A stretch of 64,000 bases of DNA. Origin: an uncultured Allomuricauda sp. Its GTDB lineage: Bacteria > Bacteroidota > Bacteroidia > Flavobacteriales > Flavobacteriaceae. A program made the position numbers and the translations under genes. Where the stretch lies: assembly GCF_947499695.1 (NCBI RefSeq), contig NZ_CANMPQ010000002.1, forward strand, positions 682,001 to 746,000, given 5' to 3'. Below the pieces are notes generated by a model that worked only from the letters and a program-made list of their open reading frames with translations, was not told the DNA's origin and ran no database searches. Numbering within the stretch: position 1 is the stretch's first letter; each line of letters begins with the position of its first letter. Shown here piece after piece: positions 1 through 64,000 of the stretch.

Positions 1-2
1 TA

Positions 3-125
3 TCGGTAATGGAAAGAATGGGTTCCGCAATACCGGAAATTGTAGCGGGAACTGCAAGCTGGTTTATGGATTTAAAGTTAACTACGGTCTTCAAAGTCGG
101 TGCAAGTTACAGCACTAATTCATAA
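3..125 (+). CDS. C-terminal fragment of an unknown protein (cut by window start)
   Basis: An open frame runs from the window edge to a TAA at 123-125. It reads as a plausible protein end of about 40 residues with an alternating hydrophobic/polar pattern (FMDLKLTTVFKVGASYS) before the stop. The other two forward frames stop or read poorly. The end overlaps the convergent acetyltransferase gene by 19 bases. No family can be named from so little sequence, and the frame may be chance. Confidence 0.3.
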   Translation, partial: SVMERMGSAIPEIVAGTASWFMDLKLTTVFKVGASYSTNS

Positions 126-607
126 CAATGAAAAGGATGTGAACTTTGTTTTGGAAAGAAAATATCCCCCAATCGTTGATATCCTCGCTGTTCGTAAAAC
201 AGTTGATTTCGTTTGTTTTGGGAAAAAGTATCAAGACGAACTGATTTGAAGTTGTTTTCACGCGAATATGCTTCGGCGTAATCCATAAGCTCTTGGGCAT
301 ATCCCATTCCCTGATAAGTTGGATTGATGCAGACACGATGGATATAGGTGCTATTTCCATTTGGTGTGAGCCATTCAATCGGCATATACTCATCATCCAT
401 ATGTGTGGAAATTACTATTGTTCCAATGACTTTATCTTCATATTGTTTTACATAAAGCTCTTTTCTTTCCAAATCTTTCAAAAACGCACTTTTGGTGGGA
501 TAATGCTCATTCCATTGGTAAATACCGTTTTGAATCATTTTATCTGCGCAAGCACGTGTAATGGTCATGATATCATCGATTTCGGATATCTTTGCATATC
601 TAATCAT
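107..607 (-). CDS. GNAT family N-acetyltransferase
   Basis: A 166-residue protein of the usual length for a single GNAT domain, which transfers an acetyl group from acetyl-CoA to an amine. The acceptor cannot be deduced. The N-terminal strand and helices start with MIRYAKISEIDDIMTI. The acetyl-CoA binding motif A is visible at about 90-105 as VCINPTYQGMGYAQELM, a Q-x-x-G-x-G/A variant, followed by the motif B region with LFYEQRGYQRLG. The start ATG lies about 15 bases downstream of the transcription start expected from the promoter-like pair at 629-658. It is transcribed divergently from the stress protein gene. Confidence 0.85.
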   Translation of the reverse strand: MIRYAKISEIDDIMTITRACADKMIQNGIYQWNEHYPTKSAFLKDLERKELYVKQYEDKVIGTIVISTHMDDEYMPIEWLTPNGNSTYIHRVCINPTYQGMGYAQELMDYAEAYSRENNFKSVRLDTFSQNKRNQLFYEQRGYQRLGDIFFPKQSSHPFHCYELVL

Positions 608-628
608 GGATTGGTTTCAATTAAATTG

Positions 629-658
629 TAAATTTAAACTATAATCATAACCACCAAA
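629..658 (-). promoter_or_regulatory. Bacteroidota-type promoter for the GNAT gene
   Basis: On the minus strand TTTG (658-655) is followed after 18 bases by TAAATTTA (636-629), close to the consensus TTTG-N19-TAnnTTTG. The position suits the gene starting at 607. Confidence 0.45.
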
Positions 659-660
659 CA

Positions 661-1455
661 ATGAATAATATACTGGTACCCATAGGCACGTCACCGAACG
701 CAAATGAGACACTTCAATATGCTATTGATTTTGCATCCAATTTTGGTGCAAAGGTTTTTGTTATGGACGTGTTTTCAGTTACTTCATCCGCGGGCAGTTT
801 GGCAAATGTCAAAGAAAAGGTAGCTAAAAGTAGTAAGGAACATATCAAAGAACTTATAGATGAGGTAAACGCCAATAATGTAGAACTTAAGATAGCTACA
901 TATAACGGTGATATTATTGATGGTTTGAACGATATAAACAATGAGCTCGGCATTGATTTAATTATTATAGCACCTCGAAGTAACGGTATTAAGGAAGAGC
1001 TTTATCTAGGCAATACCACTGGAAGAATTGTGAAACAAACCAACATTCCAACATTGATTGTTCCCAAGGGCACAATATTCAAACCTATTAAAAGTATATT
1101 GACGGCTTTTGGCTCTGGAATTCTTAAAAGAAATAGGGTGTTGAATCCTTTGGCTGCTATTAAAGATAAATTTAGGGCAAAAATAAACCTGTTATTGGTG
1201 AAGAGGCCTGGCTATTCTGAGGAGGATCTTCAAGTAAACACGGCACTTTTGGATATTAGTGAACAGCTGATCATTACTGAACAGGGCACAACATATTTGG
1301 GAGTGTTGGAACATTTTCAAAAACAACAACCCGATCTATTATGTGTTTTTAGAAGAAAACGAGGCTTTTTCAAAAAGCTTTGGGAAAAGAATACCGTGTT
1401 AAAATCCGAATTTTTTGTTCCTATTCCAGTTTTGGTATTGAGCGTAAAAAAATAG
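661..1455 (+). CDS. Universal stress protein family protein (two-domain)
   Basis: A 264-residue protein with an N-terminal UspA fold: MNNILVPIGTSPNANETLQYAIDF is the first strand, nucleotide-facing loop and first helix. A later IIIAPRS...GNTTGRIVKQTNIPTLIVPKG segment at about 100-137 matches the UspA ATP-binding loop G-2x-G-9x-[ST] in degenerate form (GNTTGRIV). The second half is a poorly conserved UspA-like repeat ending VPIPVLVLSVKK. Tandem Usp proteins of about 270 residues are common in Flavobacteriaceae. The specific stress is unknown. It sits just upstream of tRNA-Ala, which has its own promoter. Confidence 0.8.
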   Translation: MNNILVPIGTSPNANETLQYAIDFASNFGAKVFVMDVFSVTSSAGSLANVKEKVAKSSKEHIKELIDEVNANNVELKIATYNGDIIDGLNDINNELGIDLIIIAPRSNGIKEELYLGNTTGRIVKQTNIPTLIVPKGTIFKPIKSILTAFGSGILKRNRVLNPLAAIKDKFRAKINLLLVKRPGYSEEDLQVNTALLDISEQLIITEQGTTYLGVLEHFQKQQPDLLCVFRRKRGFFKKLWEKNTVLKSEFFVPIPVLVLSVKK

Positions 1456-1477
1456 CAAGAAGATAAGAAGCTTCGAT

Positions 1478-1508
1478 TTTGAAACTTTATAAAAATGTCT
1501 TTCCTTTG
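1478..1508 (+). promoter_or_regulatory. Promoter of tRNA-Ala
   Basis: TTTG at 1478-1481, exactly 19 bases, then TTCCTTTG at 1501-1508, a one-mismatch form of TAnnTTTG. The tRNA begins 12 bases further on, as expected for a stable RNA promoter. Confidence 0.7.
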
Positions 1509-1518
1509 CGGGGCTCTA

Positions 1519-1595
<77 letters not shown>

Positions 1596-1607
1596 AATAT
1601 AAAAGAT

Positions 1608-1642
1608 GCCTCAGAGGAGTTTCGTTTCTGAGGCGTTTTTTA
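1608..1642 (+). terminator. Intrinsic terminator after tRNA-Ala
   Basis: The arms GCCTCAGA (1608-1615) and TCTGAGGC (1627-1634) pair perfectly around an 11-base loop and are followed directly by a T-rich run (GTTTTTTATTT). Confidence 0.85.
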
Positions 1643-1730
1643 TTTCTCCCAAAAAATAGAATTTCTCGACCAATACCCTAAACAAAAGATGTATATAAGT
1701 AGTCATAGAGAAGCAGGGGAGTAAAAAACT

Positions 1731-2642
1731 TTAAGCATATGCCAAGTCTTTGGCATATAAGGTTTCAAACGCTTCATCGAATTTACATTCATAATTTTCA
1801 TAAGAATTTCTCGATGTAATCTCATGTATGCTGCTCTTCCATACTTCTAATGTTTCATTATGCATCTTGGTAATATCTAACTGGCCATTTTCCAAATAGA
1901 CGGTACATGCCTGTTCGTGGAATGAATCCATATCAAAACAGACTGCGGGGAGCATAAAAGCTTTTTCCTCAAATGGAATAGAGAAAACCCTTATATACTC
2001 TTTGTTATTAGAGTTATTGAGTTTGTCATATAAAGAGGAGACAATATCCTTATTGGCCTCATAAATAGCCCCCCAAAGATTGATAGCTTGTTTATGGGTG
2101 CCATTTTCAAGTTGCGGTACGATATAAGTATATTTCTTGGGATTGCCAGAATCATCGTATAATGCTAAATTCTCCGATATGCACTCAATAAATTTGGCAC
2201 CTATTTTGGTGCCAGTTGTTTCAATGGGTTGCGAAATTGCAATGAATATCTCAGAGGCATTATTTGCCGCTTCACAAAATGTGCCGAGAGATTTTAGGAC
2301 CTTATCCTTCTCAGCGTTTTTGCCTTTAACAGAATTTTCTTGATAAGCCTTTTCTAAAGAAGTAAAAATACGGTCTATGTTGGATTGGCCTTGAGGGTGA
2401 GAAGTAAACTTAGATTCTAAAACACGTCTGAAAGGGCGTTCTAATTTTTTGCCAAGTTTCCTTTTTCCATTAATCACGCTGTTTAGGATAACATATAAAC
2501 TCTTAGTTCTGTCTGCCCTTTCTTGTTCGTTAATTACTCCTTCTTCATCTAAGATACAAGAAACAAGCTCTGTTTGACCATTGAACAGTTTGTCATCGAA
2601 ATGGGAATGGATTTTGGTGAATAAAAAGTATTTGGGCGTCAT
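1731..2642 (-). CDS. Unrecognised 303-residue accessory protein
   Basis: I do not recognise this protein. It has no signal peptide or membrane segment. It is rich in Lys, Glu and Asn, with a basic stretch at about 58-75 (GKRKLGKKLERPFRRVLESK) that could bind nucleic acid or membrane phospholipid, followed by predicted helices (NIDRIFTSLEKAYQ) and a mixed alpha/beta C-terminal half. It is transcribed away from three small plus-strand genes across an AT-rich 240-base gap that holds a perfect palindrome. The position between tRNA-Ala and a tRNA-like repeat suggests horizontally acquired cargo. The reading frame is long and clean, so it is probably a real gene. Confidence 0.75.
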   Translation of the reverse strand: MTPKYFLFTKIHSHFDDKLFNGQTELVSCILDEEGVINEQERADRTKSLYVILNSVINGKRKLGKKLERPFRRVLESKFTSHPQGQSNIDRIFTSLEKAYQENSVKGKNAEKDKVLKSLGTFCEAANNASEIFIAISQPIETTGTKIGAKFIECISENLALYDDSGNPKKYTYIVPQLENGTHKQAINLWGAIYEANKDIVSSLYDKLNNSNNKEYIRVFSIPFEEKAFMLPAVCFDMDSFHEQACTVYLENGQLDITKMHNETLEVWKSSIHEITSRNSYENYECKFDEAFETLYAKDLAYA

Positions 2643-2708
2643 TATAAATTTTTTTTTTGGTGATTGGTTAGTTTGGATCTTACTGCTCTAAAATTAAGCA
2701 AAAAACTT

Positions 2709-2726
2709 TACGAAAACGTTTTCGTA
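2709..2726. promoter_or_regulatory. 18-bp perfect palindrome, possible operator
   Basis: TACGAAAACGTTTTCGTA is its own reverse complement. It lies in the divergent gap between the genes starting at 2642 and 2884. Its size and central CG resemble operators of dimeric LacI-type or similar repressors, but no such regulator is in the window. Confidence 0.4.
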
Positions 2727-2883
2727 TAGTTAATTAACATAAATATTCGATGAAAATAACATAATTCTATTAAATGTTATAGCTAATAATTATAATTTAT
2801 TAACTCATATTTAGTATTAATGTTACAAGTTATATAACTTTTTCGTATATTGAAACAAATAACATTTTAACAATCATATTATT

Positions 2884-3075
2884 ATGGTAATTACTAGAAC
2901 CCAAGAAATTCCGAAATATCAAGATTGGAATTTCAAATCGAAGCGAGAAACTAATTATTTGACAACAGAAATGCTATCTGAAAAGGAGAATTTACAATTG
3001 ACCCAAAAAGAATTGATTAACCAACAGCCAAAAGCTAGATCTAACCCCATTGAGAAGATTGCCTTTCTCGTTTAA
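2884..3075 (+). CDS. Small hypothetical protein, 63 residues
   Basis: A short polar open frame (MVITRTQEIPKYQDWNF...), mostly helix-forming and rich in Lys, Glu and Gln, with no membrane segment. It begins at an ATG following an AT-rich leader and ends 41 bases before the next gene on the same strand. I recognise no family. It could be a small regulator or partner of the membrane proteins that follow, or a spurious frame; its position at the head of a same-strand gene group favours a real gene. Confidence 0.45.
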   Translation: MVITRTQEIPKYQDWNFKSKRETNYLTTEMLSEKENLQLTQKELINQQPKARSNPIEKIAFLV

Positions 3076-3116
3076 ATAGGGTGGATTTGTCAAGGCTGTA
3101 TTAAAAATACACCGAG

Positions 3117-3518
3117 ATGAAATCAAAAATCCTTTACTACGTTCTTCATCCCAAAACTTGGCCATCATTAATACAGTATTTTTTTACCATTGAAGGGTCT
3201 TTACATCTAACCTACAAACTAAGATCTGACTTTGGATTAGATTGGCAATCCTGTGCCGCGTTCTTGATCCTTGGTTCTTTTTCTATTTGGCAGAAAAAAA
3301 GATTAAAAAAGCTCATCACTTCAGCCAGCTTTAAAATTAAGGCTGCTTATATCATTACGTGCCTTTTCTTTTACCTCATACCAGTTTTTAATTCTTACGC
3401 GGGATATATTGGACATCAAGACCATAGTCGTTTAATTATGCAATTAGTCTTGTTGGGTGTTCTTTATTGCATGTGTACCTGGATAGATTCAATAGGAAAT
3501 CCTGGAATGTATAAATAG
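3117..3518 (+). CDS. Small multi-pass membrane protein, unknown family
   Basis: A 133-residue protein with about three hydrophobic segments: around 44-58 (SCAAFLILGSFSIW), 73-93 (KAAYIITCLFFYLIPVF) and 107-124 (LIMQLVLLGVLYCMCTW), separated by basic loops (QKKRLKKL), giving a small integral inner-membrane protein. The family is not recognised. It ends only 7 bases before the next gene, so the two are almost certainly co-transcribed and probably work together. Confidence 0.65.
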   Translation: MKSKILYYVLHPKTWPSLIQYFFTIEGSLHLTYKLRSDFGLDWQSCAAFLILGSFSIWQKKRLKKLITSASFKIKAAYIITCLFFYLIPVFNSYAGYIGHQDHSRLIMQLVLLGVLYCMCTWIDSIGNPGMYK

Positions 3519-3525
3519 TAAAGAA

Positions 3526-4089
3526 ATGGGAAAAAAAATATTAGAAAATGGAACCGCCATTAAGTATCGGGATAGGATGCATGAGAATGGGGAAAACAGA
3601 AAAGAATTCAATGGACAGATTAGTGATTTGAAGAGTCATTGTAAAATCTCCGAACTTGCTGATGAGTGTGAAAGATTAGGGTGGTTACTTGGTAAAAGAA
3701 AAGAGAAGTTAAAAGGCTGGCAGCTTATAATTGATTCAGTTACAATAGTGGTTGGATTATCGGCCGCTATATTATTATCGCTTAACAATTTGAAGCTAAT
3801 TACATTGAACATGCCAGGTTTTCAAGTTTTTCCGATTATTTGTGCCTTTGCTATTGCAGCTTTTGCATTAGCCAAGAGATATTTTAAAGGAAAAAATGAC
3901 CCTGACCTTATTGAAGCATATGCATCATATATATATCATTACATGTATCAACTTCGGTCGGTTAAAGATGATTTAATCATTAGCGATACTCAAAAGAAAG
4001 CTAAGCTTCAATATTTGAAGGACTCTACAAATAAAAATATCGGCGATATTTATACAAAATGGCCAAGCTTTAAATTACCTATAGATTAA
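3526..4089 (+). CDS. SLATT-like two-transmembrane protein
   Basis: A 187-residue protein. A soluble, charged N-terminal region runs to about residue 70 and leads into a basic helix (GKRKEKLKGW). Then come two transmembrane helices, at about 71-90 (IDSVTIVVGLSAAILLSL) and 104-122 (VFPIICAFAIAAFALAKRYF), and a long C-terminal soluble helix (EAYASYIYHYMYQLRSVKDD). This order is that of SLATT domains, 2TM effectors that accompany nucleotide-signalling conflict systems. I infer the resemblance from architecture only; there is no sensor or nucleotidyltransferase nearby. It is the last gene before an intrinsic terminator. Confidence 0.5.
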   Translation: MGKKILENGTAIKYRDRMHENGENRKEFNGQISDLKSHCKISELADECERLGWLLGKRKEKLKGWQLIIDSVTIVVGLSAAILLSLNNLKLITLNMPGFQVFPIICAFAIAAFALAKRYFKGKNDPDLIEAYASYIYHYMYQLRSVKDDLIISDTQKKAKLQYLKDSTNKNIGDIYTKWPSFKLPID

Positions 4090-4134
4090 ATAGGGTTAGA
4101 TTTAAAAATATTGAGACAGTCATTTCAATTGGAA

Positions 4135-4170
4135 AAGAGGTCACCGATTTGATTCTGGGGTTCTTCTCCG
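4135..4170 (+). repeat. Degenerate copy of a tRNA 3' half
   Basis: Bases 4135-4146 (AAGAGGTCACCG) are identical to 1561-1572 in the variable loop and T stem of tRNA-Ala, in the same orientation. The following bases still resemble the T arm and acceptor strand (ATTTGATTCTGGGG against GTTCGACTCCGGTA, then TTCTTCTCC against TTCTCC). The T stem no longer pairs well, so it is not a working tRNA. It may be an old attachment-site duplicate or a tRNA pseudogene. Confidence 0.5.
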
Positions 4171-4187
4171 GATTTAAAAAAGAACGA

Positions 4188-4217
4188 CTCTCAAGAAATT
4201 GGGAGCTTTTTTATTTT
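4188..4217 (+). terminator. Intrinsic terminator of the SLATT-like gene
   Basis: CTCTCAA (4188-4194) pairs with TTGGGAG (4199-4205) around GAAA, followed by a T run. It also overlaps the end of the convergent gene. Confidence 0.7.
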
Positions 4218-5500
4218 TCTATCGAGGCTATTTCCCTGGCCAAAGCTTCTAAATCAATTCCAAGATTTTCTTTATTAACCCGAAGCACTTCTTCTTTTAG
4301 ATCATCTGGAAGGTTGTGATAACCAACTTTTGCACCGAGAATCATACCGGCAATAGCGGCAACTGTATCATTATCCCTGCCATAATTGACTATAAATTGC
4401 ATAGTTTTTTCAAAATCACCTTGACCAAATTCCAAGGCTGTTACCAGAATTTGCCAGATTTCTGCCGAATGGAAAGCAATGGCCCTTTGTTCCTTTTCCA
4501 ACATTTGATAAACCATCTCCTGTCTTGCCCAGTTAGTTGGGCTACCTTCAAATCCTTTGGGAATTTTGAATGTGATTGAATCCTGGACAATTAATGAATC
4601 TACCAATAGTTGCTGTTTAATGCTACGTACACTTTTTTGCGCATTGTCCAACAAGGCATAAGGAATTCTACCAATCAATCTGCTATCTTGATATCTCTTG
4701 GGATCGACAAAAGCAACGGTATTAAGAATAGAATCCATGCTTTGGGTACGCATTGCCATGTGAGTCAAAACAGATACTAAACTAGAGATGTCCTTGGCAT
4801 AGCCAATGTCAAAAAGACTATGCTGATAAGCTAGCTCATAAGCCTCAGAAGGACTTTTGGCAATTAATCCAAACATTGAGGTGTACAATTGTCCGGCACA
4901 TGACATTTCACCCCCATAAAATCTGTTTTGCGCCTCCACATAGGTTTTGCTATCCTTTTGAAAAGCTGTGGCAACCTTAGCCCATTCCTTGATCCAGTCG
5001 ATTTTTTCAATTTGTGCATCCAATGAATCTGGATTTTTTTGAATGCTCTTCTCTCCAAGTTCATTGGTCAACGAGCTATGATAGGAACTTATGAATGCGG
5101 CGAAATTTGAAGCTGATAGATCTTCTTTATGGCTTTGAAAGTATTTGCCCATAAGATATTTCCATCGAGTATCATCGGTTGTAGCGCCTGCCAAAAGATT
5201 ATGTGCCCATGGACCTTCCGGTGATTGATCACGCACAAGCGGTGTAAGGCCATTAATGTATCCATATTGCAGTTGGATGTCTTTCCTGTGCCACATTTCA
5301 GTTGAGGCGCCCATGGCATCTCCTATTGCCGAACCTACCAAAGCTCCCATGACCTTATCATAGTAAACGGTGTCATTTAAATTCAAGAAGTCCTCTACGT
5401 AGGCTTGGTTTTTAGGCGCTGGGATATCAATTTTTTGACTTTTGGGCTTGCAGCCCGTCATCAGTATTCCGAAAATTAAGACTGTAAAAAATGTTCTCAT
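4211..5500 (-). CDS. ADP-ribosylglycohydrolase family lipoprotein
   Basis: A 429-residue protein with a lipoprotein signal (lipobox LMTGC, Cys17), so it should be anchored outside the inner membrane. The ADP-ribosyl-glycohydrolase (ARH/DraG) fold follows: GSAIGDAMGAS at about 56-66, the metal-binding GATTDDT at 105-111, and the second metal motif GRDNDTVAAIAG at about 374-385. All key acidic residues of the di-metal site are present. Family members remove ADP-ribose from proteins or hydrolyse related N- or O-glycosidic ribosyl bonds. Its start overlaps the end of the upstream kinase-like gene by ATGA, so the two are translationally coupled. The substrate is unknown. Confidence 0.88.
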   Translation of the reverse strand: MRTFFTVLIFGILMTGCKPKSQKIDIPAPKNQAYVEDFLNLNDTVYYDKVMGALVGSAIGDAMGASTEMWHRKDIQLQYGYINGLTPLVRDQSPEGPWAHNLLAGATTDDTRWKYLMGKYFQSHKEDLSASNFAAFISSYHSSLTNELGEKSIQKNPDSLDAQIEKIDWIKEWAKVATAFQKDSKTYVEAQNRFYGGEMSCAGQLYTSMFGLIAKSPSEAYELAYQHSLFDIGYAKDISSLVSVLTHMAMRTQSMDSILNTVAFVDPKRYQDSRLIGRIPYALLDNAQKSVRSIKQQLLVDSLIVQDSITFKIPKGFEGSPTNWARQEMVYQMLEKEQRAIAFHSAEIWQILVTALEFGQGDFEKTMQFIVNYGRDNDTVAAIAGMILGAKVGYHNLPDDLKEEVLRVNKENLGIDLEALAREIASIEK

Positions 5501-6468
5501 GATAAAATAAGTTGATGCCCTAATTGTAAAAGATATTCTTTTTCGTCCAAAGTCCGTTCCAAAGGAAGCTGTGCTAACCCTATAATTCTGCGCATGATTT
5601 CAATTCCAGTTATTTGTGCAGTTAATTTGGCATCTACCGCGTTAGTATAAGCAGTTATTACTTCGTTCAAATAGTGTTGTTTGCCAGTGGCCATAATTAA
5701 ATGAGCTGCCATTACACCTAAATCAAATTCAGGAAACCCAACAAACCCAAATTCGGGATCGATGACATATAGATTTTCTTCTGTCGTCATCCAACTACCG
5801 GGGTAATAATCACCATGAAGGAGTGTATCTCCTTGCTCTAAGTAACGGACTCCTATTTTATCAATTTCCTTTTTTAGAGAGAGGTCTTTTTTATAGGGTT
5901 CAGAAAGTTCTTGTAAACCTTCCTGAATATCGTCCAAAGAAAATCCATTCTCCGATATGAAGGGTAGTTCAAAAATATGTTGATGGTTTAGGTTCCGCAT
6001 TTCAAGGTTTGAAGGGAATCCTTTCGGAACTTCGGCCTGGTGAATCTCTTGTACTATCGTAATTAGTTTTTTGAGAACGTTACCAGAAATGGAACGAGCT
6101 TGATAGATTGTGCTCATATCTTCGCATTGGCCCAAGTCTTCCAAAACCAACATATATGAGTTGGTGTCATATCCAATAACTTTTGGCAAGTGCTGCTGTA
6201 GAGATGGTTTTTGTATGGCTTTGTAAAATTTTTGCTCAACTTCAATTCGATGCAAGGGTGCCGGAACCTGTTGGTATTTTTGAACAAAGGGTCTGGATTG
6301 TTTTGCAATGAAGCTCCGTATATTGGTTTTGACCCTAAGTACTACATTCATATTGCCTTCCCCGGCTTTGGAAATAGATGTAATTTGCTCGTTTTCCTGC
6401 AACCAATTTTTATCTCTTAGAAAATTTTCAAGGATACTAAAGGATATATGTTCATCTATCAGAAACAA
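5497..6468 (-). CDS. Phosphotransferase (APH / methylthioribose-kinase-like)
   Basis: A 323-residue protein with an aminoglycoside-phosphotransferase/kinase fold: N-lobe lysine K56 in SFIAKQ, a linker with LVLEDLG at about 108-114, catalytic HGDYYPGSW at 218-226 and metal-binding IDPEFGFVGFPEFDLG at 236-251. The HGDxxxGS and IDPEF wording is closest to 5-methylthioribose kinase (MtnK), which phosphorylates the 1-OH of a ribose. The protein is shorter than typical MtnK (about 400), and no methionine-salvage gene is nearby, so the substrate may be another ribosyl sugar. The overlap with the ADP-ribosylglycohydrolase gene suggests a shared pathway. Confidence 0.82.
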   Translation of the reverse strand: MFLIDEHISFSILENFLRDKNWLQENEQITSISKAGEGNMNVVLRVKTNIRSFIAKQSRPFVQKYQQVPAPLHRIEVEQKFYKAIQKPSLQQHLPKVIGYDTNSYMLVLEDLGQCEDMSTIYQARSISGNVLKKLITIVQEIHQAEVPKGFPSNLEMRNLNHQHIFELPFISENGFSLDDIQEGLQELSEPYKKDLSLKKEIDKIGVRYLEQGDTLLHGDYYPGSWMTTEENLYVIDPEFGFVGFPEFDLGVMAAHLIMATGKQHYLNEVITAYTNAVDAKLTAQITGIEIMRRIIGLAQLPLERTLDEKEYLLQLGHQLILS

Positions 6469-6635
6469 GCCTAACTATTTTATGTAATCTGCAAGATAGT
6501 TTTTAAAACAAAATGTCTGAGGCGATGTGACTTTTTTTCAAATTTCAAAATCAATAGGTTGCAAAGGACATGGACCCTTCGTTTTTTTGGTTTACAGACG
6601 AATGTTACCGATTTTTGGATTTTAAAACAAACTGG

Positions 6636-7343
6636 ATGGATTTAAAAGATAAAGTCGCCTACATCACCGGAGGCACAAAAGGAATTGGACTGGGAGTTGT
6701 AGTATCATTGCTGCAACAAGGAATGAAAGTTGCAATTAGCGGAAGAAGTATAGAAAGTGTCGAAGCTACGATGAAAACTTTAGGGAATGAAAATGTGTTA
6801 GGCCTTTGTTCAGATGTCACCGTTTTAGAAGATGAAGAAAGTGCTGTGCAACAGATATTGGATAAATGGGGTCGTTTGGATGTGGTGCTAGCAAATGCCG
6901 GAGTTGGCCATTTTGCACCCGTTGATGAAATGGAAGCTGATAAATGGAACCAGATGATCAATACCAATTTGAATGGGGTGTTCCATACGTTGAAAGCCTC
7001 GGTTGAAGCCCTAAAATCTTCAGAAGGTTACTATATGACCTTGGCCAGTTTGGCAGGAACCAATTTTTTTGCCCAGGGAGCGGGATATAATGCCACTAAG
7101 TTTGGGGTGGTTGGATTTACCCAAGCGGCTATGCTGGATTTGAGAAAATACAATGTTAAAGTCACCACCATAATGCCCGGTTCTGTAGCAACACATTTTA
7201 ATGGAAACGAACCATCGGAGAAAGATGCATGGAAAATACAAGCAGAAGACATAGGAAAGCTTGTAGTCGACTTATTGCAGATGCATCCTAGAACATTGCC
7301 CAGTAAAATAGAAGTACGTCCTACGCGACCTGATTTAAAGTAG
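6636..7343 (+). CDS. Short-chain dehydrogenase/reductase
   Basis: A 235-residue classical SDR from the ATG at 6636 (MDLKDKVAYITGG). The frame is open to an ATG at 6570, but that extension does not look like SDR sequence. The Rossmann motif TGGTKGIG is at about 10-17, NAG at about 87-89, catalytic Ser in LASLAG at about 135, and YNATK supplies the catalytic Tyr and Lys at about 149-153. PGSVATHF follows. SDRs use NAD(P)H on carbonyls or alcohols; the substrate is not evident. It ends one base before the convergent AddB-like gene. Confidence 0.88.
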   Translation: MDLKDKVAYITGGTKGIGLGVVVSLLQQGMKVAISGRSIESVEATMKTLGNENVLGLCSDVTVLEDEESAVQQILDKWGRLDVVLANAGVGHFAPVDEMEADKWNQMINTNLNGVFHTLKASVEALKSSEGYYMTLASLAGTNFFAQGAGYNATKFGVVGFTQAAMLDLRKYNVKVTTIMPGSVATHFNGNEPSEKDAWKIQAEDIGKLVVDLLQMHPRTLPSKIEVRPTRPDLK

Positions 7344-7344
7344 A

Positions 7345-10074
7345 CTAGAGTTCCTTTTCGGTGAATGGAATGTTTGGATTACAGATTTCCAAAATGAGTT
7401 TTTCCAAATACGTTTTAAAATTGTCAAGAGTTTCAGGGGTTATCAAAGTGCCTTCAGAGGTAAAGGGTAAAAACCCCTGACCAAGATTTTTAAAGGAATA
7501 AATACCCGCGTTCAGATTTTGCACATTCTTTTCTTTAGTAAAAAGTAGCGCATAGCAAAGTAATTGAAAAGCTTTGCTTTTGTCATAATCCGCAATCAAT
7601 TCATCCCAGTGAGGAATTTTCACGTTTTTTGGATCTACCCTTCCGGTTTTATAATCTACAATTCTTGTTACACCGTCGACTTCATCAACACGATCAATGG
7701 TTCCCTTAAGTTTGATGGGATATGGCAATCCTTTAATATGCAATTCAATCGAATGCTTTTTTTCCAGTTCCAAGATGCGAATCTGATGTCTTGACAACAT
7801 TCCCTTCTCCAGTTCTATGAATTTTTCTAGATATTTTACAAGCACATTAAAAACCAAAAGAAACTTACCCTTTTCCAGGTTCGCCCCAGGCAATAGCTTT
7901 TTGAAATGTTGTCGGACCACTTTCGGAACAGATTGAATGGTTTCAGAAAGTCTTTCAACAGTCAAGAATTGTCCTAGATACGGATTGTAAAGCTGCTCAA
8001 GGCTATCATGTATAATAGTCCCAAAGGTGTTGGCTGCGATATTTTCCTCTACCTCCTGGATATCGTTTATTCTTAGAATATTTCTTTTATAAAAATCTAT
8101 GGGATTTCTAATATAATTGGTCAATGAAGTTGGTGAGAACCCATTCTGGGCCAAGTTTTTGATGTCCGATTGAAGCAGGGGAGTTTTGGTTATTTCTATT
8201 TGCTTCGAGGGTTTAATTTTGACCTCGGGGGATGCTATTTGGTGGGATACATATTTAGAAATTGCATCATCAGTAAGCAATTGAGAAATCAATCTACTTT
8301 TTTCACCTCCTTCCAGAACATCGGGCTCTGTGTTATAAATGATATGAATGTTCTTAGCTCTTTGTATCAGACGATAGAAATGGTAGGTATAAATGGCATC
8401 TTTTTCTTTATAGGTCGGAAGGCCATATTCTCGCTTTACATCGAAGGGAATAAAAGAGTTGTTTGACTTTCCAGAGGGAAGAATACCTTCATTGACGGAG
8501 GTTATTATTACGGTCTCAAAATCTAGATTTCTACTTTCCAGCATTCCCATTATTTGAAGCCCAGAAAGAGGTTCCCCTATAAAATCCAATGTTTCACTGG
8601 CCGTTAACTGTTTGAAAAAGCTTCTTAGGGTTTTTAAGTCTTTTATAAAATCGACTTCGGACAGCTGGGAATGTAGCTGATTGAATAGGGAATAGAAACG
8701 GTACAAATATTCAAGCTCCATGGCGTTGTCCATGGTTTGAAAATGGGACTTCAACAGTTGGATCAGAGCCAAGCAATTATCAATCCATTGTGAAGGAGAA
8801 ATCGTTTTCTCCGGGAATGCTAGGTCAATCTTATCTGCCGAAGGATAATGTTTTAAAATAATTGCAGGATTAAGGTATATCCAATTGTTTTTCTTGATGT
8901 CGGTATCCAGATTTTGTAAAAAAGAGAATTCTTTGGATTGTGCAAGACTTTTACAATATGGATTGGAAACAAATTGAAGAACATCGTTATAAAACCAACC
9001 TTTATCGGAATGTGCAATACTGAGTTCAAGAAAGGAAGCAAAAAAGGAATAAAGAACTGTATTGTTTAGTGGAAGCCCCATGGTTATGTTGGCTTCTTCT
9101 ATGTGGGAAGGAATGGCTTTTAGAATTGGGTTGAGCAAAGCTTCATCAGCTAGTACGAGGGCCGTTTTCTTAATCCCTTCATGTATCTCGCTTGTTTGAA
9201 CATCCACCAGGTTCCCCACATATTTGGCTTGGGATGCACTTTTAGGAACTCCGGTAATCGTTATGTTTTTTGATGATAAAAAATCATTGTGAACACCTTG
9301 CAATTTGTTTTGCTTGTAAAAAGGCCATTCATTTTGATAATCTCGAATGAATAGCCCGGCATCATGGATTTTATCATCAAGAAAGTGTGAATCAATATCC
9401 CAATAGATTTCCGTGTTTGGTTGTTCCAGTAGGTGTTGAATTATTCTGGATTCAGCTGTATTAAGTGCATTGAATCCAATAAAAACAAGGGGTCCATCTT
9501 CACGATTTACGGTATAGCTGTCTAAATGCTTCACTGCCGTTTTATAAACCAAGCCCTGATATCCTTTGTTCTGTTGTAAAAGTGATGTGGTAAACGTATT
9601 ATAAAGGGATTCCAATTGATTCCACAACGCTAAATAGTTTTGGACTAATTCGGTTTTTTCTTGTTTTAAGGACCAGTGACTTATGTCTTTAATGGCCGAA
9701 AGGTAATTTAGGATATCATGTGCTGGGATAAGATAGCGATCTATCTCATTGAAATCTTGGATTAAAGTTTGACCCCATTTTAAAAAGGAATTAAAGTCGT
9801 CGTGAGTTTTGAGTTTGGTCTGCTTATATGATTTAAAGAGAATCAGTAATAAGTCAATGGAAGTAGTGGTAGAAAGACCAGCAATATCTGCTATAAAGTC
9901 TTCTATGGACAAAATTTTTGGTGCGAAAATGTTTTTGGAAATCCTTTCGGAAATATATTTTTTTAAAAAGGTTCCAGAGCGTTTACTTGGAAGTATGAAG
10001 GTGCAATGCTCAATTTGCATTTCCTTCTTTTTCAGATCATCCAATACGTATTCTAGAAAACTCTGCTGATGCAT
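7345..10074 (-). CDS. AddB-like PD-(D/E)XK nuclease/helicase-remnant protein
   Basis: A 909-residue protein of the AddB type, partner of AddA in double-strand-break end processing. The N-terminal helicase-like region has FILPSKRSGTFLKKY in place of a Walker A GKT, so it should not hydrolyse ATP, as in other AddB proteins. The C-terminal RecB-family nuclease is intact: SPTSLTNYIRNPIDFY, GTIIHDSLE, GTIDRVDEVDG and IVDYKTG. The cysteines that form the iron-sulfur staple in Firmicutes AddB are absent: NP replaces CP, and the protein ends right after the nuclease core. The AddA-like gene lies on the same strand at 12819-15938, not adjacent. Confidence 0.85.
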   Translation of the reverse strand: MHQQSFLEYVLDDLKKKEMQIEHCTFILPSKRSGTFLKKYISERISKNIFAPKILSIEDFIADIAGLSTTTSIDLLLILFKSYKQTKLKTHDDFNSFLKWGQTLIQDFNEIDRYLIPAHDILNYLSAIKDISHWSLKQEKTELVQNYLALWNQLESLYNTFTTSLLQQNKGYQGLVYKTAVKHLDSYTVNREDGPLVFIGFNALNTAESRIIQHLLEQPNTEIYWDIDSHFLDDKIHDAGLFIRDYQNEWPFYKQNKLQGVHNDFLSSKNITITGVPKSASQAKYVGNLVDVQTSEIHEGIKKTALVLADEALLNPILKAIPSHIEEANITMGLPLNNTVLYSFFASFLELSIAHSDKGWFYNDVLQFVSNPYCKSLAQSKEFSFLQNLDTDIKKNNWIYLNPAIILKHYPSADKIDLAFPEKTISPSQWIDNCLALIQLLKSHFQTMDNAMELEYLYRFYSLFNQLHSQLSEVDFIKDLKTLRSFFKQLTASETLDFIGEPLSGLQIMGMLESRNLDFETVIITSVNEGILPSGKSNNSFIPFDVKREYGLPTYKEKDAIYTYHFYRLIQRAKNIHIIYNTEPDVLEGGEKSRLISQLLTDDAISKYVSHQIASPEVKIKPSKQIEITKTPLLQSDIKNLAQNGFSPTSLTNYIRNPIDFYKRNILRINDIQEVEENIAANTFGTIIHDSLEQLYNPYLGQFLTVERLSETIQSVPKVVRQHFKKLLPGANLEKGKFLLVFNVLVKYLEKFIELEKGMLSRHQIRILELEKKHSIELHIKGLPYPIKLKGTIDRVDEVDGVTRIVDYKTGRVDPKNVKIPHWDELIADYDKSKAFQLLCYALLFTKEKNVQNLNAGIYSFKNLGQGFLPFTSEGTLITPETLDNFKTYLEKLILEICNPNIPFTEKEL

Positions 10075-10090
10075 GGACTAAAAATAAAAA

Positions 10091-10118
10091 AGGCTCTGCA
10101 TTTGCAGAGCCTTTTTTT
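10091..10118. terminator. Bidirectional intrinsic terminator
   Basis: AGGCTCTGCA and TGCAGAGCCT pair perfectly around a short loop, with an A run on one side and a T run on the other. It separates ompA (upstream on the minus strand) from the AddB-like gene. Confidence 0.88.
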
Positions 10119-10143
10119 GAAAAGAAAACAGTTTGTTTTCTAA

Positions 10144-11508
10144 TTATTTTATCAAGTTGATTTCAACTCTTCTGTTTTGAGTTCTACCAGCTCTTGTATT
10201 GTTGGTAGCGATTGGCTTGTCTTCACCGTAACCGATGGCAGTCAATCTTGCAGCACCGATTCCTTTGTCAATCAAGAAATCTCTTACCGCGTTAGCTCTT
10301 TTTTCAGAAAGCGACTGGTTCAATTTAGCGCTACCTACGCTGTCAGTGTGACCTTCAACAGTAAACTTAGCGTTAGGATACTCATTCAAGATTTGGATGA
10401 TATCAACCATTACTGAAGTAGACTCAGCTTTGATAGAAGATCTACCTGTATCGAACAAGATTGTTCTAGCGTAGTCGTTCAATTGTTTTTGAACTTCTTC
10501 AGTTACTTCTGGACATCCGTTGTTAGCAACAGTACCAGCTACTTGAGGACACTGATCGTCTTTGTCAAGAACACTGTCACCATCAGCATCAGGCCAAGGG
10601 CATCCGTTGTTCTCAGCAGGACCAGCTTCGTTAGGACACTGATCATCTTTGTCAGCTACACCGTCACCGTCAGCATCAGGACAACCGTTCAATGCAGCAA
10701 TACCAGCTTCGCTAGGACATGCATCATCTTTATCGGCAATACCGTCACCGTCAGCATCAGGACAACCATTCATTTCTTTAGAACCAGCTTCGTTAGGGCA
10801 GCTATCTTTGCTGTCTTCAATACCATCACCATCAGCATCAGGACAACCATTGAAAGCTTCCAAACCAGCAACCTCTGGACAAGCATCGTCTTTGTCATAG
10901 ATTCCGTCACCATCGGTATCAGTTCCACCAAATTTGATACTGATACCAGCCATGTGCTGGAAGTGTTGCATCAAGAAGTCTTCGAAAGCATGCTTGTATT
11001 GGGTCTGTAATGTAAGACCGATGTTTTCTGAGAACCAGATGTTAACACCGATACCTCCATTAACGGTACCTGCACCGATTTCATCAACCCAAGTATAACC
11101 ACCACCTATCTCAGCGAAAGGATCTATAGTAGTATTTTTAAGGAAGTTGTACTTTAAAGTACCATCTACAGCGTAGTGAGAAAGATCGTCAACAGACAAA
11201 TCTCCATTGTTTTCTATCCTGTTCAAAGAACCTCTTGCTCCAAAAGAGAAACCGTCACCAATGTACTTGGATACGGCTACGTAAGAAACAGAAGGCAAAA
11301 TGTTCCAGTGATCAGAAACATTGAAGTACTCATCAAATAAAGTAGTACTTGAGGCAATGTTGTCAGCATCATTTGTAGGATAAAAGTCAATCGCGTTTAC
11401 CCCGAAACTAACTTGCCATGGATTATTCTCGTCTTGCGCTTGTATATTGTTAAAACCCACAAAAACAAGGGCAACAACTAATAATTTGCTAAGATGTTTC
11501 ATGCTCAA
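10144..11508 (-). CDS. OmpA family outer-membrane protein with thrombospondin type-3 repeats
   Basis: A 454-residue protein with a signal peptide (cleavage after NNIQAQ). The N-terminal region, up to about 190, is an outer-membrane beta-barrel. Five acidic calcium-binding TSP3 repeats (DADGDGIxDxxDxCP, about 195-325) follow, each ending in NGCP. The C-terminal OmpA domain binds peptidoglycan: [23 protein letters not shown] is recognisable in pieces at about 385-407, and the last residues RRVEINLIK are typical. The protein tethers the outer membrane to the cell wall. It has its own strong promoter at 11537-11567 and its own terminator, so it is a high-level monocistronic gene. Confidence 0.93.
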
Positions 11509-11536
11509 AATTTTAAGTTTAAGTGTTTATCAGCAG

Positions 11537-11567
11537 CAAATGTAAGTTGTTAAGACTTATTAACAAA
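11537..11567 (-). promoter_or_regulatory. Consensus Bacteroidota promoter of ompA
   Basis: On the minus strand TTTG (11567-11564), exactly 19 bases, then TACATTTG (11544-11537): a perfect match to TTTG-N19-TAnnTTTG. It lies 28 bases upstream of the ompA ATG. Confidence 0.85.
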
Positions 11568-11606
11568 ATCAATTTTTCTTTTTTTTTGGTGCATTACATG
11601 GGATTT

Positions 11607-12809
11607 TTATTGCATTTCAACGATTTTGAGGACTTTACCTACCTTGATAAAGGCGTTTATAGCTTGGTCTAAATGGTGTTTTTCATGGGCAGCTGATAGC
11701 TGTACCCTGATGCGAGCTTTACCCTTTGGTACCACTGGATAAAAGAACCCGATGACATAAATACCTTCTTCCAAAAGTAAATCGGCCATTTGTTGCGAAA
11801 GCTTGGCATCGTACAACATTACTGGAACGATTGCGGAATCTCCATCGATGATATCGAAACCTGCTTTTTTCATTCCTTTTTTAAAATATTCTGTGTTTTG
11901 CTGAAGTTTGTCACGAAGTGAAGTATCCGAGTCCAGCATTTCAAACACTTTTATAGAAGCACCAACAATTGCTGGAGCTAAGGAGTTGGAAAATAAATAT
12001 GGACGAGATCGTTGACGAAGCATTTCTATGATTTCCTTTTTTCCAGTGGTATATCCACCCATTGCCCCACCAAGTGCTTTCCCTAGGGTGCCGGTAATGA
12101 TGTCAATACGGTCCATCACTCCCTTCTCCTCCAAAGTGCCCCTTCCTGTTTCACCTATGAATCCTGCGGAATGGCATTCATCAATCATAACCAGGGCATC
12201 ATATTGATCTGCTAAATCACAAATTTTATCAAGAGGAGCTAAAAGACCATCCATGGAAAATACACCATCGGTAACAATTATGCTGAAACGAGCACCATCT
12301 TCTTTGCTTTGTTTCAACTGTTTTTCCAAGTCGTCCATGTCATTATTGGCATAACGATACCTTTTTGCCTTGCAAAGTCTTACACCATCTATGATCGAGG
12401 CGTGATTCAACGAATCGGAGATTATGGCGTCTTCAGCTGTCAAAAGAGGTTCAAATACCCCACCATTGGCATCAAAAGCTGCTGCATAGAGTATGGTGTC
12501 CTCTGTCCCATAAAATTTCGCAATTTTTTGCTCCAATTCTTTGTGGATATCCTGGGTACCGCATATAAATCGAACGGATGACATTCCAAAACCATGGGAG
12601 TCCAATGCATCTTTGGCTGCTCTGATTACCTTTGGATGTGACGAAAGCCCCAGATAATTGTTTGCACAAAAATTAATGACCTCCTGTCCCGTTGAAATTT
12701 TAATGACTGCGTCTTGGGGCGAGGTAATAATCCGTTCTTTTTTAAACAGACCAGCCTCTTGAATGGCCTGAAGTTCTTGTGCGAGATGTTCTTTGATTTT
12801 TCCGTACAT
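11607..12809 (-). CDS. kbl: Glycine C-acetyltransferase (2-amino-3-ketobutyrate CoA ligase)
   Basis: A 400-residue PLP enzyme of the alpha-oxoamine synthase family, full length. It cleaves 2-amino-3-oxobutyrate with CoA into glycine and acetyl-CoA, the second step of threonine degradation. Visible features are [11 protein letters not shown] at about 46-56, the DGVFSMDG motif at about 181-188, [12 protein letters not shown] at about 208-219 and the PLP lysine in GTLGKALGG at about 241-249. It begins 9 bases after the AddA-like gene and is probably co-transcribed with it. No threonine dehydrogenase gene is in the window. Confidence 0.93.
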
Positions 12810-12818
12810 AGTATTTGT

Positions 12819-15800
12819 TTAAAGAAAAAGGGGTTTTATTTCGGGTTCAATGTAGACAATTATCGTGTCTTTTATGATGAAATCCATGTCTTGTAAGACT
12901 TTGGAATAAGATAAAATCTGCTCCTTATGTGTATAGCTAGGTTTTCCTGATTTATAATCAATAATTGTAATCTCATTATTCAAAATCACCAATCTATCCG
13001 GTCTCATGGAGTTGCCTTCTATAGTTAGGATTTCCTGTTCGTTCATGACTTTACAATCAGATGAATAATATTGCTTTAAACTAGGGTGCTTTACGATAGC
13101 CTCCATTTTGTTTGAGACGTTGGTCGTTTGATTTTCGGTAACATGTCCTTCCGATTTTAATTTTTCAAGAATACTTGGAACATCATCTACAAAGTTGACC
13201 AAACTCATTGCAAAATGAATCAAATTTCCGGCTTCAATTGCCTCTCTCTTCTGATCATCCCACAATGCACTGGACTTTGTTGAAATGATAAAACCTTTTT
13301 CTTTTTTTTGCCTCGTGATATATGGAATGGGAAGGTTTTTTAGGGCAGTGGGTGAAGCATTGGAATCCTGCTCCAAAAGTGCTCCAAAAGTGTACGCGCC
13401 ATTTGAGTTCTCTGAAACCCCATGCGCCTTCAAATAGTGCTGAAATAAATCCGAATAGGAACTTGCATTTTCAATGGGTTGAGTGCTTCGTGTGGTTTCT
13501 GAAATTAGGTACATTCCTTTTTCTGCCCGGGTCAATGCCACATAAAGTACATTGGCAGCGTCTAGTTCCGTTTTGGACACTTCTTCCGAATAAGTTGAAG
13601 AAGTTCTTTCGTTAAACTCCAACATGTCTTTATTGTTATTGATCAAAAACTCATCCAGACCTAAATCTCCTTCTACATTTGTTTTGATCACCCAAGATTT
13701 TTTCTTCTTACGTTTATCGTCAATCAACATATTGGCAAACGGAAATATCACAATCGGAAATTCCAATCCCTTGGCTTTATGAACCGTCATAATTTTTACG
13801 GCATTCATGGCTTCGGGAGCGGTTAAGGAAAGACTTTCTTTTTTTTGCTCCCAATGTTGTAAAAAGGAATGCACTCCAGGGCCGTTCCTTTTTTCAACTT
13901 CCAATACTTCATCCATCAAAAAGTTGATATGGGCTGTAGCTATTTGGGCTAGATTAAACTGAATAATAGCAGTTTCAAGAATGGTCAAAACGGGTTGACT
14001 TTTCATGCGATGAATGTCAAACCGGTAATTCTCAGAAAGAATAACCTTTACATTGTTCATGTATTGGTCAATGAAGTCATGCGCAATGGATGAATCCTTT
14101 ACTAAAAACGAAAGCACTTCATAGATGGATTCCTTGTCCATTTCATTCTCGATAACCCTCAATACGGATATGAGAAAAGAAACAACATCACTATTCTTTA
14201 ACAATAATGATTCGGAGGAGACAATGGGAATGTTGTTTTCAGAAAGAAAATTGGCTAAAAGCATTCCATGGTCGTTTTTTCTCACCAATATGCAGATGTC
14301 CGAATAGGTATAGTTTTTGGACTTCACCTCTTCTATGGCATTCAGAACTTGCGAGCAATATTCCTCCAATTTATTCTCTGCTGTGTAATCAATGAACGAC
14401 AGTTCAACATAACCCCCTTTTTTGTTGTTAGCGTTTTGCTGTCCACTTTTCAAAAACAGATTTTGATAGTCAGGATTTTTTAGAAAGGGCGCTATCGAAG
14501 TAAAAAAGCTGTTGTTGAATTTGACAATTTCGCTGTGACTCCTCCAATTCGTGTCCAACGTACTAACATTTGGTTGCACAGCAAAAGGATGTTCTTTTTG
14601 ATTCAATAAGTCCAAAAACTGTTCGGCCTTGCCGCCTCGCCAGCGGTAAATGGCTTGCTTTACATCTCCTACCAAAAAAAGCGTACCGTACTCTTTTTTT
14701 TCGTTCTCACTTTCAAGTGCGTTGCCAATTAATGGAATCAGATTTTCCCATTGCATTTGTGAAGTGTCCTGGAACTCGTCAATAAAATAATGGCGATATT
14801 TTTCTCCAAGCCTTTCATAAATAAAGGGAACGGGTTGATTTCTTATCTCCTTTGAAAGCAGAGCGTTCATTGCTGAAATAGGAATAATGTCTTGTTCAAG
14901 CTCAATATTTTTTATCTCTTTTGCTATTTCATTTAGCACCGTCAACGGCACAATATTCCCGTAAATATTTTTCAGATAGGCGCGTTGATATAGACTTTTC
15001 TTAATTTCTAGGTATCCAAGAAGGGTCGATTTGGAGAGTTCAGCGGAATCTCTTGAATCGCTGGATTTTAAAACTTTACCTTCCTGTAAGTTTTGTTCAA
15101 GTTTATTGCTGTACAGCGTTCTTACATTGAATTCCTTGTCGGCAATCTTTTTAAAATGGTTTGGCAATGTTTGTCTTGGAAAATCTTCAGGAGCAAAGCC
15201 TAAATTTTGAATTTCGCCAAGAACGGCTGTCGCCCTTTCAACTGTATTTTTTTCAATTTGTTGGATTTGCTCAAGAATATTCTTTTGAACATCCTTTAGT
15301 TCACTGATGGATTTTGAACGCAATTTATTGATGTGCGAGGAGTGATTTTCCTGAAAGAGCAATTTTCCAATTTCAACAAGATCATAATTAATGCTCCAGC
15401 TTTTGTCATCGTCAATTTTTTCAAGAGAAAAAGCAATTAAGACGTTGGTGAGTTCTTGGTCACTTCCTGCTCTTTCAAGTAATTGCCCGACTGCTTGCTC
15501 GAGCAAAAGTTCTGTGTCCAGTTCCACTTCAAAATTCTGCGCCAACTGAAGGTCTCGAGCAAAGGTTTTTATGATTTTGTGATTGAACTTGTCAATGGTG
15601 GAAATCTCAAAAAACGAATAATTATGTAAAATTCTTTTAAGTACCGACTTGGCACGCTGCTGAAGTAAGGTTGGTTCAATTGACAACTCTTTGCACAGGT
15701 CATGAAACAAACTACTTCGGTTTTCGAAACCACCTATCTGGCCAAAGTCATGTAGACTTTGAAGAATACGACTCTTCATTTCAGCAACGGCCTTATTCGT

Positions 15801-15938
15801 AAAGGTTATGGCAAGAATCTGTCTGAACTTTGCAGGCGAACCATCTGACAATAGCAATTTCAGGTAAGCTTTGGATAAGGTATATGTCTTTCCAGAACCT
15901 GCAGAAGCATTGTATATTTTAAAGTTGGAAACCTCCAA
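12819..15938 (-). CDS. AddA-like UvrD/REP helicase with C-terminal nuclease
   Basis: A 1039-residue superfamily 1 helicase-nuclease, a RecB/AddA-type enzyme that unwinds and trims double-strand DNA ends for RecA-dependent repair. Motifs in order: Walker A NASAGSGKTYTL (about 10-21), motif II FIDEFQDTSQMQW (about 388-400), motif III VGDVKQAIYRWRGG, motif IV TNWRSH, motif V TVHKAKGLEFPIV, motif VI VALTRAEKGMYL, and a C-terminal PD-(D/E)XK nuclease (GNLIHFAMS, then RPDRLVI...IDYKSGKP at about 980-1005). The start follows a clear gap. Its AddB-like partner lies 2.7 kb downstream on the same strand. Confidence 0.92.
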   Translation of the reverse strand: MEVSNFKIYNASAGSGKTYTLSKAYLKLLLSDGSPAKFRQILAITFTNKAVAEMKSRILQSLHDFGQIGGFENRSSLFHDLCKELSIEPTLLQQRAKSVLKRILHNYSFFEISTIDKFNHKIIKTFARDLQLAQNFEVELDTELLLEQAVGQLLERAGSDQELTNVLIAFSLEKIDDDKSWSINYDLVEIGKLLFQENHSSHINKLRSKSISELKDVQKNILEQIQQIEKNTVERATAVLGEIQNLGFAPEDFPRQTLPNHFKKIADKEFNVRTLYSNKLEQNLQEGKVLKSSDSRDSAELSKSTLLGYLEIKKSLYQRAYLKNIYGNIVPLTVLNEIAKEIKNIELEQDIIPISAMNALLSKEIRNQPVPFIYERLGEKYRHYFIDEFQDTSQMQWENLIPLIGNALESENEKKEYGTLFLVGDVKQAIYRWRGGKAEQFLDLLNQKEHPFAVQPNVSTLDTNWRSHSEIVKFNNSFFTSIAPFLKNPDYQNLFLKSGQQNANNKKGGYVELSFIDYTAENKLEEYCSQVLNAIEEVKSKNYTYSDICILVRKNDHGMLLANFLSENNIPIVSSESLLLKNSDVVSFLISVLRVIENEMDKESIYEVLSFLVKDSSIAHDFIDQYMNNVKVILSENYRFDIHRMKSQPVLTILETAIIQFNLAQIATAHINFLMDEVLEVEKRNGPGVHSFLQHWEQKKESLSLTAPEAMNAVKIMTVHKAKGLEFPIVIFPFANMLIDDKRKKKKSWVIKTNVEGDLGLDEFLINNNKDMLEFNERTSSTYSEEVSKTELDAANVLYVALTRAEKGMYLISETTRSTQPIENASSYSDLFQHYLKAHGVSENSNGAYTFGALLEQDSNASPTALKNLPIPYITRQKKEKGFIISTKSSALWDDQKREAIEAGNLIHFAMSLVNFVDDVPSILEKLKSEGHVTENQTTNVSNKMEAIVKHPSLKQYYSSDCKVMNEQEILTIEGNSMRPDRLVILNNEITIIDYKSGKPSYTHKEQILSYSKVLQDMDFIIKDTIIVYIEPEIKPLFL

Positions 15939-16054
15939 AAAGTTTTTCTGGCAAATTACGGATTACCTTGCTGAACTTAATAAGTATTTGAAGGAATATA
16001 TGGCTTAAAAGCGTATTTTTACAGAACGATTAATAACTTAAAAACAAAATAATT

Positions 16055-16663
16055 ATGGCTTTTGAATTACCAAAATTGCCCTATGCATATGATGCTTTGG
16101 AGCCACATATAGATGCTAGAACTATGGAAATACACCATACGAAGCATCATAACGGATATACCACTAAACTTAATGGAGCAATTGCAGGAACCGAATTAGA
16201 AGGAAAAGGGATTATGGACATTCTTTCTGGTTTGGATATGTCTAATGGCGCCGTTCGAAATAATGGAGGAGGATTTTATAATCACTGCCTGTTTTGGGAA
16301 GTGATGTCTCCAAATGGCGGTGGAGCCCCTAGCGGGGATTTGGCCGCAGCGATAGATGACGCTTTTGGCTCGTTTGATGCATTCAAGGAACAATTTAGCG
16401 CCGCTGCCGGAACAAGATTTGGATCAGGATGGGCTTGGTTGTGTGTTCACAAAGGTGGAAAGCTAGAGATTTGCTCCACTCCAAATCAAGACAATCCAAT
16501 TATGCCGGGAATAGGGTGCAATGGTCATCCAATTTTAGGGTTGGATGTATGGGAACATGCCTACTATTTGAACTATCAAAACAGAAGGCCTGACTATGTT
16601 TCTGCTTTCTTCAATGTGATAAATTGGGATAAGGTTTCACAAAACTATGAGTCCAATAAGTAG
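16055..16663 (+). CDS. Superoxide dismutase, Fe/Mn family (Mn-like active site)
   Basis: A 202-residue cytoplasmic enzyme converting superoxide to oxygen and hydrogen peroxide. The four metal ligands are His in [12 protein letters not shown] (about residue 27), His in YNHCLFW (about 75), and Asp and His in [10 protein letters not shown]. Gly in GGFYNH and Gln in STPNQDNP are at the positions that usually mark the manganese type; metal specificity cannot be fixed from sequence alone. No signal peptide is present. It is monocistronic, with a strong terminator 20 bases after the stop. Confidence 0.95.
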
Positions 16664-16683
16664 ATAAGTTAAATCAAACATCA

Positions 16684-16719
16684 AAAAGGCCGGGTACCTC
16701 ATGGAGCCCGGCCTTTTTG
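16684..16719 (+). terminator. Intrinsic terminator of the superoxide dismutase gene
   Basis: GGCCGGG (from 16688) and CCCGGCC pair perfectly around about 12 bases, flanked by A and T runs. It may also stop minus-strand transcripts leaving the sRNA-like units. Confidence 0.88.
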
Positions 16720-16732
16720 TTTTATAAAATCT

Positions 16733-16812
16733 ATATAATAGAAAAGGGCGGGGAAGCCCCCACCCTTTTCGTCCCAAATCTTACCATAAACTTAACCTAC
16801 TTATGCTATGGC
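16733..16812 (-). ncRNA. Predicted small RNA unit 1 of 3
   Basis: On the minus strand a conserved 39-base 5' part (16812-16773, beginning CCATAGCATAAGTAGG) leads into a GC-rich terminator hairpin (16770-16741, loop GGCTT) and a T-rich tail. Upstream is a promoter match, TTTG (16847-16844), 19 bases, TAATTTAG (16824-16817), which puts the start at about 16812. The 5' CCATA can pair with TATGG further on to close a loop of about 20 bases. Units 2 and 3 repeat the 5' part with one substitution, while the hairpin arms differ but stay complementary. An alternative reading is a leader for a small peptide starting MVRFG. Confidence 0.7.
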
Positions 16813-16816
16813 AAAA

Positions 16817-16847
16817 CTAAATTACTGGTATTGTGAGAAATAACAAA
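16817..16847 (-). promoter_or_regulatory. Promoter of small RNA unit 1
   Basis: TTTG (16847-16844), exactly 19 bases, then TAATTTAG (16824-16817) on the minus strand, ending 4 bases before the conserved RNA segment. Confidence 0.65.
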
Positions 16848-16927
16848 AGTTTTTGAGGAAATTTTTGCTTTTAAGAGCAAATGTAAAGTGGATATTGATA
16901 GTGGAAATTTGATAAATGGTTGGGAGT

Positions 16928-17004
16928 CAAACATAAAGAAGGCGGAGTTGCCTCCGCCTTCTTTCCCCAAATCTTACCATGAACTTAACCTACTTATGCT
17001 ATGG
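16928..17004 (-). ncRNA. Predicted small RNA unit 2 of 3
   Basis: Same plan as unit 1. The conserved 5' part spans 17004-16965. The terminator hairpin pairs AAAGAAGGCGGAG with CTCCGCCTTCTTT, 13 perfect pairs around four bases (16935-16964). Upstream on the minus strand TTTC (17041-17038), 20 bases, then TACATTTG (17017-17010), a perfect -7 element. The sequence between this unit and the neighbouring ones is not conserved, so the repeat is the transcription unit itself rather than a longer duplication. Confidence 0.7.
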
Positions 17005-17009
17005 TCCTC

Positions 17010-17041
17010 CAAATGTACGCCAAGGCCTAGGTTATTTGAAA
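17010..17041 (-). promoter_or_regulatory. Promoter of small RNA unit 2
   Basis: TTTC, 20 bases, TACATTTG on the minus strand. The -7 box matches the consensus exactly; the -33 box has one mismatch. Confidence 0.6.
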
Positions 17042-17144
17042 AGCTTTTAGACGAAACCCCTTTTATTTGGTTGAATTGCCAACCTTGACGGAGGGGAGTA
17101 CTATTATTAAAGAAAAGGATTACGAGGAGACGAAGTGGGATTAC

Positions 17145-17224
17145 TTTAAAATAAAAAAGGTGGAATAGCTTCCACCTTTTTTGCCCCAAATCTTACCATG
17201 AACTTAACCTACTTATGCTATGGC
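17145..17224 (-). ncRNA. Predicted small RNA unit 3 of 3
   Basis: The conserved 5' part spans 17224-17184 and is identical to unit 2 over the core. The terminator hairpin pairs AAAAAAGGTGGAA with TTCCACCTTTTTT around four bases (17153-17182), then a T/A-rich tail. The -7 box TACTTTAG (17236-17229) lies just upstream; the best -33 TTTG (17262-17259) is 22 bases away, longer than ideal. It is the unit nearest the end of purF (about 100 bases), so it could also end purF read-through. Confidence 0.65.
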
Positions 17225-17228
17225 AATA

Positions 17229-17262
17229 CTAAAGTAGGTGCGACATTTGCCTATTGTACAAA
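17229..17262 (-). promoter_or_regulatory. Probable promoter of small RNA unit 3
   Basis: TTTG (17262-17259), 22 bases, TACTTTAG (17236-17229) on the minus strand. The long spacer makes it weaker than the other two. Confidence 0.45.
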
Positions 17263-17326
17263 AAGCCGACAACCTGCATATTTCATCGATGAAATGCACT
17301 ATTGATTTTCCTCTTAAAGAGATTCC

Positions 17327-19225
17327 TTAATAGGCCCTTTGATTTTTACCTTCATAAAAGTTAATGAAAGCTCTATTGACGACCCGGTTACCTCCTGGTG
17401 TTGGATAGTTGCCAGTAAAATACCAGTCACCAAGGTTTTTAGGACAAGCTTCATGCAAACTTTCAATGCTTTGATAAATGATATCAACTTCTGCCTTAAT
17501 GTCTTCGGGACTCAAAATCTGAGCGATTTTCTTGGATATCTGATCAGCAGTAAAGGGCTTATAAAATTCCTTTACGTAGTTGACCACTTCTGCATCATCA
17601 GTTTCGGTTTGCGTAAGGCATTTTTCGTATATCTCCTTTATAATATGCGTAGTTCCATGTTCTTCGTGCAAGGCTTGGGCAGCTTTAAAAGCTACAAAAT
17701 CCTCCAGTTTAGCCATATCTATTCCATAGCAATCTGGATACCTAATCTGTGGAGCGGAAGAAACTACTATGATTTTCTTAGGAGAGAGTCGGTCAAGAAT
17801 TTTAAGAATACTCTTTTTTAAGGTAGTTCCTCTTACAATACTGTCGTCTATAATGACCAAGTTGTCATTTTCTTCGACCGATCCATATGAAATGTCATAG
17901 ACATGGGTTACAAGATCATCTCTGCTGCTGTCTTGGGTAATGAACGTTCTAAGCTTAGCATCTTTAATGGCTACTTTTTCAATACGTGGACGTACATCTA
18001 AAATCCTATGAAGTTCTTCACCAGTAATATTTGGACCAAGCGCCAAAATTTGTTCCTCCTTAAGTTTGTTCAGATAATTCTGTGCCTCCTTTACCATTCC
18101 AAAGAAAGAAGTCTCAGCGGTATTCGGGATATACGAGAAGACCGTATTACTCAAATTTCCATCAATGGATTTCAAAATTTGTGGAAATACAAGTTTGCCC
18201 AGTAACTTTCTTTCTTGATAAATCTCTTTGTCACTTCCTCTTGAAAAATAGATGCGCTCAAAAGAACAGGCCTTGCGTTCCACAGGTTCTTTGATTTGCT
18301 CTAAGAGGGTACCTCCATTTTTCTTTATGATCAAAGCGTGCCCTGGGTCTAATTCCTGGACATCTTCATAGTGCACATTGAATACGGTTTGAATGGCAGG
18401 GCGCTCAGAAGCCACCACAACTATTTCATCATCTTTATAGTAGTAGGCTGGACGTATACCTGCCGGGTCTCTTACAACGAAAGCGTCGCCATGCCCCAAT
18501 AAACCAGCCATAGTATAACCACCATCCCAATTTTTGGAGGATTTTCTCAGAATTTTCGCCACATTCAATCGTTCCGCAATCAATGGTGAAGCTTCTCTTT
18601 TATTATAACCTTCTTTTTTGATCTGTTTATAGAGTTTGGCAACGGCGTCATCCAGAAAATGACCAATTTTTTCCATTACGGTCACGGTATCCGCCAATTC
18701 TTTAGGGTGCTGGCCTAGGTTCACCAAATTATCAAAAAGCTCGTGGACATTGGTTAGATTAAAGTTCCCAGCAACGATAAGATTACGGTGCATCCAATTG
18801 TTCTGACGTAAAAATGGATGAACACTCTCAATACTATTTTTCCCAAACGTACCATACCTTACATGGCCCATAAGCAGTTCCCCTATATACGGGATATGCT
18901 TTTTTTGCAGAGCAACATCATTTTCATATTCAGGATTCTCCATGAACGCCATGTTGATACGATCATTGATTTGGGCAAAAATATCCTGAATGGGCTGTTG
19001 CTTGGCTGACCGCACCCTGCTCATGTACCGCTCCCCGGCATTCATATCGATTTTGATGCTTGCAAAACCAGCACCATCCTGACCTCGGTTGTGCTGCTTT
19101 TCCATCATCAGGTACATTTTATTTACGCCATAAAAAGCTGTACCGTATTTTTCCTTGTAGTATTCAAGAGGTTTAAGCAAACGGATCAGTGATATTCCGC
19201 ATTCGTGCTTAATCGCATCACTCAT
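17327..19225 (-). CDS. purF: Amidophosphoribosyltransferase
   Basis: A 632-residue enzyme for the first committed step of purine synthesis, moving the glutamine amide onto PRPP to give 5-phosphoribosylamine. The N-terminal glutaminase has its nucleophile Cys9 in HECGIS, so a short leader must be removed, unlike MCGI-type proteins. Later motifs are NRGQDGAG (about 46-53), GHVRYGT (about 119-125) and, in the PRTase domain, LVIIDDSIVRGTTLK (about 456-470). It is longer than E. coli PurF (505), as is usual in Bacteroidota. It lies downstream of a PfkB gene and a partial terminator, with purN further up the strand. Confidence 0.95.
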   Translation of the reverse strand: MSDAIKHECGISLIRLLKPLEYYKEKYGTAFYGVNKMYLMMEKQHNRGQDGAGFASIKIDMNAGERYMSRVRSAKQQPIQDIFAQINDRINMAFMENPEYENDVALQKKHIPYIGELLMGHVRYGTFGKNSIESVHPFLRQNNWMHRNLIVAGNFNLTNVHELFDNLVNLGQHPKELADTVTVMEKIGHFLDDAVAKLYKQIKKEGYNKREASPLIAERLNVAKILRKSSKNWDGGYTMAGLLGHGDAFVVRDPAGIRPAYYYKDDEIVVVASERPAIQTVFNVHYEDVQELDPGHALIIKKNGGTLLEQIKEPVERKACSFERIYFSRGSDKEIYQERKLLGKLVFPQILKSIDGNLSNTVFSYIPNTAETSFFGMVKEAQNYLNKLKEEQILALGPNITGEELHRILDVRPRIEKVAIKDAKLRTFITQDSSRDDLVTHVYDISYGSVEENDNLVIIDDSIVRGTTLKKSILKILDRLSPKKIIVVSSAPQIRYPDCYGIDMAKLEDFVAFKAAQALHEEHGTTHIIKEIYEKCLTQTETDDAEVVNYVKEFYKPFTADQISKKIAQILSPEDIKAEVDIIYQSIESLHEACPKNLGDWYFTGNYPTPGGNRVVNRAFINFYEGKNQRAY

Positions 19226-19231
19226 AACAAA

Positions 19232-19262
19232 CCAAAATAAAAAAGCCCCGATATATCAGGGC
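19232..19262 (-). terminator. Probable terminator between the PfkB gene and purF
   Basis: On the minus strand CCCTGATATATCGGGG folds into a short hairpin followed by CTTTTTTATTTT. It would limit read-through from the PfkB gene into purF. Confidence 0.6.
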
Positions 19263-19268
19263 AGGTAT

Positions 19269-20195
19269 TTATGTTAACTCTATATTGAATTGTGTCAATT
19301 CTTTAAATTGCAATAAGCGGTTATCCACTTCTTGCTTTTCCAATGTCAGCATTCGTTCTGTGCCAAATTTTTCTACACAGAAAGATGCCAGGTTGGAACC
19401 ATGTATGATAGCATTTTTCATGCTTTCAAACGAAATATTTTTGGTCTCTGTCAAATACCCTGCAAATCCACCAGCAAAGGTATCACCCGCACCGGTTGGG
19501 TCAAAAACCTCTTCCAGAGGTAATGCCGGAGCAAAGAATATATGATCTTTATGAAACAAGAGAGCACCATGCTCCCCTTTTTTTATTACCACATATTTAG
19601 GACCCATCTCTTGGATTTTGGCAGCAGCCTTGACCAAGGAATATTCATTGGTCATTTGCCGCGCTTCTTCGTCATTTATGGTAATTACATCTATTCGCTC
19701 GATGACCTTTACCAATTCATCCCAAGTATTGTCCATCCAAAAATTCATGGTATCCAGAATAATGAGCTTTGGTCGTTCTTTCATTTGATCGATTACACCC
19801 ATTTGAATATTCGGATGGAGATTACCAAGCATGACTACATCGGCATCTTTAAAACCATTGGGAACAATAGGATTAAAATCGGCCAGGGTATTTAGTTCGG
19901 TAATTAAAGTATCCCTTGAGTTTAGGTCGTTGTGGTACCTTCCTTTCCAATAAAAGGTCTTTCCTCCTTTTACAATCTCAATTCCTGAAACATCTATATT
20001 TCGTTCGGCAAGAAGGTCAATGTAGCGTTCTGGGAAATCATCACCTACTACAGAAACCACTGCTGATTCTAAATTGTACTGTGAGGCCGCCAAACCTATA
20101 AAGGTTCCTGCTCCGCCTAATATTTTATCGCTCTTGCCAAAAGGTGTCTCAATGTCATCAAAGGCCACACTTCCAACAATCAACAATTTGCCCAT
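19269..20195 (-). CDS. PfkB family sugar/nucleoside kinase
   Basis: A 308-residue kinase of the ribokinase/adenosine kinase family from the ATG at 20195 (MGKLLIVGSVAFDDIETP); an ATG six codons upstream is possible. GGAGTFIGLAAS at about 27-38 is the substrate lid region, and DPTGAGDTFAGGFAGYL at about 229-245 is the C-terminal PfkB signature with the catalytic Asp. These enzymes phosphorylate the 5'-OH of a ribosyl or fructosyl group with ATP. The position between purN/rnhA and purF hints at a nucleoside or ribose substrate, but that is inference. Confidence 0.85.
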   Translation of the reverse strand: MGKLLIVGSVAFDDIETPFGKSDKILGGAGTFIGLAASQYNLESAVVSVVGDDFPERYIDLLAERNIDVSGIEIVKGGKTFYWKGRYHNDLNSRDTLITELNTLADFNPIVPNGFKDADVVMLGNLHPNIQMGVIDQMKERPKLIILDTMNFWMDNTWDELVKVIERIDVITINDEEARQMTNEYSLVKAAAKIQEMGPKYVVIKKGEHGALLFHKDHIFFAPALPLEEVFDPTGAGDTFAGGFAGYLTETKNISFESMKNAIIHGSNLASFCVEKFGTERMLTLEKQEVDNRLLQFKELTQFNIELT

Positions 20196-20291
20196 TCCTG
20201 AAATTTGTTGCAAATATACACTTTAGCAATACCATTTAAAGCAACTGTAACTCTTTTTAAGACAAAGGAGATAAAACAAGGTTCATTGGGC

Positions 20292-20927
20292 TTATTTTCT
20301 TCCAAAATCAGCAGGAATTTCTCCCCAAGCACCAGTCTCCCATTTCACAATAGGGGTGTTAAAACGGTTTTTTTTGAGCCAGTCTTCTGCTCTATCGATA
20401 AGCTCAAAAACCTTATCATTTTTGGCATTCTTTTTCAATTTGGTGCCACACTTTTTCTTGCGGACCCAGCCAATCGCAATCCTGGAATCGGAGTAAATAA
20501 TACGATTACTGTTTTTACTCTTTAAAAAAGCAAGACCATGGACCAGTGCCAAAAATTCTCCGATATTATTAGTTCCTTGTTCAAAAGGTCCCTGCTTAAA
20601 AAGAACTTTTTTTGATTTCGTGTCTACTCCTTGATATTCCATTTTGCCAGGGTTACCACTAGAGGCGGCATCTACCGAAATCGAAGTGTAATTGGGTTGT
20701 CCAATTTTTAAAAGCGCTTCTGGTGACAGTTCTTTTTTCTTTTTGGATTTTCCTTTGTACTCCAAATAATTACTGTTGAAGGCTTTTTTCGCTTCTTTGA
20801 ATTCTGGGAAAGATTTGTATTGAGCTCCTTTGAAACCTTCAATTTGTGCTTTGCAGTCATCCCATGTCTCGTAAATACCGGGGTGTTTGCCCTTCCAGAC
20901 TACATAAAACTTTTTTTTGGCACCCAT
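20292..20927 (-). CDS. rnhA: Ribonuclease H with N-terminal viroplasmin domain
   Basis: A 211-residue RNase HI that cuts the RNA strand of RNA-DNA hybrids. Residues 5-50 form the viroplasmin-type hybrid-binding domain (FYVVWKGKHPGIYETWDDC). The catalytic domain from about 77 has the acidic residues in SVDAASSGNPG, NIGEFLALVHGL, IIYSDSRIAIGWV and the terminal ADFGRK. A basic Lys-rich linker (KGKSKKKKEL) joins the two. This layout is common in Bacteroidota. It ends next to purN's stop-start junction (one base apart) and is probably co-transcribed with purN. Confidence 0.93.
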   Translation of the reverse strand: MGAKKKFYVVWKGKHPGIYETWDDCKAQIEGFKGAQYKSFPEFKEAKKAFNSNYLEYKGKSKKKKELSPEALLKIGQPNYTSISVDAASSGNPGKMEYQGVDTKSKKVLFKQGPFEQGTNNIGEFLALVHGLAFLKSKNSNRIIYSDSRIAIGWVRKKKCGTKLKKNAKNDKVFELIDRAEDWLKKNRFNTPIVKWETGAWGEIPADFGRK

Positions 20928-20928
20928 G

Positions 20929-21492
20929 TTATTTCAAGAGTTTTTCAATCACTTTAGGAAAGTGTTCATATTCTAATTGATGCACTTTTTCCGCAATGTC
21001 GTGCGCACTATCGGAAGTTTTGACAGCAGTTTTGGCCTGAAATATTATGGCACCTTCATCATAATTCTCATTTACATAATGAATTGTGATGCCAGTTTCG
21101 GGCTCAGAATTTTCTTTTACGGCCTGATGCACTTTCATGCCGTACATGCCTTTTCCACCATATTTAGGTAATAATGCAGGGTGAATGTTGATCATCTTAT
21201 TGGGGAAAGCAGAAATTAATGAAGAAGGTATTTTCCATAAAAACCCGGCCAATACTATTAAGTCAGGTTTTAGACTTTTAAGGATTTCTACAAGACTTTC
21301 ACCATTTGAAAACGCTTCCCTATTAAAGTAGAAAGCAGCAATGCCAAGCCTATCGGCACGCTCCAAAACCTTGGCGGTCTTTTTGTTGGTAAGTATTGCC
21401 GTAATTTCCACAGTACTACTTCCTTTAAAATACGAAGCAATATTCTCGGCATTTGAACCACTGCCAGAGGCTAAGATTACTATGCGTTTCAT
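20929..21492 (-). CDS. purN: Phosphoribosylglycinamide formyltransferase
   Basis: A 187-residue GAR transformylase, third step of purine synthesis, using 10-formyl-tetrahydrofolate. The phosphate-binding ASGSGSNAENI is at about 8-18. Catalytic Asn and His are in MINIHPALLPKYGG at about 99-112, and the catalytic Asp is in NENYDEGAIIFQ at about 137-148. Length is slightly below the E. coli protein (212). It reads divergently from acpP and heads a minus-strand group that continues to purF. Confidence 0.95.
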   Translation of the reverse strand: MKRIVILASGSGSNAENIASYFKGSSTVEITAILTNKKTAKVLERADRLGIAAFYFNREAFSNGESLVEILKSLKPDLIVLAGFLWKIPSSLISAFPNKMINIHPALLPKYGGKGMYGMKVHQAVKENSEPETGITIHYVNENYDEGAIIFQAKTAVKTSDSAHDIAEKVHQLEYEHFPKVIEKLLK

Positions 21493-21612
21493 TCAATAAA
21501 ATTGATTCAATTTAAATCTGATTTTTCAAGGCTAAAGTAATATACTAGGACCTAAGATGTTTAATTTGAGGCACATTTTATCGACAAATGGTGTATTTAA
21601 TCCAAAGTTTTA

Positions 21613-21620
21613 TATTTTTG
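21613..21620 (+). promoter_or_regulatory. -7 element upstream of acpP
   Basis: TATTTTTG is a perfect TAnnTTTG match, 31 bases before the acpP ATG. I see no TTTG at the ideal distance upstream, so the call rests on one box. Confidence 0.4.
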
Positions 21621-21651
21621 CCCCGATTAAATTTTTAAAACCGATATAATT

Positions 21652-21885
21652 ATGTCAGACATTGCATCAAGAGTAAAGGCTATCATCGTTGATAAACTAG
21701 GTGTAGATGAAAATGAAGTAGTAGCCGAGGCTAGCTTTACCAACGATTTAGGGGCGGATTCCTTGGATACTGTTGAGCTTATCATGGAGTTTGAGAAAGA
21801 ATTCGATATTCAAATCCCTGATGATCAAGCAGAAAACATTGCAACTGTTGGTCAAGCCATTAGCTATATAGAAGAAGCGAAGTAA
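21652..21885 (+). CDS. acpP: Acyl carrier protein
   Basis: A 77-residue acidic protein that carries growing fatty acyl chains as thioesters. The 4'-phosphopantetheine attachment serine is in [12 protein letters not shown] (Ser37 or close). Length and sequence match the family. It starts the conserved acpP-fabF-rnc block and is followed by a long palindrome before fabF, which could set unequal expression of the two. Confidence 0.97.
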
Positions 21886-21912
21886 TATATATGATATTTT
21901 ACTAAAGATTAT

Positions 21913-21954
21913 AAATTATCCATGTGATGATCATCACATGGATAATTTTTTTAT
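21913..21954 (+). terminator. 36-base perfect palindrome with T run between acpP and fabF
   Basis: Bases 21913-21930 are the exact reverse complement of 21931-21948, and a T run follows. As RNA it forms a long hairpin with a minimal loop, consistent with a partial terminator or RNA stability element in the operon. Confidence 0.7.
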
Positions 21955-21986
21955 AATTTAGGTTCTAAAGGGTAAAAAATAGTTCA

Positions 21987-23237
21987 ATGCAGTTAAAGCG
22001 AGTAGTGGTTACCGGAATGGGCGCACTTACACCTATTGGTAACAATTTAGAGGCTTATTGGGAAGGACTTAAGAATGGGAAGAGCGGTTGCGCTCCCATT
22101 ACGTACTTCGATACCGAAAAGTTTAAGACCAAGTTTGCTTGTGAACTCAAAGGCTATGAGCCTCAAGACTTTTTTGATAGAAAAGAAGCCAGGAAGCTGG
22201 ACAGGTTCGCCCAATATGCCTTGGTTTCTTCAGATGAGGCGATAATAAACTCGGGTCTAGACTTAGAAAAAGTTGACAAGTTCCGGGTTGGCGTTGTTTG
22301 GGGAGCTGGAATTGGAGGGCTTGAAACCTTTCAAAATGAAATGATCGGGTATGCCGGTGGTGATGGAACACCAAGGTTCAATCCTTTCTTTATCCCGAAA
22401 ATGATTGCAGATATAGCACCGGGAAACATATCCATTAAACATGGGTTTATGGGTCCGAACTATACTACAGTATCTGCCTGTGCATCTTCGGCAAATGCCA
22501 TGATAGATGCCCTTAACTATATTAGACTTGGGCATTGTGATGTAATTGTTACCGGTGGAAGCGAAGCTGCCGTTACCATTGCTGGTATGGGCGGATTTAA
22601 TGCCATGCATGCGTTATCTACCAGAAATGATAGTCCAGAATCTGCATCAAGACCTTTTGATGCTACTAGGGACGGTTTTGTTTTAGGAGAAGGCGCTGGA
22701 GCACTTATTCTTGAAGAATACGAGCATGCAAAAGCACGTGGAGCAAAAATATATGCTGAAGTTTTGGGTGGAGGCCTTTCCAGTGATGCCCACCATATGA
22801 CCGCGCCGCATCCCGAAGGTATAGGAGTAGTTAAAGTAATGGAAAACTGTTTGCAGAATGCAGGTCTGAATCCTGAAGATGTGGACGCGATAAATACACA
22901 TGGAACCTCTACGCCACTAGGTGACGTAGCGGAATTAAAGGCAATATCCAAGGTATTTGGAGCTCACGCCCCAAATATCAACATAAATTCAACCAAATCC
23001 ATGACTGGGCACTTATTAGGTGCAGCAGGCGCTATTGAGGCGATAGCCTCAATATTAGCAATGGAACACAGTTTGGTGCCCCCAACTATTAACCACAGCG
23101 TTGTAGATGAGAATATAGACTCTACTTTAAACCTTACGCTTAACAAGGCGCAAGAGCGAGAAGTGAATGTGGCCATGAGCAACACCTTTGGGTTTGGCGG
23201 TCATAACGCATGTGTTCTATTTAGAAAAATAGGGTAG
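21987..23237 (+). CDS. fabF: Beta-ketoacyl-ACP synthase II
   Basis: A 416-residue condensing enzyme extending acyl-ACP with malonyl-ACP. The catalytic Cys is in TVSACASSANAM at about 161-172. The two catalytic His are in INTHGTSTPLGD at about 302-313 and STKSMTGHLLGAAG at about 333-346. The N-terminal MxLKRVVVTGMGALTP is typical of FabF. Full length. It follows acpP and ends 11 bases before rnc. Confidence 0.96.
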   Translation: MQLKRVVVTGMGALTPIGNNLEAYWEGLKNGKSGCAPITYFDTEKFKTKFACELKGYEPQDFFDRKEARKLDRFAQYALVSSDEAIINSGLDLEKVDKFRVGVVWGAGIGGLETFQNEMIGYAGGDGTPRFNPFFIPKMIADIAPGNISIKHGFMGPNYTTVSACASSANAMIDALNYIRLGHCDVIVTGGSEAAVTIAGMGGFNAMHALSTRNDSPESASRPFDATRDGFVLGEGAGALILEEYEHAKARGAKIYAEVLGGGLSSDAHHMTAPHPEGIGVVKVMENCLQNAGLNPEDVDAINTHGTSTPLGDVAELKAISKVFGAHAPNININSTKSMTGHLLGAAGAIEAIASILAMEHSLVPPTINHSVVDENIDSTLNLTLNKAQEREVNVAMSNTFGFGGHNACVLFRKIG

Positions 23238-23248
23238 TTTTGTAAGCG

Positions 23249-23992
23249 ATGAAATTTTCCTCCAAAATATTTAATTCCCATCCGAAAACGGATGGGAATT
23301 TTTTTTCGGGGATAAAGAAAATTCTTGGTTTCAAACCAAAGGACATTGACATATACAAAAAGGCTTTTTTACATCGATCCGTGAACAAGCGGGATGCAGA
23401 GGGAAATCCAATGAACTACGAACGGTTGGAGTTTTTGGGAGATGCAATGTTAGGTACAATAATTTCCAAACACTTGTACAATGAAGTCCCAGAAGGAGAT
23501 GAGGGTTATCTTACCAAAATGCGCTCCAAAATAGTCAGTCGAAAGCATTTAAATGAACTGGGGAAGGACTTGGAACTATTGCGTTTTGTGGAAAGTAGGA
23601 TTCCTAAATCCCATTTTGGGGAAAACATCCATGGCAATGTGTTCGAAGCTCTTGTGGGAGCTATTTATTTGGACAGAGGATACCAGTATTGCGAAAAATT
23701 TATCAACGCGAAAGTGATAGACCCCTATGTTGATATTGAACAATTGGAAGGTAAGGTCATAAGCTATAAAAGTTTGGTTATTGAATGGTGCCAAAAACAA
23801 AAGAAAACCTTTCGCTACGATGTTTATGAAGATACCGGGAATGATGAACTCAAACATTTTGGTGTAAAATTATCCATTGGAGATAAGATAACCGCAAAGG
23901 CCAGGGCAACTTCCAAAAAGAAGGCTGAGGAAAAAGCTTCCAAAAGAGCATATTTTGCATTACAGAGTAAAATTGAAAATCCACAGCATTAA
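23249..23992 (+). CDS. rnc: Ribonuclease III
   Basis: A 247-residue double-strand-specific RNase that processes rRNA precursors and structured mRNA. The RNase III signature ERLEFLGDAML is at about 54-64 and the second acidic pair is in NVFEALVGAIYLDRGY at about 131-146. The C-terminal dsRNA-binding domain (about 170-240) ends in KKKAEEKASKRAYFAL. The 5' end of the coding sequence contains a strong hairpin with T run (23273-23306). No suitable in-frame start lies beyond it, so translation probably starts at 23249. Confidence 0.94.
   Translation: MKFSSKIFNSHPKTDGNFFSGIKKILGFKPKDIDIYKKAFLHRSVNKRDAEGNPMNYERLEFLGDAMLGTIISKHLYNEVPEGDEGYLTKMRSKIVSRKHLNELGKDLELLRFVESRIPKSHFGENIHGNVFEALVGAIYLDRGYQYCEKFINAKVIDPYVDIEQLEGKVISYKSLVIEWCQKQKKTFRYDVYEDTGNDELKHFGVKLSIGDKITAKARATSKKKAEEKASKRAYFALQSKIENPQH
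23273..23306 (+). terminator. Terminator-like hairpin inside the 5' end of rnc
   Basis: AATTCCCATCCG (23273-23284) pairs perfectly with CGGATGGGAATT (23289-23300) around AAAA, with a T run to 23306. It falls at codons 9-20 of rnc. It could end most acpP-fabF transcripts, be cut by RNase III itself, or both. Confidence 0.65.
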
Positions 23993-24097
23993 ATAAGTGT
24001 AAACTCAAACGTTTTCGTTCGGTTTTGTCACGTATTGTTTTCTTTCAACTAGGCTAGAAAAGGTATTAAGACTATATTTACGGTTCGCTTTTGAAAC

Positions 24098-24565
24098 ATG
24101 TTGACAACGCACAAGATATCTGCTGATTTTTACGATGATAATTTTCAGCTTATTGCCATTCATTGTGGTTTGGAAGACTATGCGATGGGTTATGCAATAA
24201 ACTTTATTTGTGGATTGCGTTTGAAACGAATGAAAAGCGACCTTGAATTGAATCAAAGCCTTTCATTTTCAATGTTTGAATGGGAAGATGGGCTAAGTGA
24301 CAACTATTGGACCCTTATTGCCAATAAATGTGCAATCATGGAAATAATGCCATCTTCAGGTCTATTCGAAAACAGCACTTCTTCTATTAGAACAGATTAT
24401 TTGATAAAGGAAAAAAGGGAAGTGGATTATTTTTTGAAAGTGGATGCAGGATGTGAATTAATTATTGATTCATATGTAGAATTAATAAACAAAATACCTA
24501 GTGTAATAACCGCTTATCAGGTTAATGCGCAAACTTTAAAATCGAAAAGAAACTTAATCTTTTAA
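24098..24565 (+). CDS. IPExxxVDY family protein
   Basis: A 155-residue protein of a family found in Bacteroidota and named for a C-terminal motif, here degenerate (IKEKREVDYFLKV at about 103-115). It typically lies between rnc and pyk, exactly as here. Function is unknown. No signal peptide or membrane segment. It ends 3 bases before the pyk ATG, so the two are probably translated together. Confidence 0.85.
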   Translation: MLTTHKISADFYDDNFQLIAIHCGLEDYAMGYAINFICGLRLKRMKSDLELNQSLSFSMFEWEDGLSDNYWTLIANKCAIMEIMPSSGLFENSTSSIRTDYLIKEKREVDYFLKVDAGCELIIDSYVELINKIPSVITAYQVNAQTLKSKRNLIF

Positions 24566-24568
24566 GTA

Positions 24569-26011
24569 ATGCCAACTAGAAAAAAGACCAAGATATTAGC
24601 AACATTAGGACCCGCTACAAGCACTAAAGATGTGCTTAAAAAAATGATTGAGGCCGGGGTTGATGTTTTCCGAATTAACTTTTCCCACGCTTCACATGAT
24701 GATGTTGCCAAACGAATCCAAATGATTCGGGAGCTCAATGAAGAAATGGAGGTAAATACATCTATTCTTGCCGACTTACAGGGGCCAAAATTGAGAGTAG
24801 GGGTTATGGGAGGAGAAGCTGTTGTTGCACCTGGTGACGAGATCGCTTTTGCCACTGGAGAGCCATTTGAAGGAACTGCCCAAAGAGTGTACATGAACTA
24901 TTCCAATTTTCCAAGAGATGTTAAGCCGGGTGAGCGTATTTTGTTGGATGATGGAAAATTGATTTTTGAGGTTAAATCGACCAATGGAAAAGATGAGGTT
25001 AGGGCTACTGTGATACAGGGAGGACCTTTAAAGTCTAAAAAAGGTGTGAACCTTCCTAATACAGATATTTCTTTACCAGCTCTTACCGAAAAAGATATCA
25101 AAGACGCTATTTTTGCCATAAGTCAAGAGGTGGATTGGATGGCATTGTCATTTGTGCGACACAGTGAAGACCTGATGGACCTTCAGAACCTCATAAGCAA
25201 ACATACAGAACACAAGATTCCTATCATTGCAAAAATTGAGAAACCCGAAGCCGTTGAAAACATTGATAAAATTGTTGCTTACTGTGATGGATTAATGGTT
25301 GCAAGGGGAGACCTTGGTGTAGAGGTTGCGGCCCACGAAGTGCCATTGATTCAGAAACAATTGGTACTGAGAGCTAAAAAAGCTCGAATTCCTGTAATTA
25401 TAGCTACCCAAATGATGGAAACTATGATTACTAGTTTGACACCTACACGAGCGGAAGTGAACGATGTGGCCAACTCTGTGATGGACGGAGCGGATGCGGT
25501 AATGCTATCGGGCGAAACTTCAGTCGGAAATTATCCTGTTCAGGTCATTGAAAAAATGTCAAGTATCTTGGAGAGTGTAGAAGGATCCAATTTAATTAGT
25601 GTTCCGCAAACTCCGCCGCATATTCGAACCAAAAGATATATTACGAAGTCGGTTTGTTACCATGCGGCCACTATGGCCAATGAGATTCAGGCAAAGGCTA
25701 TTTCTACATTGACAAACAGCGGGTATACTGCATTTCAGATTTCTGCATGGAGACCAAGCGCCCATATTCTCGTATTTACTTCAAATAGAAGAATTCTTAC
25801 TCAATTGAACCTCTTGTGGGGAGTTAAGGCGTTCTATTATGACCGATATGTTTCAACAGATGAGACAATTGACGACGTGAATCAAATTGCTTGTAAAAAA
25901 GGCTTTTTGGAAGTTGGTGATATGCTAATTAGCCTTGCCGCAATGCCAATAAAGGAAAAAGGAATGGTGAATACGCTCCGAGTTACCGAAATAGAAACCT
26001 GCAACTTCTAG
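24569..26011 (+). CDS. pyk: Pyruvate kinase
   Basis: A 480-residue glycolytic enzyme making pyruvate and ATP from phosphoenolpyruvate and ADP. Motifs: RKTKILATLGPAT at the N-terminus, FRINFSHA at about 34-41, the active-site signature IPIIAKIEKPEAVEN at about 212-226 with catalytic Lys, MVARGDLGVE at about 246-255, and DVANSVMDGADAVMLSGET at about 294-312. The C-terminal allosteric domain is present. Full length; last gene of the acpP block. Confidence 0.96.
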   Translation: MPTRKKTKILATLGPATSTKDVLKKMIEAGVDVFRINFSHASHDDVAKRIQMIRELNEEMEVNTSILADLQGPKLRVGVMGGEAVVAPGDEIAFATGEPFEGTAQRVYMNYSNFPRDVKPGERILLDDGKLIFEVKSTNGKDEVRATVIQGGPLKSKKGVNLPNTDISLPALTEKDIKDAIFAISQEVDWMALSFVRHSEDLMDLQNLISKHTEHKIPIIAKIEKPEAVENIDKIVAYCDGLMVARGDLGVEVAAHEVPLIQKQLVLRAKKARIPVIIATQMMETMITSLTPTRAEVNDVANSVMDGADAVMLSGETSVGNYPVQVIEKMSSILESVEGSNLISVPQTPPHIRTKRYITKSVCYHAATMANEIQAKAISTLTNSGYTAFQISAWRPSAHILVFTSNRRILTQLNLLWGVKAFYYDRYVSTDETIDDVNQIACKKGFLEVGDMLISLAAMPIKEKGMVNTLRVTEIETCNF

Positions 26012-26029
26012 TAGGAAAAAGGTATACTA

Positions 26030-26557
26030 TTAAGCAACCTCTTTTTCAAAGGCGATGAAATTCACGACTTTACCAGTTTTGTCAAAAATCGGGGAACCCT
26101 GTATCCAACAATTATAAGTGGAGCCGTCTTTTCTATAATTCAGTAAAACAACTTCAAAAGCTTTTTGCTGCTTTATTGCTGTTGAAACTACTTTTTTGGT
26201 TTCTTCGCTGGTTTTAACACCTTGAAACATATTAGGCTTTTTCCCCAATACTTCATCAGGTTGATAACCATTCATGCCGTACATATTCTGAGAAGCATAG
26301 ACGATGTTAAGATGTGGATCAGTTACTACAACAACATGCTCATTCTTCAAAATTTGGCTTCGAAAAGAAAGCTCTCCATGCCATCTTCCCTTCTCAGCAA
26401 GGTCACTAAGAATTTTAACGTCATTTAGATTTTTGCAAACCTTATCGAAATTGCTTGCATGAAAATCCAGCGAGTTTATAGTAAAGCCTTTTATTTCTGA
26501 ATTTGAATAGAAATTATAGGCGGCCTCATCATAATATTTTAACTTTTCCATACCCAA
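26030..26557 (-). CDS. Stand-alone LOV-like PAS domain protein without the photoactive cysteine
   Basis: A 175-residue soluble protein (a start two codons in is equally good). After an N-terminal helical cap of about 70 residues comes one PAS core (HVVVVTDPHLNIVYASQ, GMNGYQPDEVLGK). The loop GKKPNMFQG at about 105-113 aligns with the LOV motif GxNCRFLQG, with Pro in place of the adduct-forming Cys and Lys in place of the preceding Asn. The later flavin-contact NYRKDG (140-145) and the next Asn are kept, but the last-strand Gln is Glu. It may bind flavin or another ligand; output by a partner protein is likely because no effector domain is fused. It converges with pyk. Confidence 0.75.
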   Translation of the reverse strand: MGMEKLKYYDEAAYNFYSNSEIKGFTINSLDFHASNFDKVCKNLNDVKILSDLAEKGRWHGELSFRSQILKNEHVVVVTDPHLNIVYASQNMYGMNGYQPDEVLGKKPNMFQGVKTSEETKKVVSTAIKQQKAFEVVLLNYRKDGSTYNCWIQGSPIFDKTGKVVNFIAFEKEVA

Positions 26558-26725
26558 TACTATAAAAAGTCTGATAGGTGATAAAATCTGACTTAAAAAT
26601 TAACAGTATTGTTTAAAGATTGTCTCGGTATTAGGGTGTTAACTAGATGTAAGTATCAACAGAATATCTGGACTAATAGGAGGAAAACAGACATTTTTTA
26701 AGAAAGCGCAAGAAAGATTTAGCCA

Positions 26726-27574
26726 ATGAGATACGAATATAAAGACCCCAAACTAGGATCGATACTTGGCCTCACGGATGACATAAAAAACGATAATCTA
26801 AGGTTCTCCTCTACAGTCAACACCATTAAGTTTCTTTGGAACAGAAATGAAGAACCCCTAACAATTATTGTGGATGATTTGGAACTGCAACTTGACCCAA
26901 ATCAATTGGTAACTGTTACCTACTTGCAACATGTTTCTTTTTCCAAAACGCATTTACCCCTTTCAGCAATCCTTTTTAACAGAGAATTTTATTGTATCTC
27001 CGATCATGATAGTGAGGTTTCTTGTAATGGGATTTTGTTTTTTGGAACACAAGATTTACCCATCATTTCCGTTCCGGACAATCAACTGAAGAAATTCAAC
27101 CTTTGGTTTGATGTTTTTGTGGAAGAGTTCTCGACTCCAGATAATATTCAAGGTGATATGCTTCAAATGTTGTTGAAGCGATTGATTATCATGAGCACTC
27201 GGCTGGCCAAGGAACAATTGATCGTAAAAACACTTAAGAACGATCAAATAGATGTAATCAGAAAGTTCAATTATTTGGTGGACATGCACTATAAAACAAA
27301 GCGGAAAGTGAGTGATTATGCCGAGATGTTGTTCAAATCCCCAAAAACACTGTCCAACTTGTTTTACATTTACAATCAAAAACCTCCTCAACAAGTTATT
27401 TTGGAACGACTTGCACTAGAAGCGAAGCGTCTTATTCATTTTACGGATAAGCAAAACCAAGAAATCGCTTTCGATCTGGGGTTCAATGACCCAGCCCATT
27501 TTAGTCGTTTTTTTAAGAAAATGACCCAAATGACACCTTCAGAATACCGCGAAAACACTTTGGAAATGGCCTAA
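26726..27574 (+). CDS. AraC family transcriptional regulator
   Basis: A 282-residue regulator. Residues about 185-280 form the double helix-turn-helix DNA-binding domain: VSDYAEMLFKSPKTLSNLF is the first HTH, and AFDLGFNDPAHFSRFFKKMTQMTPSEYR carries the AraC signature (split here by position, about 250-275). The N-terminal part is probably a beta-rich sensing domain, typical of Bacteroidota AraC proteins. It is upstream of, and on the same strand as, the small ORF, AhpD-like and cupredoxin-like genes, so it may control them; that is inference. Confidence 0.88.
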   Translation: MRYEYKDPKLGSILGLTDDIKNDNLRFSSTVNTIKFLWNRNEEPLTIIVDDLELQLDPNQLVTVTYLQHVSFSKTHLPLSAILFNREFYCISDHDSEVSCNGILFFGTQDLPIISVPDNQLKKFNLWFDVFVEEFSTPDNIQGDMLQMLLKRLIIMSTRLAKEQLIVKTLKNDQIDVIRKFNYLVDMHYKTKRKVSDYAEMLFKSPKTLSNLFYIYNQKPPQQVILERLALEAKRLIHFTDKQNQEIAFDLGFNDPAHFSRFFKKMTQMTPSEYRENTLEMA

Positions 27575-27664
27575 AGGAAATTTAGGCAAGCCATCGGGAA
27601 ATTCCTGCTAACACTTCCCTTCCCTTTTGCAACATCTTTGTGCCATAATTAAAACAAGATAAAG

Positions 27665-27823
27665 ATGAAAGCAAAGGAAAAATCAATTTTCAATCTCATT
27701 GAGATTTTCAGAACGGTTAAAAGACCAGCGCCGCAACCCATCATATCTGAAGCACATTGCGAGCAAAAACATCATCATGATTTCTATTGTGATGCAGAAA
27801 AACCATTTGTAACGAATTTTTAA
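27665..27823 (+). CDS. Small hypothetical protein, 52 residues, His/Cys-rich tail
   Basis: An open frame from ATG 27665 to TAA 27823. The N-terminal helix (MKAKEKSIFNLIEIFRTV) is followed by a segment with Cys and clustered His, HCEQKHHHDFYCD, which could bind a metal ion. It lies 32 bases before the AhpD-like gene on the same strand. I recognise no family. The composition and placement favour a real small gene, but a chance frame is possible. Confidence 0.45.
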   Translation: MKAKEKSIFNLIEIFRTVKRPAPQPIISEAHCEQKHHHDFYCDAEKPFVTNF

Positions 27824-27855
27824 CCCTTATAACAACACATTTAATATTTAGAATT

Positions 27856-28404
27856 ATGAGCACATTTAATGTTCCCAAAAGAGAAGAAGTTAGCGAAGCT
27901 AACCAGGCAATATTTGACAATTTGGAAAAAGCTGTTGGTTTTGTTCCCAACCTTTTTGCAACCTATGCGCATTCAGAAAATGCCTTAGGCAATTATTTGA
28001 ATCTTTCAAACGCTAAAACTTCATTGAAGACAAAGGAGAAAGAGGCAGTAAACCTGGCGGTTAGTGAAGTAAACGGATGTATATACTGTTTGTCCGCACA
28101 TACGGCAATTAGTAAAATGAACGGATTCTCAGAGGACCAAATCTTGGAACTAAGATCTGGTAGAGCTTCATTTGACAATAAGTTGGATGCTTTGGCCAGA
28201 TTGGCAAAGAACATCACCGAAAACAGGGGAGCTACTGAAGCTGCTGTGGTAGAAAATTTCTTTGCTGCTGGATGGACCAAGGAAAATTTAATTGACACTA
28301 TAGTTCTAGTTGGTGACAAAACCATTTCCAACTATATAAACAATACAACAGACATTCCGGTAGATTTTCCTGTTGCACAACCTCTACAAGCTGTTGAGGC
28401 TTAA
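27856..28404 (+). CDS. Carboxymuconolactone decarboxylase family / AhpD-like peroxidase-related protein
   Basis: A 182-residue all-helical protein. The AhpD core is plain: EVNGCIYCLSAHT at about 71-83 gives the E-x3-C-x2-C-x3-H set, the redox pair and proton relay that reduce peroxides or disulfide partners. The preceding FVPNLFATYAHSE matches the peroxidase-related (PA2846-type) branch. Soluble, cytoplasmic. It sits between a small ORF and a secreted cupredoxin-like gene, all on one strand. Confidence 0.9.
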   Translation: MSTFNVPKREEVSEANQAIFDNLEKAVGFVPNLFATYAHSENALGNYLNLSNAKTSLKTKEKEAVNLAVSEVNGCIYCLSAHTAISKMNGFSEDQILELRSGRASFDNKLDALARLAKNITENRGATEAAVVENFFAAGWTKENLIDTIVLVGDKTISNYINNTTDIPVDFPVAQPLQAVEA

Positions 28405-28443
28405 TAAAAATAGTAACCCAATAATTTATAATTAAAAGTAAAA

Positions 28444-28836
28444 ATGAAAAAAGTAATTGCAATTTTAGTATTGGCCGTTGGCGTTGTATTTTCAGCTAGC
28501 GCACAAGATAGGATGATGAAGGACGCACCAGTGAAAACCTTAGCTTTGGAACAAACAACAGGTGAGTTTACCCAAAAGCAAATCACGGTTTCCGCTGGAA
28601 CCTATGTTTTCGATATTACCAATAATGGTGTTGGACATGATGTTGGTTTTGTATTGGTAAAAAAAGGTCAGGATGTTAGCAAGCCGGAAAACCATATCCA
28701 AACGGCATATGTGACCAAACCGGTTAAAACCGGTACATCTCAAACTTCCAAACCTACAAAGCTGGAAAAAGGGGAGTACGTATACTTCTGTCCATTAAAC
28801 CCAACTTCCACCGACAATACTTTGGTTGTAAAGTAA
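28444..28836 (+). CDS. Secreted cupredoxin-like protein with incomplete copper site
   Basis: A 130-residue protein with a signal peptide ending SASAQ. A single small beta-sandwich follows. The usual cupredoxin ligands are His in the fourth strand region, then Cys, His and Met near the C-terminus. Here His65 (GVGHDVGF) and Cys116 (YFCPLNP) are present, but no His or Met follows Cys116. It may bind copper differently, or have lost it. It is downstream of the AhpD-like gene with a 39-base gap and is followed by a terminator. Confidence 0.8.
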   Translation: MKKVIAILVLAVGVVFSASAQDRMMKDAPVKTLALEQTTGEFTQKQITVSAGTYVFDITNNGVGHDVGFVLVKKGQDVSKPENHIQTAYVTKPVKTGTSQTSKPTKLEKGEYVYFCPLNPTSTDNTLVVK

Positions 28837-28855
28837 GAAAGTGGATTTGTTAGCG

Positions 28856-28886
28856 AAGAGCTCCTTGTATAAGGGGCTCTTTTTGT
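28856..28886. terminator. Intrinsic terminator between convergent genes
   Basis: AAGAGCTCCTT (28856-28866) pairs with AAGGGGCTCTT (28871-28881), including one G-T pair, around GTAT, followed by a T run. It ends the cupredoxin operon and overlaps the end of the TetR gene. Confidence 0.8.
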
Positions 28887-29465
28887 TTAAACCAATTCGG
28901 AATTTGCAAAAAGCGATGGAGCAATGCTCCTCGACATATAAATTGGCCAATCATTTTTAAATAAGTAACTTTCTGTTATGGCACTGTCGTAAAGAAGATA
29001 GATTCCACCCGATATCTTTTCAGTTTCGGCCTTGGAAATGTTTATGATATTTTCACTCACCACCTCGCCCAGATACAGCAACAATTCCTTTTTTTGTTTT
29101 TGAATGACTCCCAGGAGTTTTTTTTGTTTTGGGGAAAGTTCACCTAAGGTCTTAAGGGCCCAGCAGCCGTGAAAATTTTCGTCACGGTACATATCCCGTA
29201 AAAAATCAAAGATGGCCAATAATTGATTTTTCCCATTTTTACGTTTGGAAACATAACTCCTCAATGACGTCAAAAAATCTTCATGCCGTTGGGTTAAATA
29301 TGCTATGCAAATATCTTCTTTGGACTTAAAATGACTATATAATGTAGCCTTGGCGATGCTGCATTTATCAATAATTTCGTTGATTCCTGTGGAGTTATAC
29401 CCTTGGGCATAGAAGAGGTTACCAGCTGTACTAACAATTTTTTCGCGAAGTGTAGGTTTTTCCAT
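28887..29465 (-). CDS. TetR/AcrR family transcriptional regulator
   Basis: A 192-residue one-component repressor. I start it at ATG 29465 (MEKPTLREKIVSTAGNLF) because the upstream extension is not TetR-like. The N-terminal HTH is TGINEIIDKCSIAKATLYSHFKSKED in pieces at about 25-50, with the LYSHFKSKE signature. The C-terminal ligand domain contains HGCWALKTLGELS, similar to the YxAF-type. It reads divergently from the small membrane protein gene at 29608 and may control it. Confidence 0.88.
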   Translation of the reverse strand: MEKPTLREKIVSTAGNLFYAQGYNSTGINEIIDKCSIAKATLYSHFKSKEDICIAYLTQRHEDFLTSLRSYVSKRKNGKNQLLAIFDFLRDMYRDENFHGCWALKTLGELSPKQKKLLGVIQKQKKELLLYLGEVVSENIINISKAETEKISGGIYLLYDSAITESYLFKNDWPIYMSRSIAPSLFANSELV

Positions 29466-29607
29466 GGGGTAAAGATAAAAAAAGACTGGTCTGTCTGGGT
29501 TATTTTGGATCAAAACGTGCATGCTCTCTCTAATACCTGAAGTTATAAGTCTTTTTAACAGTGGGTGATGCCGTTTTCACGTAGTTTTGCAAACTAAAAA
29601 AGTTGCA

Positions 29608-30057
29608 ATGTTGGATCTATTGACCTCTATACTTTGGAGTTTATCTCCTTTTGGCGAAGCCAAGGTTGGTATACCCTACGGTATTGTGAAAGGTCTTAAC
29701 AGCTATGTGGTTTTTCTGGCTTGTTTTTTGGCCAATGTGGCAGTCTTTCCGTTGATGATGTTTTTTCTTGAATATATTAACCGTCATCTTATTAAATGGA
29801 GATTTTATAAAAAGTCAGCAGTATTTATTGCTAAACGAGCTAAATCTGGCTCGGGAAAGAAAATTGAAAAATTTGGGTTTTTTGGCCTAATGCTTTTTGT
29901 GATGATTCCTTTACCAGGAACAGGAGTATATGCCGGCAGCATCGCCTCTTACTTATTCCGAATTGAAAAAAAGAAAGCATTTTGGGCAAATACCATTGGT
30001 ATTTTTATCTCTTCCGTTTTCGTATGGACCGTTTCCATTTCGATGAACAAAATATAG
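29608..30057 (+). CDS. COG2426-type small multidrug export family membrane protein
   Basis: A 149-residue protein from ATG 29608 (MLDLLTSILWSLSPFGEAKVGIP). The frame is open slightly further upstream. It has about four transmembrane segments. The N-terminal SPFGEAKVGIPYGI and the central FVMIPLPGTGVYAGS are the conserved parts of COG2426, annotated as putative small multidrug export proteins, although transport has not been shown for most. The adjacent divergent TetR gene is consistent with an export role. Confidence 0.85.
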   Translation: MLDLLTSILWSLSPFGEAKVGIPYGIVKGLNSYVVFLACFLANVAVFPLMMFFLEYINRHLIKWRFYKKSAVFIAKRAKSGSGKKIEKFGFFGLMLFVMIPLPGTGVYAGSIASYLFRIEKKKAFWANTIGIFISSVFVWTVSISMNKI

Positions 30058-30078
30058 AGAATTCTTAATTGGCACTTT

Positions 30079-31179
30079 TCAAAAATCAAACTTTAGCTGC
30101 ACCATTACGGATTCATCTTGAGGTTTTTCCTCTTTTTTTTCAGTATTGAGGTTTGCCAAGGAAATACCCAAAAGACGAACCGAGTTTTCCATCGATGATT
30201 GATACAGTAATTCTTTGGCTGTTTCCAATATCAATTCTTTGTCTGCTATAAAATATTGAAGTGTCTTGCTTCTTGTCTGCAAGGTAAAATCGCTATACTT
30301 GATTTTTAACGTAATGGTCTTTCCTGCAATTTTTGACTTTTTAAGTCTTCTTTCAAGTTCGATGGCTATGTTTTCAAGCTTTTCCAACATAAAAATTTCA
30401 CTGCTGAGGTTTTCGGAAAAAGTACGTTCGGCACCAACCGATTTTGGAATCCGGTGCGGTTTTACCTGGCTATTGTGGATTCCGCGAACAACGTGGTAGT
30501 AATATTTTCCGCTTTTGCCAAAGTGCTCATCTAAAAACTCTATGGGTTTTTGTTTCAAATCCTTGCCAGTAAAGATGCCAAGCATGTACATTTTTTCAGC
30601 AGTAACTTTTCCGACACCATAAAATTTTCGAATATCAAGATCTTCAAGAAAAGCTGTAACCTCCTCTGGATTCACCGTTTTTTGTCCATTGGGTTTGTTG
30701 TAATCACTTGCCACCTTGGCAATAAATTTATTAATTGAGATTCCAGCCGAAGCAGTTAAACCTGTGGCATCCAAAATTTTCTGTCGAATTTCCTTGGCAA
30801 TCAATGTAGCGGAAGGGTTTCCCTTTTTGTTTTCAGTCACATCCAAATATGCCTCATCTAAAGACAATGGTTCTACCAAATCAGTATATTCAAAAAAAAT
30901 GCGGTGGACTTGTTTGGAAACTTCTTGGTAGCGGTCATAACGTGGTTTTACGAAGATGAGTTCTGGGCAGTTTTTCCTGGCTATATAACCAGCCATGGCA
31001 CTTCGTACCCCAAACTTTCTGGCTTCATAACTGGCGGCGGAGACTACGCCGCGTTTTGAACCTCCGCCGACAGCAATAGGTTTTCCCTTCAATTCAGGGT
31101 TGTCATGTTGTTCAACAGAAGCATAAAATGCATCCATATCCACATGAATGATTTTTCGTAAGGGAAAATCAAAGTCCAT
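30079..31179 (-). CDS. dinB: DNA polymerase IV
   Basis: A 366-residue Y-family polymerase for translesion synthesis, started at ATG 31179 (MDFDFPLRKIIHVDMDAF). The frame is open for 33 more codons that do not match the family. Motifs: HVDMDAFYASVEQ (catalytic Asp), YEARKFGVRSAM, the second acidic motif EPLSLDEAYLDVT, and TASAGISINKFIAKVASD with the HhH-containing YGVGKVTAEKMYMLGI. The C-terminal little-finger domain follows, and VMVQLKFDF at the end resembles a clamp-binding QxxLF-type peptide. Confidence 0.94.
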   Translation of the reverse strand: MDFDFPLRKIIHVDMDAFYASVEQHDNPELKGKPIAVGGGSKRGVVSAASYEARKFGVRSAMAGYIARKNCPELIFVKPRYDRYQEVSKQVHRIFFEYTDLVEPLSLDEAYLDVTENKKGNPSATLIAKEIRQKILDATGLTASAGISINKFIAKVASDYNKPNGQKTVNPEEVTAFLEDLDIRKFYGVGKVTAEKMYMLGIFTGKDLKQKPIEFLDEHFGKSGKYYYHVVRGIHNSQVKPHRIPKSVGAERTFSENLSSEIFMLEKLENIAIELERRLKKSKIAGKTITLKIKYSDFTLQTRSKTLQYFIADKELILETAKELLYQSSMENSVRLLGISLANLNTEKKEEKPQDESVMVQLKFDF

Positions 31180-31206
31180 ACTCAAATTTAGGGTATATTT
31201 AGTTTG

Positions 31207-31680
31207 ATGGAACACTTGGAAATTGAACGAAAGTTTTTGGTCAAATCTGATAGGTACAAGCAAAGTGCAAGTACTCAAGTCCGCATTGTTCAGGGGTTCT
31301 TGAATACGGACCCAGAACGTACAGTTAGAGTCCGGATAAAAGGGGACAAAGCCTTTTTAACCGTTAAGGGGCTGAGTAATAAATCAGGTACTACCCGATT
31401 CGAATGGGAAACTGAAATTAAAGCTTCTGAAGCGGTTAACCTTATTGATTTATGCGAAGCGGTGATTCTGGAAAAAAATCGATATCATGTTCCTATTGGA
31501 AATCATGTTTATGAGGTAGATGAGTTTTTCGGAGAGAATAAGGGCTTGATCATAGCAGAGATTGAACTGAATCATGAGGATGAGATATTTGAGAAACCTG
31601 AATGGCTGGGAAAAGAGGTTACGGGAGAGATTAAATATTACAACTCCCAGCTAAGCAAAACACCATTTAATGCATGGTAA
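31207..31680 (+). CDS. CYTH domain protein (inorganic triphosphatase-like)
   Basis: A 157-residue protein from ATG 31207. The CYTH signature ExExK is MEHLEIERKFLV at the N-terminus, followed by alternating charged strands: RTVRVRIKGDKAFLTVKG, TRFEWETEI, EKNRYHVP and EVDEFFGENKGLIIAEIEL. These residues line the tunnel that binds triphosphate and metal. Family members hydrolyse triphosphate or thiamine triphosphate; the short form without a CHAD domain is common in Bacteroidota. Its end overlaps the start of the YhhN gene by 7 bases. Confidence 0.9.
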   Translation: MEHLEIERKFLVKSDRYKQSASTQVRIVQGFLNTDPERTVRVRIKGDKAFLTVKGLSNKSGTTRFEWETEIKASEAVNLIDLCEAVILEKNRYHVPIGNHVYEVDEFFGENKGLIIAEIELNHEDEIFEKPEWLGKEVTGEIKYYNSQLSKTPFNAW

Positions 31681-32345
31681 TGGAAATTTCCAACCTAAGA
31701 AAGACTATAAATGTCCTGAGCATGATTTCAGCCCTAGCGGCGATAATTTTCGATTATTTAGGCCAAACATTCCTCTATTCCATATGTAAACCCTTGACTA
31801 CCGTGCTAATTCTGTCTTTGTTGTTTTTTGTGACAAATAATCGGATGTGGCAGTTCAAGAACATAATAATTGCTGCACTAATTTTTTGTTTGATAGGAGA
31901 TGTGTTACTCCTCAAAGAAGAATATTTTGTATTTGGACTTGGGTCCTTTCTAATAGGTCATTTGCTGTTTGCGACAGGATTTATCAAACTTGAAGGGTTT
32001 CAATTTCATTGGGCGTTGCTATTTATTCTTATGACTATAGGAGGGGGACTATTTATCTGGCTACGGCCCGATTTGGGATCGATGGAAATACCAGTGGGCG
32101 TTTACGTTATTGTAATTGTTTTTATGGCTTGGCAGGGAACTGGGCTGTTTTTGAAACAACAACAAAAAGTATATTGCTTAATTGGGATTGCGGTATTACT
32201 TTTTATGTTCTCTGACACCATCATTGCAATAAATAAGTTTAAAACCACTTTTAAATTGTCTGGCTTAGTTATTTTGATCACATACTGGTTGAGTATTTCC
32301 TTAATTGCAAATGCAAGCTTTTTAATCTTGAGAAAAAAGAGTTAA
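31674..32345 (+). CDS. YhhN/TMEM86 family membrane protein (lysoplasmalogenase-like)
   Basis: A 223-residue integral membrane protein with about eight hydrophobic segments. The conserved acidic residues are in FCLIGDVLLL (about 64-73) and LLFMFSDTIIAINKF (about 179-193), with GHLLFATGF between them, as in YhhN/TMEM86 enzymes that cleave the vinyl ether of lysoplasmalogen. Bacteria of this group have other ether lipids or none, so the true substrate is open. Translationally coupled to the CYTH gene. Confidence 0.82.
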   Translation: MVMEISNLRKTINVLSMISALAAIIFDYLGQTFLYSICKPLTTVLILSLLFFVTNNRMWQFKNIIIAALIFCLIGDVLLLKEEYFVFGLGSFLIGHLLFATGFIKLEGFQFHWALLFILMTIGGGLFIWLRPDLGSMEIPVGVYVIVIVFMAWQGTGLFLKQQQKVYCLIGIAVLLFMFSDTIIAINKFKTTFKLSGLVILITYWLSISLIANASFLILRKKS

Positions 32346-32357
32346 TGTAATAATCCG

Positions 32358-33653
32358 TTACTCTAACTTTTTGTCAAGGGCAAGAATTGTTTGAAGTAGC
32401 ACATTGGCACCATTGGCCATGTCCTTTGCTGATGTGAACTCTTTTGGTGAATGACTAATTCCGCCCCTACTGGGAACAAAAATCATCCCGGTGGGTGCAA
32501 TGGTTGCCATATCTTGGGCGTCGTGTCCTGCGCCACTTGGCATATATTTATGGGTCAACCCAAGAGTGGTTGTTGAGTTTTCAATTTCTTTTTGAATTGT
32601 AGTATCGGTCAATGCGGGAGCTGCAGTGGTGTCCAAAGGCCTGAATTCAATACCAACATTGGATTCAGCCGCGATTACTTCCCCTTTAGTTTTAATAGCC
32701 TGAAATACTTTTTCGATTACAGCTGAAGATAAATCCCGAATCTCTAAACTGGTGACCACCTTACCCGGAATTACATTGGGAGCACCTGGGTCGGCCTTGA
32801 TTCGACCTACAGTTCCAACTTGTGAACCTTCAAAACTATTTGTGACCTCATTCACCGCGACTATAAATTTTGCAGCAGCTAGCAAGGCATCTTGACGAGC
32901 ATTCATTGGAGTTGTTCCAGCATGGTTGGCGAATCCGGTGAAAACCACGTCCCACCATTTTAATCCGACGATACCTTCAACAATTCCAATATCAAGCTTT
33001 TCTTTTTCAAGTATTCCGCCTTGTTCAATATGCAATTCCAGAAAAGCGGCCATGTCTCCTTTTTTTCGCTGCACATCCGCTAGTTTGGTTGTGTCACCAC
33101 CCAATCGCATGATACCTTCACCCATAGAAAACCCTGTAGAATTGACCACTTGCAAGGCACTTTTTCCTAAATGACCCGACATGGCCCTACTGCCCATAAC
33201 CCCGCCTTCTTCATTGGAGAATATGATAACCTCAAGCGGATGTTTTGTGGTAATATTGTTTTCATTCAGAGTTTCAATAACCTCCAAAGCGGCCATTGAA
33301 CCTACACATCCATCATAATTTCCACCGTTAGGGACTCTATCAATGTGGGACCCAAAAGATATAGCCTTAAGATTGGATTTCTTGCCCTTTCTTAGCGCAA
33401 CAATATTTCCTGCAAAGTCTATGGAAACCTCTAAACCTTGATTTTTTAATGTTTCAATGACCCATTGCCGAGCTTCAATATCAGCATCACTAAATGCAAC
33501 TCTTTCAGTTTCACCATTTTCTTGGATTCCAAATTTTGCAAGTTCAAAAATGCTTTTTTCTAGACGACTTTGGTTGACTTTTATTGCTGGTTTTTGTGCA
33601 TGGGCAAATCCAATTCCAACGAAAACAAGAAAGATTAACAAACGATAGATCAT
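32358..33653 (-). CDS. M20 family Zn-dependent hydrolase (N-carbamoyl-amino-acid hydrolase/allantoate amidohydrolase type)
   Basis: A 431-residue protein with an N-terminal signal peptide (VGIGFAHAQ), so it is probably periplasmic. Metal ligands: His and Asp in GSHIDRVPNGGNYDG at about 102-116, Glu in FSNEEGG, His in FLELHIEQGGILE and the late His in SGAGHDAQDMA. Substrate-binding GLKWWDVVFTGFANHAGTTPM belongs to the carbamoylase/hydantoinase branch, shown here in pieces. These enzymes release ammonia and CO2 from N-carbamoyl groups. Exact substrate unknown; neighbours give no hint. Confidence 0.88.
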   Translation of the reverse strand: MIYRLLIFLVFVGIGFAHAQKPAIKVNQSRLEKSIFELAKFGIQENGETERVAFSDADIEARQWVIETLKNQGLEVSIDFAGNIVALRKGKKSNLKAISFGSHIDRVPNGGNYDGCVGSMAALEVIETLNENNITTKHPLEVIIFSNEEGGVMGSRAMSGHLGKSALQVVNSTGFSMGEGIMRLGGDTTKLADVQRKKGDMAAFLELHIEQGGILEKEKLDIGIVEGIVGLKWWDVVFTGFANHAGTTPMNARQDALLAAAKFIVAVNEVTNSFEGSQVGTVGRIKADPGAPNVIPGKVVTSLEIRDLSSAVIEKVFQAIKTKGEVIAAESNVGIEFRPLDTTAAPALTDTTIQKEIENSTTTLGLTHKYMPSGAGHDAQDMATIAPTGMIFVPSRGGISHSPKEFTSAKDMANGANVLLQTILALDKKLE

Positions 33654-33711
33654 ACATGTAGTTTTTCAATAAATTCGGCTGATGACCTAAATATAAACAG
33701 AAAAAGGATGC

Positions 33712-34731
33712 CTAAAAAGAGGACTTGAACTGCTCTAAAAACCGAACGTCATTTTCACTCAGCAATCGGATATCAGAAATTTGGTGCAATAGCAATGCAA
33801 TTCTGTCAATACCCATACCAAATGCAAATCCTGAATACACTTCTGGGTCGATGTCACAATTCTTAAGCACATTGGGGTCGACCATTCCGCAACCCATTAT
33901 TTCCAGCCAACCAGTACCTTTGGTCATTCGGTAGTCAGCTTCTGTTTCCAATCCCCAATAGACATCAACTTCTGCACTGGGTTCTGTAAACGGGAAATAA
34001 GATGGACGGAGCCTAATCTTTGACTTTCCAAACATCTGCGAGGTGAAATATTGTAGTGTTTGTTTCAAATCCGCAAAAGAAACATTCTTATCTACATAAA
34101 GTCCTTCCACTTGATGAAAAAAGCAATGTGATCGAGCAGAAATTGCTTCGTTGCGATATACCCTTCCCGGTGAAATTGTCCGAATCGGAGGTTTATTCTC
34201 TTCCATATATCTCACCTGCACGGACGAGGTATGTGTGCGTAAAAGAATATCCGGATCCGTTTGGATGAAAAAAGTGTCCTGCATATCCCTGGCCGGATGG
34301 TATTCAGGGAGGTTTAAGGCCGTAAAATTATGCCAATCATCCTCAATTTCAGGCCCCTCCGAAACGTTGAAACCTATTCTTGAAAAGATATCGATGATTT
34401 GATTCTTTACAATAGAAATAGGGTGTCTTGCACCAAGACCAATAGGTTCCCCGGGACGGGTTAAGTCGCCATATTTTCCTTTGGTTTCCGTACTGTTTTC
34501 AAGTGAAGTTTTAAGAGCATTTACCTTTTCGGTCGCAGCCCCTTTCAATTGGTTAATGACTTGACCGAATTCTTTTTTCTGCTCGTTGGGAACATTTTTG
34601 AACTCGGCAAAAAAGGTGTTCAAAAGTCCTTTTTTCCCTAAATATTTTATTCGGAAAGTCTCTATTTCCTCTTTAGAGGTTGAAACAAATTTTTCAACTT
34701 CTGCCAAGTGTTCTTTAATAGTCTCTATCAT
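33712..34731 (-). CDS. pheS: Phenylalanyl-tRNA synthetase alpha subunit
   Basis: A 339-residue class II aminoacyl-tRNA synthetase subunit that, with PheT, charges tRNA-Phe. The N-terminal coiled coil (about 1-90) recognises tRNA. Catalytic motif 1 surrounds GLGARHPIS, motif 2 is TISPGRVYRNEAISARSHCFFHQ in pieces at about 185-207, and motif 3 is GFAFGMGIDRIALLLH at about 304-319. Full length. A perfect -7 element, TAAATTTG, lies upstream on the minus strand around 34752-34765. Confidence 0.96.
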   Translation of the reverse strand: MIETIKEHLAEVEKFVSTSKEEIETFRIKYLGKKGLLNTFFAEFKNVPNEQKKEFGQVINQLKGAATEKVNALKTSLENSTETKGKYGDLTRPGEPIGLGARHPISIVKNQIIDIFSRIGFNVSEGPEIEDDWHNFTALNLPEYHPARDMQDTFFIQTDPDILLRTHTSSVQVRYMEENKPPIRTISPGRVYRNEAISARSHCFFHQVEGLYVDKNVSFADLKQTLQYFTSQMFGKSKIRLRPSYFPFTEPSAEVDVYWGLETEADYRMTKGTGWLEIMGCGMVDPNVLKNCDIDPEVYSGFAFGMGIDRIALLLHQISDIRLLSENDVRFLEQFKSSF

Positions 34732-34807
34732 GGTCGGCTGCGCTATTGGCCGACAAATTTAGCAAATTGTCTTTGAATATGGACTATGATAGAAATTGGA
34801 GGAAATA

Positions 34808-34849
34808 ATAAAAGATTTTGGGCACCAGGTTGATTATCATAGCACCCAA
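34808..34849 (-). terminator. Probable terminator downstream of the first SulP gene
   Basis: On the minus strand TTGGGTGCTA pairs with TGGTGCCCAA (three G-T pairs), followed by a T-rich tail. It lies just beyond the stop at 34863. Confidence 0.5.
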
Positions 34850-34862
34850 TTTTGTTTGAGTT

Positions 34863-36716
34863 TTAATGTAAATCTTCAATGTTAGCTGTAATCCAGTCTA
34901 AACAGGGTTGAAAATCCTCAAAAATATCCTCCCTTGGAATTAGGTCTGGAATAATATCGATTCTTTCCATCATATATTTAGGTTGATCGAGAAGACCAAC
35001 AAGCAGTACTTTGATATCTCTTTTGTTGAGGTCCTGTAAAACATCTTCCATTGCATATAATCCTGATTGATCCATATACTGCATACGATCTAAACGGATA
35101 ACAACCGTGGATGCTGTATCCGGTATCTGCTCGGCCAGTTGTTGAAAGTCGCTAGTAGAGCCAAAGAATAGGGGACCTTTAATATGTTTGATAAAAACTT
35201 CCTCCTTCAGTTTTGCCGGGAAGTTTTTCTCATCGGCCCACGGCTGTTCTTTTAGTGGTTTTACATTTGATCTTGTAGCGGTAAGATCTCCGATTTTTTT
35301 CATGAACATTAAAGATGCAATTATCAAACCAATTCCTACTGCATATACCAGGTTCCAAATAGAGGAAAGTACTAACACAGTCAGCATAATGATGACCTCA
35401 GAACTCAATTTAAGAGGTCCAAGACTGATGTCTTTGGGCAAATGTGGGATAGCTTTTAAACCTTTATAATCCATAACTCCAATACCAACGGTTACCAAAA
35501 TTCCAGCTAAAACTGCCGCTGGAATCTGTGAAGCAATGGGTCCTAGAGCCAGCAGAATCACAAGCAAAAGTATACCGGCAATCATACCAGATAAGCGAGT
35601 TTTTCCTCCTGAATTGATATTCACTACGGTTCTAATGGTAGCTCCTGCACCAGGAATTCCACCGAAAACTGCAGCTATAGTGTTTCCAATACCCTGACCT
35701 ACCAATTCCTTATTCGGTTTGTGCTTGGTTTGTGTCATATTATCAGCTACGACAGAAGTTAATAATGAATCAATCGCACCTAAGAGAGATAGTGTTAGAG
35801 CTGTAAAAATGTATGGTGTTATTGCGGAGAGTTTAAACTCGGTAAATATTCCAAGTTGTGGAATAGGAAGTCCCTCTGGGATTTTTTCAATTGGACGGTA
35901 ATCCAATCCAAATCCAACAGCGACTCCTGAAACTACAATTAAAGCAACCAAAGTGCTGGGGACAGCGGTCGTTATTCTTTTGAATCCATAAATGATAATA
36001 ATGGTGGCCAAAGCAAGGGCAAGTTCCAACCAGATGATGTTTTTAACTGCGCGTCCAAGGACCTTAAAGGTGCCCAAAACTCCAGAAGCATCTTTAGCGG
36101 CTAGAGTTTTTGCTTCCTTTTGCATGTCAGCAGGAGTAATTTTATTGGCCCTTCGAATAGTTTCTTCAAAATCTTCCAGCACCAAAATTCCTTCTCCAGC
36201 TTCCTCTCTAAGAATGTTTTCTAAGATTTCTTCTTCAGCTGCCGCTTTAAATTGACTAACATATTCTTCATCTTCTTTTGGATAATAACCGACCGCGGGT
36301 AAAATTTGCGTTACTAAAATGATAACCCCGATTGCAGTCATGAATCCTGAAACTACAGGATAGGGAATATATTTTATATATTTTCCGAGTCCAATAAGGC
36401 CCAATCCAATTTGCATCAATCCCGCTAAAAGGAATACGGCCAAGATAATGGGAAGTGCTTTACCAACATCTCCATCGTGGACGGCTAAAATACCAGCTAT
36501 AATTACCATACTTACAGCAGTCATAGGGGCTGTAGGTCCAGAAATCTGAGTGTTGGTTCCACCAAAAAGAGCGGCAAAGAAGCTAATGAAAATAGCTCCA
36601 TAGAGCCCGGCACTAGGGCCAAGTCCTGAGCTTACACCGAATGCAAGTGCCAATGGCAAAGCAACGATACCGGCGGTGATACCACCAAATAAATCTCCTC
36701 TAAAGTGTTTGAACAT
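34863..36716 (-). CDS. SulP family anion transporter with a large hydrophilic insert
   Basis: A 617-residue inner-membrane transporter. The SLC26/SulP core is clear: DLFGGITAGIVALPLALAFG at the N-terminus, QISGPTAPMTA at about 57-67, ATIRTVVNINSGGKTRLSG later, and a cytoplasmic STAS domain at the C-terminus (MQYMDQSGLYAMEDVL). About 70 charged residues (roughly 144-215, rich in Glu and Lys) are inserted between transmembrane helices; the second SulP protein of this cluster lacks them. The neighbouring carbonic anhydrase suggests bicarbonate as substrate. It has a separate start after the terminator at 36768-36805. Confidence 0.92.
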   Translation of the reverse strand: MFKHFRGDLFGGITAGIVALPLALAFGVSSGLGPSAGLYGAIFISFFAALFGGTNTQISGPTAPMTAVSMVIIAGILAVHDGDVGKALPIILAVFLLAGLMQIGLGLIGLGKYIKYIPYPVVSGFMTAIGVIILVTQILPAVGYYPKEDEEYVSQFKAAAEEEILENILREEAGEGILVLEDFEETIRRANKITPADMQKEAKTLAAKDASGVLGTFKVLGRAVKNIIWLELALALATIIIIYGFKRITTAVPSTLVALIVVSGVAVGFGLDYRPIEKIPEGLPIPQLGIFTEFKLSAITPYIFTALTLSLLGAIDSLLTSVVADNMTQTKHKPNKELVGQGIGNTIAAVFGGIPGAGATIRTVVNINSGGKTRLSGMIAGILLLVILLALGPIASQIPAAVLAGILVTVGIGVMDYKGLKAIPHLPKDISLGPLKLSSEVIIMLTVLVLSSIWNLVYAVGIGLIIASLMFMKKIGDLTATRSNVKPLKEQPWADEKNFPAKLKEEVFIKHIKGPLFFGSTSDFQQLAEQIPDTASTVVIRLDRMQYMDQSGLYAMEDVLQDLNKRDIKVLLVGLLDQPKYMMERIDIIPDLIPREDIFEDFQPCLDWITANIEDLH

Positions 36717-36767
36717 GATGCTGGTCTATTTATTCATTGTAGGAAAGTTAAGATACTAATTTTAAAA

Positions 36768-36805
36768 AACTAAAAAAGGCCAATGAAATGTTAAACACTG
36801 GCCTT
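36768..36805 (-). terminator. Intrinsic terminator after the carbonic anhydrase gene
   Basis: On the minus strand AAGGCCA (36805-36799) pairs with TGGCCTT (36782-36776), followed by a T run. It separates the upstream three-gene group from the first SulP gene. Confidence 0.75.
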
Positions 36806-36831
36806 AATTTGTATGTATTATGTTCTAAAGC

Positions 36832-37458
36832 TTACATATAATGTACTTTTCCGTTGGAAATATCATACATACCACCTACAATCAGAATTTCACCATTGTC
36901 TTCCATTTCCTTGAGAACTGGACTTTGGGTTCTAATGTTATCAATTGTCATTTGCACATTCTTCTCGGCTACGGTATTGACAAAACTGATGTTTTTTGAT
37001 GTTCGCTCAGAAGCATCCGATGGCTCTGTAATGGCATTTACCGCAGGTCTTATTTTGCTAAGCAATTCGGTAAGATTTCCCATTTTAGCATCATCACATG
37101 CCCCTTTAACGGCACCACAAGCGGTATGCCCAAGGACAACTACAATCTTAGTTCCTGCCAACTTGCAAGCAAATTCCATACTGCCCAAAATATCCTCATT
37201 GACAATATTGCCAGCAACTCTTGCACTGAAAATATCACCAACTCCTTGGTCAAAAATCAATTCTGCGGAAACCCTAGAATCAATACAACTCAATATGGTC
37301 GCAAAAGGATACTGCCCAGAAGCGGTTTGTTCTACCTGAACCAATAAATCACGATCAGCTTGATTTTTTTCTACAAACCGCCTGTTGCCCTCTTTTAAAA
37401 GTTCAAGAGCGTTTTGCGGAGATATAGCCGCCTGAGTTTCTTTAGTATGTGCATTCAT
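36832..37458 (-). CDS. Beta-class carbonic anhydrase
   Basis: A 208-residue zinc enzyme interconverting CO2 and bicarbonate. Zinc ligands and dyad: Cys, Asp and Arg in LSCIDSRVSAE at about 57-67, His and Cys in LGHTACGAVKGA at about 112-123. RVAGNIV is also typical. No signal peptide, so cytoplasmic. It lies 5 bases after a universal stress gene and in the same group as a SulP transporter, the usual arrangement for bicarbonate uptake or CO2 trapping. Confidence 0.95.
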   Translation of the reverse strand: MNAHTKETQAAISPQNALELLKEGNRRFVEKNQADRDLLVQVEQTASGQYPFATILSCIDSRVSAELIFDQGVGDIFSARVAGNIVNEDILGSMEFACKLAGTKIVVVLGHTACGAVKGACDDAKMGNLTELLSKIRPAVNAITEPSDASERTSKNISFVNTVAEKNVQMTIDNIRTQSPVLKEMEDNGEILIVGGMYDISNGKVHYM

Positions 37459-37463
37459 AGTTT

Positions 37464-38276
37464 TCAGTTTAATGAGTTATCAAATTTTGCTTTGTGCTTT
37501 CCTGCTAAAACAAAAGGTACATTAAATTTACCAATTACATTTTTAACATTGATATTCGACGTATCATTCAAATCCATGAACAAAAGATCTACGTTTGTTC
37601 TGGCAAGGTAGTTGGACATGTTCTCCAAAGCATCGTCTTGAGGTTCAAAGACATACTCGACCACCGGTTGGTCAGTTTGTTCTTCTTGTGCAAGCTCGTT
37701 TTTACCGTGTTTGATTTTAAACGACTTTAAGGGTTTTGAACTTTGCTTCATTAGTTTCTCCAATAAGTCTGTTTTCATCAAATCAGAGGAACCGTTGAGT
37801 GTTCCTAAGGAGAGCTCTTGGTTATTTCTGAAAACTTGCTCATGAGATGCAATCATCACCAGTCCATCAAAAGTCGTTAAGACATGTTTTGTGATGTTGT
37901 TCCCCAAAAAATTTAATGGAGAGGATTTTCTTTGACCCAAAACAATGATGTCCGGACCGAATTCTTTTATTTTTTTATTGACTTCATCCTTGACATTCCC
38001 AACCTTAAAAGAGGTGTCAATGCTTACCCCTTGGTCTTCCATAATTGGACTTACCAAACCTTTGATTTGGTTTTTTGTTGACTTATAGGTATCGTTGATA
38101 GACCTTACCGCAGATAACTGATTGTCCTGCTTTACAACACCCAATGGTTGCTTTACATGCAGCAATGCAATTTCTCCACCGATCATTTTTGCCAAACTGG
38201 CGGTATTTTTCAAAATGGTTTTGCTTGTTTTTCTCAAATCTGAGAGCACCAATATTCTATAATTTTTATTTTCCAT
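37464..38276 (-). CDS. Universal stress protein family protein in the carbonate cluster
   Basis: A 270-residue UspA-like protein. The first domain starts YRILVLSDLRKTSKTILKN and contains ALLHVKQ, and the later PDIIVLGQRKSSPLNFLGN, then ITKHVLTTFDGLVMIASH, matches the loop region of UspA with the ATP motif degraded. The C-terminal half is divergent and includes MDLNDTSN. It is sandwiched between a SulP gene (11-base gap) and the carbonic anhydrase gene, so it may regulate transport, but no evidence shows how. Confidence 0.78.
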   Translation of the reverse strand: MENKNYRILVLSDLRKTSKTILKNTASLAKMIGGEIALLHVKQPLGVVKQDNQLSAVRSINDTYKSTKNQIKGLVSPIMEDQGVSIDTSFKVGNVKDEVNKKIKEFGPDIIVLGQRKSSPLNFLGNNITKHVLTTFDGLVMIASHEQVFRNNQELSLGTLNGSSDLMKTDLLEKLMKQSSKPLKSFKIKHGKNELAQEEQTDQPVVEYVFEPQDDALENMSNYLARTNVDLLFMDLNDTSNINVKNVIGKFNVPFVLAGKHKAKFDNSLN

Positions 38277-38287
38277 GATTTATTATT

Positions 38288-39880
38288 TTAATTTAAACTT
38301 GGATTTGGTTTTGGTCGGGTTCTGAAGAACTCGATGTAACTAGCTGGATTTTCCTCTATACCTCGTTCCGAAACTAATTGAATGTCTATGTTTCGTTGCT
38401 TAGCTTTTAAGGCGAAATCTTCAAGAATTTCTATGATATCATTGTCCAGATACCTGGTATTAAAAACATTAAGTTCCAGGTAGGTGTCATTAGGAAGGCT
38501 GTCTAGTTCCTTAAGTATAGCTCCTTTGTTAAAGAAGGTTACTTCTTCGGCCAAGGTCATTTTGATTTTGTGCTTGCCATTACTTTTATCCTCGATATGA
38601 AGGAAATGTGAATTTTGGTAGCTCTTCAATAAAATCACCACAATACCTACCATTAGACCCAACCCTATTCCTATTAGAAGGTCGGTAAAAACAATACCAA
38701 AAACGGTAACCGTGAAAGGAATAAATTGTTTCCAGCCCAACTTGTACATTTTTTTGAACAAGGCAGGTTTAGCTAATTTATAACCTACAATTAGTAGAAT
38801 TGAAGCCAAAACAGAAAGAGGAATCATATTCAGCAATCTGGGAATCAACAATACTGAGATCAAAAGGAAGAAACCATGAATAATGGCGGAAGCTTTTGTT
38901 CTTCCACCAGATTGGATGTTCGCCGAACTTCTTACAATTACTTGGGTTACTGGAAGTCCTCCTAATAAGCCTGAAATACTATTTCCAACGCCTTGCGCCA
39001 ATAACTCTTTGTTTGTCGGAGTCGTTCTTTTAAAAGGATCTAATTTATCGGTGGCTTCGACACATAATAGCGTTTCCAAACTTGCTACCAAGGCTATGGT
39101 GAATGCTGTCACCCATATTTCTGAACGACCTATTACCGCAAAATTTGGAAAGCTTAACAGATTACCTAAAGATTCCACGCTTTCGGGGACCGGAACGCTC
39201 ACCAGTAAGTCTTTGCTTATACCCCATACAGAGTTATCTTGGGTGAACAAAAAATACACAATACCCAACACAACTGCCACTAACGGACCCTGTACCAATT
39301 GAAATATTTTGGCTTTTTTACTTAGCACTCTATCCCATAGTATTAGGATGAGTAAAGCAACAACAGCAATGATTGTTGCTCCAGGGCTAATAAAATTAAG
39401 TGCGTTTATGATTTCACTAAAGGTGTTTTCACCATCTACCTGAAAAAAGGCAAAATCCCCTTCTGGATCTGAACTATATCCAAAGAAATGTGGAATCTGT
39501 TTTAGAATGATAATAATTCCGATTCCTGTCAGCATTCCTTTGATCACAGAGGATGGAAAGTAATACGCAATTACACCAGCTTTTAATATGCTGAATACTA
39601 TTTGGATTAGCCCGCCAAGAACAACGGCCACCAAGAAATTTTCAAAACCACCAAGGGTTCCTATGGCTGTTAAAACAATCGCGGCCAAACCAGCAGCTGG
39701 TCCACTAACACCGATTTGGGACCCACTGAGCGCCCCTACAATAATTCCTCCAACAATACCCGCAATAAGTCCTGAAAACAGAGGAGCACCACTAGCCAAG
39801 GCTATTCCTAAACATAATGGTAACGCCACAAAGAATACTACGATACTTGCTGGCAAGTCGTTTTTTATATACTTGAACAT
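38288..39880 (-). CDS. SulP family anion transporter
   Basis: A 530-residue inner-membrane transporter: N-terminal KNDLPASIVVFFVALPLCLG, QIGVSGPAAGLAA at about 56-68, VIVRSSANIQSGGRTKASA at about 315-333, and a STAS-like C-terminal domain (YLELNVFNTRYLDNDIIEIL at about 460-479). This resembles BicA/DauA-type bicarbonate or dicarboxylate SulP proteins; the linked carbonic anhydrase points to bicarbonate, as inference. First gene of the minus-strand group, with a 79-base gap to the next upstream gene. Confidence 0.92.
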   Translation of the reverse strand: MFKYIKNDLPASIVVFFVALPLCLGIALASGAPLFSGLIAGIVGGIIVGALSGSQIGVSGPAAGLAAIVLTAIGTLGGFENFLVAVVLGGLIQIVFSILKAGVIAYYFPSSVIKGMLTGIGIIIILKQIPHFFGYSSDPEGDFAFFQVDGENTFSEIINALNFISPGATIIAVVALLILILWDRVLSKKAKIFQLVQGPLVAVVLGIVYFLFTQDNSVWGISKDLLVSVPVPESVESLGNLLSFPNFAVIGRSEIWVTAFTIALVASLETLLCVEATDKLDPFKRTTPTNKELLAQGVGNSISGLLGGLPVTQVIVRSSANIQSGGRTKASAIIHGFFLLISVLLIPRLLNMIPLSVLASILLIVGYKLAKPALFKKMYKLGWKQFIPFTVTVFGIVFTDLLIGIGLGLMVGIVVILLKSYQNSHFLHIEDKSNGKHKIKMTLAEEVTFFNKGAILKELDSLPNDTYLELNVFNTRYLDNDIIEILEDFALKAKQRNIDIQLVSERGIEENPASYIEFFRTRPKPNPSLN

Positions 39881-39959
39881 GATAATAAATAAGTTGCGCC
39901 CCCTACTTAGTTTTTAGGTCGGAGACAATTGAAAATTGATTTAATAAAAAGTATGGAGG

Positions 39960-40268
39960 TTAAACCAATTTCCGAGGAGGGGGAAGCAGAATTTCGGAGT
40001 GAAATTCTAATACGGAGAAGCGATATCCTGTATCACTGATGCTCCTATTTGAGTCAAGAGTTCCGTCCAAAGAGGAAATTTGATCGAGGAATAAATTCTT
40101 CTCGTCAAACTTTTTTTCGGTTTCTTTTTCTTTACCCTTCTTTTCCTCAGGAGTATCCACATAAGCCATTAACTCGCAATCTCTGTCCAATAAAGGCAAT
40201 ACAGAGGGAGCCAATATGGAAAATATTAGCATAAAGCAGATTAATGGATGCGCAATGGTCTTAAGCAA
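39960..40268 (-). CDS. Small secreted or membrane-anchored hypothetical protein
   Basis: A 102-residue protein. The N-terminus MLKTIAHPLICFMLIFSILAP is a signal peptide or membrane anchor. The rest is very polar with a Lys/Glu run (EEKKGKEKETEKKFDEKN) and ends with a proline-rich tail (LLPPPRKLV). I recognise no domain. It lies between the SulP group and the Bat operon, each side separated by about 60-80 bases, on the same strand as both. Confidence 0.6.
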   Translation of the reverse strand: MLKTIAHPLICFMLIFSILAPSVLPLLDRDCELMAYVDTPEEKKGKEKETEKKFDEKNLFLDQISSLDGTLDSNRSISDTGYRFSVLEFHSEILLPPPRKLV

Positions 40269-40324
40269 ATGGGATCTTTTTGGCTAAAATAAGTTTTAAC
40301 AATGATTTTTCTGTTAAATAAATT

Positions 40325-41089
40325 TTAAAAATTCTTCAACAATCTAAGATTTTCTTCAAGCATCCAACCCGTTTGTCCGTCAGCAATTCGGACTTTGTTC
40401 CAATTATTGAAGCGTTCCAAAACATTTACCTTGGTGCCTTCATGCAATGTAAAGACAGCTTCACTGTTGGCATTAGGTTCAGAAGTTACCTTGATTTCTT
40501 TGCTAAAAACGATTGCAGGATTGTCATTTTTAAAATCTTGATATTGTAAATAGGCGAGCAGAATACAAACTCCACCTAGGATTAATGAAAAAATACCTGT
40601 TGTAAAAGCAATTCGCTTATGGGTGGCGTAACGCAAAAAGAAATAAGCGAGATAAGCCAACACAAATAGAATAATCAATGAAATTGCTACATACGACCAT
40701 TGGTCAAACGATAAGAAATTGACCAAGTTTTCGTAGGCCTGTCCGAGTTCCGTTTTGGGCATCTTTTCAACAGCATCAAGTCGCATATTTTGTGCGTAGC
40801 TTAGATTGTTGAGTATTTCGCTGTCGTTTGGTTTTAGCAGAAGTGCCTTTTCATAATAGTAAATACTGGGTCCAATGGCATTTAACTTGTAATGGCAGTT
40901 TCCAAGGTTAAAATACAGCTCGGCGGAATGCTCTCCGTTCTCAAGAATTTTCTCGTAGCTTTCTATGGATTTTGAATATTCACCTTTATTATATTGCTCG
41001 GTAGCACGATTGAATAGCGCGGTGTTCTGTGATGTCCCAATATAGAATGAGAAAAAACAAACCAGGATGACCAATTTTTTCATATTCAT
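40325..41089 (-). CDS. batE: BatE: TPR and SH3-like membrane protein
   Basis: A 254-residue protein, last of the Bat operon. A signal peptide is followed by TPR repeats (NRATEQYNKGEYSKSIESY, ELYFNLGNCHYKLN) at about 27-95, two transmembrane segments at about 138-185, and a C-terminal SH3-like domain (VFTLHEGTKVNVLERFNNW, TGWMLEENLRLL). Bat proteins are linked to aerotolerance in Bacteroides and to envelope stress; exact action is unknown. Its ATG overlaps the batD stop by 4 bases. Confidence 0.88.
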   Translation of the reverse strand: MNMKKLVILVCFFSFYIGTSQNTALFNRATEQYNKGEYSKSIESYEKILENGEHSAELYFNLGNCHYKLNAIGPSIYYYEKALLLKPNDSEILNNLSYAQNMRLDAVEKMPKTELGQAYENLVNFLSFDQWSYVAISLIILFVLAYLAYFFLRYATHKRIAFTTGIFSLILGGVCILLAYLQYQDFKNDNPAIVFSKEIKVTSEPNANSEAVFTLHEGTKVNVLERFNNWNKVRIADGQTGWMLEENLRLLKNF

Positions 41090-42876
41090 AAATGTTTGTC
41101 CATTTTAGAAATCACTTCACTCGCCTTTTCGTAATCGTTCTGCATCTGTACATCTGAAAATGGACTATAACGTGCCATTTCACAGCTTTTGAGCAAACTG
41201 ATAAAGCCTTCAAGATCAGATAAGGCTACGCCTTTTTGTGTCAGGATATCTGTGATTTTCTCCTTACTGAATTCGGATGTTTCAATTTTCAATTTCGCTT
41301 TCAGGTAGTTATGAAGGCCCTTTTCCAGAGCTACGTAAAATGCCTCCTTGTTGCCCAATTCTTTCTTTGCAGTAGAAAGATACTTTCTTGCAAGCTTGTT
41401 GGCTCTTTTTATTTTATTCCCTGCCACGTCGCTCGCGATAGCTTCCCTTTTCTTGAATGAAAAAACCGCTATTGGAATAAGCAATAATGGCGCAAATAGG
41501 AAAAGATAGAACTTGTTTGAACCAAAAAAGTAGTTGGTTCCAATCTTCGTGAGATTCGGTCTAATTTTAATAAAATGAAACTGCTTTCCCGTAGGGACTA
41601 CAAATTTTTGATTGGGATTGGAAACCACACTATTATCTGAGGTGGAACTAACAGGACCTTCTAAGACCTCAATGTTGATTTCTTCAGATTCGAGGGTTAC
41701 GTATTTTTTACTCTTCGGATTGAAATAACTAAAAGAGATACTTGGAATCGGATATTTCCCCCGATATGCGGGAACAATGGTATAATTGTTTGTCACCTTA
41801 CCTTCCATGCCGCTACTGAGAGTTCGAACCTTTTCATCATACTCTGGCTCATATACCTCAAGCGCACTGGGCAATTCAGGTTCTGGCAACTGGAAAAGTT
41901 TAAGGTTTCCTTTTCCTGTTACTTCTACTTTAGCCTGCAATGATTCTGAGGCATTAAGTTGCTTTTTGCTGGCGGAAACAGAAAATTCGAAATCACCAAC
42001 GGCGCCTCCAAAATTGGCTGGTTTTCCAGCTTCTGGCAATGTTTTTACCTGTAATGTTCTTCTTCCAGCGGAAACTGTTTTGCTAGCCTGCTTATAAATC
42101 CGTCCACCAAAAAAGTCACGCCGGTTTGTGGGAACGTCCACAAAAATTTCCAAGGAAAGTGGTTCCAACTCCAGGCTTCCTGATTTTTGCGGATAGAGGA
42201 CTACCCTTTTCAATATTACATACCGATAGGGCTTTCCCTTGTAAGTGCCATTTTGTGCTGTATGTTTGGTGACTGGAATATCTTGGCTCCAGAAATTGTT
42301 GTATTTAGGATTATCCAGGGGGCGATAGTTCGTCACGCTAATATCCGGACTAACGTATAGTTTGTATACAACAGTTACTGCTTCGTTCAAATAAGGATTG
42401 GATTTGGAAACTTCAGCAACTAAATGAAGATTTTCATCGGCGACATCATCTACTGTTTTGGAATCATTTGGTTTATCAACAGCCGCCGTAACCTCTACTG
42501 TTTTGGGCAAGGTTTTATAGGTCTCGCCGTCAATCTCAATGGTGGCCTGTTTGATTGAGAACTTCCCGCGTGCAGTGGGTACAAGGATATAGGAATATGA
42601 TTTTGAAAAACTCCGTTTTCCGTTGATCCATGATGAGCTTATGGATTGTGATGGTCCCATGACCACCTTAAAACCTTGAAACGGCGGGGGATTAAAATTA
42701 TCCCCATCCTTGTTCATGGTAAATTCTACCCGAAGACGTTCGTTGATGCCCAGTTTTTCCTTGCTCAGTTTCATTTCAAACGAAACCTCTGCTTCTTGGG
42801 CATACGCATGAGTTCCTAAATAGAGGAACACTTGAATAAGTATTAAAAATTTGCCCCAAGACTTATACATCACCAA
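41086..42876 (-). CDS. batD: BatD: Bat operon oxygen-tolerance protein
   Basis: A 596-residue protein with a signal peptide (LGTHAYAQ), several extracytoplasmic Ig-like beta domains (starting EVSFEMKLSKEKLGINERL), one transmembrane segment at about 455-475 and a cytoplasmic helical tail with KYLSTAKKELGNKEAFYVAL. This is the BatD/DUF3999-like oxygen-tolerance family. It overlaps batC by 7 bases and batE by 4, so the proteins are made together. Confidence 0.88.
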   Translation of the reverse strand: MVMYKSWGKFLILIQVFLYLGTHAYAQEAEVSFEMKLSKEKLGINERLRVEFTMNKDGDNFNPPPFQGFKVVMGPSQSISSSWINGKRSFSKSYSYILVPTARGKFSIKQATIEIDGETYKTLPKTVEVTAAVDKPNDSKTVDDVADENLHLVAEVSKSNPYLNEAVTVVYKLYVSPDISVTNYRPLDNPKYNNFWSQDIPVTKHTAQNGTYKGKPYRYVILKRVVLYPQKSGSLELEPLSLEIFVDVPTNRRDFFGGRIYKQASKTVSAGRRTLQVKTLPEAGKPANFGGAVGDFEFSVSASKKQLNASESLQAKVEVTGKGNLKLFQLPEPELPSALEVYEPEYDEKVRTLSSGMEGKVTNNYTIVPAYRGKYPIPSISFSYFNPKSKKYVTLESEEINIEVLEGPVSSTSDNSVVSNPNQKFVVPTGKQFHFIKIRPNLTKIGTNYFFGSNKFYLFLFAPLLLIPIAVFSFKKREAIASDVAGNKIKRANKLARKYLSTAKKELGNKEAFYVALEKGLHNYLKAKLKIETSEFSKEKITDILTQKGVALSDLEGFISLLKSCEMARYSPFSDVQMQNDYEKASEVISKMDKHL

Positions 42877-43760
42877 TCTTTCTCGTTTTTTACTTTTTTC
42901 CCACGGACTTTTCTAGCTTCCATTTTTTCCTGGACTTTCTTTTCCTCGTTCTGCATTGCTTCTAACAGATTTTGAATCTGCTGTTTTGAAAGCTGATTTG
43001 GTCTGGGTTGTTGTTTTTGCTCTTCAGGCTGATCACCTTCATTGGGCTTTTTTTCTTGTTCTTTCTTTTCATCTCCATCACCTTCTTTATTTTCTTCAGG
43101 CTTATTTTCTCCATTATCACCTTCATCGCCTTTATCCTTGTTTTCCTTATCATCTTGATCACCCTCCTTGTCCTTATCGTTATCGCCTTCGTTATTCTGA
43201 TCTTGGTTTTTGTCCTTTTGATCTTGTTGATCCTGATTGTCCTTATTATCTTGATCTTGGTTGTTTTGCTCGTCCTGCTGTTTTTCCAACATCTTTTTGG
43301 CCAATGCTAAATTATAACGGGTCTCATCATCATTTGGATTGTTTCGCAAGGCTTCCTTATATGCATCCACTGCCTGTTGATAGTCCTTCTTTTTCATGAG
43401 TACGTTGCCCATGTTGTGAAAGGCCTTATGTTTTTGCGGTTTCTCCTTTGTCTTTTCACCAGTTTGCTTAAACCGACCAAAAGCTTCACCATAACTTTCT
43501 CTATTGTAATAAGCAGTTCCAAGATTAAATGGGGCTACAGTATTCTCATCACTTTTTGATATAGCCTTACGGTAATCTGATTCGGCTGTGGGAAAATCAT
43601 TTGCTGTAAGCTCTTTGTTAGCTTCCCAGGTTAGGTCGGTAGAGTTCCTTAATGCTTTCTGAGCTTTTTTAGCAGCCTCATCATCTTGCGCATGTGTCAC
43701 TACTACAGTACAAATGAGCATGGCAAACAATAATCTTATCTTATGCATCATCATGTTCAT
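42870..43760 (-). CDS. batC: BatC: TPR protein with long acidic linker
   Basis: A 296-residue protein. A signal peptide (start may be one of three Met codons) ends near THAQ. Three TPR repeats follow to about residue 155 (VAPFNLGTAYYNRESYGEAF, HNMGNVLMKKKDYQQAVDAY). The next 100 residues are a low-complexity linker of Asp, Glu, Asn, Gln and Lys, and the C-terminus (SKQQIQNLLEAMQNEEKKVQ) is helical and basic. TPRs probably bind BatA/BatB. It overlaps batB by 20 bases. Confidence 0.88.
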   Translation of the reverse strand: MNMMMHKIRLLFAMLICTVVVTHAQDDEAAKKAQKALRNSTDLTWEANKELTANDFPTAESDYRKAISKSDENTVAPFNLGTAYYNRESYGEAFGRFKQTGEKTKEKPQKHKAFHNMGNVLMKKKDYQQAVDAYKEALRNNPNDDETRYNLALAKKMLEKQQDEQNNQDQDNKDNQDQQDQKDKNQDQNNEGDNDKDKEGDQDDKENKDKGDEGDNGENKPEENKEGDGDEKKEQEKKPNEGDQPEEQKQQPRPNQLSKQQIQNLLEAMQNEEKKVQEKMEARKVRGKKVKNEKDW

Positions 43761-44787
43761 TAAAAAGATTTAGCTTTTTCAACCATTTCGTTTTTCTGTC
43801 CAAAAGGAAAATATCCAAAAATAAAAATAAAAGACCTATGCCCAAGAACCACTGAAATTGGTCCTTGTATTCGGCAAATTGCTTGGCCTCGAATTCTTTT
43901 TTGTCCATTTGGTTCAACTGTTCTTTAATATACTCAACCGCTTTTTCGGTATTGGTTCCATCAATATATTCACCGTTACCTTCGCTGGCTATTTCGGATA
44001 GTATGGTTTCATTAAGACGCGTGATTACCACTTCTCCTTGGTTGTCTTTCTTCAAACTTTCAACTACACCATTTCTTTTAATGGGGATAGGTGCTCCCTT
44101 AGGTTTGCCAACACCAATAGTAAAAACTCGAATCCCATTTTGGGTGGCATATTCAACAGCATCAAGAGTGGAACTTTCCGAATGGTCTTCTCCGTCAGAT
44201 ACAATGAACAGCACTCGATTGGTTTGCTCGGCATCATCATAATAAGTGCTGGCAAGGTCAATGGCAGCATTGATTGCAGTTCCTTGTGATGATAGCATAT
44301 TAGTGTTCATGCCTTGTAAGAACATTTTGGCGGCACCATAATCTGTTGTAATAGGCAACTGTGGATATGCCTGACCTGCATAGGCGATAATCCCAATTCG
44401 GTCACTGGCCAATTGATTTATGATCTCTGAGACCAATCTTTTTGCTTTTTCCAATCGATTTGGTGCAATATCCTCGGCCAACATACTTTTGGAAACGTCT
44501 ACGGCAAATACAATGTCAACACCTTCACGTTTGACGGTCTCCAGTTTTGTCCCAATTTTAGGATTTACCAATCCCAAAATAAGAAATGTAAGACCCAATA
44601 AAAGGAAAATCAATTTCAATGCTGGCTTGAAAATAGATTTATTGGGAGCTAATCTTCGCAATAATTTGGTATCAGCAAATTGGCGTTGCGTCTTTTTTTT
44701 CCAGACCTGAAGAAAGAAAAAAGCCAGGGCCATCACCGGGATGATAGCTAAAAGATAGAAATATGCCTTTTCGTCAAGCTGAATCAT
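43741..44787 (-). CDS. batB: BatB: von Willebrand factor A domain membrane protein
   Basis: A 348-residue protein with transmembrane segments at the N-terminus (about 8-26 and 57-76) and the C-terminus. The VWA domain (about 88-290) has the MIDAS metal site DVSKSMLAED, then Thr in the second loop and Asp in FIVSDGEDHSESS. It binds partners through the metal site; in MoxR-type systems such proteins act on complex assembly. It follows batA with a 3-base gap. Confidence 0.92.
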   Translation of the reverse strand: MIQLDEKAYFYLLAIIPVMALAFFFLQVWKKKTQRQFADTKLLRRLAPNKSIFKPALKLIFLLLGLTFLILGLVNPKIGTKLETVKREGVDIVFAVDVSKSMLAEDIAPNRLEKAKRLVSEIINQLASDRIGIIAYAGQAYPQLPITTDYGAAKMFLQGMNTNMLSSQGTAINAAIDLASTYYDDAEQTNRVLFIVSDGEDHSESSTLDAVEYATQNGIRVFTIGVGKPKGAPIPIKRNGVVESLKKDNQGEVVITRLNETILSEIASEGNGEYIDGTNTEKAVEYIKEQLNQMDKKEFEAKQFAEYKDQFQWFLGIGLLFLFLDIFLLDRKTKWLKKLNLFNEHDDA

Positions 44788-44790
44788 ATA

Positions 44791-45789
44791 CTAAATAAAA
44801 CTTTTAAAGATTGAGTTTCGCAGTCCCCATTCTAACAACAACAAAATTCCTGCCAGCAAAATCAGGGGTCTAAACTTTTCCTCATACTTATAATATTTGA
44901 ATTCTTCAATCTCGGTTTTTTCGAGTTTGTTGATTTCATCATAAATTTCTTCCAACTTTTCATTGTCGGTTGCCCGAAAGTACTTTCCGCCAGTATCTTT
45001 GGCGATTTCCTTGAGCAATTTTTCATCAATTTCAACCTGGCGCATTCCATATCTGAAAGTGCCATCTCTATTATAAGCCACTGGCGATAATGCATTTCCA
45101 TTGGTTCCAAGCCCTATTGTATAGGTTTTGATTCCGAACTCAACAGCCAGATCCGCCGCGGTCGAAGGTTCAATAAAGCCTGAATTGTTCACACCATCCG
45201 TCAATAGAATAATTACTTTACTAATAGCTTTGCTCTCTTTTAATCGGTTTACAGAAGTGGCCAATCCCATTCCAATAGCGGTGCCATCCTCCAATTCTCC
45301 ATATGAGATTTCTCGCAGGGCACTTAATACAATTGACTTATCACTTGTAATCGGAGTTTTCGTATAGCTTTCTCCAGCGTACCCCACCAATCCGATACGG
45401 TCATTGGGGCGTTGTTTGATGAAATCCCCTGCCACATCTTTTAATGCTGAAAGTCTGTTGGGCTTTAAATCTCTGGCCAGCATACTTGATGAGACATCGA
45501 TGGCCATTACAATATCGATTCCCTTGGTGGTTTTTGTTCGGGTTGAAATATCTTCAGTTTGCGGTCTGGCTAAAGCGGTTATTATAGCGGCCAAGGCCAA
45601 TAGGCGCAACACAAATAGCAGCGGTTTAAGCTTGGAAGCCAAACTACCAACTGTAAATCCTTTTATGCTCGATATTTTTAGCGAAGGAATTTCTTCTTTT
45701 CGTTTGAAAAAATACCATAGCAAAGCCAATGGGAGCAACAGGAGCAACCAAAAAAACTGTGGATTTGCGAATTCTACATTTTCAAACAT
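44791..45789 (-). CDS. batA: BatA: von Willebrand factor A domain membrane protein
   Basis: A 332-residue protein with two N-terminal transmembrane segments (about 11-26 and 58-77), a VWA domain with MIDAS motif AIDVSSSMLARD at about 95-106 and ILLTDGVNNSGFI later, and a C-terminal membrane segment (FRPLILLAGILLLLEW). Paralogue of BatB. It begins directly after the 545-residue membrane protein gene with no gap. Confidence 0.92.
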   Translation of the reverse strand: MFENVEFANPQFFWLLLLLPLALLWYFFKRKEEIPSLKISSIKGFTVGSLASKLKPLLFVLRLLALAAIITALARPQTEDISTRTKTTKGIDIVMAIDVSSSMLARDLKPNRLSALKDVAGDFIKQRPNDRIGLVGYAGESYTKTPITSDKSIVLSALREISYGELEDGTAIGMGLATSVNRLKESKAISKVIILLTDGVNNSGFIEPSTAADLAVEFGIKTYTIGLGTNGNALSPVAYNRDGTFRYGMRQVEIDEKLLKEIAKDTGGKYFRATDNEKLEEIYDEINKLEKTEIEEFKYYKYEEKFRPLILLAGILLLLEWGLRNSIFKSFI

Positions 45790-47427
45790 TTATACCTGCG
45801 TTTTTACGTCCAACGTACTTAATATTCTTGTCACTATTTCCTCTGCATATTCATCTCCATCCTCCCAAGTCAAGGCTATTTGTTGGATAAATCCTTTTCC
45901 TCCGAACAAGAGAATATTGTATTTTAATCTTTTCGACTTTTGTGTTGCTGGATTTTTAAAATTCCCAGAACCAAACATTTTAAGCCCGGCAACTCCTGAT
46001 TTGGTGGTGAATTCCTCTTGCTTGGTTATTATATTCCTAATACCCACTTGCTCAAAAATACCGAGAGCGGAACCGACAGCTCCTTCAAAATCTGGGTCTC
46101 CTTGATTGTTTTTAAACATCACCGAAGTGCTGCTAATGGACAAATGCTGAATATAGCTTCCGTAAGTAAAAGTTTGCATGTCCTGGATGCTGTCCAAAAT
46201 CTGTTGAGGTATTTCCAACTCTTGCCTTACGAGAACATCGGGAGTTTCTAAATCTATAGGTGGATAACCGTATGAACTTGTCACCCATTCGCCCTCCAAT
46301 AGCTCCTTGGTTGGGTGTCCAATAACAGTATCCTTAACTTCCTTGAATCCGTAGTAGGCAATTGAAAACGCCCCTCCTAAAAACAAAATTCCAACAAAGA
46401 TGGCAGCAGCCCAATAGATTTTTTTTCGTTGCTTTTTCTTGGCCAATTCTTCCAGGTACTCCTCCGTAAGCATTAATTCTTCTTCCGTTGGCTCAGGAAG
46501 TGCATCATGGGTTTTTACCACAATCTGTTCCACCAGTTTTCTATCTTCCTCCGCAGTTGAGGTCGGCGGTTTTGATTTGGCAAATTTGACCAAATCAGCT
46601 GTTTCGAGTATTTTTTGGAATTGGACTATGGTATCATCTTCCAATTTGAGCTCACCGGCATCTTTAAGCATTTCTAGCTTGGCAATTAACTGCCCTGTAG
46701 TACTTTCCATGGCGGAAACATGTACATCTTCTTCCAAATAGGAGCGAACAATATCAGTAAGCTCTGAATAGTATTTTTTGTACTCATCTTGGATGAGATA
46801 TCTGGAGTTTTCCAAACGCTTTAGTTCTAACAATGCGCGGTCGTATGGAGGTAGCAAAGCTTCTTTTTCTTCTTCAGTCAACGGCTTCTTTCTTAAAAAG
46901 AACCAATAGACCAGTCCGCCTACAATAAGAAGTCCTAAGAGAATAAAAAGAATCCACATCCATATTTTAGCATAGCTTTTTTCAACCTGAATCAGAGGTT
47001 TGATGTCGAACATTTTCTGCTTAGTGGTGTCGACCACCACATCGGCAACCTTAATCTGGAATGAATCTGTTAAAAATGGCTGTTCGTTTATGGCAATACG
47101 TTGTGGAGGTATGGTGTAAGCGCCACTATCAAATTGTGTTAGGGCGTATACTTTTTGAAGAATAACTTTATTTTGATTTTTCACGGTATCCTTCATGATC
47201 GCCTCCACCGTTTCTAACGGAGAGAAGGTTTGTCCTTCTGGGAAATGGACAATGTTCAGAGAATCTGTTTCAACAGTTACCGTATATCGAATTTGTTCTC
47301 CTATTTTAATGGAAGTGGTATCAACTTTTGCTGACACTTTAGAACCATCTTGCGAAAATCCAAGGAAGGGCAGGAGCAATATTGCTGCTACAATTACCAA
47401 GTTGTATTTTAAACCTTGCACGCTCAT
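45790..47427 (-). CDS. Bat operon membrane protein, function unknown
   Basis: A 545-residue protein with a signal peptide (LLPFLGFSQ), a BatD-like extracytoplasmic beta domain (KVDTTSIKIGEQIRYTVTVE), a transmembrane helix at about 155-176, and a cytoplasmic helical region with PYDRALLELKRLENSRYL and YYSELTDIVRSYLEE, reminiscent of DUF4381-type proteins. A second transmembrane helix lies near 335-358 and a long soluble C-terminal domain follows. Genes of this kind sit between DUF58 and batA in Flavobacteriaceae, but I know no assigned role. Its start overlaps the DUF58 stop. Confidence 0.82.
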   Translation of the reverse strand: MSVQGLKYNLVIVAAILLLPFLGFSQDGSKVSAKVDTTSIKIGEQIRYTVTVETDSLNIVHFPEGQTFSPLETVEAIMKDTVKNQNKVILQKVYALTQFDSGAYTIPPQRIAINEQPFLTDSFQIKVADVVVDTTKQKMFDIKPLIQVEKSYAKIWMWILFILLGLLIVGGLVYWFFLRKKPLTEEEKEALLPPYDRALLELKRLENSRYLIQDEYKKYYSELTDIVRSYLEEDVHVSAMESTTGQLIAKLEMLKDAGELKLEDDTIVQFQKILETADLVKFAKSKPPTSTAEEDRKLVEQIVVKTHDALPEPTEEELMLTEEYLEELAKKKQRKKIYWAAAIFVGILFLGGAFSIAYYGFKEVKDTVIGHPTKELLEGEWVTSSYGYPPIDLETPDVLVRQELEIPQQILDSIQDMQTFTYGSYIQHLSISSTSVMFKNNQGDPDFEGAVGSALGIFEQVGIRNIITKQEEFTTKSGVAGLKMFGSGNFKNPATQKSKRLKYNILLFGGKGFIQQIALTWEDGDEYAEEIVTRILSTLDVKTQV

Positions 47428-48302
47428 TACCCCCTTCGTTTAAAATAACCCAACAATTTTTTTACGTAGCTTTCGTCCACTCTACAGTTGATGACTCCTG
47501 AACCCGATTTTGTAAAAGAATCCTGAAAGTAGTCCACTTTTTCCTGGTGAAATTTTCCGTAGGCATTGCGCACTTTTTTAGAGCGGGTGTTCACTAATTG
47601 AAGTAATCCGGTCTCCGCATCCTGCATTTGAACCATTCCTAAATTCGGAATGGACTCCTCTCGCTCGTCAAATATCCTGATACCCGTTACATCGTGTTTA
47701 TTTCCCACAATACGAAGGGTATTGTCATAATCATCGGCTATAAAATCAGAAAGCACAAAGACAATGGCCTTTTTCTTCATTACATTGGTCAAGAACTTTA
47801 AGGCTTCCGCAATATTGGTCTCACTGCTTTTTGGAGAAAACTCTAAAAGTTCGCGTATGATTCGTAGCACATGACTTTTTCCTTTTTTAGGAGGAATAAA
47901 GAGTTCAACTTCATCAGAAAACAAGATTAAACCTACTTTGTCATTATTCTGCATGGCTGAAAAAGCCAAGGTGGCCGAGATTTCGGTAATGACTTCTTTT
48001 TTAAATTGGTTTGAGGTTCCGAAGAGCTCTGATCCACTTACATCAGCCATCAACATCATGGTGAGCTCGCGTTCTTCTTCAAAAACTTTTACATAAGGTT
48101 CGTTGTAGCGGGCGGTAACGTTCCAGTCGATACTTCTAACATCATCACCAAACTGATATTGGCGAACCTCACTGAAGGTCATACCCCTACCTTTAAAGGT
48201 AGAGTGGTATTCTCCACCAAAAATATGGTCAGAGAGACGTCTCGTCTTTATCTCGATTTTACGTACCTTCTTAAGTAGCTCTTTTGTATCCATTTGGTTC
48301 AA
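47427..48302 (-). CDS. DUF58 domain protein of the MoxR/Bat operon
   Basis: A 291-residue soluble protein; ATG 48293 (MDTKELLKK) is a second possible start. The DUF58 signature EYHSTFKGRGMTFSEVRQY and RSIDWNVTARYNEPYVKVFEEER are at about 32-80, shown in pieces. A VWA-like fold follows, with DVSGS in the metal-site position and FVLSDFIADD later. DUF58 proteins almost always accompany MoxR ATPases and are likely adaptors. It is 61 bases downstream of the MoxR gene. Confidence 0.93.
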   Translation of the reverse strand: MNQMDTKELLKKVRKIEIKTRRLSDHIFGGEYHSTFKGRGMTFSEVRQYQFGDDVRSIDWNVTARYNEPYVKVFEEERELTMMLMADVSGSELFGTSNQFKKEVITEISATLAFSAMQNNDKVGLILFSDEVELFIPPKKGKSHVLRIIRELLEFSPKSSETNIAEALKFLTNVMKKKAIVFVLSDFIADDYDNTLRIVGNKHDVTGIRIFDEREESIPNLGMVQMQDAETGLLQLVNTRSKKVRNAYGKFHQEKVDYFQDSFTKSGSGVINCRVDESYVKKLLGYFKRRG

Positions 48303-48363
48303 AGAAATATGGCGTTCTTGTCACAGTTTTTAGCTGGTCAGCCCTAACAAGAAATGTTGAACC

Positions 48364-49365
48364 CTAAGGTACTTCTACCTCGTTTACAATCTTATTTATT
48401 ATCTCTTCGGAAGTGATATTCTCAGCTTCGGCTTCATAGGTTATCCCAATACGATGCCTTAGCACATCATGAACTACCGCTCTGACGTCTTCCGGAACAA
48501 CATATCCTCTTCTTTTTATAAATGCATAGCATTTTGAAGCATTGGCCAAATTGATGCTCCCTCTTGGAGATGCACCAAAACTGATAAGGGGTTTTAAACT
48601 TTCAAGATTGTATTTTTCTGGATAACGGGTAGCAAATACCAGATCCAAAATATATTTTTCAATTTTTTCGTCCATGTAAACATCCTGAACCGCTTCTTGG
48701 GCACTTAAAATTTGCTTTAGCGTAATTACAGGTTTTACTGGCTCGTTTGACCCACTTAAATTTTGTCTGATGATCAACTGCTCTTCATTCAGTTTTGGAT
48801 AATCAATTACAGTTTTAAGCATAAAACGGTCCACTTGAGCTTCGGGCAGTGGATAGGTTCCTTCTTGCTCAACAGGGTTTTGCGTCGCCATTACCAAGAA
48901 TGGAGCCTCTAACTTAAAAGTCTCATCGCCAATGGTAACTTGTTTTTCCTGCATTGCCTCAAGGAGTGCGGATTGCACTTTTGCAGGCGCTCGGTTAATC
49001 TCATCTGCTAATACGAAATTTGCGAAAATAGGACCCTTTTTAATGGAAAAGTCATTCTCCTTCATGTTATAAATCAAGGTTCCCACCACATCCGCTGGAA
49101 GCAAATCAGGAGTAAATTGAATTCTACTAAAATCGCCTTTTACCGCTTTTGCCAAGGTATTAATGGCCAAGGTCTTTGCAAGCCCGGGAACACCTTCCAA
49201 TAATATGTGGCCTTTTCCCAAAAGCCCTATTAGTAAGCGTTCTACCATATGTTTTTGGCCTACAATGGCCTTGTTCATCTCGTGTGTAAGGAGGTCAATA
49301 AAAGCACTTTCCTTAGCAATTTTTTCATTCACAGCACTAATATCAATAGTAGTGTTTTCTTCCAT
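48364..49365 (-). CDS. MoxR family AAA+ ATPase
   Basis: A 333-residue AAA+ ATPase at the head of the Bat operon. Walker A LLEGVPGLAKTLA at about 55-67, Walker B VLADEINRAPAKVQ at about 117-130, sensor 1 VMATQNPVEQEGTYPLPEAQ at about 157-176 and a sensor 2 arginine in SFGASPRGSI. MoxR proteins use ATP to mature metal-containing or VWA-linked complexes. The operon promoter should lie in the 157-base gap to the divergent aldo/keto reductase gene. Confidence 0.94.
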   Translation of the reverse strand: MEENTTIDISAVNEKIAKESAFIDLLTHEMNKAIVGQKHMVERLLIGLLGKGHILLEGVPGLAKTLAINTLAKAVKGDFSRIQFTPDLLPADVVGTLIYNMKENDFSIKKGPIFANFVLADEINRAPAKVQSALLEAMQEKQVTIGDETFKLEAPFLVMATQNPVEQEGTYPLPEAQVDRFMLKTVIDYPKLNEEQLIIRQNLSGSNEPVKPVITLKQILSAQEAVQDVYMDEKIEKYILDLVFATRYPEKYNLESLKPLISFGASPRGSINLANASKCYAFIKRRGYVVPEDVRAVVHDVLRHRIGITYEAEAENITSEEIINKIVNEVEVP

Positions 49366-49522
49366 ACAAATAATAATTGTAAAGTGTTAATGTCAGTGTT
49401 TTTCTAAGAAGTGCAAAATGAAAATTAATTTAAAATCCACCTGTTAATTAATGGTTAAAAAAAACGCTGAACCCCTAGTTTTATGAAGGATTTAAGGGTT
49501 TAATTTTATAATTTCATTCTTT

Positions 49523-50395
49523 ATGCAACATACGAATAATTATTCAAGAATTATAGCCGGGGCTATGACTTGGGGAAGTTGGGGCAAGAAACTTTCCAAA
49601 AATCAAATAATCGACCTGATGGGTCATTGTATTTCAAACGGAATCACCACCTTTGACCATGCCGATATTTATGGAGATTATACTACCGAAGCGGATTTTG
49701 GTGAAGCCTTTGGCGAAAGCGGTGTTCAGAGGGAGAATATTCAAATTATTAGCAAATGCGGTATTCAAATGACATCAGGGAGGAAAAACCGGGTGAAACA
49801 TTATGAATACAGCAAGGATTATATTACTTGGTCGGTTGAGGAATCTTTAAAGAAACTACATACAGAATATTTGGACCTTCTGCTTTTGCATAGGCCAAGC
49901 CCTTTAATGCAGCCTGATGAAATTGCCGAAGCAATAACCCAATTAAAGGGTGATGGTAAAATAAAGGAATTCGGAGTTTCCAATTTTACCCCATCACAGA
50001 TTGCAATGTTGGAAAACACAATTCCGGTATCGGCCAATCAAGTTGAGTTTTCATTGACCCATGATACTCCTATGTATAATGGCACTTTTGATGATTGTAT
50101 ATCTAGGAAAAGAATGACCATGGCCTGGAGTCCGTTAGGGAGTGTTTATAGGGAGGACAGTGAGCAAACCAAACGAATCAAAGCAAAATTGACAGAACTT
50201 TGCGAAAAGTACGATGTAGAGGAAAGTCAACTGCTGTTGGCTTGGATATTAAAACACCCATCTAGGGTGCACCCCGTAATTGGAACCACTAATAAAGACA
50301 GAATTGAACTATCTGCTAAAGCAATAAAGATTGATTTGGACCTACAAGATTGGTTTGAACTTTTGGAGGCAAGTCAAGGAAATAGCGTGCCATAA
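49523..50395 (+). CDS. Aldo/keto reductase (YdhF type)
   Basis: A 290-residue TIM-barrel NADPH-dependent oxidoreductase. Catalytic set: Asp in TFDHADIYGDY, Tyr in the same motif, Lys in IISKCGIQ, His in LLLLHRPSPLMQP. The Asn/Gln/Glu run SANQVEFSLTH and the C-terminal cofactor part HPVIGTTNKDRIE match YdhF-like members. Substrate unknown. First gene of a three-gene plus-strand group. Confidence 0.92.
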   Translation: MQHTNNYSRIIAGAMTWGSWGKKLSKNQIIDLMGHCISNGITTFDHADIYGDYTTEADFGEAFGESGVQRENIQIISKCGIQMTSGRKNRVKHYEYSKDYITWSVEESLKKLHTEYLDLLLLHRPSPLMQPDEIAEAITQLKGDGKIKEFGVSNFTPSQIAMLENTIPVSANQVEFSLTHDTPMYNGTFDDCISRKRMTMAWSPLGSVYREDSEQTKRIKAKLTELCEKYDVEESQLLLAWILKHPSRVHPVIGTTNKDRIELSAKAIKIDLDLQDWFELLEASQGNSVP

Positions 50396-50404
50396 AAATA
50401 TCAT

Positions 50405-51166
50405 ATGGAAGAGAAAAAAACAGCATTCATTACAGGTGCTACGAGTGGCATCGGAAAGGCGACAGCACAACTGTTGGCGAAGCAGGGATTTAATTTAGTC
50501 ATTTGTGGCAGAAGACAGGATAGGCTTGATGCCTTAAAAGATGAGCTAGGCAAGACAACATCGGTTCACAGTTTAAACTTTGATGTTCGTGACAAGGAAG
50601 CAGTTCACAAAGCCGCCGAGTCACTTCCTGAGGACTTTTCGCAAATAGATATCTTGATTAACAATGCTGGAAACGCCCATGGGTTGGATTATATAGATCA
50701 GGGAAGTACTGACGATTGGGATGCTATGCTAGACATTAATGTGAAAGGGTTGCTATATGTATCCAATGCAATTTTGCCTCAAATGGTGGAACGAAAGACG
50801 GGCCATATTATCAATATTGGTTCAACCGCTGGGAAGGAAGTTTATCCCAAAGGCAACGTATATTGTGCAAGCAAACATGCTGTAGATGCTATTAACCAGG
50901 GCATGCGTTTGGATTTAAACGAACATGGCATCCGGGTAGGCGCAATAAACCCAGGTTTGGTGGAAACAGAATTTAGTGATGTTCGCTTTAAAGGAGATTC
51001 AAATAAAGCAGATAAGGTTTATAAGGGATATCAACCATTGAAGCCTCAAGACATTGCAGAAATCATTCATTTTGCCATTTCTAGACCTTATCATGTCAAT
51101 ATTGCAGATTTGGTGGTAATGCCTACCGCCCAAGCGAGTAGTACTATTGTGAAGAAAGAATTATGA
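50405..51166 (+). CDS. Short-chain dehydrogenase/reductase (YdfG type)
   Basis: A 253-residue SDR. Rossmann motif ITGATSGIGKAT at about 9-20, NNAGNAHG at about 87-94, catalytic Ser in NIGSTAGKEV, Tyr and Lys in YCASKHAVDAI, then NPGLVETEFS. The sequence is closest to the 3-hydroxy acid/serine dehydrogenase YdfG group, NADP-dependent. It starts 9 bases after the aldo/keto reductase gene, and its TGA overlaps the ATG of the next gene. Confidence 0.93.
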   Translation: MEEKKTAFITGATSGIGKATAQLLAKQGFNLVICGRRQDRLDALKDELGKTTSVHSLNFDVRDKEAVHKAAESLPEDFSQIDILINNAGNAHGLDYIDQGSTDDWDAMLDINVKGLLYVSNAILPQMVERKTGHIINIGSTAGKEVYPKGNVYCASKHAVDAINQGMRLDLNEHGIRVGAINPGLVETEFSDVRFKGDSNKADKVYKGYQPLKPQDIAEIIHFAISRPYHVNIADLVVMPTAQASSTIVKKEL

Positions 51167-52299
51167 TCAACAAACGCCTATTGGTCAAAAATCTTTTGGC
51201 TCATAATGACGAGAACAGTTTTTATGACAAAAAGCGTTTTATTTCCATTGGTGAAAAAGAAGGTAAGGCCAAATTTTTAAAACATGTTTGTGCCTTAGCC
51301 AATAGTAACCCCAAAAACAACTCCTTCATTGTTGTAGGAGTGGAAGATGCCGATAATGAAATTGTTGGGGTTGATTTCTTTGATGACAGCAAGATTCAAA
51401 ACTTGGTAAATGCTTACTTGGATAACCCTCCAATAATTTCTTATGAGAATATTCCCTTTCCTCATCTGCCTGAAGGAAAGGTGGTTGGCTTGGTCACTAT
51501 TAAATCGAATGGAAAGGTTTGCGCACTACGGAAAAATATATGGAAGTACTATGGCGGTGCAGTGTTTTTTAGAGAAGGGAGTATAAGTCTTCCCAAGGCA
51601 TTCGATATTGAGTTAAAAGATATTAATTCAGAAGCCGTTGCAATAATAGAGCAACATGCCCGAAACAATATTGAGTTAACTCTAGATGCCGTAATCAACT
51701 TTATTAATACGCGACATGCTGATTTGACCCGTGACTACAAGGTTTTTAAAGAACAATTTGTGGTTTGCTGGGCAGGAAACAAAAAAGTTGCAAAGAACAA
51801 AACCTATTACTCTCGGGTCGATATTGAGCTAATCAATGAACAGGTGAAACTGTTTTATTCAGCCCTTGATGAAATCACAATCACCTATAATGAAGATTCC
51901 TTTAGCATGATGGAATTTGTGCAGTTGGGACTTGGGACACAGCAGAGGTATTACCCATTGGAAGAAATGGTGATCACATTTTCAGAGAATGGAAAATATA
52001 GCATCAATAGCAAACTGGTCTTTGACCCTCCTCAATACGATAAGAAGACCTTGTACCATGTACTGAATTCCAACAATTCACTACTGCAAAAATTAAAAAA
52101 CAAGATTGCCCTGAATAAAACCGAAGCGGATGACCTTACTCATTTACCTGCCACGTATCTTATATGTTATTTGAACGGTTTTGAGGAAGCAAAGGAACAA
52201 ATGGAGTCGGCGAGGGCTATCTTAAAGGCCCATAATAAGATGGTTTACCAATCCTTAAAAGAATCATTGAGAATACTTAGAAAAGTAAGGTATAATTAA
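51163..52299 (+). CDS. Schlafen/AlbA_2-like ATP-binding protein
   Basis: A 378-residue soluble protein. Residues about 15-150 look like an AlbA_2 (Schlafen-type) domain: ENSFYDKKRFISIG, EGKAKFLKHVCALANSNP and NSFIVVGVEDADNEIVGVD, then an alpha/beta part with VGLVTIKSNGKV and FFREGSISLP. The C-terminal 230 residues are not recognised. AlbA_2 proteins bind nucleic acid or nucleotides and occur in regulators and defence proteins. It is coupled by an ATGA overlap to an SDR gene, so it may act in the same process. Function open. Confidence 0.78.
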   Translation: MINKRLLVKNLLAHNDENSFYDKKRFISIGEKEGKAKFLKHVCALANSNPKNNSFIVVGVEDADNEIVGVDFFDDSKIQNLVNAYLDNPPIISYENIPFPHLPEGKVVGLVTIKSNGKVCALRKNIWKYYGGAVFFREGSISLPKAFDIELKDINSEAVAIIEQHARNNIELTLDAVINFINTRHADLTRDYKVFKEQFVVCWAGNKKVAKNKTYYSRVDIELINEQVKLFYSALDEITITYNEDSFSMMEFVQLGLGTQQRYYPLEEMVITFSENGKYSINSKLVFDPPQYDKKTLYHVLNSNNSLLQKLKNKIALNKTEADDLTHLPATYLICYLNGFEEAKEQMESARAILKAHNKMVYQSLKESLRILRKVRYN

Positions 52300-52313
52300 T
52301 TCAACTTAGAAAG

Positions 52314-53258
52314 TTATAATCCAAGTTCCGCTTTGTTTGGTAGCGCTATGATGGCCCCATAATTTGTGGTGGTAATTGCCCCTGCTTTGTTGGCTATTTC
52401 GACCATTTTTAAAAGAATGTCCGTGCTTTCAAAAATCTGTTCAAAATTGTCAAGGTTGGCTATCTGGTAGAGTAGACAACCTATAAATGCGTCACCTGCA
52501 CCTGTTGTGTCCACAGGTTTAACTGGAATACTGGGAATCATGGTTTGATTTGCTCCTATACTTAAAAGAGTACCTTCTTTGCCCAATGTAACTGCAATGA
52601 TTCTTGCTCCAACATCGTGCAGTACATTACAAGCTTGATACACATCCTCTTTTCCAGATAAAATCTGTGCTTCCTCCAAGCTGAATTTACATAGGTGCGA
52701 TTTTTCAATAAAAGGCATACATTTTTTAATGAACTTCTGTTCATTATCCTTCCAAAGATCTTGTCTAAAATTGGGATCAAAGCTGATAAACATTTCCTTG
52801 GTCAGGGCATCAAACAGGTATTTGCCATAGGTCATCTCCAAACTGCCTCCAAGTAGGGCCGTGGCCGCTCCAAGGTGCATCAAATTTCCATGAAAATTTT
52901 TGCGAAGGGCTGGGTCGTAGGTCAATTCCTTATCGGCACCCCGACTAAACACAAAGTCACGTTCCCCATCCTCTGCCAAAGAGACAAAAGCCAAAGTGGT
53001 AAAGGTTTCAAAGGTTTGGGCCATGGAAATATCCACCCTCTGATCTTTAAGGACATTCAATAAAAAATTACCAAAAGGATCGTTGCCAACACTGCCGATA
53101 AAGAAACTTTTGCCACCAAGTTTTGAAATGGCGCAGGCTACATTGGCAGGAGCACCGCCTGCTTTTTTTGTAAAAGTAATAGCTTTTGAAAGGTCGTTTC
53201 CTTGTTTTTCCGCTACAAAATCAATCAATAGCTCCCCTACACAAAATACTTTTTTCAT
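52314..53258 (-). CDS. PfkB family carbohydrate kinase (fructokinase-like)
   Basis: A 314-residue kinase started at ATG 53258 (MKKVFCVGELLIDFVAEK), as the longer frame is not family-like. The N-terminal GGAPANVACAISKLGG at about 34-49 and the C-terminal DTTGAGDAFIGCLLY at about 247-261 are the two PfkB signatures with catalytic Asp. The order of motifs and CVGELLIDF favour fructokinase. No sugar-uptake genes are nearby. Confidence 0.9.
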   Translation of the reverse strand: MKKVFCVGELLIDFVAEKQGNDLSKAITFTKKAGGAPANVACAISKLGGKSFFIGSVGNDPFGNFLLNVLKDQRVDISMAQTFETFTTLAFVSLAEDGERDFVFSRGADKELTYDPALRKNFHGNLMHLGAATALLGGSLEMTYGKYLFDALTKEMFISFDPNFRQDLWKDNEQKFIKKCMPFIEKSHLCKFSLEEAQILSGKEDVYQACNVLHDVGARIIAVTLGKEGTLLSIGANQTMIPSIPVKPVDTTGAGDAFIGCLLYQIANLDNFEQIFESTDILLKMVEIANKAGAITTTNYGAIIALPNKAELGL

Positions 53259-53304
53259 CCCAGAATTGAAGATTAAGCTTTCTAATGTAAGGAGAAAAAA
53301 GGTG

Positions 53305-53733
53305 CTACTCCAAAATTTTATGACCAATAATGGTAAAATAGGTTGAGGTATCCGTGCATAAAGATTCTTTTGCTTTTGCCTCTAAAACCATGTCTTTATC
53401 TAAACCTTCCGGATTAAAAAGAAAGGCAACAGTCAATTGTTGTTTGTTTGAAAGTTTTTGATTCAAACTACCTCCGGATTTTACGATATCTATGATTTCC
53501 ACAGTAGTAACATATTGCTTGGAAGACCCACAGATTTCTTTGTTACTTTCCATTTCACCAATCATTTTGACTTTGAAAATAACTTCGTTTGGGCCAAGTA
53601 ACTGCTGGTCGATTTCTATCTCTTCGTTTTGAACGGTTTCTTCATTTTGAGCATTTTCCTCTAGAGCAACAACATTTGATTTGTCACATGAATTTCCTAA
53701 AGCGAAAAGCAATAAAAAGATGAGGGGTTTCAT
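53305..53733 (-). CDS. Small lipoprotein, unknown function
   Basis: A 142-residue protein with a lipoprotein signal peptide (LLLFALGNSC, Cys16), then a Glu/Asn-rich linker and a beta-rich domain with two later Cys (KEICGSS and ESLCTDT), which may pair after export. No recognised family. It reads toward the fructokinase-like gene (47-base gap) and is separated from the type IX secreted protein by a terminator on the other side. Confidence 0.7.
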   Translation of the reverse strand: MKPLIFLLLFALGNSCDKSNVVALEENAQNEETVQNEEIEIDQQLLGPNEVIFKVKMIGEMESNKEICGSSKQYVTTVEIIDIVKSGGSLNQKLSNKQQLTVAFLFNPEGLDKDMVLEAKAKESLCTDTSTYFTIIGHKILE

Positions 53734-53783
53734 ATGTCTTGTTTTAAGGGATATACGTAAAAAGAATAGTATATGGATGTTAT

Positions 53784-53814
53784 AAAAAAGGCGCGATTTA
53801 ATCGCGCCTTTTTG
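53784..53814. terminator. Bidirectional intrinsic terminator
   Basis: AAGGCGCGATT pairs with AATCGCGCCTT, flanked by A and T runs. It ends the large secreted-protein gene on the minus strand. Confidence 0.88.
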
Positions 53815-53829
53815 TCAATGTATAAAAGA

Positions 53830-56800
53830 TTACTTCTTAACTATCTTAAAATCAGTATTGGTATTAGTTCCGATTATTTTAACGAAATAAACACCTGCAG
53901 GGCTGTTAGATGCATTCCAAACAAATGGCTCTGAACTGTCAACTTCTGTTTGTTCAAATACTTTTTGACCTAAAATATTAAAGATTTGGGTACTTAGTTT
54001 TGAATCTGTACTATTCTTAACAGCAAATGAGAATTGGTCTGCCGAAGGATTAGGCCAGACAGCGGTCACAATTTCAGGCTCAACCGTTGCCAAATTTTGC
54101 GGCGTGGTGTCTCCTGCAGTTTCTCCAGCTACTCCCGAAGGTGCTATTTCCACAGCTGTATCTCCGGTTGAAGCACTGTCAACGGTTCCAAAAATCTGGA
54201 ATATTTGATCTTCAGGTCCTCCACCAAACACAAGGCTCCTCGCGGTCCAATCCACTGCTCCAGTTCCGAACAGGTCCGCCGTATCCCTAAATGAAGATTC
54301 ATTTCCAATCAACCCGGCCTGAGTAGACCAGAACCATTGGGTCGCATCAGGTAAGAAATCCAAATTGGCATAAACAGACAACCAATAAGTTCCTGCTTGC
54401 AATACCACCTCCTCGGGAAGGTCTATACTTAGATTCGGATTGTTGGGGTCAGATGTTGGCACTACTGCTCCGCTAGTATAAACAAGCTCTCCGGGAGCTC
54501 CACCGTTATCGGTAAAAATTGCCACGGAAGCGCTGGTTAAAAGTGGACTGTTGTTTGCACCACCGAATGCTAGGATGTTATTTACTGTCCATTGACTTCC
54601 TTCAGGAACGATAAAATCATCTGCCGTTTGTAACAATGCTCCTCCAAAATCAGGAATCAGTTGGGAAGGACTACTGTTCACGGCTACATCATTTTGCTCG
54701 TAAATCGGAAACTCTGTAAGGGTAACCGTAAAGCCTTCGGAGACTTGCTCTCTTCCAGAAGTAGCGATAAGTCCGATTGCTGCAGAACCTTCCGTTCCAG
54801 GTGCAAAGGATAACTTTATAACATCATCTTCCAAAATCGCAGTGACCAAATCAGGATTTGAATTGGTCAATTCCACGGAAATTGGTCTTCCTCTTGAATT
54901 CACAAATAGGTCTTTTACATTGACCTCTTTATCGGGACTGCTTAATGGAAGAACCATGTCTTCCAACAAATAAGCAACACTCAATTTGGATTCTGGAGAA
55001 CGTGATGCATAGAACTTGGCATTGTAGATTCCATTTCCATGGGCCGCAACAGCAATAAACCCATCTTCACGAGTTCGTACTTGAGGAACCACCACATTTC
55101 CAACTATTGCAGGCTCACGATACCAGCGTGTGCGATCACCATTCAAATAGAATGACGCGTAAAGACCGGTACTTGTTCCAGCAAAATAGATATTATTGTT
55201 TCCGCTAATGGCGAACCAACGTACCGATGGTCCATTACCTGACCCATCCTTATTTTCTTCCAAGTTACCGCTAATACTTTGCCAGGTCTCACCGGCATTT
55301 CTACTCATAAAAATACTTTGGATTCCATAATTAGAGAATACCGCAACTACCATATCGGAGTTATTGGGATCCACATATATTTGGTTGATGTTCCCTTCTG
55401 GAAGACCTTTTCCTGATGAAATATCTACTGCGGGTTGATCATCAATATTAGCATTTTCAATTTTGAATATCATTCCCGAAGATGTCCCGTAATACAACCT
55501 GTTCGCTACCGGAAACCTGGAAACGTCCAAACCGGAAATAACCGATCCATCTGGCGTTGCAGTCTGCCCTTGCTCAACCCAATTTACAGAGGTTGGAGCA
55601 TTGGAGAACAGTGGAATTCCATCTAGGTCATTATTTCTCCACATTCTATCCCCTGCCGGCATATACATAATGTTGTCGTTGTTGGGGTCCAGAATGAAAG
55701 GAGCTACAAAATCAAATCCGGAAGCTCCGGCTGGTTGGACTCTTGTAAACGACACAAATTCACCGGCTTCGTCAAAGTTGAAACGGAACACCACTCCAAA
55801 TTGAGCAGAAACATATCGGGTACGCCCTCCATCAGCAATGGCATTAAATGAACCATCACCACCAAAATCTTCTTCCCAAGGATCACTTCCATTCGTGGAA
55901 TCTGTAAACCAAGTTCCATTATCCTGGAACCCTGCGAGTACATCTTGACTATTTCCTTCTGGATCTATGGATATTGCGTAAGGTTGGGTTGTTATGTATC
56001 CGTTGTTCAATGAGGTCCAACTTACCGGTTCGGTGGTTATGCTGATATCCTCAGTAACTTGAACTCCACCATCATTGGCTGAAATCGCTTTGTTAGGATT
56101 TGATGGTAAAAAGACCAAATTATGCTGATCAGGGTGATGGTTCGGATAAAGCGCGAAACTATCGGCGAAAATCGTGTAACCACCGATCCAGCTATCAAAC
56201 CCGGTAGGTGTTGTAAACCCAGTCGTAGATCTATAAAGGTTGGTTCCTCCCAAAAATATCAAATCAGGATTGGTGGGATGTACCTTAATTATCATGTTAT
56301 AAGCACCTTGAAGATTTAGGTTTCCAGCGCGACCTCCAATAGTTGTTGGAAGATTGGCTGTAAGATCTACCCATTGCTCTTCCGGAGTTTCGGCATCCGC
56401 CTGGTATCTCCAGAGAAAGGCTTCTCCGGCATTGCTTGCATCATAAGAAAAGAAATATACTCTATTCTCATCTGATGGGTCATAGGCCATCACTGTTCTT
56501 CCAAATGACGGAAACAAACCTTCCGGCGTAATGTTGGTCCATGTGTCCCCGTCTTGGGAGGTAAAAAATCCTGCATTTTCACCAGCAAAAATATCAGCTG
56601 TTGCATAGATTGTTCCTCCAGGGGTAATAATAACTTCTGTTTGACTATCGAATCCACTTGGTAAAACTTCGTCAAAGGATCTTGCGCCATTTTTTGAACG
56701 GAAGAGACCATCAAAAGTAGCGGCATATACATGTCCGTTCGCAGGATGAACGGCTAGACTATTGATCAAATCAAAGGAAGAGAAAGAAGTGACGTCGTTG

Positions 56801-57519
56801 TCCGAAGTGTTGCGCATTCTGAACCAACTTCGTCCGTTGTTATACGACTTGTAAATACCCGAACCTTGGTAGAAGGCACCAGGTGCACCTGCAGAATTCC
56901 CATATCGTTCACCCGAAGCATAATACCAAATATTTTGACGGTATTTTCTTGGATCCTGAACAATGGAAGTTATGCTAGGCGATTGTCTTTTGCGCGTTAC
57001 TCTTCTCCAAGTTTCACCGGAGTTGGTAGAGCGCCATAATCCGCCTGAAACCCCACCAGCAAGTATGGTATTTTCATTGCGCATGTCAATGGCAAGTGCA
57101 CGGGTTCTTCCCCCAACGTTTGCGGGCCCTCTGTTTCTAAAATAAAAGAACCTTTTTTTAGACGCTTCGCCCCCATATGTTTTTGACATTTGGGATTGAA
57201 TGTCGGTAGAATCTATTTTTCCTGAAAACTCGGCTTCTCTGTCAAGAATGCCTTGTGGAATTGTTTTGGTGAAAGGGTTTTGCACTTGTCGGAACTCATA
57301 TTCCAGACGGTCTAGTGCGCGATCTCCCACGGCTTGAGGTTTTACTCCGACAGGACCTTTTTTACTATCATAAATTTTTGATTTCTTATAAAGGTCATGA
57401 CCTTTTTGTGGAGCATCATCATGAGTCTTTTTCAATTGTTGGGCATTGACTCCTGAAGTAAGGAGAAAAAGTGCGCCCAATAAAAAGTACAATGGTTTAG
57501 TGAGTAGAGGTTTTTTCAT
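53830..57519 (-). CDS. Type IX secreted protein with sortilin/BNR-like propellers
   Basis: A 1229-residue protein with a signal peptide (LTSGVNAQQ) and a C-terminal type A sorting tail (VWPNPSADQFSFAV, FNILGQKVFEQ, NSPAGVYFVKI, final KIVKK), so it is exported by the type IX system. Between about 120 and 880 are repeats of the VPS10/BNR kind: GGVSGGLWRSTNSGETWRRV, SGIYKSYNNGRSW, MSRNAGETWQSIS and similar, each an Asp-box-like blade. A later beta-sandwich region carries LSSPDKEVNVKDLFV. It may bind or process a surface polymer; no catalytic motif is visible. It has a consensus promoter at 57531-57561 and its own terminator. Confidence 0.92.
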   Translation of the reverse strand: MKKPLLTKPLYFLLGALFLLTSGVNAQQLKKTHDDAPQKGHDLYKKSKIYDSKKGPVGVKPQAVGDRALDRLEYEFRQVQNPFTKTIPQGILDREAEFSGKIDSTDIQSQMSKTYGGEASKKRFFYFRNRGPANVGGRTRALAIDMRNENTILAGGVSGGLWRSTNSGETWRRVTRKRQSPSITSIVQDPRKYRQNIWYYASGERYGNSAGAPGAFYQGSGIYKSYNNGRSWFRMRNTSDNDVTSFSSFDLINSLAVHPANGHVYAATFDGLFRSKNGARSFDEVLPSGFDSQTEVIITPGGTIYATADIFAGENAGFFTSQDGDTWTNITPEGLFPSFGRTVMAYDPSDENRVYFFSYDASNAGEAFLWRYQADAETPEEQWVDLTANLPTTIGGRAGNLNLQGAYNMIIKVHPTNPDLIFLGGTNLYRSTTGFTTPTGFDSWIGGYTIFADSFALYPNHHPDQHNLVFLPSNPNKAISANDGGVQVTEDISITTEPVSWTSLNNGYITTQPYAISIDPEGNSQDVLAGFQDNGTWFTDSTNGSDPWEEDFGGDGSFNAIADGGRTRYVSAQFGVVFRFNFDEAGEFVSFTRVQPAGASGFDFVAPFILDPNNDNIMYMPAGDRMWRNNDLDGIPLFSNAPTSVNWVEQGQTATPDGSVISGLDVSRFPVANRLYYGTSSGMIFKIENANIDDQPAVDISSGKGLPEGNINQIYVDPNNSDMVVAVFSNYGIQSIFMSRNAGETWQSISGNLEENKDGSGNGPSVRWFAISGNNNIYFAGTSTGLYASFYLNGDRTRWYREPAIVGNVVVPQVRTREDGFIAVAAHGNGIYNAKFYASRSPESKLSVAYLLEDMVLPLSSPDKEVNVKDLFVNSRGRPISVELTNSNPDLVTAILEDDVIKLSFAPGTEGSAAIGLIATSGREQVSEGFTVTLTEFPIYEQNDVAVNSSPSQLIPDFGGALLQTADDFIVPEGSQWTVNNILAFGGANNSPLLTSASVAIFTDNGGAPGELVYTSGAVVPTSDPNNPNLSIDLPEEVVLQAGTYWLSVYANLDFLPDATQWFWSTQAGLIGNESSFRDTADLFGTGAVDWTARSLVFGGGPEDQIFQIFGTVDSASTGDTAVEIAPSGVAGETAGDTTPQNLATVEPEIVTAVWPNPSADQFSFAVKNSTDSKLSTQIFNILGQKVFEQTEVDSSEPFVWNASNSPAGVYFVKIIGTNTNTDFKIVKK

Positions 57520-57530
57520 ATAGTTCTGAT

Positions 57531-57561
57531 TAAAAATAAATTAGCATAGTAATATAACAAA
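57531..57561 (-). promoter_or_regulatory. Promoter of the type IX secreted protein gene
   Basis: On the minus strand TTTG (57561-57558), exactly 19 bases, then TATTTTTA (57538-57531), 11 bases before the ATG. The short distance implies a short leader or leaderless start. Confidence 0.6.
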
Positions 57562-57725
57562 AATCAATATACGTGTTAAATAATTCTGTATAGAATCGAT
57601 GAAATACCTTGTTAATGGAAACTTAAAACGTATTAATGGTTTTAGAAGGATATCATTAATAAAAACTTTACGTCAAATTTTAGCGGTCAATTTTTTTGTT
57701 ATGTATCATTGCCAAAAATTTCGTC

Positions 57726-58451
57726 ATGCGGACATTGGTTGTGGGAGATATCCATTCAGGATTGAGAGCATTGAAGCAGCTCATGGAGAGAGCTGATGTA
57801 AATAGCGAAGACCACTTGATTTTTCTGGGAGATTATGTTGATGGCTGGAGCACGGCCGTGGAAACAGTAGATTTTTTGATTGGTTTGAATAAAACTCACA
57901 ATTGCACCTTTATTAGAGGAAACCATGATGAACTCTGCAGACATTGGTTATTGACGAAGGAAGAGAATCCGCAATGGCTTGCCCATGGAGGTACGGCAAC
58001 ACGTGATTCTTATCTCGAAGCTGGAAGAGAAAACTGGAAACCCCATCTTGACTTCTATGCTGGATTGAAAAACTATTTTTTAGATGACGACAACAGACTT
58101 TACCTTCATGCAGGATATACCAATTTAAAAGGGGTTGATTTTGAATATTTTGACCAGCTCTTCTATTGGGACCGCACATTGTGGGAACTGGCTAGAGCAT
58201 TAGACCCTCAATTAAAACGTGAAGACCCTAATTTCCCCAAAAGGTTAACTCATTATAAAGAGATTTTTATTGGCCACACTCCAATTTCAAAGAAAACAAC
58301 CGCTACCCCTTTAAGAGGTGCAAATGTGTGGAATGTCGATACGGGAGCTGCCTTTAAGGGTCAGCTTACGATGATGGATGTAGAAACAAAACAATTTTGG
58401 CAAAGCGACCCAGTTCACATCTTTTATCCAGGAGAAAGGGGAAGGAACTAA
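57726..58451 (+). CDS. Metallophosphoesterase (PPP-type phosphatase)
   Basis: A 241-residue protein started at ATG 57726 (MRTLVVGDIHSGLRAL); the frame is open 10 codons further. Metal motifs in order: GDIHSG, FLGDYVDGW, FIRGNHDELC, then His in IFIGHTPIS, as in serine/threonine phosphatases and ApaH/PrpE-like bis-nucleoside tetraphosphatases. Substrate not determined. Its stop overlaps the convergent HhH gene by 4 bases. Confidence 0.9.
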   Translation: MRTLVVGDIHSGLRALKQLMERADVNSEDHLIFLGDYVDGWSTAVETVDFLIGLNKTHNCTFIRGNHDELCRHWLLTKEENPQWLAHGGTATRDSYLEAGRENWKPHLDFYAGLKNYFLDDDNRLYLHAGYTNLKGVDFEYFDQLFYWDRTLWELARALDPQLKREDPNFPKRLTHYKEIFIGHTPISKKTTATPLRGANVWNVDTGAAFKGQLTMMDVETKQFWQSDPVHIFYPGERGRN

Positions 58452-58981
58452 AACTTTCCTGACTTGTGCTTTATTTGCCATTTGGCCAATTCTTCCCACT
58501 GTCCTTTGTAGGCCATTTTCGCTTGCATGGGCCATGAGGCGGGGTCATGTATCCGGTATCTTTTACCGGCTGAAGTCAACAATTCTTGACACTTTACAGT
58601 GGAAGTTTCAGATAGTGCTTTCCAAGTCTTAATACCTTGACCGTGAAACAATCCTTGGATTTTCGGGCCAATTCCTTCAACTAGAGTAAGGTCGTTTTCT
58701 TTTATCTTTTTTCCGAAAGCCTCTTTGGCCGCGGTCGCATTGAATTTGTTTTCAGTTAAGGCCGAAGGTGTTTCAACTTTTGGTGGAGTGATTACTTGGG
58801 ATTGTTCTTTTTGACATGCTTCTAACTGCGTTTTGAGGGTCTCGTTCTCACTTTGCAACAGCTCCATCTCTTTATCAGATGAACTTTTTGCTTTGCCCCA
58901 ATAGGAACCAATAATTCCACCCATGAGTCCAACTAAAACCACAAGGGCCCAATACCAAATATTTATATGTTCAAAATCCAT
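58448..58981 (-). CDS. Membrane-anchored helix-hairpin-helix protein
   Basis: A 177-residue protein from ATG 58981 (MDFEHINIWYWALVVLVGLM). It has one N-terminal transmembrane helix (about 9-27, ending GSYWG), a coiled-coil-like stretch (DKEMELLQSENETLKTQ), then a C-terminal domain with LTLVEGIGPKIQGLFHGQG, a helix-hairpin-helix of the type found in putative 5' DNA nucleases (COG3743), without obvious catalytic residues. It probably binds DNA near the membrane. Its role in Flavobacteriaceae is unknown. Confidence 0.8.
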   Translation of the reverse strand: MDFEHINIWYWALVVLVGLMGGIIGSYWGKAKSSSDKEMELLQSENETLKTQLEACQKEQSQVITPPKVETPSALTENKFNATAAKEAFGKKIKENDLTLVEGIGPKIQGLFHGQGIKTWKALSETSTVKCQELLTSAGKRYRIHDPASWPMQAKMAYKGQWEELAKWQIKHKSGKF

Positions 58982-59112
58982 TATTATGGGGTTAGTCTTA
59001 GTTATCTGCACCTACAAAGTATTAAAAAAATGCTAAAAAAGAGGAGTTTAACCCAAAGAATGTGAGTTGCTTACGAAGATATCCGTCAGAATCCAACAAT
59101 GCACATCAACTA

Positions 59113-59217
59113 ATGACGAACAAAAAAGAACCAATCATACAATTTTTTAGACCAGTGATACCATCCTTGTATTGGAGCAGGAAAATTATGCAGAAATTTG
59201 AGGTATATATTAGGTAA
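59113..59217 (+). CDS. Possible small ORF, 34 residues
   Basis: ATG 59113 to TAA 59217 in an otherwise gene-free gap. It encodes a basic peptide with aromatic residues (FFRPVIPSLYWSRKI). The next bases form a hairpin with T run and a second terminator follows. There is no match I recognise. It may be a true small protein, or the region may be an RNA gene. Confidence 0.25.
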   Translation: MTNKKEPIIQFFRPVIPSLYWSRKIMQKFEVYIR

Positions 59218-59219
59218 GG

Positions 59220-59352
59220 AACCCTATTTCTCCCGACGAAGTTCCGGCATTGAAGTAGGGTTTAATTTTTTTAAAGTTTGAGTTAGTTAAGTTGGTTTTA
59301 TAAGAACCGCCTATTTTCCAAGTTCGTCGAAAATAGGCGGATTTTCTTTTTT
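59220..59352 (+). ncRNA. Structured region with two hairpins and no recognised gene
   Basis: In the gap of about 370 bases between the HhH gene and the dehydrogenase gene, AACCCTA (59220-59226) pairs with TAGGGTT (59256-59262), followed by a T run. CCGCCTATTTTC (59307-59318) pairs perfectly with GAAAATAGGCGG (59329-59340), followed by TTTTCTTTTTT. The first loop holds CGACGAA (59234-59240), which is complementary to TTCGTCG at 59323-59329 in the second loop and its closing pair. This would suit a plus-strand small RNA with two terminators, or the 3' end of minus-strand transcripts. Confidence 0.4.
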
Positions 59353-60904
59353 ATAGATCAAACTTTATTCCCTGTGCCAAGGGAAGCTTGGTAGTATAAT
59401 TGATTGTGTTTGTCTGCCTTCTCATATAAACTTTCCATGCATCGGAACCACTTTCACGGCCTCCGCCGGTTTCTTTTTCACCTCCGAAAGCTCCTCCTAT
59501 TTCAGCTCCTGAGGTACCAATGTTTACGTTGGCAATTCCACAATCACTTCCGGAAGCAGATAAAAAGCGCTCAGCCTCCCTTAAGTTATTAGTCATGATT
59601 GCAGAAGAAAGACCTTGCACAACACCATTTTGTTGAGCAATGGCACTCTCAACTTCACCTGAATATTTTAGCAAGTATAAAATTGGAGCGAAAGTTTCTT
59701 CTTGAACAATTTCAAAAGAGTTCGAAGCTTCAACTATTGCCGGTTGCACATAGCAACCACTTTCGTAACCTTCACCCGTAAGTACTCCACCTTCAACCAA
59801 GATGTTTCCGCCTTCTTTTTTGGCTTCCTCGAGAGCTTTGGTGTACATATTAACCGCATCCGTATCTATAAGTGGTCCAACATGATTGTTCTCATCCAAG
59901 GGGTTTCCGATACGAAGCTGCTTGTAGGCATCCGTAATGGCAGTCTTCACTTGGTCATAGATTGATTCATGAATAATCAGTCTTCGTGTAGAGGTGCAAC
60001 GCTGACCTGCCGTACCTACGGCCCCAAAAACTGCTCCAATAACAGTCATTTTGATATCGGCTTCAGGAGTAACAATAATGGCATTGTTCCCACCAAGCTC
60101 TAAAAGTGACTTTCCTAATCGTGCGGCTACGGCCTGAGCTACAATTTTTCCCATACGAATAGACCCCGTAGCTGAAACTAAAGGAATTCTTTTATCGTTG
60201 GTCATATATTCCCCAACCTTATAGTCGCCATTGATAAGACAAGAAATTCCTTCTGGTAAATTATTTTTCTTTAAAATATCTGCAATAATGTTCTGGCAAG
60301 CTATGCCGCACATTGGAGTTTTTTCAGAGGGTTTCCATACGCAGACATCGCCACATATCCAGGCAAGAGCTGTATTCCAAGCCCAAACCGCAACAGGAAA
60401 GTTAAAGGCCGATATGATACCAACAACACCTAATGGGTGATATTGCTCATACATTCTATGGCCAGGTCTTTCAGAATGCATGGTCAGCCCGTGCAACTGT
60501 CTTGAAAGCCCTACTGCGAAATCACAGATGTCTATCATCTCTTGAACCTCTCCCAAACCTTCTTGATAGGATTTTCCCATTTCATAGGAAACCAATTTTC
60601 CCAAAGGTTCTTTCAGCTCGCGAAGTTTATCTCCAAATTGTCTGACAATTTCTCCTCTTTGTGGAGCAGGAACCAAACGCCATTCTGAAAAGGCTGAGGT
60701 CGCAGCATCCATAACTTTTTCATAGTCTGCTTTGGAAGTGGTTTTTACCTTTCCGATGAGGTCACCATCAACCGGTGAATACGATTCGATTACCTCACCT
60801 GAACCAAAGTTTTTAGAACCAGTTGAAGTTCCATCGTTTACTTCTGTTAGCCCAAGTTGTTTTAGGGCTTCGGCCATTCCAAAAGCCGTTGCAATTTTTG
60901 ACAT
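59351..60904 (-). CDS. Aldehyde dehydrogenase, ALDH7 (alpha-aminoadipic semialdehyde dehydrogenase-like)
   Basis: A 517-residue NAD-dependent dehydrogenase of full family length. Catalytic Cys is in GTAGQRCTSTRR at about 303-314, general-base Glu in LLELGGNNAI at about 268-277, and cofactor residues in SAFNFPVAVWAWN and ATGSIRMG. The C-terminal part NIGTSGAEIGGAFGG, then KETGGGRESGSDAWK, is diagnostic of the antiquitin (ALDH7) family, which oxidises alpha-aminoadipic semialdehyde in lysine breakdown. It heads a minus-strand run 73 bases after the DUF1304 gene. Confidence 0.93.
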   Translation of the reverse strand: MSKIATAFGMAEALKQLGLTEVNDGTSTGSKNFGSGEVIESYSPVDGDLIGKVKTTSKADYEKVMDAATSAFSEWRLVPAPQRGEIVRQFGDKLRELKEPLGKLVSYEMGKSYQEGLGEVQEMIDICDFAVGLSRQLHGLTMHSERPGHRMYEQYHPLGVVGIISAFNFPVAVWAWNTALAWICGDVCVWKPSEKTPMCGIACQNIIADILKKNNLPEGISCLINGDYKVGEYMTNDKRIPLVSATGSIRMGKIVAQAVAARLGKSLLELGGNNAIIVTPEADIKMTVIGAVFGAVGTAGQRCTSTRRLIIHESIYDQVKTAITDAYKQLRIGNPLDENNHVGPLIDTDAVNMYTKALEEAKKEGGNILVEGGVLTGEGYESGCYVQPAIVEASNSFEIVQEETFAPILYLLKYSGEVESAIAQQNGVVQGLSSAIMTNNLREAERFLSASGSDCGIANVNIGTSGAEIGGAFGGEKETGGGRESGSDAWKVYMRRQTNTINYTTKLPLAQGIKFDL

Positions 60905-60977
60905 TTATAACTTTTTAAGCGTGAATTGTTATATTTTTTCAAAACTACAAATAATACGAGAGAGTGAAACCAAGTTT

Positions 60978-61355
60978 TTAAAGGAAATGCGATAAAAGCA
61001 AAAGTGCAATTCCAATTAGTGCTGGCAGTGCTTGAACAGTGAATATTTTTTTGGAAGCGGTAAGGGCTCCAAATATTCCAGCTACTGCAACACACCCTAA
61101 AAAAAACAAGGCAACGTATAATTGCCATTCTTGGTTTGTGATCAATAGAGACCAAATGAGCCCAGCAGATAAAAAACCATTATAAAGTCCTTGGTTTGCA
61201 GCCAATGTTTTGGTGGGCTCAAAAAGATGCTCGGGTAGGGAGCGAAATACTTTTTTGGCTTTGGTTGTCCAAGCAAACATCTCTAACCACAAAAAATAGA
61301 GATGCAAGATCGCAACTAGTGCAATGAAGAATTTTCCGGCTATAAGCATAATCAA
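60978..61355 (-). CDS. DUF1304 family membrane protein
   Basis: A 125-residue protein with four hydrophobic segments: about 3-22, 53-70, 78-98 and 106-124. The conserved WLEMFAWTT at about 23-31 and NQGLYNGFLSAGL at about 54-66 identify DUF1304. Function unknown. Its ATG overlaps the stop of the 3-hydroxyanthranilate dioxygenase gene by 4 bases, so it is translated with it, though no biochemical link is known. Confidence 0.88.
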   Translation of the reverse strand: MIMLIAGKFFIALVAILHLYFLWLEMFAWTTKAKKVFRSLPEHLFEPTKTLAANQGLYNGFLSAGLIWSLLITNQEWQLYVALFFLGCVAVAGIFGALTASKKIFTVQALPALIGIALLLLSHFL

Positions 61356-61891
61356 TCTTTTGCTATAAAACGTTCATCAACGGGCATGGTAGTGCCACAA
61401 TTATCACAGGTACGGAGCTCTTCGGAAGCATAAAAATGCTCGAAATGTCCTAAAAAATCTTTCTCAATATCGTTGAGGGTAAAATATGCCTCATACAATT
61501 TATGGTTACAGTTATCACAAAACCAAAGCAAACCGTCATCTACATTCATCTCTGCTCTTTTTCGCTCCACAACTAAACCAATGGATCCTTCATGGCGAAC
61601 TGGTGAATGGGGAACTTTGGCAGGGTGAAGGTACATATCGCCTGGACCCAATTGCATGGTTTTTTTCTGACCATCTTCCTGAATATGAACCTCAATAGTA
61701 CCTTCCAATTGGTAAAAGAGTTCTTCAGTTTCATTGTAGTGGTAGTCCTTTCGCGCATTGGGTCCAGCTACAATCATTACAATGTAATCACCTGCATCTT
61801 TATAAAGATTTCGATTGCCCACAGGAGGTTTTAGGGTATCTCGATTTTCCTCTATCCACTTATTAAGATTAAATGGGGACAGTATAGCCAT
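61352..61891 (-). CDS. nbaC: 3-hydroxyanthranilate 3,4-dioxygenase
   Basis: A 179-residue cupin dioxygenase opening the ring of 3-hydroxyanthranilate in the kynurenine route of tryptophan breakdown (toward quinolinate or 2-aminomuconate). Catalytic iron ligands are in DYHYNETEELFYQLEG and HPAKVPHSPVRH at about 48-62 and 91-102. The C-terminal rubredoxin-like site has two CxxC pairs, FCDNCNHKLY and CDNCGTTMP, as in bacterial enzymes. N-terminal PFNLNKWIEENR is typical. No other kynurenine gene is in the window. Confidence 0.95.
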   Translation of the reverse strand: MAILSPFNLNKWIEENRDTLKPPVGNRNLYKDAGDYIVMIVAGPNARKDYHYNETEELFYQLEGTIEVHIQEDGQKKTMQLGPGDMYLHPAKVPHSPVRHEGSIGLVVERKRAEMNVDDGLLWFCDNCNHKLYEAYFTLNDIEKDFLGHFEHFYASEELRTCDNCGTTMPVDERFIAKD

Positions 61892-61944
61892 TTCACAATG
61901 ATTTTGCGAAAGGTATAAAAACTTTTTGCAACATACACCTTAAC

Positions 61945-61975
61945 AAAAAAGACCTGCAATTTGCAGGTCTTTTTT
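61945..61975. terminator. Bidirectional intrinsic terminator
   Basis: AAAAAAGACCTGCAA pairs perfectly with TTGCAGGTCTTTTTT. It ends the CAP-domain gene and is flanked by the dioxygenase gene start. Confidence 0.88.
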
Positions 61976-61997
61976 AGCACTAATTATAACAACTGTT

Positions 61998-62522
61998 TTA
62001 TGGGTTGTCTGGTTCTACCTTCATGAATATTTGGGTAAAGTATGGGCGTCCATCTTTATCCAGTTGTACACTCAAAGTAGTATGTGTGAAGGGTTTTTCT
62101 AGGGTTTCTTTATGTGAGCTGCTGTTCAACCATCCGTCTACCACCAATTCTGCAGTGGTATAAAATCTAGCTACATTTTCTCCAATCTCAACCGCACTGA
62201 TTTCTGAGGCAATTCCTGAAGCTCGCTGGGCAAAATTGTCATGACTCAATGTGTTTTTTGAAATCATATAGACATTATGGTCTTTAGCATATTTATAAGA
62301 TGAAGGACTAGATATCAAGGTTGAAGCACCTATAGATAATCGATGTTCATTGACCATATCAAGAACCTCCTCTTCCATTTTGGAAGCGTCGATAATCACT
62401 TTTTCATTACCAGGAAATGAACCTGAAAGATCGGTTTGCTCTTCAACTTCTGAAGATTTGCTGCATGTACTGAGCACCACCACGGAAGCCGCGGCTATAA
62501 AAGCGTAATATATTTTTTTCAT
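61998..62522 (-). CDS. CAP (SCP/PR-1) domain lipoprotein
   Basis: A 174-residue protein from ATG 62522 (MKKIYYAFIAAASVV) with a lipoprotein signal (VVLSTCSK). The CAP domain covers about 50-170: MVNEHRLSIG, a conserved His in KNTLSHDNFAQRASG, Glu in VEIGENVARF, VVDGWLNSSSHKETL, and a C-terminal FTQIFMKV. It is anchored outside the inner membrane. Bacterial CAP proteins are of uncertain function, some linked to lipid or sterol binding. Confidence 0.88.
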   Translation of the reverse strand: MKKIYYAFIAAASVVVLSTCSKSSEVEEQTDLSGSFPGNEKVIIDASKMEEEVLDMVNEHRLSIGASTLISSPSSYKYAKDHNVYMISKNTLSHDNFAQRASGIASEISAVEIGENVARFYTTAELVVDGWLNSSSHKETLEKPFTHTTLSVQLDKDGRPYFTQIFMKVEPDNP

Positions 62523-62765
62523 TTTCGGGGGCAATCGCTGGGATTTGTTCTCTAATCCCATGTGTTCTAAGGGCCTAAGCTAGAGGAGGAAATTGCGTTG
62601 ACAATAATTCTTCCATAGGAGGATCAATTAATCCGATGAGTTGCAATAAATACCCTTTAACTACCAAAAAGTACGATGTATCGAATCCCATTCATCGGGA
62701 AAAGCATGCAGTTCATATAGTGAAGTGAGGACGTTACTAACTATCTTCAATGCTCATGAGAAGGG
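62523..62765. other. Intergenic gap of about 240 bases
   Basis: I see no gene, tRNA or strong hairpin here. It should hold the promoter of the CAP-domain gene, but no clear TTTG-N19-TAnnTTTG pair is evident. Confidence 0.5.
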
Positions 62766-63278
62766 TTACTCTTCTTCCGAATGCAAATTTTCTTTTTTCT
62801 CCTTAAGAACAAAATCAAAAACAAAGGCTCCAATTTCCTTGACAGGCTCGTAAAAAATGGATTCTTTCTTGGTTTCCTCATTTATAAAACTGAAAGAAGA
62901 TGTAAGTCTTTCAAAAAAAACAAGTAGAGCACCAAGAATAATGGCAACTTTTAATGCTCCAAAAATACCTCCGGCAATCTTGTTTAATAACCCAAGCATT
63001 GCAAAGTCTGCAATCTTGGTCAAAAACTTGCCCGCAAAATGAACCAACAGTACAATAGCAAAAAAGGTGATAAGAAACGCAGTTATGTTAATATAGGACG
63101 CACTCCAATCCATTTGGTCTGCGATGTAATCCCCAGTGATGTATGAAAAATGGATGGCTCCGTAAATACCGGCAATGAGAGCAACCAAGGAGGCGATTTC
63201 TACAAAAAGACCATTTTTAAGACCCTTGTAAAGTCCCCATACCAAAAGAACACCGATAACAATATCCAAAAACTCCAT
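62766..63278 (-). CDS. CvpA family membrane protein
   Basis: A 170-residue protein from ATG 63278 (MEFLDIVIGVLLVWGLYKGLKNG), as the longer frame is not conserved. Four transmembrane helices with the CvpA pattern GLYKGLKNGLFVEIASLV, a central AFLITFFAIVLLVHFAGKFL, and GLLNKIAGGIFGALKVAI. The soluble tail (VLKEKKENLHSEEE) is short. CvpA is linked to colicin V production and envelope stress in E. coli. It is transcribed divergently from the next gene. Confidence 0.88.
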   Translation of the reverse strand: MEFLDIVIGVLLVWGLYKGLKNGLFVEIASLVALIAGIYGAIHFSYITGDYIADQMDWSASYINITAFLITFFAIVLLVHFAGKFLTKIADFAMLGLLNKIAGGIFGALKVAIILGALLVFFERLTSSFSFINEETKKESIFYEPVKEIGAFVFDFVLKEKKENLHSEEE

Positions 63279-63333
63279 ACCCCTGTTTTGAACAAATATA
63301 GGATATTGATTTGTACCTTTGGAACTTCTAAAA

Positions 63334-63696
63334 ATGAGTATGTCCAGGGACGATAAACTTAAAGAGCGATGGATGCTTTTGGTTGAAAAATTATCCGCAC
63401 AATTTTCCGATGGCGATCCTTTGGATTTAGACGGAATCATCTATTTGGTAGGAGTCCAGGAATTGGGAAAACTTCATAGGAACTTTAAAAAAGATGAGAA
63501 GGTCAATCTAATGCATATTGCAATCTGCAGACTACTTGAACCCTATGGGTATTATGATTTTGATTTTTTTGATGATGATGGCTGGCCACATTATAAGATT
63601 AAGGAGCAATTACCTCCGCTTAAGGCAGGTGAACAAACGGTGTTAATGAAAGAAGCACTGGTGAACTATTTTTTGGAAAAGCAATACATTATGTAA
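63334..63696 (+). CDS. Conserved hypothetical protein, 120 residues
   Basis: A 120-residue soluble protein from ATG 63334 (MSMSRDDKLKERWMLLVEKL). It is helical at the N-terminus, with a central DLDGIIYLVGVQELG, a segment rich in acidic and aromatic residues (YYDFDFFDDDGWPHYK), and a helical end. I recognise no named domain, but the regular composition and tight link to the next gene (its TAA is directly followed by the next ATG) make it a real gene. Confidence 0.8.
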   Translation: MSMSRDDKLKERWMLLVEKLSAQFSDGDPLDLDGIIYLVGVQELGKLHRNFKKDEKVNLMHIAICRLLEPYGYYDFDFFDDDGWPHYKIKEQLPPLKAGEQTVLMKEALVNYFLEKQYIM

Positions 63697-64000
63697 ATGG
63701 AGCTACAAAAACCCTATTATGCTGTAATCTTTACCAACACCCGTACCGATGGCGATAATGGATATGGTCAAATGGCCGTTGATATGGAAAATTTAGCCAA
63801 AGAGCAACCGGGATTTATACATTTTGAAAGTGCCCGCGACGAACTGGGAATCACCATAAGTTATTGGGAAAGCCTTGAGGCCATTGCCAATTGGAAGGCA
63901 AATATGGACCATAAAATTGCCCAAAAGAGGGGAATCCAGGATTGGTATTCTTGGTACAAGGTTCGCATTTGCGTTGTGGAAAGGGAATATGAGTTTACCA
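63697..64000 (+). CDS. Antibiotic biosynthesis monooxygenase (ABM) domain protein, cut by window end
   Basis: An open frame of 101 codons from ATG 63697 to the window edge without a stop. The sequence YAVIFTNTRTDGDNGY, then KEQPGFIHFESARDELGITISYWES, has the ABM/YgiN ferredoxin-like dimer pattern: beta strand, a helix over QMAVDMENLAKEQPG, then GITISYW. Such proteins range from haem-degrading enzymes to small monooxygenases. It directly follows the 120-residue gene and is probably co-translated with it. Confidence 0.85.
   Translation, partial: MELQKPYYAVIFTNTRTDGDNGYGQMAVDMENLAKEQPGFIHFESARDELGITISYWESLEAIANWKANMDHKIAQKRGIQDWYSWYKVRICVVEREYEFT

Follow-up and report, generated by a model that had tools for sequence, protein, structure and literature searches.

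A conserved tandem array of predicted small RNAs beside purF in Flavobacteriaceae, with candidate pairing sites at sprF and at a SprB-repeat adhesin

The closest described analogue of the locus presented here is FopS, for which pairing at the SusC start region is reported to block translation (PMC11697453). Closer to the bacteria studied here, PMC9723704 describes Rfp18, an sRNA conserved in Flavobacterium for which protease and adhesin targets are predicted, and PMC5395568 reports sRNA candidates of F. columnare without Rfam matches. In the open-access PMC literature, we found no sRNA regulator of gliding motility or of SprB/SprF adhesin export.

Here, we analysed a stretch of 64,000 nucleotides (hereafter, the window) from an uncultured Allomuricauda sp., in which three repeated units lie between sodA and purF. 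We consider it likely that these units belong to a tandem, independently transcribed family of trans-acting base-pairing sRNAs that would regulate surface proteins of gliding and type IX secretion. Such a nearly invariant sRNA, present in most sampled Flavobacteriaceae genomes and without a gathering-score match in Rfam, would tie gliding motility and SprB/SprF adhesin export to control by an sRNA, and its predicted targets are precise enough for point-mutation tests.

Three tandem units between purF and sodA

Each unit opens with a TAnnTTWG box, after which come four bases, a purine, a 39-base core, a short linker and a terminator hairpin. The features of the locus are the following:

17327..19225, minus strand: purF, constant upstream neighbour (gene call and named-locus comparison)
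17229..17236, minus strand: promoter -7 box of unit 3, TACTTTAG (box match and register test)
17147..17224, minus strand: predicted sRNA unit 3 (type A, closest to purF); predicted start 17224, core 17223-17185, terminator hairpin 17182-17153
17010..17017, minus strand: promoter -7 box of unit 2, TACATTTG (box match and register test)
16930..17005, minus strand: predicted sRNA unit 2 (type B, middle); predicted start 17005, core 17004-16966, terminator hairpin 16964-16935
16817..16846, minus strand: promoter of unit 1, with box TAATTTAG (16817-16824) and upstream stretch TTGTTATTTCTCACAATACCAG (type-C upstream conservation)
16735..16812, minus strand: predicted sRNA unit 1 (type C, last); predicted start 16812, core 16811-16773, terminator hairpin 16770-16741
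16792..16799 (unit 1), 16985-16992 (unit 2) and 17204-17211 (unit 3), minus strand: loop seed UAGGUUAA, complementary to TTAACCTA before sprF
16773..16781 (unit 1), 16966-16974 (unit 2) and 17185-17193 (unit 3), minus strand: linker seed AGAUUUGGG (complement counts and upstream sites)
16055..16663, plus strand: sodA, constant convergent neighbour (gene call and named-locus comparison)

The core, CCATAGCATAAGTAGGTTAAGTT[C/T]ATGGTAAGATTTGGG, is found in three minus-strand copies within positions 16773-17223, with starts at 16811, 17004 and 17223, and its sole variable base among the three copies is position 24, which is a T in unit 1. A direct-repeat search of the window returned a single three-copy family (83-nt reference, other copies 69% and 84% identical, start-to-start spacings of 193 and 219) and no further direct repeat beyond the units. 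These results agree with the initial annotation, which had described a 39-base segment occurring three times on the minus strand with one variable base, separated by unrelated sequences. The GC-rich hairpin that lies 3' of each core was also found as first described, with arms that vary among the three units while pairing is retained, and the promoter match claimed ahead of each copy corresponds to a TAnnTTWG box placed in equal register in 3/3 units. The transcript 5' ends initially proposed (16812, 17004 and 17224) lie at most one base away from those predicted from the boxes (16812, 17005 and 17224). Each of the three RNAs is predicted to fold into two stem-loops, a 5' hairpin and the terminator, with folding z values of -4.10, -4.84 and -3.62.

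Between the array and sodA, positions 16682-16719 of the window hold a perfect 13-bp inverted repeat (CAAAAAGGCCGGG...CCCGGCCTTTTTG), which is probably a two-way terminator.

A family conserved at one locus, with predicted promoters and terminators of its own

Within the genus, a BLAST search with unit 2 matched 59 of 60 genomes, almost every one of which had 3-4 matches. The initial annotation had proposed to search for the core in Flavobacteriaceae genomes and to build a covariance model, and a model built from the three window units (R1) indeed uncovered a family: of 249 Flavobacteriaceae genomes, it matched 218 at E<=1e-3, of which 212 were retained at E<=1e-6, with 1-7 matches each and 30 of the weaker-scoring ones searched a second time, once the six genomes with best E values of 4e-5 to 9e-4 were left out. 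Four of these six genomes were inspected (L081-L084) and a seed match was seen in L082 only, without the loop; among R1 matches that score under about 33 bits there are reverse-strand terminators. A wider model (R2, built from 87 sequences of 38 loci) matched 13 of 396 genomes in a sample of the class, every one in the same family, and 33 of 196 genomes in a sample of the order, 32 of them in the same family and one outside. The out-of-family hit (G711, 40.9 bits) is a terminator without a core and was rejected as a member. No convincing R2 match in another family was found in these 396 class and 196 order genomes, in searches whose strict filters, with 12-24 candidates scored per genome, could miss weak distant members.

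A pattern scan of named genomes returned at least 118 stretches, 80 of which were treated as loci, with Maribacter, Zobellia, Cellulophaga, Flagellimonas/Allomuricauda, Aquimarina, Winogradskyella, Flavobacterium and others represented among the matches listed; among these, the array of the window most resembles records of Allomuricauda and Flagellimonas, and by this likeness the window's genus is probably the same. Since the core is kept across genera, the three-copy pattern is more than chance. Among the matches listed, the units of one locus share a strand in 80/80 named loci. Where purF is in view (68/68 loci), they lie on its strand, downstream, with the first unit at most 400 nt away; where sodA is in view (64/64), it is on the strand opposite to the units; and where both are in view (56/56), all units lie between them, only four of the 80 loci having neither gene in view. 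A mobile element, one of the findings that the initial annotation had named as overturning its reading, was rejected given this constant purF locus and a search that found no phage or plasmid match.

At gathering score, Rfam 15 gave one tRNA match in the whole window and nothing at the array, so that Flavo-1, also a flavobacterial RNA motif and initially suggested as a possible family, finds no gathering-score match in the window. With relaxed thresholds, STnc40 tops the list at 32.9 bits versus a gathering score of 45; since the reverse strand also matches, at 24-25 bits, this score comes mostly from the terminator.

Of 159 distinct sequences upstream of the core, 124 match the promoter box at 5/6 bases or more in a single register, versus at most 22 for any other of the 30 offsets tried, and about 99% have a purine as the base just ahead of the core. 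The box stands at -12 to -5 relative to the predicted start, which is where the main sigma consensus is placed in PMC9723704; the promoter assignment in the window is that of this -7 box. An alignment of 87 units, 72 of them distinct, fitted to the covariance model (A4), has 99.0% of its cells paired and two-sided changes in 14/23 pairs, and 0/500 shuffles reached either value. The terminator stem shows two-sided changes in 12/13 pairs. The 5' stem is nearly invariant and the two helices of its hairpin pair in >99% of A4 cells, in an alignment fitted to the model, with thin covariation (two-sided changes in 2/10 pairs).

The units sort by their linker into recurring types A, B and C and, judged by eye among the matches listed, type A adjoins purF, type B is in the middle and type C comes last. 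The type-A linker GGGGC is present in other genera and type C carries the T at position 24. Upstream of the units, AATACCAGTA (with at most one mismatch) was found for 27/28 type-C units versus 1/133 others, when units were typed by linker among the matches listed for the 80 named loci. Since this type-C promoter stretch is conserved, the array copies probably respond to different promoters.

As judged by comparison of promoter register, purine start and terminator covariation, the units are thus predicted RNAs with their own promoter and terminator, a general feature of multicopy base-pairing sRNAs, in support of the initial view of separate transcripts of about 75-80 nt with a conserved 5' part. 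The repeats could otherwise be DNA-level elements, such as protein sites or terminators/attenuators after purF, and their location directly downstream of purF on the same strand would suit such elements. We nevertheless find this very improbable, considering that the fixed promoter register with its purine start, the terminator found in each unit with its compensatory changes and the conserved promoter stretch specific to type C all speak against it.

A peptide reading of the core (ATGGTAAGATTT) was also considered and rejected: core length differs by one base between lineages (GTAAGATTT/GTAGATTT), which breaks the frame. Elsewhere in the window's own genome (C2:363583, minus strand; L001:1480-1530), a sense partial copy, CCATGTTATAAGTAGGTTAAGTTTATAG, with no obvious terminator, lies after a terminator and about 350 nt upstream of a gene that, judged by eye, is TPR-like; it is possibly a degenerate or leader-borne relative of the units.

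Complementary sites at sprF and at a second SprB-repeat adhesin

In the gap between sprB and sprF, 7-19 nt ahead of the sprF ATG, stands TTAACC(TA), to which the loop seed UAGGUUAA is complementary. Among 249 genomes of the family, 184 had an SprF match at 1e-40, and the upstream regions of 110 of these sprF genes were read (30 returned loci and 80 picked from the list). A set of 45 among the most similar SprF was taken as one group, reduced to 44 when L464 was dropped for its misassigned start, and the remaining 65 as the other. TTAACC was found within 40 nt before the sprF start in 39/44 regions, leaving five without it, versus 6/65 in the other group, and TTAACCTA in 33/44 versus 0/65, a split that follows the SprF ranking and was drawn after the sites were seen; most of those 65 genomes nonetheless keep the sRNA. 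The reverse control GGTTAA was found in 0/44 sprF upstreams. These 44 regions comprise 43 distinct 30-nt upstreams, and no 6-mer is commoner in their last 28 nt than TTAACC and TAACCT (39/44 each). An exact complement to the core of at least 10 nt was found at 30/44 sprF starts versus 8/880 dinucleotide shuffles and 1/337 ORF starts of the own genome, and these exact complements centre on the sRNA loop, with runs often reaching 10-12 nt. At the level of genomes, an SprF match is present in 171/212 sRNA-positive versus 13/37 sRNA-negative genomes, a comparison confounded by small genomes and kinship.

In 3/65 regions of the second group (sprF gaps L504, L510 and L525), a complement to the linker, CCCCAAAT, replaces TTAACCTA.

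In the own genome, the loop complement CTTAACCTA has 20 sites, three of which are the antisense of the sRNAs and one that of the partial copy, and two sites stand directly before start codons, one at sprF, which adjoins the giant SprB-repeat gene, and the other at the gene for a second SprB-repeat protein. The reversed pattern has 136 sites versus 20 and, as a control, says little. In 3/3 genomes examined, from three genera, ACTTAACCT immediately followed by ATG opens such a second SprB-repeat adhesin, and the three adhesins look orthologous judging by their first residues. Seven long SprB ORF starts were read in these genomes; three carry the site, one per genome, and the other four have no long match, including the sprF-adjoining sprB in all three genomes. 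In the three adhesins, a CCCCAAATC-like stretch located 35-40 nt upstream matches the linker, over 9/9 bases in two of them and with one mismatch in the third. The duplex energies of the adhesins (-31.7 to -33.4 kcal/mol) are reached by 0/337 background starts and that of the own sprF (-30.1 kcal/mol) by 1/337, with means of -25.2 for the 44 sprF, -13.2 for the 65 others and -16.3 for the background, energies that leave out the RNAs' own folding and a background of ORF starts that includes spurious ORFs.

Among the PorP_SprF genes of three genomes, a core complement of at least 10 nt was found in 4/30. In the own genome, 11 of 12 such genes were read, and in 3/11 a complement of 10 nt was found at most 40 nt from the start: L396 (sprF), L387 (CCAAATCTTA, C4:227112) and L404 (AACCTACTTA, C1:1179807), and the own second SprF-like copy, L399, has no site; the counts are 1/9 in G088 and 0/10 in G208. 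The L404 gene also has CCCAAATCT further upstream, so that the two elements follow one another as they do at the second SprB-repeat adhesin.

This linker-seed complement, CCCAAATCT, has 70 sites in the own genome, three of them antisense of the sRNAs, versus 13 for the reversed-pattern control, which here too says little. With a crude gene caller, 5/67 sites fell in the start zone, one of them, L309, at a doubtful start (p=0.005 versus composition-matched 9-mers, 90/5474; p=0.022 versus the genome share in the zone). As a general target signal, CCCAAATCT is weak. In the own genome, it stands 15-18 nt before three starts (L291, L315 and L300), those of a PD40 protein, of a 7TMR-DISM histidine kinase and of a protein with no Pfam match. 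Within the background set, TTAACCTACGTAATG lies at the very start of a 370-aa protein (MRILEIILVCFAFQ...) of the own genome (L351:395-460, C2:600001-620000), another candidate target.

Could the sprF site have nothing to do with the sRNA? If TTAACCTA were an sRNA-independent translation or mRNA element that matches the loop by coincidence, one might expect what is seen in two respects: the site is confined to one group of sprF genes while the loop is family-wide, and TTAACC is present in one of the seven other-group regions that come from genomes without an sRNA match. Still, CTTAACCTA is no general start signal, because it has 20 sites in the own genome, three of which are sRNA antisense, and it recurs at the start codon of the second adhesin in three genera, with matches often 10-12 nt long; we therefore see this coincidence as rather unlikely. 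It is similarly doubtful that the RNAs mainly bind or titrate a protein, such as an RbpB-like RRM protein, so that the 39-nt core would be a protein site and the sprF complement secondary. The core does stay nearly unchanged even in genomes whose sprF has no site, and FopS binds RbpB (PMC11697453), but a protein site would not predict that the reverse complement of the loop is kept at the start regions of two related kinds of genes.

In the base-pairing mechanism that we favour instead, each RNA would be about 76-78 nt long, starting from the purine before CCAU, and its 5' hairpin would display the loop region GUAGGUUAAG, followed by the single-stranded linker AGAUUUGGG(G) and the intrinsic terminator. 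In the genera around that of the window, the loop would pair with TTAACC(TA) just upstream of the sprF start codon and also at the start codon of the second SprB-repeat adhesin, where the linker could pair further upstream. By analogy with FopS, loop-first pairing would cover the start region and lower the translation of SprF and of the adhesin, and the presence of multiple copies under different promoters would determine dose and signal. Sequence comparison shows the family, its constant locus, the promoter register, the covarying terminators and the kept complementary sites, from which we infer expression of the RNAs, pairing in the cell, repression rather than activation and an inducing signal. 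A conserved complementary site in a trans target, which is expected of multicopy base-pairing sRNAs, is found among genera of one group; other targets presumably exist for the RNA wherever sprF has no such site.

Relationship to FopS and other multicopy small RNAs

As described in PMC11697453, FopS (RF04319) resembles the array RNAs as a set of multicopy sRNAs of about 70 nt, with a Bacteroidota promoter of the TAnnTTTG type and a terminator, and with a seed that pairs at the start regions of outer-membrane protein mRNAs; the stretch UUCAUGGUAnnAGAUUU is common to both. In B. theta, FopS is present in 14 copies; its 5' part is single-stranded and its targets are SusC, whereas the array family lies in tandem at purF, is predicted to form a 5' hairpin and has sites at sprF and at a SprB-repeat adhesin. 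FopS also holds AAGGUUAAU, in an order that differs from that of the array RNA. When compared with FopS as a family, the array RNAs share its multicopy habit, promoter and terminator, and fall short of its gathering score and of its single-stranded 5' seed.

The purF-array sRNAs might accordingly be a flavobacterial branch of FopS, sharing common descent with the Bacteroides sRNAs. A stretch UUCAUGGUA(UU)AGAUUU is common to both RNAs, with an alignment score reached by 32/20000 mononucleotide shuffles, and size, multicopy habit and promoter type are alike. However, unit 3 scores 21.0 bits versus a FopS gathering score of 56, RF04319 matches 8/247 class genomes and, among the nine listed from the same family, to which the own genome belongs, none, and R2 has no convincing match beyond Flavobacteriaceae; moreover, the stretch shared with FopS is a start-codon complement, so that convergence is possible. 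Homology with FopS is thus suggestive, and a FopS branch in the strict sense seems unlikely to us.

Rfp18 of Flavobacterium psychrophilum (PMC9723704) is likewise a conserved sRNA of a Flavobacteriaceae member with predicted secreted-protease and adhesin targets, so that the Flavobacterium member of the array family might be Rfp18 itself and part of the family already known. In the text of PMC9723704, Rfp18 is nevertheless described as pairing via its third stem-loop, out of at least three, while the array RNA is predicted to have two, and it is called conserved in the genus rather than in the family. Set apart in this way, by description alone, the two RNAs are quite improbably the same. LhrC, Qrr and OmrA/B, which are named in PMC11697453, also exist as several related copies with overlapping targets, but they belong to other phyla and have other targets, and the likeness is again one of description alone.

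Comparing the array with FopS offers a view on the origin of start-codon-directed sRNAs in a phylum whose start signals are unlike the usual models. With somewhat less than even confidence, we propose that the tandem sRNA array, family-wide and nearly invariant, may be a post-transcriptional regulator of the gliding adhesin and type IX secretion system in Flavobacteriaceae that, together with FopS, would reveal a phylum-wide habit, perhaps going back to one ancestral family, of multicopy sRNAs gating outer-membrane proteins at their start codons.
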